The position numbers and the translations under genes were made by a program. The notes beneath the pieces were generated by a model. The model was not told where the DNA came from. It ran no database searches and worked only from the letters and a program-made list of their open reading frames with translations. Of a DNA stretch of 32,506 nt, positions 1 through 32,506 are shown one piece after another; the stretch's first letter is position 1; the number at the start of each line of letters is the position of its first letter. The stretch covers positions 1-32,506 of the forward strand of contig JALHNZ010000039.1 of NCBI GenBank assembly GCA_022843265.1. The letters run 5' to 3'. The DNA comes from Gemmatimonadaceae bacterium (GTDB taxonomy: Bacteria; Gemmatimonadota; Gemmatimonadetes; Gemmatimonadales; Gemmatimonadaceae).

Positions 1-1100
1 AGTGTTGTGGCGCTGAAGCGAAATGCGCCATTGCCGTTGATCGTCCCGCCGATCACACGGTCACCCACTCGCTTCGCGACCGGAATGGACTCGCCAGTGA
101 GCATGGATTCATCGATTGCGCTTTCGCCCTGCGTGATCTGACCGTCGACCGGAATACGTTCGCCCGGTCGGACAATCACGATCTCGTCGCGCTCAACAGA
201 CTCCACGGGCGCATCGACTTCTTCACCAAAGCGCACAACACGCGCGGTTTTTGGCTGCAGGTGCACAAGCGCACGCAGCGCACTTGATGTTTGTTTCTTG
301 GCGCGCGCTTCAAACATGTTGCCCGTGAGAATGAGCGCGATGATAATGATCACCGCCTCATAGTACACATCGGGCGCCACACCACGGCTGGTGAAAAACT
401 GCGGCGCAAGCGTAGCCGTGAGCGAGTAGACGAACGCAGCGCCCGTGCCGAGCGCGACGAGCGTATTCATATCAGCCGCGTGATGCCGAAACGCCGCCCA
501 CGCACGCGTATAAAAGTGCCGCCCCGCCCACAGCATCACGAACAACGTGGCGAGCAACAGCGCAATGCTGGTGGCAAAGACCGGCAGCTCGTACAGCCAG
601 GGCATGACGGATTGCAGCGCCGGATCAATCGTGCGCATGGACCAGCGCATGAACGGATCTCCCACGTCGCCATGCGAGTGTGCAGACTGCGCAATCGCAC
701 CCATGAGCGGCATGGAGAGGATCATCGCAATCACACCAACCACACCACTGACAATCGCCTTGCGGCGGAACTCGTGATACTCCTCATCCTGCGCACGATC
801 ACGTGCTTCCTGCTCTTCAAACGCCGACTCGTCGGCGTTGGCCAGCTCTGCGCCGTAACCCGTGTCGCGAATGGTGTCGACTAACGATGCGGCCGACACC
901 GCACCCGGATCAAACGTGATCGTCGCGGTTTTCATCATCAGGTTGACATTCGCGTCGGCCACGCCGGGCGTTTTCTGCAGCGTGCGCTGCACACGTGACG
1001 AGCACGCCGCGCACGTCATACCGCTCACCGGAATGCGAATCGTGTCGCTCGCGGTATTCCCCGCCGTCTTGCTCGCCGTATCGCTGATTGAATCGATCAT
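1..1100 (-). CDS. copA: Copper-exporting P1B-type ATPase, N-terminal part (runs off the left edge)
   Basis: Inner-membrane ATPase that pumps Cu(I) out of the cytoplasm. The visible N-terminal ~366 residues hold a heavy-metal-associated domain with GMTCAAC (Cys30 and Cys33) at about residues 20-85, then a linker and several hydrophobic helices, then the start of the actuator domain with the TGES loop near residue 335. The phosphorylation (DKTGT) and nucleotide-binding domains and the membrane CPx motif lie outside the window. ATG at 1098-1100 begins 3 bases after the cupredoxin stop, so the two are co-transcribed and probably translationally coupled. CsoR-like dyads upstream of the cupredoxin gene suggest copper induction. 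A Cu(I) rather than Zn/Cd substrate is inferred from the GMTCAAC site and the cupredoxin partner. Confidence 0.93.
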
Positions 1101-1103
1101 GAC

Positions 1104-1523
1104 TCAGTCCTCCGCGATGACAGCGCCACGCAGCATGCTCATGCCACACATGAACTCGTAGCGGCCGGCCGCAGGGGGTGTGATGTCGATCGTGGTGCGC
1201 TGCCCGGTCGGGAGAAACTTCCGGATCTTGAAGTCGGGAAACACGACCTCTTCAGAGCAACCTGAGGTATCGCGGCGATCGAACGTCAGGCGCACGGGCT
1301 GTCCGGCTTTGACGCGCACCTGCGACGGGCTGTAGCCGCCATCTACGACAATCGTGATCTCAGCCGGTCCGTGACTCGTGCCGGCGTTCGCACTCGGCGA
1401 CGCCGCCACCATCACCGCGGCTGCACTCCGTCGGCCAGCCAGAAAGAAATACCAGTTCACCCACGCGATGGAGGTGATACCGGCCACGAGCACGAGCCAT
1501 TCAGCGGAAGTCAGGGGAAGCAT
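1104..1523 (-). CDS. Membrane-anchored cupredoxin-domain copper-binding protein
   Basis: A 139-aa protein with one N-terminal transmembrane helix (about residues 8-28), a short Ala/Ser linker, and a cupredoxin-like beta-sandwich from about residue 53 to the end. Candidate metal ligands are Cys89 (SGCSEE) and the FMCGMSM motif with Cys126, Met128 and Met130, as in cupredoxin_1-type proteins that accompany CopA ATPases. It probably binds copper on the outer face of the membrane and hands it to or receives it from the pump. The ATG at 1521-1523 has a GAGG Shine-Dalgarno about 7 bases upstream. It is the first gene of a two-gene leftward operon with copA. The family assignment is firm; the direction of copper transfer is inference. 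Confidence 0.85.
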   Translation of the reverse strand: MLPLTSAEWLVLVAGITSIAWVNWYFFLAGRRSAAAVMVAASPSANAGTSHGPAEITIVVDGGYSPSQVRVKAGQPVRLTFDRRDTSGCSEEVVFPDFKIRKFLPTGQRTTIDITPPAAGRYEFMCGMSMLRGAVIAED

Positions 1524-1598
1524 ACGGCGCCTCGGGAGTGGAGCGGTCGTGCCGTGGTCAGTTGCCGCGTCGGCCGCACGTAAACGATGAGAGGCTAG

Positions 1599-1639
1599 AT
1601 ACCCCCCACGGGTATATGATATATACCCCCTACCCCTAT
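1599..1639. promoter_or_regulatory. Nested CsoR-like copper operator dyads
   Basis: The stretch holds ATACCC (1599-1604), five bases, then GGGTAT (1610-1615). An overlapping dyad has GGGTATAT (1610-1617), GAT, then ATATACCC (1621-1628), followed by a further ATACCCCCTACCCCTAT at 1623-1639. C-tract/G-tract dyads flanked by TA are the usual shape of CsoR-family Cu(I)-repressor sites. It lies about 80 bases upstream of the cupredoxin start and just behind the stop of the PYP-like gene. No csoR gene is in the window. Operator function is inferred. Confidence 0.55.
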
Positions 1640-1663
1640 GTCAACTATTCGGTCCCGCGCCGT

Positions 1664-2083
1664 TTACTCCGGGCCGAGCGGTTTGCCCTCGTGATCGGAA
1701 ATGAGCACCCACACGGTGCGCGTGCGCTTGGAGAAGAACAGCCGCACCGTCACATCGCGCGGCGACTGCTTGAAGGCAAAGTGAAAGGTGAAGGACGTGT
1801 CGAGCATCTCACGGATCACCCCTTCCTTGAAGCGACCGTAGAACTCCTGCACGCGGGTGCAGGGCGCGACCTCGGTAAAGAACTGCTTGCCGATCGCGTC
1901 TTCGGGCGCCAGCGATGCCAGGCGCGATTCCACCGCATTGTATTTGAGAATGCGCCCGGTGCGGTCGAGCTGAATCACGCCGTAGGGCAGGCCGTCGAGC
2001 TCGCCGGGGGACAACGAGTCCACCACTTCGAGTACGGCATCGACGTCGGGGCTGACGGGCGGGCGTCCGCGGGGATCGGTCAT
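1664..2083 (-). CDS. pyp: Photoactive yellow protein (PYP)-like PAS photoreceptor
   Basis: A 139-aa single-domain PAS protein aligning by eye, without gaps through the chromophore region, with Halorhodospira halophila PYP: LDGL, IQLD, YNA-E, IGK-FF, VAPCT, EFYG-FKEGV and a terminal WV strand are shared. Cys75 (VAPCT) matches Cys69, which carries p-coumaric acid as a thioester. Tyr48 and Glu52 match Tyr42 and Glu46, which hydrogen-bond the chromophore phenolate. Thr50 and Arg52 of classical PYP are replaced by Ala56 and Leu58. Length is close to the usual 125 residues, with a slightly longer N-terminus and a charged C-terminal tail. It is cytosolic, with no signal peptide. The ATG at 2081-2083 sits on a dyad and lacks a clear Shine-Dalgarno. 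No tyrosine ammonia-lyase or p-coumarate ligase gene is nearby. A non-photoactive PYP-fold PAS domain remains possible. Confidence 0.85.
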   Translation of the reverse strand: MTDPRGRPPVSPDVDAVLEVVDSLSPGELDGLPYGVIQLDRTGRILKYNAVESRLASLAPEDAIGKQFFTEVAPCTRVQEFYGRFKEGVIREMLDTSFTFHFAFKQSPRDVTVRLFFSKRTRTVWVLISDHEGKPLGPE

Positions 2084-2101
2084 TCTGAAAGTTATTCAGA
2101 A
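2083..2101. promoter_or_regulatory. Inverted repeat abutting the PYP-like start codon
   Basis: TTCTGAA (2083-2089), a 5-base spacer AGTTA, then TTCAGAA (2095-2101) form a perfect 7-bp dyad ending on the first base of the start codon. It occupies the position where a ribosome-binding site would be, and none is seen. It could be a repressor site or an mRNA hairpin controlling translation. Function is inferred. Confidence 0.4.
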
Positions 2102-2180
2102 GAGTCGCGACCTGCCGACTTGTTTGAACGCGGTGCGCGGCCAGCACGTCGCGCTGCGAGGACTCTCGACGAGCGTGAGG

Positions 2181-4703
2181 CTACCGTCGCGGGCCCGTCC
2201 ACACCGCGATAATTCCGCAGGAGCCGCGGTTCGTGAGTGGAATGAGTTCGACCGGCGCATTCGCGGTGGAGGGATACACTTCGATGGCCATGATCTCGGA
2301 GGTGCCGAGTCCGGTACCTCCCGCGAAGGGCAGGCCATCAAGGAGGATCTGCATAAGACAATCCCCACGACCACGCAGCCCGCTGTTCGTCACTCGCACA
2401 TACTGGGACGTGCGGAGCAGCTGCGTCCAATCAAACGCCGACGCTCTTAGCTCAATTTCCTCCGGCGTAATGAACGACCCGAGTATTGCGCCCTTGCGCA
2501 CCTGATTCATTCGATCGTAAAAGCCGGTTCTCGAGAGCGGTGTTGATCGATCGGCGATGACCTTGACGGTATCAACCCGGCTGGCAATGCGGTTGAGCGT
2601 GACGAGAAACTCAGCGGCCTTTTCATCCGGCATCGTTTCGCCAAAGTACGGCGTGTATCCCAACCGGCGAACACCAACGGACAACGCGCCGTCCACCCGA
2701 GTGCCGAGTGCAACGCGCCCGGAGGCATCCGTGGTATACGGCCGGCCGCCATTGAGCGAAACTAGCGCGTACGGAATGGGAATGCCGTCGCTGTCGACCA
2801 CGCGAATCGTTGAGCTACCACCAGCCTTCTCGCGTGCGCTGACGGTATCGAGAGTGGGCATCACACGACTCAGGCGCGCGATATATTGATCGTTCGACGA
2901 ATCGCGCGTGAGCGTTGCCTGATAGGTCCGAAATCCGACCCGGTTCACGCGTACGTTGATTGCGCGTCTTGTGGTGTCGCGCAGACGGAGTACGCCGAGA
3001 TCGTCAGTTACGCGCGGGGCCGAGCTGTCCACGGTCACGTTCGCGAAGCTCACCGGATTCCCGGTCAGAGAATCTACGACACGCAGCCGAACGTTTAGAA
3101 CGGTTGGCTCACTGGAGCGAGTGTGGTTTCGTCTGAGCAACGAATCGCTGAGCGATGAGAACAACACGTCATCCATGAGCTGGTAAGAGTCCATGACTTC
3201 TTCGGCAGCCACAACATGTGTCGGGCGCAGCATCATGTCTACTCGCGCGGATATGCGCTCGCGCCCCACGTTCAGCGCGATTGTGTTAGTGCCATGCTCC
3301 GCAGCGGTCCCAATCGCAGTTACCGTCACGCCGCTGGGAATTCCACACACGCGGTAGCGACCCATGCTATCCACGCTCGCTGCACGACTTCGCAGCGATG
3401 AACGTCCGGACTCCTGCCACCGAAAATCGATGCGTGCTTCGGCGACCGGTGCGTCAGTGGCACTGCTGATGCGCCCGTGAACAAGCACCGTCGATGCCCC
3501 CGCAGCATCGCACGTGGCTTGATCACGAAAGCTGTTCGCTGGTAAGGCGATCACTGCGCCCGACGCGTCCACGAAATCTTCGCGACCCGCCGTGTATTGC
3601 GGGAACAGTCCGACAAAGACCTCATCCACCTCGCCGCTTGTCACCTGCGTGCCAATCAGCGTCTGCCGGTCTTCGAGCAGATCCGGAGCCCGTGCGCCTC
3701 GCGCGAGCTGAATCGTCACGTGCGACTGCACGCGAGGCATGCGAATCTCCCATCGATTGGCAAACCACAGCCCGCTGGGCAACTGCGCATATTCGATCCA
3801 GCCACCGGGCTGTGCATTCTGCAGCTTGCGTTCCAGACCGACGTACTCGTACTCGATGCGTCGCAGCGCCGCGTTCACTCGATCCAACCAGAGCACTCCA
3901 CGAATCTGTATGATGTCTCTTCGCGCGCGCGCTGGCTCAAACGTTACGCCAAGCCACTCCGTGTTACGCGTGGGATCTTCCGCCAGACGCAAACAATACG
4001 AATCCAGAAACGAATCGTCCGCGAGCACATGAGCGTCGGGCGCGCGGTATAGTGTAGAACCGTCCAGTTGGCGCGAGACAAAGCCAGCCGTAGTCAGCGA
4101 ATCGGCGGGCAAGCTCTGAAAGGCTCGCACTGAATCGCTGGTGTATGACGTAGTGTGCGCGGCAAGCACCGCGTCGTCTGACAGACGGCGCTGCTCAGTC
4201 GTGATGCGAAAACGAACGCGGGGCCGGCCGTCGAGCGGTGCAAGCAGCGACGACCACAACGCCGTGCGTGCTTGATCGAAGCGCTGTGCAACGAGCAGTG
4301 ATTGCTCAGGCCGCAGCCGGCAGCGGTTGTCAACACGGGTACGCACGCTCGTAACGACGATTGGTGCAGAAGGCAGCACCGCCCGCAGTTCCCGCCTTTC
4401 ATTTGTACGGAGTCGAACGCGCGCGAGTGAGTACGGCAGTTGTCCAACGCGAAGTGCTCGCAGCTCAATCGAGTCTGTCGAAACACGGAGCCAGAAGTTG
4501 CCTCGTTCGCCGGTTACGGTTCGCCCGACTGTTGCGCCGTCCCGCACACGCTGTGCCGTGACAACCACGCCCGACGCAGGAGTTGTGCTGTCTGGTTGCG
4601 TGAGCACGCCGGATATTTCTTGAGCGCACGCTCCTCGGACAGCGACCGTGGCGAGCAGAAGCGTAAGAGCGACCGCAACTGAGACACATCGTTCGAGTAG
4701 CAT
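2181..4703 (-). CDS. Secreted protein with carboxypeptidase-regulatory repeats and a C-terminal plug-like domain
   Basis: An 840-aa protein with a Sec signal peptide (first ~27 residues, cleavage near ACAQ). A carboxypeptidase-regulatory-like Ig fold lies at about residues 30-110, followed by a middle region without a recognised domain. More carboxypeptidase-regulatory-like modules lie at about 405-480, 545-615 and 635-705. The final ~100 residues resemble a TonB-receptor plug (ILLDG, ...EIMAIEVYPS..., GSCGIIAVWT). No beta-barrel follows, so it cannot be a complete TonB-dependent receptor. Such proteins recur in Gemmatimonadota and are often annotated only by their regulatory-like domain. It is probably periplasmic or outer-membrane-associated; ligand unknown. 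ATG at 4701-4703 is supported by the signal peptide. It is divergent from the Cys-rich peptide gene, and 97 bases separate its stop from the PYP-like start. Confidence 0.8.
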   Translation of the reverse strand: MLLERCVSVAVALTLLLATVAVRGACAQEISGVLTQPDSTTPASGVVVTAQRVRDGATVGRTVTGERGNFWLRVSTDSIELRALRVGQLPYSLARVRLRTNERRELRAVLPSAPIVVTSVRTRVDNRCRLRPEQSLLVAQRFDQARTALWSSLLAPLDGRPRVRFRITTEQRRLSDDAVLAAHTTSYTSDSVRAFQSLPADSLTTAGFVSRQLDGSTLYRAPDAHVLADDSFLDSYCLRLAEDPTRNTEWLGVTFEPARARRDIIQIRGVLWLDRVNAALRRIEYEYVGLERKLQNAQPGGWIEYAQLPSGLWFANRWEIRMPRVQSHVTIQLARGARAPDLLEDRQTLIGTQVTSGEVDEVFVGLFPQYTAGREDFVDASGAVIALPANSFRDQATCDAAGASTVLVHGRISSATDAPVAEARIDFRWQESGRSSLRSRAASVDSMGRYRVCGIPSGVTVTAIGTAAEHGTNTIALNVGRERISARVDMMLRPTHVVAAEEVMDSYQLMDDVLFSSLSDSLLRRNHTRSSEPTVLNVRLRVVDSLTGNPVSFANVTVDSSAPRVTDDLGVLRLRDTTRRAINVRVNRVGFRTYQATLTRDSSNDQYIARLSRVMPTLDTVSAREKAGGSSTIRVVDSDGIPIPYALVSLNGGRPYTTDASGRVALGTRVDGALSVGVRRLGYTPYFGETMPDEKAAEFLVTLNRIASRVDTVKVIADRSTPLSRTGFYDRMNQVRKGAILGSFITPEEIELRASAFDWTQLLRTSQYVRVTNSGLRGRGDCLMQILLDGLPFAGGTGLGTSEIMAIEVYPSTANAPVELIPLTNRGSCGIIAVWTGPRR

Positions 4704-4717
4704 TGCTTACGGTTATG

Positions 4718-4728
4718 TTGTGACACAA
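4718..4728. promoter_or_regulatory. Small dyad in a divergent promoter region
   Basis: TTGTGACACAA is an 11-base palindrome (5-bp arms, one central base) in the 122-base gap between the plug-like gene and the Cys-rich peptide gene. A TTGAC -35-like element follows at 4746-4750 on the plus strand, but no convincing -10 was found. It could be an operator serving one or both genes. Confidence 0.25.
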
Positions 4729-4825
4729 TTTTTTGCAAGTCCCTCTTGACGCCCCCCCCATTTCTGACAGTAGTGATTAAGTGTCGCGAAGTTGCCCACT
4801 CAAATCCTTCCTCCGGAGGTTTCTG

Positions 4826-5086
4826 GTGATCAGCGGAAAGTTGTTTCGTCCATTGCTAGTAATCGCGATTGCTGCGCTCCAACTCGCAACGTCCACACCA
4901 GCCAAAGCTGTCGAGTCGACCGCTAACGGATGCGGAGTACCGCTCATCTTCCCTTGTTACGAGGGCTTTGATCCGGTAGAAGCAGAAGCTGTGTGCGACA
5001 ATCACTGCCCCACTTGGGAGGCGTACGTATGCTCCGCGGGATTTCTTTACTGCTGGGGCGAGCCTGAGCGACCCGCGGCTCCATGA
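4826..5086 (+). CDS. Small secreted cysteine-rich protein (unknown family)
   Basis: An 86-aa protein with a signal peptide: a basic n-region, a hydrophobic core (LLVIAIAALQLA), and probable cleavage after AKA near residue 28. The mature part of about 58 residues holds six cysteines in the order CG-x5-PC, then CDNHC, then C-x6-C. This suggests up to three disulfides. The frame is open back to a GTG at 4781, but the GTG at 4826 is preferred because GGAGG at 4815-4819 lies 6 bases upstream and the signal peptide then starts cleanly. A membrane-tethered CPAC thioredoxin gene begins 47 bases downstream on the same strand, so that protein may form or reshuffle this protein's disulfides. I do not recognise the family. 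Peptide toxin, signalling peptide or envelope protein are all possible. Confidence 0.65.
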   Translation: MISGKLFRPLLVIAIAALQLATSTPAKAVESTANGCGVPLIFPCYEGFDPVEAEAVCDNHCPTWEAYVCSAGFLYCWGEPERPAAP

Positions 5087-5133
5087 CCGCGCTTTCGCAT
5101 CATCTGGACCTGGGCTGATTTGGTGTCAACGCC

Positions 5134-5802
5134 GTGAACAAACGTACTGAAAACATCATGACGGCCATTCTGACGACCGCCGCAGTGGTACTCGTAGCGG
5201 TGGTCGTCATGAAGGAGTTCGGGATTCTGACACCCGAGCCTCCTAGTTCTCGCGACGATTTTGATCTCTCTGGTGAGCTCGCACCTATAGAGAGGGCGTC
5301 GAGAGAGATCGCGAGTGAGGCAGGCGCTCTACGCGTCATCGAGTTTCTCGATCTGCAATGCCCGGCGTGCGCAGACTATCACACTAGAGTACTCAGTCGG
5401 CTCGATGACAGCTTGCCGGCGGGGGCCTTTTCGCTCAAGGTCGTGCATCTGCCACTTCAGATTCATCCTCACGCAATAGACGCTGCTCGTGCGTCCGAGT
5501 GCGCCTTCGAACAATCACGATTTTCCGAGTACTTAGGGGTCGCGTTAGCTGCCCAGCGGCGTTTCCGCGAACAACCGTGGCTTGAACTTGCGACCACGGT
5601 TGGCGTGGCAGATACAACAAAGTTTCGCGCATGTATGCAGCGAGGAGACACCGCGCAGCAGATCCTCGCGGGCCTCTCAGCCTCAGACGCGCTGGGTGTG
5701 CGCGCCACTCCAACTCTCGTCGTCAACGGCATACTGCGTTCGCAGCCACCGAGTCTCGCCGAACTTCTAAAGATCGCCAGAACTAGCACGGTCGGCAGAT
5801 AG
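5134..5802 (+). CDS. Membrane-anchored DsbA-like thioredoxin (CPAC)
   Basis: A 222-aa protein with an uncleaved signal anchor (about residues 9-27) and a periplasmic thioredoxin fold of the DsbA/thioredoxin_4 type. The redox motif is CPAC at residues 76-79 in FLDLQCPAC. The cis-proline loop is ATPTLVVNG near residue 192. A helical insertion lies between them, as in DsbA. Two further cysteines (in SECAF and RACMQ) lie in the helical part. The GTG at 5134 is taken as start; an ATG at 5158 would shorten the n-region and is an alternative, and neither has a strong Shine-Dalgarno. It lies behind the Cys-rich secreted protein, its most likely client, and 54 bases before the DnaE2 gene. Oxidase versus isomerase activity cannot be told from sequence. 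Confidence 0.88.
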   Translation: MNKRTENIMTAILTTAAVVLVAVVVMKEFGILTPEPPSSRDDFDLSGELAPIERASREIASEAGALRVIEFLDLQCPACADYHTRVLSRLDDSLPAGAFSLKVVHLPLQIHPHAIDAARASECAFEQSRFSEYLGVALAAQRRFREQPWLELATTVGVADTTKFRACMQRGDTAQQILAGLSASDALGVRATPTLVVNGILRSQPPSLAELLKIARTSTVGR

Positions 5803-5827
5803 TACCAAACAGATTTTCGGCTTATAT

Positions 5828-5853
5828 TCGGGTTCAGCCTGTGACGAACCCGA
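5828..5853. promoter_or_regulatory. 8-bp inverted repeat just before the dnaE2 start
   Basis: TCGGGTTC (5828-5835) and GAACCCGA (5846-5853) are perfect inverted arms around a 10-base centre, ending 3 bases before the GTG start of the polymerase gene. It does not fit the Bacillus-type (GAAC-N4-GTTC) or alphaproteobacterial (GTTC-N7-GTTC) LexA boxes. It could be an operator for damage control or a translation-blocking hairpin. Confidence 0.35.
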
Positions 5854-5856
5854 TCC

Positions 5857-8800
5857 GTGCCCGCGAACTCCACACCGCAATACGCCGAGCTGCATTGCCA
5901 CTCGGCCTTCTCTCTGCTCGACGGAGCCGCCCTCCCCGAGGCGCTCGTGGAGCGCGCCCACGTGCTCGGTTACCCCGCGCTGGCCATTACGGATCATGAC
6001 GAGCTCGGTGGCATTGTGCGCTTTGCGCAGGCCGCGGCGGCCGTTGAACTCGGTGGCATTCTGGGTGTCGAGCTCACGGTCGATGTAAGCGGCGCCGCAC
6101 GCGACAGCACAACACCCGCCTCACCGCTCACGCACCTGGTACTGCTCGCCGAAACACGCGAAGGCTACGGCAATCTGTCCACGCTCGTGACGCGCGCACG
6201 CATGGATCGCCCACGCGGACAGCCGGCGGTTTCATTTGAACTGCTCGCACAACATACGTCCGGTGTGTTTGCACTCACGGGTTGCCCACGCGGCTGGGTG
6301 CCACAACTCGCGCGTGAAGGACGCATGCGTGACGCCAGACGCGCACTCGGCCTGCTCACCGACATGTTCAACGATCGTGTGGCCATGGAAGTGTGGGATC
6401 ACGGGTTGCCGGAGGAGCGGAAGCTTGTGCGTCGACTGTTGCCACTCGCACACGCACTTGGTGTGCCGTGGGTGGTGACCAACAATGTGCATTACGCGGA
6501 ACCGAATGGACGCATTGTGCACGATGTCCTCAGTGCCCTGCGTCATGAACAAACGCTCGATACCATGGGTACGCTGCTGCGTCCCAACGGCGAATGGTAT
6601 CTCAAGAGCGCTGAACAGCTCGCGGTGACGTGGCGCGGCCATGAAGAAGGGCTCGCGCAGTCACTGGTGATTGCCGAACGCTGTGCATTTCGGTTGCAGC
6701 AACTGCGCCCTGCACTGCCGGCATTTCCGCTGCCGCCTGGCGTGACCGCAAATACATATCTCGCCCAACTGCTTGAGCAGGGTGCGACGGAGCGCTGGGG
6801 CGCGCCCGGCACAGACCGTCGCACACCCAAACATGAGGCACAGCTCGCGCACGAACTCGCGCTCATCAACAAACTGGGGCTGGCCGGATTTTTCCTGATT
6901 GTGTGGGACATTGTGCGCTTTGCACGGCGCGAAGGCATTCTCTGTCAGGGACGCGGCTCGGCGGCCAACAGCGCGGTGTGTTATTGCCTGGGTATCACCG
7001 CGGTTGATCCGATTCGCATGGAACTGCTCTTTGAACGGTTCCTGAGCGAAGACCGGAAGGAGCCGCCCGATATCGACATTGACTTTGCGCATCGCGATCG
7101 CGAGCGCGTCTTGCAATACGTGTACGAACGCTACGGACGTGAACACGCGGCCATGGTGTGTGAACAGATTACGTATCGTGGCCGCAGCGCCGTACGCGAT
7201 GTCGCGCGCGTGCTTGGTTTCAGTGTGCAACAGGGTGAAGCGCTGGCGTCGGTTGCTGATCGGTTCAGTGCAAAAGCCACCGCGAACTCACTGCGGGTTG
7301 AGCACGGCGGTGATGGCGAAACAGACACGCTTATCGACACTGTGCAGTCCGACGCGCAGCTGGCGGCGCATCGTCTCGCGCCGGATCCACGTCTTGCCGA
7401 TGAAGTCACCACCAGCCAGCACGCGCCGGACATGCGTGATGATGAACGGGCACTCGCCCGCGCTGCGTTACGGGTGAACACGGATCATTGGCGCGGTGAA
7501 ACGGAGCGGAGTGTTGCCAAGGCGGCCGCGAAGGCGGTTGCGCGGGCTGATGCAAAGGCCGTTGCAAAGGTTGCCGCTGCGGCGCACAACGATGAGGCGA
7601 AACAGCTCGCCAATCCGTTCTCCCCCGACATGGCCTCGCGCGTCGGCCCCGCCGGTGGCGCATCACCGCGCGACATTCTGGTGCAGCGACTCGGTCAACA
7701 GTTCATCAGCGGAACAGAAGCCGTGCGCCTGGCCAATCAGGTGGATGACGACGCGCGAAAGCTGCATCTGGTGGTGCCTGATGGTGCGGCCACTGCCACA
7801 ACCAACAACACCAGCAACACCACCAACACCACCCACAACACCACCAACGACACAACCACCAATCCCACCAACGGCACCGCCAGCAACCCACTGCTCGAAT
7901 CCGTCGGTCTCGACCCATCCGACCCACGCGTGGCCGTACTCGCCAACGTGGTCGCCGGCCTGCATCAACTACCGCGACATCGCTCCATTCACGTAGGCGG
8001 TTTTGTACTCAGCCGCGAACCGCTCGGCAGCGTCGTCCCGATCGAACCGGCCAGCATGCCAGGGCGCACGGTCATCCAATGGGAAAAAGATGATCTCGAT
8101 CCGGTCGGCTTCGTCAAAATCGACCTGCTCGGACTCGGCATGCTCACCGTAGTGCAAGACTGTCTGCTCTATCTCAAGCACACACGCGGCATTGACATTG
8201 ATCTCGCGCAGCTCGACATGACGGATCAGGCGGTGTACGACCAACTCTGCGCCGCAGATACGGTCGGTGTCTTCCAGGTAGAGAGTCGCGCGCAAATGAA
8301 CACATTGCCGCGTCTCAAACCGCGCTGTTTTTATGATCTGGTGGTGGAAGTAGCACTCATTCGCCCCGGACCCATTCAAGGCGACATGGTGCATCCGTAT
8401 TTGCGCCGTCGCGCCGGACTTGAACCCATTACGTATCCGCATCCGGCGGTTGAGCACGCACTCAAGCGCACACTGGGCATTCCGCTCTTTCAGGAGCAGG
8501 GCATGCAGGTGGCGATTGCAGCAGCGGGTTTTACTCCCGGACAGGCCGATGTGTTGCGCCGCGCCATGGGGCACAAACGCAGTCGCGAGCGCATGGCCGA
8601 GATTGGGGAACAACTCATTGCCGGCATGGCACGCAATGGTATTGCCGAAGACATCGCGCGTCGCATTTACAATCAGATCAACGCATTTGCCGACTACGGA
8701 TTTCCGGAGAGCCACGCGGCGAGTTTTGCGCTGATTGTGTACGCCACGGCGTATCTGCGTCACTACTACGGTGCCGAGTTTACGGCATCGATTCTCAATG

Positions 8801-9822
8801 CGCAGCCCATGGGATTCTATTCACCGGGCACGCTGGTTGAAGACGCCAAACGACACGGCGTGGAAGTGCGCGCGATTGATATCACACGCAGCGCGTGGGA
8901 TCACACACTGGAACTCACCGACTCCCGTGTGTTGGTGCCGCATGATGGTGTGGTCGCGTGGCGCGCCAATGCCGCACAATCCGCGGCGCAATCCACAGCG
9001 GCGCAATCCACCGCGGCGCAATCCACAGCGGCGCAATCCGCAGCGGCGAATCAAACACCCACGCACGGCACGGTCCCATCCACACAACATCCACCCGCCG
9101 TTCGCCTCGGCTTGCGTCTCGTACGCGGCCTGGGCTCCCGCGCCCGCACTGAACTCGAACGTGCATTGGCCCAAGGGCCATTCACAAGCGTCACGGATTT
9201 TGTGCAACGCGTACAACTCGACCGCGGTTCGATTACCCGACTCGCCGAAAGCGGCGCGTTTGACGAGTTGTTTGCGCACGAGCCGCCGGCGCGAAGGCGT
9301 CGTGTGGCACTGTGGGAGTTGCTGGCCGCGCAGCGCGGTGATGCCGGACCACTGGCGCCACAAGGCATGACGCCTGCGCCCGCCGCCGTTCCCGCGCTCA
9401 CCGCAGTGGAGCTCACCGCCGCGGATTACAAAATGACGGGACTCTCACTCGCCGGTCACCCCATGAAACACGTGCGCGAGGCGCTGGCCATGAATGGTGT
9501 GCGAACGGCGCGCGAACTGGTGCAGGATGGTCGCGACGGTGAACCGGTCGGCACGGCGGGGCTGGTGATTTGTCGTCAGCGCCCCGGCACGGCCAAGGGC
9601 TTTGTCTTTCTCACGCTTGAAGACGAAACCGGCATGATCAACGTGGTGGTGACGCCCAAACGTTTTGAGCGTGATGCCAAGATTATTTCTGGTTCACCGC
9701 TGCTGCTCGTGCGCGGCACGCTGCAAGTGGAAGGACGTGTGGTCAATGTGCGCGCGCGTACGTTTCGTGCACTGCGCGCGCAAAGCGGTGAAGATTTTGT
9801 GAAGGGACACAACTATCGCTAA
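5857..9822 (+). CDS. dnaE2: Error-prone DNA polymerase III alpha subunit, DnaE2/ImuC type
   Basis: A C-family polymerase used for translesion synthesis and damage-induced mutagenesis. Order: PHP domain (YAELHCHSAFS, ITDHDE; residues 8-210), palm with GRGSAANSAV near 365 and the catalytic PDIDIDF near 404-410, third catalytic Asp in VKIDLLGLG near 755, fingers with RRAMGHKRS, a helix-hairpin-helix part, and a C-terminal OB fold near 1230-1300. VGGFVLSREPL, PIEPASM and the short C-terminus favour DnaE2 over replicative DnaE. At 1321 aa it is about 250 longer than usual, because of an Ala/Lys tract, an Asn/Thr tract and an AAQST repeat. GTG at 5857 fits the family N-terminus. The usual imuA/imuB partners are not adjacent. 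Its stop overlaps the stop of the convergent lipoprotein gene by 3 bases. Confidence 0.93.
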   Translation: MPANSTPQYAELHCHSAFSLLDGAALPEALVERAHVLGYPALAITDHDELGGIVRFAQAAAAVELGGILGVELTVDVSGAARDSTTPASPLTHLVLLAETREGYGNLSTLVTRARMDRPRGQPAVSFELLAQHTSGVFALTGCPRGWVPQLAREGRMRDARRALGLLTDMFNDRVAMEVWDHGLPEERKLVRRLLPLAHALGVPWVVTNNVHYAEPNGRIVHDVLSALRHEQTLDTMGTLLRPNGEWYLKSAEQLAVTWRGHEEGLAQSLVIAERCAFRLQQLRPALPAFPLPPGVTANTYLAQLLEQGATERWGAPGTDRRTPKHEAQLAHELALINKLGLAGFFLIVWDIVRFARREGILCQGRGSAANSAVCYCLGITAVDPIRMELLFERFLSEDRKEPPDIDIDFAHRDRERVLQYVYERYGREHAAMVCEQITYRGRSAVRDVARVLGFSVQQGEALASVADRFSAKATANSLRVEHGGDGETDTLIDTVQSDAQLAAHRLAPDPRLADEVTTSQHAPDMRDDERALARAALRVNTDHWRGETERSVAKAAAKAVARADAKAVAKVAAAAHNDEAKQLANPFSPDMASRVGPAGGASPRDILVQRLGQQFISGTEAVRLANQVDDDARKLHLVVPDGAATATTNNTSNTTNTTHNTTNDTTTNPTNGTASNPLLESVGLDPSDPRVAVLANVVAGLHQLPRHRSIHVGGFVLSREPLGSVVPIEPASMPGRTVIQWEKDDLDPVGFVKIDLLGLGMLTVVQDCLLYLKHTRGIDIDLAQLDMTDQAVYDQLCAADTVGVFQVESRAQMNTLPRLKPRCFYDLVVEVALIRPGPIQGDMVHPYLRRRAGLEPITYPHPAVEHALKRTLGIPLFQEQGMQVAIAAAGFTPGQADVLRRAMGHKRSRERMAEIGEQLIAGMARNGIAEDIARRIYNQINAFADYGFPESHAASFALIVYATAYLRHYYGAEFTASILNAQPMGFYSPGTLVEDAKRHGVEVRAIDITRSAWDHTLELTDSRVLVPHDGVVAWRANAAQSAAQSTAAQSTAAQSTAAQSAAANQTPTHGTVPSTQHPPAVRLGLRLVRGLGSRARTELERALAQGPFTSVTDFVQRVQLDRGSITRLAESGAFDELFAHEPPARRRRVALWELLAAQRGDAGPLAPQGMTPAPAAVPALTAVELTAADYKMTGLSLAGHPMKHVREALAMNGVRTARELVQDGRDGEPVGTAGLVICRQRPGTAKGFVFLTLEDETGMINVVVTPKRFERDAKIISGSPLLLVRGTLQVEGRVVNVRARTFRALRAQSGEDFVKGHNYR
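7507..7605 (+). repeat. Ala/Lys-rich low-complexity tract inside dnaE2
   Basis: Degenerate GCx/AAG-type codons encode alternating Ala-Lys/Arg stretches (AKAAAKAVARADAKAVAK) at about residues 552-585 of the polymerase. They sit between the conserved DVARVLGF block and the HVGGFVL block. The tract probably forms a charged helix or a flexible linker on the surface. Confidence 0.6.
7789..7887 (+). repeat. ACC/AAC trinucleotide tract encoding an Asn/Thr-rich linker in dnaE2
   Basis: Near-perfect ACC/AAC triplets encode an Asn/Thr run at about residues 645-677. Composition (almost no G on the plus strand) differs sharply from the surrounding gene. It looks like a slippage-prone microsatellite kept in frame because the unit is three bases. 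Confidence 0.75.
8983..9042 (+). repeat. 15-bp tandem repeat (AAQST) inside dnaE2
   Basis: Four head-to-tail copies of GCGGCGCAATCCACA with only third-codon or single-base changes, preceded by a partial copy at 8971-8982. They encode AAQST, AAQST, AAQST, AAQSA near residues 1043-1062, just before the conserved LRLVRGLG helix-hairpin-helix region. In-frame units imply copy-number variation would be tolerated. Confidence 0.85.
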
Positions 9823-10199
9823 CGGGCTCGCCGCGCACGAAGCGCCCACATCGCGCGGCCATCGGGCAACGCCCGAACCTCCGGCTCGCCCTCCAGTTCA
9901 TCAAAGCGCACCGTGCACCGCGCGCGGACCTGCGGCTGCGCACCGCGATCGTCGATGACTTCAAGCTGCACACGGACAGAGTCACGTCCACCGTACGACA
10001 ACCGTTCGTTCGCCGGACAGCCCGTTGGACCCGTCGCACCACCGGGGAAGAAAAAGTACGGATCTTCACCGAACTGGCGACGTTCAAACCAGCTACGCCA
10101 TCGTTCGCTGCTGCCATCGACCGACGCATCATGGGACGCACAACTCACCGCCATCAACGCAAACGTGCAGATGGCGCGACCAACTGCGAGTGACGACAT
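9819..10199 (-). CDS. Small predicted lipoprotein, unknown function
   Basis: A 126-aa protein with a signal sequence (AICTFALMAVSC) whose Cys near residue 21 is a probable lipidation site. The mature part is charged, with an FEDPYFFFPGG-like aromatic patch (actual: GEDPYFFFPGG) and three beta-strand-like segments (VRVQLEVIDD, VRARCTVRF, MWALRARR). ATG at 10197-10199 is preferred to a TTG two codons upstream. The stop overlaps that of dnaE2 by 3 bases (convergent genes). No family is recognised. Confidence 0.6.
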   Translation of the reverse strand: MSSLAVGRAICTFALMAVSCASHDASVDGSSERWRSWFERRQFGEDPYFFFPGGATGPTGCPANERLSYGGRDSVRVQLEVIDDRGAQPQVRARCTVRFDELEGEPEVRALPDGRAMWALRARRAR

Positions 10200-10250
10200 A
10201 CGCAAGACCTCGGTAAGGGGCTCCGATATGATGTCGTACCCGGCGCGTGA

Positions 10251-10278
10251 CGTCTATTGGGCAAATGCCCTATAGACG
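10251..10278. promoter_or_regulatory. 28-bp near-perfect palindrome between divergent genes
   Basis: CGTCTAT-T-GGGCA (10251-10263), AA, then TGCCC-T-ATAGACG (10266-10278): 12 of 13 arm positions pair, with one T/T mismatch. It lies in the 209-base gap between the lipoprotein gene (leftward start 10199) and the 160-aa gene (rightward start 10409). No T-tract follows on either side, so an operator or a structured leader is likelier than a terminator. Confidence 0.45.
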
Positions 10279-10408
10279 CCCTGCGACGAACGCCCTAATG
10301 TCGAGGCGTTGGCGCGGCTCAGCTCGCCGCCCAGCACCACCACCGAGTTGTGACGCGACGCTGCGCTGCACTCCCTGTACCCGTATTCATTCACACGAGA
10401 GCCGCTCC

Positions 10409-10891
10409 ATGCCGAACGACTTTCCACCAATTCCCGCCGATCTTCTCCGTCGTCTGGGTGAAAAGGCCGACGGCCGTCGAGGAGAACTGCAAGCGATTGT
10501 ACGCATCGGAGCCGGCGACGCGGCTGAGTACGACGTCCTCACCAACGCGGAGATTGATGCGCGGCGCACCGCGGGTGAGAAAGTCGACATTCTCCTCACC
10601 GTAGACTCCGCGCGGCGCGGCGCGATCAGTCATGCACGCGAAGGCGACACGATCATCACGATTACCACGCCGAACAAAGGCGCAAAAACTCGGACGTACA
10701 AGGCGAGTGAAGTCGACGCGGTGTTCCTGACCGAGTCCGCGGTGGAAAAGTTCGCCCTGCCCTACTACGCGGGCCGCCTCACGGTGAGCGAGTACAATGA
10801 GCTGATCAAGCGCTACTACGACTCACCCGAGAACACGTGGGGCATCATTCACTACCCGCCGTCGATCTACGATGTGATCGGCGACGACTAG
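10409..10891 (+). CDS. Conserved-looking cytosolic protein of unknown function
   Basis: A 160-aa protein without signal peptide, membrane segment or cysteine. It begins MPNDFPPIPADLL and has an alternating strand pattern in the middle (VDILLTVD, DTIITITT). A Tyr-rich C-terminal half follows (YYAGRLTVSEYNELIKRYY, then IIHYPPSIYDVIGDD), which looks like a helix-turn-helix-shaped or binding surface but matches no domain I recognise. The frame is open further upstream to 10247, but the ATG at 10409 starts the compositionally normal part. Its stop is 4 bases from the stop of the convergent BTAD regulator. A large palindrome at 10251-10278 may regulate it. Confidence 0.65.
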   Translation: MPNDFPPIPADLLRRLGEKADGRRGELQAIVRIGAGDAAEYDVLTNAEIDARRTAGEKVDILLTVDSARRGAISHAREGDTIITITTPNKGAKTRTYKASEVDAVFLTESAVEKFALPYYAGRLTVSEYNELIKRYYDSPENTWGIIHYPPSIYDVIGDD

Positions 10892-10895
10892 CGCG

Positions 10896-13364
10896 TCAGC
10901 GCGGAATGGGAACGGACTTCGCGGGCGTGGCGCGCTCCACGTCTTGCAGGTCCGCAGCAAACGTCTGCAGGATCGGATCGTTCACCACAACACCGCGCAG
11001 CAGCGGACGTCGCTCAATTGCCCACCGCAGGCGATTGAGTGCCGCCTCGCGTTCGCCAAACTCGAGCAGCAACGTGATCTCCTCGGGCACAAGATCGAGC
11101 AGCAGCGACGAGTCATTCGCCGAACGCATCCGCTGTTGATCGAGCTCAGCGCGCGCGCGCGCCATGTCACCGGCACGAGCGCTCACCGCGGCCGCCACCA
11201 GTCGGCGATACACAGGCGAATATCGATGACCAGCCGAGGCGGCGAGATGCGGCGGATCGAGTGAGTCCAACCGCGCGACCAGTCGCCACGCACGCTGCGC
11301 GTCAGCGCCACGTGAACGATCATACTTCATGATCGTGAGTTCGCACTCCGTGAACCACCAGTCACGCGGATCATAGCGCTGTCCGCGCGTACACCACGCG
11401 CTGGCACTATCCACCATGCCGCGGTAGAGCGACGCGGCAACCAGGCTGCGATAGATCATGGGTGCATCTTCAATGTACGCGTCCACCTCCAGCGCCCGCC
11501 GGCCCGCTTTTTCCGCACGCTCCACTTCGCCGCGAATCAAATGCACGTTGCTCAGCGTGCTCCACGCGCGCGCCAGCGTGGAATCAAGTTCCACCGCCGT
11601 TTCAAGTTCCTGTACAATCGACGGCAACAGCGATGCGTCAAGCGGCGGCGGAAGTGCTTTCAATCGAGCCCATCGTAACGCGCCGCGCACCTCAAGCGCT
11701 GCGGCTTCTGGCGGAGTACGATCGGCAAGTGCGGCCATCGCACGAATCGCTGTATCCAGAATGCCCACGCGCGATGCACCCTCGAGCAGTGTTGCCGCGG
11801 CGTACGCCGTCCACGCGCGCTCAACGACCGGACGCGTCCAGTCCCGGTCTTCGATGCTCGCCTGTTCAAAGAGCGAGTCCGCCCGTCGAAGCCCACGAAA
11901 TGCGGCCACGGAGTCGCCCGCGACCCGTTGCGCGATGAGTCGCATCGCGTCTTCACGTTCGCGCGCGCCGCGCGCAACCAGCCGCCACGCGCGCACGTTG
12001 TTCGAGCCGCGCTGCAACTGCGTCAGTCGCACGTCGCGTCCGATACGCTGACGAATACCCTGCGCCAGTTCGCGCGCGACCTCGTCTTCGAGTGCGAACA
12101 GTTCATTCGCGCTGCGTTCAATCGCACTCGAAAACGCCACAGCGTCACTCTCCGAATCGATCAGACGAACGCGCACCACAATTCGCTCGTCTGCAGCGCG
12201 GTGCACGGACCCTTCGATGACACTGCCCACACGCAGTCGCTGCACAATACTGTCGAGTCCAACCGCCGCGTCGCGAAATGGTCGCACACCGCTCACCGGA
12301 ATCACTTCAAACGCCGGCGAACCCGCGAGCTGTTCGATCACCGATTCGGTGATCAGGTCAGCAATGGGCGAAAGGTCCTGCTCCGCGCTGCCATCGCGGA
12401 AATAGAGCACCGCCACACGTCGGGCGTCGAAACCCACCGGGGCCGGGCCCGACGACCCGCGCCACCACGCACCGGCCAGACCAAGCATCACAACAAGGAT
12501 CGCAGCCGCCGCCCAGCGCCACCGGCGCGGGGGTGACCCAACGGAGTCCCGGCGCACGCCCGCATCGCCACGGTGCGAAGCCGGCGGCACGACGGGCTCG
12601 CGCAGACTCGGAGACGACGTGGGAGTCACCACCCGCACTTCACCGGCCGGACGGTCGGCTCGGAGCTGTCGCATGAACGCAAGCACTTCGGGTTCGGGCG
12701 CCACATCCATATCCGAACGCAACCGCTCTTCGAAGCCGCTCAAGACCTGCAGAGCCGCCGGCGCCTCGCCCGCCTTGGCCAACGCCTTGGCGGCCGCCAG
12801 CACAAACCGCGCGCTGAGTGGCTCGTCGTATGACAGACGCATCCACCAGTCGGCAGCATTCATCCAGCGCCCGGCGGCCTCAGCGTCGGCCGCCAGATGC
12901 GTCAGCCCGCGCTCCCTGTCGCGCGCTACTTTATTGCGCGCACTATCAAGCCACTTTTCGAACTCTTCCGCGTCATTCAGAAATACGCCGTCGAGTAACG
13001 GCATGTCACTCAGGGCGGCAGCGGCCGCAAAGTCGCCCCGCTCCATCGCCGTCTGAAAATCCCACAAATCGCACGTCAGCGCGTCTGCGCTCAGGCTGAC
13101 GACGTCATTCGTGGACGCCCCGAGCAGTTCGTCGCCGAACTCCTTGCGAATCACATAGATCGACTCAGACAGCAGCTTCCTTGCCTGCACCGCATCGCGT
13201 TCGGGCCAAAGCACGCCGATCAGTCGGTCGCGCGAAGCGCTCCGCGACGGTGCGCTGGCGAGGAAGGCAAGCAGCGCGAGCCTGCGCTTCTGCGAGGCTT
13301 TCCCGTGAAGAGAAACCCCGTCCCGAAGCATCTGCGGCGACCCGAACAGCTTGAATGACAGCAA
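10896..13364 (-). CDS. BTAD-type transcriptional activator fused to a membrane-tethered TolB-like/TPR region
   Basis: About 822 aa. An OmpR-like winged helix (LLAFLASAP..RDRLIGVLWP, about residues 1-95) is followed by a bacterial transcriptional activation domain (residues 100-240), as in SARP/AfsR activators. One transmembrane helix at about 281-300 (AAAAILVVMLGLAGAWW) leads to a TolB/FlgO-like domain (VAVLYFRDGS..., ITESVIEQLA..., GSVIEGSVH) at about 310-450, then TPR-like helices to the end. The layout suggests a DNA-binding head on the cytoplasmic side and a sensor across the membrane. The start is uncertain: the TTG at 13364 fits the family N-terminus, while GTG at 13457 or 13448 are in-frame alternatives without good ribosome sites. 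Divergent from a LuxR-type gene. Target genes are unknown. Confidence 0.82.
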   Translation of the reverse strand: MLSFKLFGSPQMLRDGVSLHGKASQKRRLALLAFLASAPSRSASRDRLIGVLWPERDAVQARKLLSESIYVIRKEFGDELLGASTNDVVSLSADALTCDLWDFQTAMERGDFAAAAALSDMPLLDGVFLNDAEEFEKWLDSARNKVARDRERGLTHLAADAEAAGRWMNAADWWMRLSYDEPLSARFVLAAAKALAKAGEAPAALQVLSGFEERLRSDMDVAPEPEVLAFMRQLRADRPAGEVRVVTPTSSPSLREPVVPPASHRGDAGVRRDSVGSPPRRWRWAAAAILVVMLGLAGAWWRGSSGPAPVGFDARRVAVLYFRDGSAEQDLSPIADLITESVIEQLAGSPAFEVIPVSGVRPFRDAAVGLDSIVQRLRVGSVIEGSVHRAADERIVVRVRLIDSESDAVAFSSAIERSANELFALEDEVARELAQGIRQRIGRDVRLTQLQRGSNNVRAWRLVARGAREREDAMRLIAQRVAGDSVAAFRGLRRADSLFEQASIEDRDWTRPVVERAWTAYAAATLLEGASRVGILDTAIRAMAALADRTPPEAAALEVRGALRWARLKALPPPLDASLLPSIVQELETAVELDSTLARAWSTLSNVHLIRGEVERAEKAGRRALEVDAYIEDAPMIYRSLVAASLYRGMVDSASAWCTRGQRYDPRDWWFTECELTIMKYDRSRGADAQRAWRLVARLDSLDPPHLAASAGHRYSPVYRRLVAAAVSARAGDMARARAELDQQRMRSANDSSLLLDLVPEEITLLLEFGEREAALNRLRWAIERRPLLRGVVVNDPILQTFAADLQDVERATPAKSVPIPR

Positions 13365-13521
13365 CTTGGAAAAATTGGTGAGAAGTTGACGCCCGAATTG
13401 ATAACCGCGAGAAAGCCAGTTGAGAGGACTGCGGTACGGTAGGGGCACACACGACACGCCGCCAGCAATGGCGCGCCGGTCGTCCCCGAAAATTTCCCTC
13501 CCGTTGCCCTTCGGAGACCGT

Positions 13522-14118
13522 ATGCTTGACGCCAACCACTACTCGTCCCCGCTGCTGAAGACCGCGCACGACGTCGAAACGTGGCACCCGGATCTGGAGA
13601 TTCTGGTCCGATACGACATTCCGTTCGTCTGCCTCGACCGGGCCGAGTCCACCTTGCACGTGTCGCCCGGCGCCACCGCCCTGCTGGCGCAGCATGAAGA
13701 CACGCACCTCATGCTCGAGCGGTTTCGTGAGGCCGCCCGCGCCGCGTTCGCCGCCGACGAGGCGCCGCGGACGCTCGCCACTCCCCGGGTGATCACACGC
13801 GTCACCGACCCGATCGACGGGAGCCATTGGGCTGTGCATACCGTGCGTACGCGCCATGAGTGGCCCATCGCCATCGTCGTGCGCGAGGGAATCCAGATGG
13901 CCAACCGTGAGACGATCCTCCGAGAGCGCCTCAGCGAGCGCGAGCGCCAGGTGGCCACCATGGTGGCCGCTGGAGCACCTGGCAAGAAAATCGCCGAAGC
14001 GCTCTCGATCACGTATCACACGGCCCGACGCCACACCGAGCATGTCTACCGCAAGCTTGGCGTACGTTCACGGGTGGAGCTGACGCGTGCGCTCATGCAG
14101 CAGGGCGTCGCGCACTAA
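13522..14118 (+). CDS. LuxR-family response regulator-like transcription factor with an N-terminal PAS-like domain
   Basis: A 198-aa protein. Residues ~18-130 look like a small PAS-type sensor (LVRYDIPFVCLDRAESTLHVSPGA, then WAVHTVRTRHEWPIAIVVREG). The C-terminal ~60 residues are a LuxR helix-turn-helix (LSERERQVATMVAAGAPGKKIA, HTARRHTEHVYRKLGVRSR). The ATG at 13522 has a GGAG ribosome site about 6 bases upstream; longer in-frame extensions lack one. There is no phospho-acceptor receiver domain, so the signal is probably a ligand bound by the PAS-like part. Divergent from the BTAD regulator across about 157 bases, so the two may cross-regulate. It ends in a 12-bp tandem repeat containing its stop codon. 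Confidence 0.85.
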   Translation: MLDANHYSSPLLKTAHDVETWHPDLEILVRYDIPFVCLDRAESTLHVSPGATALLAQHEDTHLMLERFREAARAAFAADEAPRTLATPRVITRVTDPIDGSHWAVHTVRTRHEWPIAIVVREGIQMANRETILRERLSERERQVATMVAAGAPGKKIAEALSITYHTARRHTEHVYRKLGVRSRVELTRALMQQGVAH

Positions 14119-14163
14119 CTCGCGCGCTAACTCGCGCGGTAACTCGCGCCCTAAGCACGCGAC
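14116..14163. repeat. 12-bp tandem repeat starting at the LuxR-gene stop codon
   Basis: TAACTCGCGCGC, TAACTCGCGCGG and TAACTCGCGCCC stand head to tail, followed by a degenerate TAAGCACGCGAC. Because the unit is a multiple of three, each copy presents a TAA in the same frame, giving four stacked stops after the luxR-type gene. Probable local duplication by slippage. Confidence 0.8.
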
Positions 14164-14172
14164 GGGGTGCGC

Positions 14173-15177
14173 TTACCGCGCCACCACGGTGGGGGTATAC
14201 GCAATGCCGTCCGGTGTTTCGCCGGCGGCAATGTGCCCCACCACCTGTCGCTCTTTGATGTCAATCACCGCCACGCGTGCCTCTCGGCTCAACGAGAGCA
14301 GTGCGTAACGGCCATCCGGCGTGGTCACAATGCCCTGCGGGCCACCACCGGTGAACGTCATCCGACCCAACTCCGCGCGGCTTCGACGCGCAATGAATCG
14401 CAGCTCGTCGCCGCGGTAGTCGGGAATCATCACGACTTCGGCATCACGCGAAAACAACACGCGATACGGCCACTGAAATCCCTCGGCGGCCGTGACCACG
14501 GCGCCCGTGTAATTGTCCACCACGCTAATGCGACCGGTGGCGTTGCTCCCCACCCAGATTTCGCTCGCGTCGGCGGTCACATTGATCGCTTCGGGCGTGG
14601 CCGGCACATCAATGCTGCGCATGGCTTTGCCAGAGCGCAGGTCGAGTTCCGTAATGGTGTTGCTGCCCATATCGCCGGTCCACGCCTGCACGCCGTCGGC
14701 TGCGACACCCACCATGTGTGAGCCGGCTTTGTCGGTCAGTGCGGCACGCACAATCGCGCCCGTTCGCACGTGCACAACCACCACGGCACGCGCGGCTTCT
14801 GATGTGACGGCCACGGTGGAATCGCCCGGCAGGAAGACAATGCCGTGCGGTCGTGTGTATGTGCCGAGCGGAATGGTGCGCGTGACGGTTTGCGTGGTCA
14901 CATCGATCACGGTGAGCGTACTGCCCGGACGGGGACCGGTGCCATAGTCCGTGACGACGGCGGTGCGCCCATCGCTGGCGAGCACCACTTCGTGCGGACC
15001 AAAACCCGTGGGCAAGGTGGCGAGCGTTCGGCCCGAGGCCACATCAATGATGGTGGCCGTGTTGGGCGTTTTGTTCGTAATGACCAGCGTGCCGCTGAAC
15101 CCGGACACCTGCGCACCAAGCGTGGAGACGCCGCCAATCAGCGTAAGGCTTAGCAGCAACGCAAAAAACTTCGACAT
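14173..15177 (-). CDS. Secreted YVTN-type beta-propeller protein
   Basis: A 334-aa protein with a signal peptide (FFALLLSLTLIGGVSTLGAQ, cleavage near LGAQ). About seven repeated beta-propeller blades follow, each with patterns such as GTLVITNKTPNTATIIDVASG, GPHEVVLASDGRTAVVTDYG and RPHGIVFLPGDSTVAVTSE. This is the YVTN/40-residue repeat class that resembles quinohaemoprotein and surface-layer propellers. No enzyme ligands were recognised, so a binding or scaffold role in the periplasm is most likely. ATG at 15175-15177 has GGAG 6 bases upstream. Divergent from the duplicated-domain protein, with a short palindrome between. Confidence 0.85.
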   Translation of the reverse strand: MSKFFALLLSLTLIGGVSTLGAQVSGFSGTLVITNKTPNTATIIDVASGRTLATLPTGFGPHEVVLASDGRTAVVTDYGTGPRPGSTLTVIDVTTQTVTRTIPLGTYTRPHGIVFLPGDSTVAVTSEAARAVVVVHVRTGAIVRAALTDKAGSHMVGVAADGVQAWTGDMGSNTITELDLRSGKAMRSIDVPATPEAINVTADASEIWVGSNATGRISVVDNYTGAVVTAAEGFQWPYRVLFSRDAEVVMIPDYRGDELRFIARRSRAELGRMTFTGGGPQGIVTTPDGRYALLSLSREARVAVIDIKERQVVGHIAAGETPDGIAYTPTVVAR

Positions 15178-15227
15178 AGCATTCTCCGGGAGAGCGGGCC
15201 CGACACGAGGACACAAGGATGCGGCAC

Positions 15228-15242
15228 TGGTGAATGTCACCA
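15228..15242. promoter_or_regulatory. Palindrome between the propeller and duplicated-domain genes
   Basis: TGGTGA-ATG-TCACCA is a perfect 6-3-6 dyad in the 139-base divergent gap (15178-15316). It is a plausible shared operator; no factor can be named. Confidence 0.3.
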
Positions 15243-15316
15243 CTTGGCAGAGCGGAGGGAAGTTGGCGCGTGCGCTGAAGGCTCGCGCTGGGCGGTCTCC
15301 GGTCGCATCTTGGCGC

Positions 15317-16561
15317 ATGCGCCCACACATCCTGTTACCCATGCTTTCGCTCGCTGTTGCTCCGCTGCTGGCAACACGCGTCTCGGCCCAACAACCGCGC
15401 GCCAGCGCCTCCGCACCAGCGCGGCAAACGGAGGCTGACACGTACACGCGGTACGAGCTGCTGGCCCCAACCAGCGGCAAGTTTCGCATCGTGTACGAAG
15501 TGACGGCCACCACGCCGGGCGCCACGCACTACTTCAATGCGATCCGTATGGGCAGCATTGCCAGTGACGAATCCGTGTTTGATCGGGCCAGCGGCAAGCC
15601 ACTCATCTTCGACGAAGTGGGCGCCGCCGAAGCGCGCGCTGGTGGCATTCGCGTGAACGACAGCATGCAACGCTACATTCGCGTGAAACTCGCCAGACCG
15701 GTACCAGACAGCGGCGGCGAACAGCGTGTATTGATCATCAAAACGTACGAAGATCGTGCGAGCTATTTCACGCGTGGTGACACGATTGTCTTCACGCGTC
15801 CGCTTGGAATCAAGCGCAACGCCGTTGTGCTTCCGCCCGCATATGAACTCGTTTCGTCGTCGTATCCGGCGCAGGTTCTGCAGGAAGCCGACGGGCGCAT
15901 TGGTATCAGTTTTCTGAACAACACACCGGCCGAAGCCCCGGTGACACTGCGTGCAGTGCCAAACACTGGTGCGTCAACACGCGCCTCGCGATCCAGTGTT
16001 GCCTCACGTCTTTCGGAACGCGCCCATCAGGATCGCGAGATCGTGTATTTCCTGCAACAGCCGGAAACGCACGCGTTTGATCTCTACCATGACTACACGG
16101 AGTCTCGCCCGGGCACGAGCACGTATCTGAATGTGGTGCGCGCAGGCAGTTCGGTGTCCAACCCGAGCGCGCGCAATCTCGATACGGGCGAAGCGCTGCG
16201 CTGGGAGGTATTGCGCGGCAAGGCCATTACCGAAGCGAAACTCGCCGTGTCGAATGTGACGCCGGAAACCGAAGTGGTGGTGTTTCACTTTCCGCCCGTT
16301 ACCGAAGGGGCATCGGTACGGCTGCGCATGTCGGAGACCTACACCGACAGCGTGCGGTATAAACTCGTAGGCGACGAGTTGATATGGGACCGTGCGTTCG
16401 GTCGACCGTCCAACACGGTGGTGCTGCCAGCCGGTTGGGTACTCACCAACAGCGCAATTCCGGCCACGGTGAGCACCCGCCCTGACGGCCGCGTGCAACT
16501 TGATTTTCTCAACGCGCGACCGGATGAAATCAACACACTGATCACCGCGCGTCGGCGGTAA
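15317..16561 (+). CDS. Secreted protein built of two copies of an unknown domain
   Basis: A 414-aa protein with a signal peptide (ILLPMLSLAVAPLLATRVSAQ). The mature protein is an internal duplication. Residues ~43-212 and ~240-410 align by eye: PGATHYFNAIRMGS with PGTSTYLNVVRAGS, GDTIVFTRPLGIKRNAVVLPPAYEL with GDELIWDRAFGRPSNTVVLPAGWVL, and DGRIGISFLNNTPAE with DGRVQLDFLNARPDE. Each unit is strand-rich and probably a beta-sandwich. No catalytic motif and no cysteine pair is seen. The ATG at 15317 is preferred because it starts the signal peptide; the open frame extends upstream to 14951 over the divergent gene. It ends before a strong bidirectional hairpin. Function unknown; a periplasmic binding or envelope role is inferred from export. 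Confidence 0.75.
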   Translation: MRPHILLPMLSLAVAPLLATRVSAQQPRASASAPARQTEADTYTRYELLAPTSGKFRIVYEVTATTPGATHYFNAIRMGSIASDESVFDRASGKPLIFDEVGAAEARAGGIRVNDSMQRYIRVKLARPVPDSGGEQRVLIIKTYEDRASYFTRGDTIVFTRPLGIKRNAVVLPPAYELVSSSYPAQVLQEADGRIGISFLNNTPAEAPVTLRAVPNTGASTRASRSSVASRLSERAHQDREIVYFLQQPETHAFDLYHDYTESRPGTSTYLNVVRAGSSVSNPSARNLDTGEALRWEVLRGKAITEAKLAVSNVTPETEVVVFHFPPVTEGASVRLRMSETYTDSVRYKLVGDELIWDRAFGRPSNTVVLPAGWVLTNSAIPATVSTRPDGRVQLDFLNARPDEINTLITARRR

Positions 16562-16565
16562 CGCT

Positions 16566-16603
16566 GAGCGGTAGTCGACCCGCATGTGAGTCGACTACCG
16601 CTC
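16566..16603. terminator. Bidirectional hairpin between convergent genes
   Basis: GAGCGGTAGTCGAC (16566-16579) and GTCGACTACCGCTC (16590-16603) pair perfectly over 14 bp around a 10-base loop. It lies 4 bases after the stop of the duplicated-domain gene and 7 bases after the stop of the convergent metzincin gene. No T-tract is present on either side, so termination may need help or the stem may protect mRNA ends. Confidence 0.7.
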
Positions 16604-16610
16604 GTACGTG

Positions 16611-19154
16611 TTACGGCGCGGGATTCAGAATCTTCGCAATCTCCGTGCGCACATCGCGCAGGTGAATGCGTGTCATCGGATCGCTGGTGCGGCCGAGCGC
16701 ACCCTGCGCCAGCCGATCGAGATCCTGCAACTCGGCGCGCAACACGCCGCGCACGTCAGACGATGCGGGAGACGCGGCCGCGGCGCCCCCTGCTGCTGCG
16801 CCTGCCGCTGGCGCAGGATTCAACCGCGAATCCGCCGCGGCCAGGAACGCACGCTGCAGATTGCGACGATACGCGTTCACACGCACGTTCGATCCGTTGA
16901 GCTCGCCCCAGACGCCCGCGCGCAGGTCAGTCATCATATCGGCCAACGTGTACACATCGGACGGGCGATCCGCCAGCGCCTCAAACTCCACTAGTCGGTT
17001 GAGGCGACCCGTGTTCATGAGCGAGTTCAACACGCCTGCCTGACGCGTGCGGAAACGATCAACCGCACCTTCGTTTTCAATGCGACGCAACAGCGTGGGA
17101 TCGAGAAACATCTCGGGCACCTGAAATGCCGCCTGATTCAAATAGCGCACGGCTTCGCGCTGACGCGCCTTTTCCACGGGGCGGAAGCGTTCACCGGTGC
17201 CGTACTTTTCCTGCGTGTACGCACCACCGACGACAGCGGCGACGTGACTCATGTACCGTCCCCACTGTCCGACGGCTTCTTCATACAGCGTGGCCACTTC
17301 GGCGTAACTCTCACCCGGCTTTTCCGCGGCACTGCGAATCATGCCTACGACACGTGTGAGATTCTTCATGCCGAGCGTCGTCGCTTTCACCGCATCCGCA
17401 TCGCCCACTGCTTCGGTGAGGTTTTCCGGATCGGCCGTGGCATCAGCGGTGGTGAAGCGCAGCCACGGGAATTCATCCTGCATGCGCGCCCACTGATCGA
17501 GCGTCGGCTTTTCTTCATCGGGCGTACGCGCGCCAGGAATCGGCGAATACCCCCACTTCACGGCGAACTTGTCGTACGGACCAACCTTCGGAATCAGCAG
17601 ATCGGGCGGAATGTTGTCTTCCGGCTGCGCCACGTAGTTGAAACGCGAGTAGTCCATGAGTGTGGCCACGTGTCCATTCATGCGCTCAAGGAACGAGCGG
17701 CTGCGAATGGAATCCACGGGATACTGCGCCGACGACTTCATGTTGTGCGGAAAACCAATCGAGTGTCCGATTTCGTGCGTCACCACGTACTCCACCAGGC
17801 GACCCATGAGCGAATCGGGCATCGGCAGCTTCTGCGCGCGTGCATCGAGCGGCGCGACCTGGATGAAATACCAGTTCTTCTGCAGCTCCATGATGTTGTG
17901 ATACATGTTCACTTCACCCTTGATGATCTGACCCGAGCGCGGATCAACAATCTGTCCGCCGGTGGCGTTGGCCACGGTGCTCGGACGCCAGTAAATCACC
18001 GAGTGGCGCGCGTCAAAGAGTGAGAAGTTCGGATCCTGCTCAGGCGTTGGCGCGATGCGACCAAAAATCGCGTTGCTGAAGCCCGCTTCGAGGAATGCTT
18101 CCTGCCACTTGTCCACGCCCGTGATAATCCACGGCTTGAGCCAATCAGGCGTGGCCGGATCAATCCAGTAGATGATCGGCTCAACCGGATCGGAGACCGC
18201 CGCATTCGGGTTTTTCTTGACCAGCTTGAAGCGATGGATGAATCGCACTTCCTCGGCTTTCTGCACGGGGCGCGACATATCAAACGCCGCACTCGAAATG
18301 AAGCCGACACGATCATCCTGCCAACGCGGCATCATGGGCACGTCTGGCAGCGTCACCATACTGAAGTGCACACGCGCGGTCTGTGAACGCAGTGGAGCCT
18401 GTGCGGCCCCAGCGCCACCGCCGCCGCCCGGACCACCTGCCGCCGGCGGACGCGACGCACCAGACTGCGTGACTTCAATGTTGATGTTCTGCGGGAAGGC
18501 CCACGTCTTGTCCACCCAGCTACGCGCCCGCACAATGCCTTCCACTGGCGAGAGCTCCGGAATGTTTGACAAGAACAGATCACTCACATCAATCACGGCC
18601 GCGCTATCGGGACCAAAGGCGGACACGTTGAATACGGCGAGCACGGCGCCTTTGCGGAAGCCTGACACCTGACGCCAGATCGCCGCCGTAGAGTCGGCCA
18701 CAAGATTGTGTCGCTTCTCACGCAGCACCACGCGATTCCCTTCGCGCTCCCACTGCACGGTGAGTCGCGTGCCACCACCAAAGAAACCAGCCGGATTCTG
18801 CAAGGTGGATTCCACAGGACGGCTGATCAGCAACATCTCCTTGCCAATCTGCGCGGCGGGAATTTCAAAGAGCAGGCGATCGCCAATGCGATGCACCTTG
18901 AACAAACCCGGCTGCGTTTGCGCACGATCGGTGATGACCTGGCGATACGGACGCGGTCCGGCTGCCGGCGCAGACGCGGCACCAGCGCCGCCTGCACGCG
19001 CGGAATCCTGCGCGCCCGCGGCCGGCGCCGTGGTGCGGGGTGGTGCAGTGTTTGGGCCGGCCGCCGGAGCGGACTTGCAGCTGGCCAGTCCGAGGGCCAG
19101 ACCCGCGGTGAGCACCGCGGTGGAGCGACGCAACAGATACGATCGAGAAGACAT
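16611..19154 (-). CDS. Zinc-dependent metzincin lipoprotein (DUF5117/DUF5118 family)
   Basis: An 847-aa exported peptidase. A signal peptide ends in LASC with Cys near residue 26, so it is a probable lipoprotein. An Ala/Pro/Gly-rich linker is followed by DUF5118/DUF5117-like beta-rich regions to about residue 400. The metzincin catalytic motif HEIGHSIGFPH lies near residue 460-470 with a Met-turn in ATLMDYS further on, and a helical C-terminal part follows. Zinc ligands would be the three His; Glu is the catalytic base. ATG at 19152-19154 is chosen because AGGGA lies 7 bases upstream; an extended start at 19172 lacks this. It follows the DUF885 gene by 95 bases in the same direction, suggesting joint transcription and cooperative peptide or protein degradation outside the inner membrane. 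Confidence 0.9.
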   Translation of the reverse strand: MSSRSYLLRRSTAVLTAGLALGLASCKSAPAAGPNTAPPRTTAPAAGAQDSARAGGAGAASAPAAGPRPYRQVITDRAQTQPGLFKVHRIGDRLLFEIPAAQIGKEMLLISRPVESTLQNPAGFFGGGTRLTVQWEREGNRVVLREKRHNLVADSTAAIWRQVSGFRKGAVLAVFNVSAFGPDSAAVIDVSDLFLSNIPELSPVEGIVRARSWVDKTWAFPQNINIEVTQSGASRPPAAGGPGGGGGAGAAQAPLRSQTARVHFSMVTLPDVPMMPRWQDDRVGFISSAAFDMSRPVQKAEEVRFIHRFKLVKKNPNAAVSDPVEPIIYWIDPATPDWLKPWIITGVDKWQEAFLEAGFSNAIFGRIAPTPEQDPNFSLFDARHSVIYWRPSTVANATGGQIVDPRSGQIIKGEVNMYHNIMELQKNWYFIQVAPLDARAQKLPMPDSLMGRLVEYVVTHEIGHSIGFPHNMKSSAQYPVDSIRSRSFLERMNGHVATLMDYSRFNYVAQPEDNIPPDLLIPKVGPYDKFAVKWGYSPIPGARTPDEEKPTLDQWARMQDEFPWLRFTTADATADPENLTEAVGDADAVKATTLGMKNLTRVVGMIRSAAEKPGESYAEVATLYEEAVGQWGRYMSHVAAVVGGAYTQEKYGTGERFRPVEKARQREAVRYLNQAAFQVPEMFLDPTLLRRIENEGAVDRFRTRQAGVLNSLMNTGRLNRLVEFEALADRPSDVYTLADMMTDLRAGVWGELNGSNVRVNAYRRNLQRAFLAAADSRLNPAPAAGAAAGGAAAASPASSDVRGVLRAELQDLDRLAQGALGRTSDPMTRIHLRDVRTEIAKILNPAP

Positions 19155-19249
19155 GTGAAATCCCTGGAGCAAATGAAAACTGCGTGTGCGCGACGACCTG
19201 CAACTACACCATCATGAGCACCGCGCGCGGCGATGCATACAACCCATTG

Positions 19250-20995
<1,746 letters not shown>

Positions 20996-21114
20996 GAAGC
21001 CGTTCCGTGATCCGATGGGGAGGGAGGCGAAGGAGGGACCTCTCAAACTACGCGCCGGTCCGCCTCTGTGTTCAGCGAACGGCAGAACTGGCGCGGCACT
21101 CGTACATTGCTCGC

Positions 21115-22590
21115 ATGTCGCTGCTCGAACTCTATGATGCGTCCCTGCTGGGTCGCGCCAATCAACCGGCACTCGAGTGCGCCAAGGCTGATGGCGCCCT
21201 CCTGTCGCTGCAATTTGCCGATCTCGAGACGCGCAGCAACCGGCTCGGGCGACTGCTCACGGATCGTGGCCTGCGGAGCGGCGACCGACTGGCCTTCTGC
21301 CTGAGCAATCGCGTGGAAGTGATTGACCTCTGGCTGGCCTGCGTCAAGCTCGGCGTGATCGTGGTGCCCATCAACGTCATGTACAAGACGCGAGAGATCA
21401 GTCACATCTGTGCCGATGCGTCGCCTCGCGCAGTGGTCACGACCACAGATCGCGCCGGCGACTTTCCGAGCGGTGTTGAGCTGTGGGATGTCGACACGGT
21501 CACCGCACTCGCGCAGTCGCTGCCGGGTGATCGCTGCGCCGTGCAGTCGCGAGCCGATTCGCCGGCGGCGCTTATCTATACCTCTGGCACAACCGGCGTC
21601 GCCAAAGGCGCCATCCTCACGCACGGCAACTTTGCCGCGAATGCCCTGTCGTTGCTCACTGCATGGCAAATCACACCGTCAGATCGGTATCTCGCCGCAC
21701 TACCGCTCTTTCATGTACACGGCCTTGCCAATGGTGTGCACTGCTGGCTCGCGAGCGGCTGTCACATGCGGCTCGTCGAACGGTTCGAAGCGTCACGCGC
21801 GGTGCAGTGGTTTGAGGAATACCGCCCGACCCTGTTTTTTGGCGTGCCCACCATGTACGTGCGACTGCTGGAGGTACCGGTGGAGCGCGCCCGCGCGATC
21901 GGTGCACAAACGCGTCTCTTCGTGTCGGGATCGGCGCCATTGCCCGCCTCGGTGCTCGAGCAGTTTGCCGACGCGTTCGGCCACACCATCCTGGAGCGCT
22001 ACGGCATGACGGAAACACTCATGAACGTGAGCAATCCACTGATTGGTGAACGGCGACCGGGCACGGTGGGCCGCGCACTGCCCATGGTAAGCGTGGAGAT
22101 TCGCGATGCACACCATCGCGCCGTGGCGACGGACTGTGTGGGTGAACTGTGGGTGCGCGGTCCGAACGTGTGCAGCGGGTATTGGCAACGGGAAGAAGCC
22201 ACAGCCGCCGCATTTGTTGATGGATGGTTCGGCACTGGCGATATCGGCGTGATGTCGCCGGACGGTTATATCACGCTGCAAGGACGACGCTCGGATCTCA
22301 TTATTTCTGGCGGCTTCAATATTTATCCGCGCGAAATTGAGGAGCTGCTCACGTCGTTTGCGGGTGTGCACGAAGCGGCGGTGGCGGGTCAGCCAGATCC
22401 GGTACGCGGCGAGGTGCCCGTCGCGTATCTCGTGTGCGAGGCAACGACCGATTTTGCGGCCATCGAAACGCAGCTTCGCCAGGAACTGGCCTCCTTCAAA
22501 GTGCCGCGTGCATATGTGCGCGTGGACGCACTCCCGCGCACCGCGCTCGGCAAGGTGCAGAAACATTTGTTGCCGTCACGAGAAACATGA
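21115..22590 (+). CDS. matB: Malonyl-CoA synthetase-like acyl-CoA ligase (MatB type)
   Basis: A 491-aa cytosolic ANL-superfamily ligase that adenylates a short dicarboxylate and forms the CoA thioester using ATP. The P-loop-like YTSGTTGVAKGA is near residue 160. ALPLFHVHGLANGV, SGSAPLP, ERYGMTET and SNPLIGERRPGTVG match MatB closely; the Arg of ERYGMTE contacts the malonate carboxylate in characterised MatB. FGTGDIG, GRRSDLIISGGFNIYPREIE and the catalytic Lys in LGKVQK near the C-terminus complete the two-domain fold. ATG at 21115 fits family length; the open frame upstream overlaps the divergent gene. Its stop overlaps the matC start (ATGA), so the two are translationally coupled. Methylmalonate is an alternative substrate. 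No malonyl-CoA decarboxylase gene (matA) is adjacent. Confidence 0.85.
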   Translation: MSLLELYDASLLGRANQPALECAKADGALLSLQFADLETRSNRLGRLLTDRGLRSGDRLAFCLSNRVEVIDLWLACVKLGVIVVPINVMYKTREISHICADASPRAVVTTTDRAGDFPSGVELWDVDTVTALAQSLPGDRCAVQSRADSPAALIYTSGTTGVAKGAILTHGNFAANALSLLTAWQITPSDRYLAALPLFHVHGLANGVHCWLASGCHMRLVERFEASRAVQWFEEYRPTLFFGVPTMYVRLLEVPVERARAIGAQTRLFVSGSAPLPASVLEQFADAFGHTILERYGMTETLMNVSNPLIGERRPGTVGRALPMVSVEIRDAHHRAVATDCVGELWVRGPNVCSGYWQREEATAAAFVDGWFGTGDIGVMSPDGYITLQGRRSDLIISGGFNIYPREIEELLTSFAGVHEAAVAGQPDPVRGEVPVAYLVCEATTDFAAIETQLRQELASFKVPRAYVRVDALPRTALGKVQKHLLPSRET

Positions 22591-23831
22591 GCCCGGCAAC
22601 GCTGTCGCTGCTCGCGCTGCTTGTGGTGATCGTCGCCAGCTTTGGCACCAAACTGAACGTTGGTATTCTGGCCGTCGCGGTGGCGTGGCCGGTAGCCATG
22701 TATGCGGCGGGTTGGAAAGTCGACGCGCTCATGGACACGTTCCCGTCCTCGCTGTTTCTGACGCTGCTCGGCGTCACGCTGCTCTTTGGCGCGGCGCAGG
22801 CAAACGGCACCATGGCGGCGGTCACGCAACGTGCGCTACGATTGTGCGGCGGACAGGTGGCGTGGCTGCCGCTCATGTTTTTTGTGTTCGCGTGCGCGAT
22901 CAGTACGGTGGGTCCGGGATCGATCGCGACGCTGGCGCTGCTCGCGCCGCTTGCCATGGCGGCCAGCAGCCGCGCGCGCATTCCGATGTTGCTCACCGCA
23001 CTGATGGTCGGCAACGGAGCGAACGCGGGAAATCTTTCGCCGTTCAGCTCCGTGGGCGTGGTTGTGTCGTCTTCGATGGAGCGCGTTGGGCTCGGCGGGC
23101 ACGAGTGGGCGGTGTGGGCCGCAAACTTCAGCGCGCATGCACTGGCCGCTTTCGCCGCATGGGCGCTGTTTGGTGGCCCGAAGCTGCTGCGCGAGCACAC
23201 GATGGTCGAGTTCGAAGTTGCGGCCCCACTCGAGCGTCGACAGCAAATCACGCTGTTGATCGGCGCCGTGTGGATTTTTGCGGTGGTATTCCTCAAAGTG
23301 AATCTCGGACTCGCCGCGTTTGCTGCCGCCGCACTGTTGGTGCTGTTCAAGACGGTTGACGACGCGTCCATGATCAAGCAGGTGCCGCTCGCCGTGATCG
23401 TGATGGTCTGCGGCGTCAGCGTGCTCGTGGGTGTCCTCGAGGGCACGGGTGGAATGGACCTGTTCACATCCCTGCTTGCCCGCGTAGCGACGCCGGATAC
23501 GGTGAACGGCATGATGGCCTTTGTGACGGGCACCATTTCCACGTACAGCTCCACGTCGGGCGTGGTGTATCCCACATTCATTCCCGCCATACCGGGACTC
23601 GTAGAGAAACTCGGCGGGGGCGATCCGCTGCAGATCGCCTTCAGCATCAATGTTGGGGCGGCCTTGGTTGATGTGTCGCCGCTGTCCACGCTGGGTGCGC
23701 TCTGCATTGCCGCGCTCCCCGAAGGACACGACCCCGCAAAACTGTTTCGCAGTTTGCTGTTGTGGGGTTTCTCGATGACCGTTGTTGGCGCGGTGTTCTG
23801 TCAGCTGTTTATTCACCTGTTCACTGGCTGA
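22587..23831 (+). CDS. matC: Dicarboxylate (malonate) transporter, MatC family
   Basis: A 414-aa integral membrane protein with about ten to twelve hydrophobic segments. FPSSLFLTLLGVTLLFGAAQANGT near residues 50-73 matches the MatC N-terminal signature, and TVGPGSIATLALLAPLAM with GANAGNLSPFSS corresponds to the substrate-site loop of this transporter group. A second half has the matching STYSSTSGVVYPTFIP loop, as in inverted-repeat ion-transporter folds. It probably imports malonate or a similar dicarboxylate with cations for the ligase encoded by the overlapping upstream gene. Translation restarts at the ATGA overlap at 22587. It faces the TPR gene convergently across 25 bases. Confidence 0.82.
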   Translation: MSPATLSLLALLVVIVASFGTKLNVGILAVAVAWPVAMYAAGWKVDALMDTFPSSLFLTLLGVTLLFGAAQANGTMAAVTQRALRLCGGQVAWLPLMFFVFACAISTVGPGSIATLALLAPLAMAASSRARIPMLLTALMVGNGANAGNLSPFSSVGVVVSSSMERVGLGGHEWAVWAANFSAHALAAFAAWALFGGPKLLREHTMVEFEVAAPLERRQQITLLIGAVWIFAVVFLKVNLGLAAFAAAALLVLFKTVDDASMIKQVPLAVIVMVCGVSVLVGVLEGTGGMDLFTSLLARVATPDTVNGMMAFVTGTISTYSSTSGVVYPTFIPAIPGLVEKLGGGDPLQIAFSINVGAALVDVSPLSTLGALCIAALPEGHDPAKLFRSLLLWGFSMTVVGAVFCQLFIHLFTG

Positions 23832-23856
23832 GCACCTCCAGTCACCGCTAATCAGG

Positions 23857-24438
23857 TCACGCGTGCAAACGGGCGCGCTCGCGTTCCGCGGCACCGGAAT
23901 TGTTCAGCGCACTTTCGTACAGGTCGATCAGTCGACGCGTACAGTACGCCACACCTTCGTCGCCACGAATGCCTGAGACGGTCGACCACGCGTCGCGCGC
24001 TTTGCGATAGCTGCGCACGGCCTCGTCGTACTGATGCAGACGAAAGCTGAGCAGATCGGCGAGTTGCTGCGAGATAATCGCACCCGTCTCGCCCTTGTGC
24101 ACGCGACTCGCGGCCTGCAGTTGTGCGACGGCTTCATCCCAACGCTCGCGCACAATCAGACTTTGCACCTGAGACATGGCGAAGTACGACGTGGTGGCGC
24201 CACCACCGCCGCTCATGCCGGTGGCTGAACCAATGGTGCCCGCTACGAGTGCGGAGAGTCCGCGTTGCACCCCAAGCGTGACCGCTCCGGCAACGAGCGT
24301 CGCCCCAAGAAACGTGAGCCACGATAATGTGGTCCCCTGCGGTCGTACGAGCACGAACATCAGCGGTGATTCAATCACCGCGTAGGCAAGAATCTGCGCA
24401 AACGCGAACTCTCGAGCGGACTTGCTGGCGCTGAGCAT
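23857..24438 (-). CDS. Small membrane protein with TPR-like C-terminal part
   Basis: A 193-aa protein. Two hydrophobic segments (FAQILAYAVIESPLMFVLV and LTFLGATLVAGAVTLGV) lie in the first ~70 residues, followed by a Gly-rich SGGGG linker. The ~110 remaining residues are helical tetratricopeptide-like (ERWDEAVAQLQAASRVHKG, HQYDEAVRSYRKARDAW, GVAYCTRRLIDLYESAL). ATG at 24436-24438 is preferred; the longer frame overlaps the PepSY gene. It begins 14 bases after the PepSY-TM stop in the same direction, so it likely shares its iron-responsive promoter. Specific function unknown; a partner-binding role at the inner membrane is inferred. Confidence 0.65.
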   Translation of the reverse strand: MLSASKSAREFAFAQILAYAVIESPLMFVLVRPQGTTLSWLTFLGATLVAGAVTLGVQRGLSALVAGTIGSATGMSGGGGATTSYFAMSQVQSLIVRERWDEAVAQLQAASRVHKGETGAIISQQLADLLSFRLHQYDEAVRSYRKARDAWSTVSGIRGDEGVAYCTRRLIDLYESALNNSGAAERERARLHA

Positions 24439-24452
24439 ACCATCAGGACGAC

Positions 24453-25676
24453 TCAGCGCGCGCGATGCCACCACGCGAGCAAACGTCGCCACGACAGCGC
24501 GAGCCCCGTCCAGACCAGGACCACCGAGCCGAGTGTCACGAGTGTCGCGAGCGTCTGGCCCGCGAGTCCGAACACTTCGCCGGTATGACCAAAGCGCACC
24601 CACGCGCGAATCTGCCGACTCGCGCTCAGGCTGGCGTAGTTTCTCACCTCGAGTAGTTCGCTGGTGCCTGCATCAACCACGAGTGTCGTGCGCAGATCCG
24701 GGCGATAGGTGTTGCCCTCGGCAACGGCGAGCGTGGCTGTGGAATCCGTGGCCGCGGGCAGGGTAATCGTGAGTGATTGCCAATCGGGAAGCTGGCGCGT
24801 GGCACGCACGAAGTATGCGTTGAGCGCTGCATGGGCAGGCATCACAACAGCCGAGTCTTGAGCAGATCCTGTTTCGGCTCCTCCCCGCGTGCCGCCAACT
24901 GCACCCGATGTCGATGCGGTTCCACGCGTGGCGTCATCTTGCTGCAGTGCGGCGATCGCCGCCGCGCGTTCCTCTGCTGAGCCCAGCGCGCGATCGAGCC
25001 AGAGCCCCGGCCAGCGATACGAAATGAACACGCCGCTTGCGACAACAAAAAACAGCGGCACCAGCGACCAGAACCCGATCGTGTTGTGCCAGTTGAAATC
25101 ACGTGCTTTTGGTGAGAGTCCGCGACGAAACCAGAGCACGGAACGCAGCGCCTTCATATTCCAGTTGCGTGGCCACCACAGCCACAATCCGCTCACCACG
25201 ATAAAGAGAAACGCGAGATTCGCCGCGCCCGTCACGGCTTTGAACCGTGTCCGCAGCGCGCCATCTTCGGCGCCAATCCAGCGATGCCAACGTCGGAGTG
25301 ACGCCATCCAGGCGCGCGCCTTGCCATCGACAGGTGTGTCGATCACCTGCGCGGTGTAGGGGTTCAATGTCAGCGCGGTACGCTCGCGATCGCGGAACCT
25401 GACAATCGCGGGCTCTTCCGCGCGAGCCCGCAGCACCACCGAGGCGACATCCGCGCGGTCTACCGCTGCCCTGCGAAGCAGCGTGTCCAGCGGCAGCCGC
25501 GGCGCGCCATATGCAAACACTCGGGGAGCGCCATCGACCAGCGCGATGAACTGGCGCTCATAACCCAGCAGCACGCCCGTCACAGACATCAGCAGAATCA
25601 CAACACTGGCCGCGACGCCGAGCACCAGATGGGACCAGAACACGACACGACGGAGGGTGGCGAACACAGAACGCAC
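24453..25676 (-). CDS. PepSY-associated transmembrane protein, probably iron-regulated
   Basis: A 407-aa inner-membrane protein of the PepSY_TM family, often encoded beside siderophore receptors and proposed to act as a ferric-reductase-like or iron-assimilation protein. Hydrophobic helices lie at about residues 15-38, 150-170, 200-222 and 372-395. Conserved His residues sit in RRWHRWIG and NWHNTIGFW. PepSY-like segments lie between helices one and two and near 280-350. The start is GTG at 25674-25676, with no clear Shine-Dalgarno. A perfect 7-1-7 Fur-like dyad is centred 24 bases upstream, so the leader must be short, or the true start may be the GTG three codons in. A TPR-like membrane protein follows at 14 bases. 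Confidence 0.85.
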   Translation of the reverse strand: MRSVFATLRRVVFWSHLVLGVAASVVILLMSVTGVLLGYERQFIALVDGAPRVFAYGAPRLPLDTLLRRAAVDRADVASVVLRARAEEPAIVRFRDRERTALTLNPYTAQVIDTPVDGKARAWMASLRRWHRWIGAEDGALRTRFKAVTGAANLAFLFIVVSGLWLWWPRNWNMKALRSVLWFRRGLSPKARDFNWHNTIGFWSLVPLFFVVASGVFISYRWPGLWLDRALGSAEERAAAIAALQQDDATRGTASTSGAVGGTRGGAETGSAQDSAVVMPAHAALNAYFVRATRQLPDWQSLTITLPAATDSTATLAVAEGNTYRPDLRTTLVVDAGTSELLEVRNYASLSASRQIRAWVRFGHTGEVFGLAGQTLATLVTLGSVVLVWTGLALSWRRLLAWWHRAR

Positions 25677-25692
25677 GATGAAGAAGGCTAAA

Positions 25693-25707
25693 TGAGAACG
25701 GTTCTCA
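25693..25707. promoter_or_regulatory. Fur-box-like 7-1-7 inverted repeat
   Basis: TGAGAAC-G-GTTCTCA is a perfect 15-bp dyad of the 7-1-7 form used by Fur. It lies 16 bases upstream of the PepSY-TM start, where bound repressor would block transcription. Family context (PepSY_TM proteins are commonly iron-regulated) supports the call. No fur gene is in the window. Confidence 0.6.
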
Positions 25708-25767
25708 AAGACGATTCCTTGATGTTACATAAATCCCGATGAATTCGCTAGGGATTAATCCCGGCCT

Positions 25768-25804
25768 AAAAAAGCGCCCCATCCGCGTGGCGGAATGGGG
25801 CGCT
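25768..25804 (-). terminator. Rho-independent terminator of the SPFH gene
   Basis: On the minus strand an AGCGCCCCATTCCGC / GCGGATGGGGCGCT stem (one bulged base) is followed at once by a six-T run (A-run at 25768-25773 on the plus strand). It lies about 50 bases after the SPFH stop at 25854. A further perfect GGGATTAATCCC palindrome stands beyond it at 25751-25762. Confidence 0.88.
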
Positions 25805-25853
25805 TGGCACGCTCGGTTCTATGCGCGTCAACGCATGTCTCGCGGAGCGCGTG

Positions 25854-26801
25854 TTACGGTCGCCGTGTCGTTCGGGGCACGGACGCGTTCGGGATTGGCA
25901 AGGAGACCGTGGGCTGCTGCCCAGCTCGGCGCGGGCCTATGGGCTCAGCGACCGGAGCGTTATTCGTGAGCGGCTGTTCGCCGTTCAGCTCGTTCGTCAG
26001 CAGCATCGGCGATCGTCCATCCGTCACGATGACCTTCGCGTTTGGACTTCTCGCCAGCTCGCGAAATGCCTCGATCGATTGATATGAGATGATCGCTGGC
26101 GTGAGTCCCTCCGCGATAATCGCCCAGGAGTCGCGGATGCCCTGCGCCTCAATCGTCCGGCGTTCAGCTTCCTGCTTCTCTCGATCAAGCACGAAACGCA
26201 TTTGCTCCGAACGCTGCTCAGCTTCCAGTTTCTCCTCGATCGCACGCGCCAGGTCGGCGGGCAGCCGAATGCTCTTCAAGAGCACGTTTTCCACCACAAA
26301 GCCTCGCGGGGCCAAGGTTTCCATCATCTGCACCTTGATGGCTTGCTCGATACCAGTGCGCGTTCCGCTGTGCATGTCCTTGGCCATGTAGCGAGCTGAC
26401 ACATCGGCTGCAGCAGAGCGGAAAACGGGAATGATGACATCTTCTTCAAAGCGCACCCCACTGGATTCGAGGATCTGCCGGATGCTCTCAGTCTTCGCGC
26501 GGTAAAGGATCGATACCTCAGCGGCGACATTGAGTCCTTCCTTCGACGGCATTTCGAGCAGCACTTCTCGATTGATCACGCGGGCGGGCACGCGCAGCAC
26601 CGAGTTCACGCCTGGGAGAATGAATTGCGCGCCGGGCTGCAACGGACCGCTTGCAATGCGACCGAAGCGAGTTTTCACACCGATCTCATCCTGCCGGATC
26701 GTGGCGCACGCTGTGATCACCGACAGCAGGCAACCTGCAACAAGCACTTGTCGCACTACTATGAGCGAACGACGGACAGAGTTTGGAAGCTCGATAAACA
26801 T
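25854..26801 (-). CDS. SPFH/prohibitin-family protein with lipoprotein signal
   Basis: A 315-aa band-7 protein. The N-terminal hydrophobic stretch ends in VITAC (Cys near residue 32), a fair lipobox with Ala at +2, so the protein may be an outer-membrane-directed lipoprotein rather than the usual inner-membrane SPFH form. The SPFH core runs from about 35 to 205 (GVKTRFGRI, PGAQFILPGV, VAAEVSILYR). A Glu/Arg-rich coiled coil follows (EEKLEAEQRSEQMRFVL, EAERRTIEAQGIR) to about 245. The C-terminus is Pro/Asn-rich. SPFH proteins assemble into rings that organise membranes and proteases. ATG at 26799-26801 has a weak GGGA site upstream. It has its own terminator. Confidence 0.85.
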   Translation of the reverse strand: MFIELPNSVRRSLIVVRQVLVAGCLLSVITACATIRQDEIGVKTRFGRIASGPLQPGAQFILPGVNSVLRVPARVINREVLLEMPSKEGLNVAAEVSILYRAKTESIRQILESSGVRFEEDVIIPVFRSAAADVSARYMAKDMHSGTRTGIEQAIKVQMMETLAPRGFVVENVLLKSIRLPADLARAIEEKLEAEQRSEQMRFVLDREKQEAERRTIEAQGIRDSWAIIAEGLTPAIISYQSIEAFRELARSPNAKVIVTDGRSPMLLTNELNGEQPLTNNAPVAEPIGPRRAGQQPTVSLPIPNASVPRTTRRP

Positions 26802-26917
26802 GTTGCATTCCCGGTTGCGCGAAGCACGAGTGTTCGCGGTGATCCGCCGGAGGAATCCGCACCGTTGCGCGGCGCTACCGTCGGTCGCGCCGGTCGGTAA
26901 CGCTCACCGTGACCGGT

Positions 26918-26938
26918 CGCACGATTCTCCTTCGTGCG
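26918..26938 (-). other. Small hairpin in the SPFH-OmpH gap
   Basis: CGCACGA (26918-26924) and TCGTGCG (26932-26938) pair perfectly around 7 bases. It lies in the 217-base gap downstream of the OmpH-like stop and upstream of the SPFH start. No T-run follows, so it could be part of a terminator region or of the SPFH leader. Confidence 0.3.
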
Positions 26939-27018
26939 TCATGGTAGCGAGTGCCACGGGCCCTGAGCAAAATGAATATCTGAACGGTATTGATAGAAAT
27001 TTTCGATAGTTGCCCAGA

Positions 27019-27582
27019 CTATTTCGACAGGCACGACTCTGTGCTACCGCGCTGCAGCACGTCAAGCACCTGCAACGTGACATCGGCGGAAGCTGAAATG
27101 ACGTTGAGCCCGCCAAGCGCATCGCGATCAAGGATCGCACGCCAGCCATCGCGTTTTTGCACCGTTCGCATCGCGCGCTCTACGCACGCGGTCAGCGGCG
27201 CTTGCATCGCGTCGCGTCGCTCCACTACCGACACGTTCAAGCGCTGCACCATATCCTCAACCTGCAATTCGCGCGCGCGCAACGTAAGTGTCGCGGCTTC
27301 ACGCTGCGTCGGTGTCAGCGCCTGCTGGCGCTGCGAGAACGTTTCCACAGCGCGCTGCAGTGAATCAACCGCGAGACGCACACGCGTTTCGGCCAGACGC
27401 ACCTCATCAGCAAAATCAGCCGCAACGGCGTTCCGACCTGGTACGGAGTCAAGGAGCTGTTGCACGCTAACGAATGCGATGCGAGGCGTGAGCGATGGTC
27501 CCTGCCCGCCCCGCTGTGCATGCGCCGGTGTTGTCGTCGCAGTGATCAGGAGCAGTGCAGCAAGAAATCGCGCACAGGTCAT
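27019..27582 (-). CDS. OmpH/Skp-family periplasmic chaperone
   Basis: A 187-aa protein with a signal peptide (CARFLAALLLITATTTPAHAQ). After it come the OmpH signature strand RIAFVSVQQLLDSVPG, a long helical arm (ADEVRLAETRVRLAVDSLQRAVETFSQRQQAL ... LRARELQVEDMVQRLN), and a closing strand region with AILDRDALGGLNV. Skp-type trimers hold unfolded outer-membrane proteins in the periplasm. The arm is typical in length. ATG at 27580-27582 gives the cleanest signal peptide; ATG at 27627 is in frame with an AGGA close by and is an alternative. It is not next to bamA or lpxD here, the usual skp neighbours, so it may be a second, specialised copy. Confidence 0.82.
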   Translation of the reverse strand: MTCARFLAALLLITATTTPAHAQRGGQGPSLTPRIAFVSVQQLLDSVPGRNAVAADFADEVRLAETRVRLAVDSLQRAVETFSQRQQALTPTQREAATLTLRARELQVEDMVQRLNVSVVERRDAMQAPLTACVERAMRTVQKRDGWRAILDRDALGGLNVISASADVTLQVLDVLQRGSTESCLSK

Positions 27583-27727
27583 GTACACCGGAATGCGTGT
27601 AACTTCGGCAGTTTTGTTCAAGAGCATGATCCTGTCAGAGTCGAAGATTGGCTCGCGGTGCGCCACGCGCGTCCAGCAAGCGTTCAACGGAAACCTAGAA
27701 TCATGCACAGACAACTTGTGTGCGGGG

Positions 27728-27758
27728 CTCAATCAATCTTTCTATACCGTTGATTGAG
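27728..27758. promoter_or_regulatory. 9-bp inverted repeat upstream of the OmpH-like gene
   Basis: CTCAATCAA (27728-27736) and TTGATTGAG (27750-27758) are perfect arms around 13 bases. It stands about 150 bases upstream of the OmpH-like start, in the 302-base gap 27583-27884, which holds no gene I can support. It could be an operator or a hairpin ending transcription from the right. Confidence 0.35.
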
Positions 27759-27826
27759 ACTTTCTGTACGCGCACGGTCGAGGGCGGAGTTGTTGCGAGG
27801 TCCGGTCCGCCGGAGGAAACGTCCAG

Positions 27827-27859
27827 CGTCTCCCGCTCCGTCGCGCGGAGCGAGAGACG
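27827..27859 (-). terminator. Hairpin after the unknown-lipoprotein gene
   Basis: CGTCTCCCGCTCCG (27827-27840) pairs with CGGAGCGAGAGACG (27846-27859) over 14 positions with one mismatch and a 5-base loop. It lies 25 bases beyond the stop of the lipoprotein gene at 27885 on the minus strand. The T-tract is poor, so this is a probable but not classic terminator. Confidence 0.55.
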
Positions 27860-27884
27860 TTCCCAGGAAAAGTGGGTCCTCCGG

Positions 27885-28862
27885 TTACTCACACACGGGA
27901 CGTCCAACCGGCAGCGGCACGGCACATGTTTTGGTCGTACCATTGCGTGTGATCACCAGCGAGGCCGTCGCCGTACCATCGTAGGTGAGCACTTCGCTCC
28001 GCGATGCCGTTTCGGTTTCACCGCCGGCCACGGTCACGGCCACCGTCATGCGACGCGTCACTTTACCCGCCGTCGGATAGCTGCGTCCGTCGGTGCGCAC
28101 CGGAATCACCAGTCCTTCAGTGATGTCGGCAACCGTGCGATCGGCAGTGAACGCTCCTTCGGCGTTAAAGCCGTTCACCTTTTCCGTACCGTTTGATGTG
28201 CCGTTGATCGTGCGCTGCGTGCTGCCCGCCTGCAGACCCGTGATCGTACGATCGCTGACATGCCGCACGATGCGCGTTGAGCTGTCACGAACGGTCACCG
28301 TGCCTGACACCTCGGCATGCGACTGCATCTTGGCCGTCGTAGAATCCGGACGACTCTGCGCCACGCCATTGATGTCGGTATAGATCACCCAACGCTCGCT
28401 GGTCAGACCACGACGATCCGTTGTCGGCCCGCACGAAATCTTTCCGCTGGCCGCGCTAAAGGTGCACGAGTCCGCGTTGAAGTCGCCGCCAAATGGTCCG
28501 CGTGCGACACCCGCGCGGAATCCCTGGCCGTGCGCAAAATCGGCGTGTAGTCCACCGCCCATGAATCCTGTAGCACCAAACGCTGAGCCAAACGGACCAC
28601 CACGTCCACCGTGACGACGACGCATTGGCCGCCACGAGTCGTTTTCCGTACCAGCGTAGCTGTTTTCAGTCATCGAAAAACCGACCGGCGTCGTGCTCAC
28701 CGCTTCGGCCAAAAACGTCTCTGCGGTATTGCTGTTGTTTGTCATGCCGAGATCACACGCGGCAAGCGAAACAAGAAGGAACGTGCCCGCGGCCAGGGTA
28801 GCCCGGCGGGACGTAGTGAGAAAACGCGACCCAGACGCGAACTGCAACGGTGTGAATGACAT
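27885..28862 (-). CDS. Predicted lipoprotein, unknown function
   Basis: A 325-aa protein. A signal sequence ends in LAAC (Cys near residue 36), giving a likely lipoprotein. A flexible region follows with an Arg/Gly/His-rich patch (MRRRHGGRGGPFGSAFG, GFRAGVARGPFGGDF). After that comes a beta-rich part with many Thr/Ser/Val strands (SGTVTVRDSSTRIVRHV, ITGLQAGSTQRTINGT, KVTRRMTVAVTVAGGETE, GTATASLVITRNG). Four Cys in the mature part, two near CTFSAASGKISC, could form disulfides. ATG at 28860-28862 has GGAG 8 bases upstream. No family was recognised. It is transcribed in the same direction as the ECF sigma gene, 119 bases downstream of it, so it could be in that sigma factor's regulon. Confidence 0.7.
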   Translation of the reverse strand: MSFTPLQFASGSRFLTTSRRATLAAGTFLLVSLAACDLGMTNNSNTAETFLAEAVSTTPVGFSMTENSYAGTENDSWRPMRRRHGGRGGPFGSAFGATGFMGGGLHADFAHGQGFRAGVARGPFGGDFNADSCTFSAASGKISCGPTTDRRGLTSERWVIYTDINGVAQSRPDSTTAKMQSHAEVSGTVTVRDSSTRIVRHVSDRTITGLQAGSTQRTINGTSNGTEKVNGFNAEGAFTADRTVADITEGLVIPVRTDGRSYPTAGKVTRRMTVAVTVAGGETETASRSEVLTYDGTATASLVITRNGTTKTCAVPLPVGRPVCE

Positions 28863-28922
28863 GAGTGGGCTCCGGTGTTCGCTGTCACGTGCGCGGGACA
28901 TCCGCGACCAACGCGCGCAGCA

Positions 28923-28947
28923 GGTTCGTGAGGACTACACGCGAACC
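28923..28947. promoter_or_regulatory. Inverted repeat between the sigma and lipoprotein genes
   Basis: GGTTCG (28923-28928) and CGAACC (28942-28947) form perfect 6-bp arms with a 13-base centre, within the 119-base gap upstream of the lipoprotein start. It resembles the GGGTTC/GAACCC dyad before dnaE2, but the spacing differs, so a shared factor is doubtful. Confidence 0.25.
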
Positions 28948-28981
28948 CGACTGCACCCTACGTCGCACTCGTGCAATATGC

Positions 28982-29539
28982 TCAAAGAGAGCTGCTACCG
29001 GGCGGCAGCCACGGTCGCATTCGTTCTCTGAGCGCCCGAAACGCCCGAGCCATCTGTGCTTCAACGGCTTTCACGGAAACGCCCAGCTTCTCGGCGATCT
29101 CCGCGTTTTTCAATCCATTGGCGCGGCTGAGCGTGAACACCTCCCGACAGCGCGGCGGTAGATCGGCCAACGCCTCGTGCAGCGCCGCTTGCATCTCATG
29201 TTCGCTTGCGGCACTGTCGCTCGGAGCTGGTGCGCTCGACATCCTCGCAATCCCTGGCGCGGCGACGGCTCGCACGTTCCGGTGCCGCAACACATTGAGC
29301 GCGCGATTCCGTGCCGAGCGAAACAACCACGCCTGCACCGGTCGTTCGGGGTCAATGGTGGTGCGATGCTCCCAGAGCTCCAGCATGACCTCTTGCGCCA
29401 CTTCTTCCGCTTCGTCGCGCTGACGAAGCATGGCATCGAGAAAACGGACCAGCGGCGCGTACCACGTGCGAAACACGGTCGCGTACGCCGATTCATTACT
29501 CTCGGTGAGTTGCTTGAGCAGGTCGCGTTCGTGAGACAT
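28982..29539 (-). CDS. ECF-type RNA polymerase sigma factor (FecI-like)
   Basis: A 185-aa sigma-70-family protein with only regions 2 and 4. Region 2 includes RFLDAMLRQRDEAEEVAQEVMLELWE and the RNA-polymerase-binding VQAWLFRSARNRALNVLR stretch (residues ~20-90). Region 4 has DLPPRCREVFTLSRANGLKNAEIAEKLG with a helix-turn-helix SVKAVEAQMARAFRALRERM (residues ~120-180). ATG at 29537-29539 fits the family start. It is divergent from a FecR anti-sigma gene and a TonB-dependent receptor, the classical cell-surface signalling set. It is probably held inactive by FecR until the receptor senses its ligand. Confidence 0.92.
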   Translation of the reverse strand: MSHERDLLKQLTESNESAYATVFRTWYAPLVRFLDAMLRQRDEAEEVAQEVMLELWEHRTTIDPERPVQAWLFRSARNRALNVLRHRNVRAVAAPGIARMSSAPAPSDSAASEHEMQAALHEALADLPPRCREVFTLSRANGLKNAEIAEKLGVSVKAVEAQMARAFRALRERMRPWLPPGSSSL

Positions 29540-29680
29540 GAGTGGGTGAAGGAGCCGGACCCTTTGCGCCCTCATAGTAGTATGGCGCAGTCGCGGGCGC
29601 AGCACGCAGGCATTAACATCGTGCCATCGCCGTCGTACGTCCGGGGTAGGGTCTCGGGCGACTCCCGTGTATTCTGGCAT

Positions 29681-30724
29681 ATGACGCCTGAGCCTACGCC
29701 TCCCGTGCCGCCGTCCGAGACTCCCGAATGGGAGCTGCTCGGTCGTTTTTTTGCGGGCGAGTGCGAGCCGGCAGACGCAGCGCGCGTAAGTGAATGGTTG
29801 GCCGATCATCCGGATGATGCCCGAGTAGTCGAGGCCGTGAACGCGGCCGCTGCATCACTTGGCGCTGCGTTGCAAGCGCCGGTTGATACGGAAGGCGCAT
29901 TGGCCACCGTGCTGGCGCGACGGTCGCCTCCGGTACGTCGTTATGCGTCCCGCAGCCGGTACGCCGCGGCGGCGGCGATCTTGCTCATGGCAACGGCGTA
30001 CTTTGCATCACGCTCGCAGCTCGAAGACGGCGCACGCACCGTGGTGGCCAGTAGCGCGAGTGAGATCAAATTGTTTTCGACCAGCGTTGGCGAACGCGAT
30101 TCCATGCGGCTCCCCGACGGAACGCGCGTGGTGCTTGGCCCCGAGAGTTCGTTGCGTTACGCCGCCGACTACGGTTTTGAGAGTCGGACAGTAACACTTG
30201 TTGGTGACGGATACTTTGATGTGGCGCCGGGCCAGGTGGCCACGTTTACCGTGCACGCAGGTCCGGCCGTGATCGTGGACCTTGGTACCGCGTTCACGGT
30301 GCGTACCGATGATGCACGCGGTGTGTTGGTTGCCGTAACCAACGGACGTGTCACACTTGCAGCAGACAGCAGCCCAATGCGCACCCTCGAACTCGCGGCT
30401 GGTGAAGTCGGCGTGCTCGATCGCGCGAGTGGTGCCACGCGTATCGAAGCCGTTTTGGCAGACGACGCCGCCGCCTGGACATCCGGCTCCCTGGTGTTTC
30501 GAGATGCTCCGTTCGCCGATGTTGCGAGTGCTTTGCGACGGTGGCATGGCATTGAGCTGTTGGCCGATAGCGCGGTGCGCGCCGCACGACTTACCGCGAC
30601 CTTCAAGAACGAATCGAAAGAGACCGTGCTGCAGACCATTGCGCTTTCGTATGGCGCGCAAGTGGTGACGCAGCGCGACACGGTGCGGTTGCGTATCGGC
30701 GGCACCGGCCGCGCGCCTCGATAG
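29681..30724 (+). CDS. FecR-family anti-sigma factor
   Basis: A 347-aa inner-membrane regulator. The cytoplasmic N-terminus has the FecR N-domain pattern (EWELLGRFFAGECEPADAARVSEWLADHP, residues ~16-45). One transmembrane helix lies near 90-107 (AAAAAILLMATAYFAS). The periplasmic FecR domain (DSMRLPDGTRVVLGPESSLRYA, TVTLVGDGYFDVAPG, FTVHAGPAVIVDLGTAFTVRT) follows, then a DUF4974/STN-like module (FRDAPFADVASALRRWHGIEL, ATFKNESKETVLQTIALSYGAQV). It passes a signal from the receptor encoded 8 bases downstream to the divergent ECF sigma factor. ATG at 29681 lacks a strong Shine-Dalgarno but starts the family-typical sequence. Confidence 0.92.
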   Translation: MTPEPTPPVPPSETPEWELLGRFFAGECEPADAARVSEWLADHPDDARVVEAVNAAAASLGAALQAPVDTEGALATVLARRSPPVRRYASRSRYAAAAAILLMATAYFASRSQLEDGARTVVASSASEIKLFSTSVGERDSMRLPDGTRVVLGPESSLRYAADYGFESRTVTLVGDGYFDVAPGQVATFTVHAGPAVIVDLGTAFTVRTDDARGVLVAVTNGRVTLAADSSPMRTLELAAGEVGVLDRASGATRIEAVLADDAAAWTSGSLVFRDAPFADVASALRRWHGIELLADSAVRAARLTATFKNESKETVLQTIALSYGAQVVTQRDTVRLRIGGTGRAPR

Positions 30725-30732
30725 TCGCGTCT

Positions 30733-32506
30733 GTGCGACACATTCTGCTTGCCACGTGTGTGCTTCTGGCGCTGGCACCAGCACGTGTGCGAGCACACAC
30801 GATCGCTGCCGCCGATTGCAGTATTTCGCACGGGCGGCAGGAACAGCCATGGCCCGAACCGCTCAATCGGACCATCACCGTGCGTGGTGGCGTTTTGTCG
30901 TTACGTGATGCACTGGACCGCGTGTCTGCGGCTGCGCGCGTACGCATCACGTACTCCGACGCCTTGATCGAACCGGAACGCCGCGTGTGTCTGGATTTCA
31001 CGCGCACCGCGCTCGGTGATGTGATCAAGCAGTTGGTCGGTGACGAACGCGTCGCCCCGCGTGTGGCATCAAACGAGCTGATCGTACTGGCACCGCAGTC
31101 GCCGAATGCCCGCGTGGAACCGAGCGTACGGGCCGCGCCGCTCGAACGTGTGGTAGTCACTGGAACGGCCACTGGTGGTGCCCAACGTGGTCTTGGCGTG
31201 TCACTGGGTGTTGTTGACGGCAGCACACTCGAAGCACACGCACGCGGTGATATGAGCGAGTTTCTCAACGGTGTGGTGCCGGGCGTGTGGTTGTGGCAAC
31301 AATCACCGACATCATTGCTCGCACGCTACGGCAGCATTCGCGGGGCGAGTTCGTTTGGCGTGAGTTATCCCAAGGTGTACGTGGACGGTGTGGAAGTCGC
31401 CAATCCGCTGGTGGTATCGCATCTGCCCGCAGAGAGCATTGAACGTCTGGAAGTCCTGCGTGGTCCGCAGGGTGCAGCGCTGTACGGCACCGACGCGATC
31501 AGCGGCGTGCTGCATGTCGTAACGCGTCAACCATCGCAGCAATCGGAAACCTCCGCGCTTCGCGTGCGCGCGCAAAGCGGATTGGTCAACAGCGCGTACG
31601 CGTCATCCGGCACGTTCGGACAGGAACTCACCATCTCAGGTCAGGGCGGCAGCGTGGCGCGCGCTGCGTCCGGCGCGCTCTCGGTATCGCGACTCGGTGC
31701 CTTCGTGCCCGCCGCGGAGAGCCAGCACATCACCGCCAGCGGACGAGCACGAGCCATCGGAGCCCGATCACTTTCCGAAGTGACAGCGCGGCTGGTGCTC
31801 GCCGATGTGGCATCGTCGAGCAATCCCATCCTGGTGGAAGCCGTGGGTGATGCATTCGCGCTGCCTGACAGTGTGCGCCGTCCGGGACTGGCGCGTTCCG
31901 AGCGCGCGTATCGCGATTCACTCGCACGGCGACTGCAACTCGTACGCACCGCGAGACAGTCGCTGCAACAGTTCACGGGCGGCGTGTCGGGAACGTTCTA
32001 TCCGAACGCGCGCTGGACGCATCGCGCGCTGCTTGGTCTCGACACGTACGCGCTGAACGGCTCTGCGGGCGGACTCACACCGCTGCCATCGTCGGCCGAC
32101 TCCGCGTTGCGTGCGGCGGAAGGAGCTGCCACGCGAACATCAATGCGCGTGAGTTCTGCGGCCGTCTGGTCTGATTCGTCGTGGCAACGCACGCTCACCT
32201 TCGCCGGCGAGCATGCGGTACTGCACGAGGCGACGTCCAACGGCGTGCTCGCCCGTCCTGGCCCTTCAACACAAAGCGCTGCCGCTACCACAGTCTGGCG
32301 ACAGACAACGGGTCTCGTCACACAACTCGATCTGGCGTGGCAGAACCGTGTGTTTGTCACGGCCGGCACCCGCGTAGAACGCAGCGCGGGTTTTGTCGCC
32401 GAGCCACTCGTTTCGCTCTTGCCCATGGTGGGCACGTCGTACGTCCACGATCACGCGGGCAACACATTCAAACTTCGCGCGGCGTATGGTAAAGGGATCA
32501 GGCCAC
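30733..32506 (+). CDS. TonB-dependent receptor with N-terminal STN signalling domain (runs off the right edge)
   Basis: At least 591 residues are visible. A signal peptide (first ~22 residues) is followed by an STN (secretin/TonB N-terminal) domain at about 45-120 (LSLRDALDRVSAAARVRITYSDALI, ALGDVIKQLV). A TonB-box-like linker (LERVVVTG) is followed by a plug domain at about 145-255 (YGSIRGASSFGVSYPKVYVDG, IERLEVLRGPQGAALYGTDAISGVLHVVT). The beta-barrel begins after that and continues past the window. The STN domain contacts the FecR periplasmic part in signalling receptors. GTG at 30733-30735 begins 8 bases after the fecR stop, so the genes are an operon. The ligand is unknown; FecA-like systems sense iron chelates, but many in this phylum use polymers or peptides. 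Confidence 0.9.
   Translation, partial: MRHILLATCVLLALAPARVRAHTIAAADCSISHGRQEQPWPEPLNRTITVRGGVLSLRDALDRVSAAARVRITYSDALIEPERRVCLDFTRTALGDVIKQLVGDERVAPRVASNELIVLAPQSPNARVEPSVRAAPLERVVVTGTATGGAQRGLGVSLGVVDGSTLEAHARGDMSEFLNGVVPGVWLWQQSPTSLLARYGSIRGASSFGVSYPKVYVDGVEVANPLVVSHLPAESIERLEVLRGPQGAALYGTDAISGVLHVVTRQPSQQSETSALRVRAQSGLVNSAYASSGTFGQELTISGQGGSVARAASGALSVSRLGAFVPAAESQHITASGRARAIGARSLSEVTARLVLADVASSSNPILVEAVGDAFALPDSVRRPGLARSERAYRDSLARRLQLVRTARQSLQQFTGGVSGTFYPNARWTHRALLGLDTYALNGSAGGLTPLPSSADSALRAAEGAATRTSMRVSSAAVWSDSSWQRTLTFAGEHAVLHEATSNGVLARPGPSTQSAAATTVWRQTTGLVTQLDLAWQNRVFVTAGTRVERSAGFVAEPLVSLLPMVGTSYVHDHAGNTFKLRAAYGKGIRP

Follow-up and report, generated by a model that had tools for sequence, protein, structure and literature searches.

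Is the small PAS protein encoded at this locus a genuine photoactive yellow protein (PYP), and what does its gene setting say about the output that it might serve? The downstream target of PYP signalling is the main open question of the field (Dohmen et al., 2025, PMC12826048). The stretch analysed, referred to as the window, is one entire contig of 32,506 nucleotides (JALHNZ010000039.1) from a genome of 4.6 Mb that is 95% complete. The initial annotation had placed the source, as probable, in Gemmatimonadota, and it does belong there, in the family Gemmatimonadaceae; metagenome-assembled genomes of near relatives are named Gemmatimonas (Gemmatimonas sp. for the same genus) or Gemmatimonadaceae. 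The gene and the codons of its three key residues are located as follows.

1664..2083, minus strand: pyp, single-domain photoactive yellow protein (ATG at 2083, stop at 1664; 139 aa)
1859-1861, minus strand: codon of Cys75
1928-1930, minus strand: codon of Glu52
1940-1942, minus strand: codon of Tyr48

The initial annotation gave the coordinates of the gene correctly and left its minus strand unstated; the long plus-strand open reading frame that covers these bases (1538-2212) mirrors pyp. The pyp frame is under purifying selection: comparison with an orthologue from the same genus gives dN = 0 and dS = 0.55 (98 codons), and the median dN/dS among pyp orthologues is 0.16 (494 pairs). Contamination during binning is ruled out as the origin of the gene by orthologues of 84-92% identity in genomes of the same genus.

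The window protein is a true PYP of single-domain build, and its chromophore pocket is intact. As the annotation proposed, Tyr48, Glu52 and Cys75 align with Tyr42, Glu46 and Cys69 of the Halorhodospira halophila protein, and the motifs that it quoted (YNAVE, IGKQFF, VAPCT and EFYGRFKEGV) are all present. Measured against the published list of a nine-residue conserved pocket and further conserved PYP positions (PMC12826048), all nine p-coumaric acid (pCA) pocket residues are kept (Ile31, Tyr42, Glu46, Phe62, Val66, Ala67, Pro68, Cys69 and Phe96), together with 13 of the 15 others. All 33 distinct orthologues have Cys69 and Glu46; at position 42, 31 of them have Tyr and two have Phe. The H. halophila protein, approximately 41% identical to the window protein, shares its fold, full pocket and single-domain build but differs in having Thr50, Arg52, Tyr94, Tyr98 and Met100 where the window protein has Ala, Leu, Phe, Phe and Gln. 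Gln in place of Met100 would predict a slow recovery from blue-light bleaching. At Ser47, Leu49, Ala50 and Leu52 the window protein follows the family consensus rather than H. halophila.

The profile search proposed by the annotation gave a divided answer: TIGR02373 matches the protein at E = 3e-32, whereas the score of 111.3 bits lies below the curated cut-off of 143.05, which is an NCBI equivalog naming rule and not a definition of the family. The same shortfall is seen in other Gemmatimonadota PYPs and in those of Rhodothermota (100-102 bits), the phylum of the characterised PYP of S. ruber. TIGR02373 covers about 20% of PYPs, and the family has been defined as PYP homologues with a conserved Cys69 (Xing et al., 2022, PMC9664959); the window protein has this cysteine along with Tyr42 and Glu46. 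A phmmer search of PDB sequences returned 33 matches at E < 1e-16, every one a PYP or PYP-derived (best 1.7e-26). The AlphaFold (AF2) model (pLDDT 87.1, pTM 0.80) retrieved in Foldseek 41 top matches that are all PYPs or PYP-derived FAST proteins; PYPs scored from E 1e-12 to 6e-6, and the first other PAS domain followed at E 1.9e-5. The PDB matches, the tree and Foldseek together rule out a non-PYP PAS domain.

In the tree, a check that the annotation had proposed, the protein falls among PYPs, in a clade (97% SH-aLRT) with other Gemmatimonadota and Acidobacteriota PYPs. Its nearest neighbours outside Gemmatimonadaceae come from the Gemmatimonadota family f6 and from Acidobacteriota, in a tree built on few columns with many forks unresolved. 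The annotation had also held PYP to be uncommon outside Proteobacteria and a few other groups. Such rarity is not supported: a close orthologue occurs in 37 of 179 Gemmatimonadaceae genomes, more distant PYPs occur in two other Gemmatimonadota families, and Gemmatimonadota and Acidobacteriota homologues are already listed in the literature (Xing et al., 2022, PMC9664959; Dohmen et al., 2025, PMC12826048). Its companion remark, that no characterised PYP comes from this phylum, agrees with the published table, where none of 12 does (PMC12826048, Table 1). The window PYP is an additional member of a known group and not a discovery; the new part is its gene setting.

The source is a phototrophic Gemmatimonadaceae bacterium; of the 37 genomes with pyp, 29 carry photosynthetic reaction-centre genes, its own included. 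A strict rule tying PYP to phototrophy was rejected; the association is strong across the family (Fisher p = 2e-15), where it is confounded by ancestry, and reaches only p = 0.06 within genus g9. Four draft genomes (G075, G053, G071 and G156), in which absences are uncertain, have a reaction centre and gave neither a close PYP nor a dnaE2 orthologue; their only dnaE2 match, 36-38% identical, is probably the replicative polymerase.

Genus g9 (Gemmatimonas) also holds a second PYP-like paralogue (loci L061-L072, L075 and L076; e.g. L061:4098-4442, minus strand). Cys69 is replaced in all 14 copies (Ser in 11, Gly in 3), Glu46 is retained, with Tyr, Cys or Phe at position 42. All 14 have Cys at PYP position 98, where the 33 canonical orthologues have Phe. 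Position 98 is Tyr in the studied PYP, where it is known as a gateway residue (PDB 2i9v title). The new cysteine is possibly a relocated chromophore attachment site, or a thiol or redox site.

The surroundings of pyp in the window comprise the following features.

1..1100, minus strand: copper-type P-type ATPase (HMA motif), truncated at the end of the contig
1104..1523, minus strand: small membrane-anchored cupredoxin-like protein, with a promoter-like site at 1644-1616
2181..4703, minus strand: 840-aa protein carrying carboxypeptidase-regulatory-like repeats (recognised by eye; no NCBIfam match), part of an insertion
5134..5802, plus strand: thioredoxin/DsbA-like protein (weak NCBIfam match NF041057), second gene of the insertion
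5816..5831, plus strand: predicted SOS/LexA box TTCGGCTTATATTCGG (TTCGG-N6-TTCGG) before dnaE2
5857..9822, plus strand: dnaE2, error-prone DNA polymerase III alpha-type subunit of the translesion mutasome (NF004225, 1271.7 bits against a cut-off of 939)

The cupredoxin-like gene adjoins pyp in the congener G074 too. It is probably a separate transcription unit, because it has a promoter-like site of its own upstream; a common operon of pyp with the downstream cupredoxin and copper ATPase genes is unlikely, given the TTGACA-17-TATCAT promoter-like site and GGGTAT repeats that lie between. The GGGTAT-type inverted repeats TACCCCCCACGGGTA and ATATACCCCCTACCCCTAT (window 1590-1645) overlap this promoter-like site, and appear to resemble a CsoR-type copper operator. 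The window dnaE2 has low-complexity inserts between conserved blocks, at approximately 7800-7960 (rich in Thr/Asn) and 9080-9250 (rich in Ala/Gln/Ser).

In the window, pyp and dnaE2 are divergent and lie 3.8 kb apart with two genes between them; a promoter region common to both is no longer present. The 840-aa gene is absent from the corresponding place in G074, where pyp adjoins dnaE2. This linkage, which the initial annotation did not mention, recurs throughout the family. Of the 37 genomes with an orthologous locus, 36 have pyp and dnaE2 in divergent orientation. The two starts lie within about 400 bp in 32 genomes from eight genera (31 measured in one comparison, and G063, where the dnaE2 match is broken, from another) and 3.3-4.4 kb apart in four, the window's genome included; G014 keeps pyp and has no orthologous dnaE2. 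Several relatives keep dnaE2 without pyp. A dnaE2 family gene flanks 20 of 21 pyp loci, and every other flanking family is found in at most eight of them. No dnaE2 was found near pyp in 50 loci of other phyla or in 15 loci of other Gemmatimonadota families.

The layout resembles the known ImuA-ImuB-DnaE2 SOS mutasome, in that dnaE2 scores above the NF004225 cut-off and imuA and imuB are present, each with an SOS-type box. It differs in that pyp lies in antisense orientation inside the cassette or next to it, and in that the box is the direct repeat TTCGG-N6-TTCGG. In genera g2, g16, g18, g24 and g27, and in genome G064 of g9, pyp sits antisense between imuB and dnaE2; in these nested loci imuB runs toward the pyp stop from the opposite flank. 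In relatives without a close PYP (G149, G146, G016 and G043) imuB directly abuts dnaE2. The simplest history indicated by these gene orders would begin with one insertion of pyp at the imuB-dnaE2 junction; in g1 and most of g9 the pyp-dnaE2 pair would later have moved away from imuAB, with some losses besides. The pairing may stem from one insertion; the 36 cases share ancestry and are not independent.

Apart from a review of blue light that names each term once, no published link between PYP and DnaE2 or ImuB was found in the literature searched. The recent survey of PYPs considered genes in the same predicted operon, outside which a divergent dnaE2 pairing would fall, and its main text mentions neither polymerases nor DNA repair (Dohmen et al., 2025, PMC12826048).

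The repeat TTCGG-N6-TTCGG is a predicted SOS/LexA box of Gemmatimonadaceae, so read because it precedes dnaE2, imuA, imuB, recA and lexA. The promoters of these five genes were compared in G000, G044, G045, G063, G090 and G112; imuA, imuB, recA and a UvrC-like nuclease gene were identified by visual inspection of the sequence, imuA and imuB from their features and homology rather than from a curated model. A strict form of the box (at most one mismatch) has five matches in the window's genome and 4-6 per genome in four genomes, compared with 0-1 for a reversed control. In each of these four genomes strict sites lie before dnaE2 and imuA, in three of them before recA, and in the window's genome also before imuB and the UvrC-like nuclease gene. 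Two tandem copies of a looser repeat stand before lexA in 6/6 genomes. In g9 and g1, intergenic regions carry the repeat just before dnaE2 (19 of 31 regions examined), and the window copy stands nearer to the start of dnaE2 than to that of pyp. The literature search found no description of such a box for Gemmatimonadota. The direct repeat shares its 11-bp period with the alphaproteobacterial box GTTC-N7-GTTC.

These observations fit a scheme in which Cys75 would bind p-coumaric acid as a thioester while Tyr48 and Glu52 would hold and protonate it, as in the PYP family. Blue light would isomerise the chromophore, and the protein would partly unfold into a signalling state acting on a partner protein. 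The gene would have entered, antisense, the imuB/dnaE2 junction of an SOS-controlled mutasome cluster; it has stayed in divergent pairing with dnaE2 across the family, and PYP would supply a blue-light (sunlight) cue linked to a locus for DNA-damage tolerance. We consider this explanation as a whole to be likely. By analogy with the family, including its p-coumarate binding and photocycle, the window PYP is probably a working blue-light photoreceptor. A functional link between PYP and the mutasome, suggested by conserved gene order, is tentative and less likely than not. It is rather unlikely that light serves PYP as an early warning or confirmation of solar DNA damage by which the protein adjusts error-prone repair; the protein might do so by contacting ImuB or DnaE2, or through opposing transcription at the shared locus.

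Chromophore supply bears on the first step of this scheme. The annotation had suggested looking in the full genome for a p-coumarate pathway, and neither a tyrosine ammonia-lyase (TAL) nor a PYP-type coumarate ligase above cut-off was found in the 95% complete genome. The best match to the PYP-activation ligase TIGR02372 reaches 61 bits against a cut-off of 334.7. TAL is ruled out, the sole aromatic ammonia-lyase being HutH (histidine-type SHAAG motif, passing the hutH model), and an AMP ligase at 21007-22590 is unsupported as the PYP ligase, since it comes nearest to malonyl-CoA synthase or to fatty-acid ligases and exceeds no cut-off. HutH is present in all 20 pyp genomes tested and a TIGR02372 ligase over cut-off in none; a second lyase of tyrosine type (HL motif) occurs in two, G045 and G074. 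H. halophila has a TAL-pCL operon, whereas the window pyp has the dnaE2/imuB setting instead. One reading of these absences is a PYP fold that works without chromophore in this organism, as an apoprotein or redox sensor. Yet TAL accompanies 5% of published pyp operons and pCL 32% (PMC12826048); because most of these operons have neither gene, their absence here is weak counter-evidence and does not refute a photoreceptor. Cys69, Glu46 and the entire pocket are moreover under strong purifying selection, and the Gemmatimonas paralogues that have lost Cys69 show how loss looks. We regard a chromophore-free protein as improbable. Gemmatimonas and g16 have a third PYP type (NKWESEM...VAPCTNN), within a few kb of which an aromatic ammonia-lyase gene is located; the places are L074:3641-3937 and L236:8012-10510 (both minus strand) in G045, where the lyase has the HL motif, and L073:3478-3819 (minus strand), with a lyase at L073:1-1284.

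If the protein does sense light, its position beside dnaE2 could still have other causes. The SOS-induced imuAB transcript could run through pyp into dnaE2, so that the messages of the mutasome and of pyp run against one another as in a noncontiguous operon, and the coupling would be transcriptional without any role at the protein level. The nested genera g2, g16, g18, g24 and g27 have the geometry for this: the distance from the end of imuB to the pyp stop is 12-92 bp in G094, G093, G109, G112, G088 and G064 (g9) and 293-531 bp in G090, G007 and G006, dnaE2 starts shortly beyond the pyp start, and no strict TTCGG-N6-TTCGG box precedes dnaE2 in the nested loci of the five genera. No terminator-like site was seen in two regions scanned, and pyp-less relatives have a plain imuB-dnaE2 junction. 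However, the promoter and terminator scans were simple and found nothing on either strand, and the nested layout is not that of the window's genome; such coupling is possible but doubtful. The adjacency could also be a frozen accident of one ancient insertion, with PYP serving as a blue-light receptor for another output such as motility, c-di-GMP or pigment, and to this we give an even chance. The PYP outputs known by experiment are all phototaxis, photoprotective pigment or biofilm (PMC12826048), and PYPs of other phyla are not near dnaE2. In addition, G014 keeps pyp without a dnaE2 orthologue, the pair has parted in four genomes, and in g9 and g1 an SOS box stands immediately upstream of dnaE2 itself, so that PYP would not be required. 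An accident sits less easily with the contrast between dnaE2, present at nearly every locus counted, and all other flanking families, and with the several genomes of g1 and g9 in which the pair moved away from imuAB and stayed together.

Should the link be an accident, an ordinary new PYP remains, and the novelty rests on its gene setting rather than on the protein. The analysis also provides a predicted LexA box for Gemmatimonadaceae, a family that includes sunlit aquatic phototrophs and cultured members such as G. phototrophica. The conserved pairing with a damage-induced error-prone polymerase is a specific candidate for a PYP output. If the link is true, this would be, as far as found, the first photoreceptor of the PYP type tied to mutagenic DNA repair, and the mutation rate of Gemmatimonadaceae would be influenced by light.
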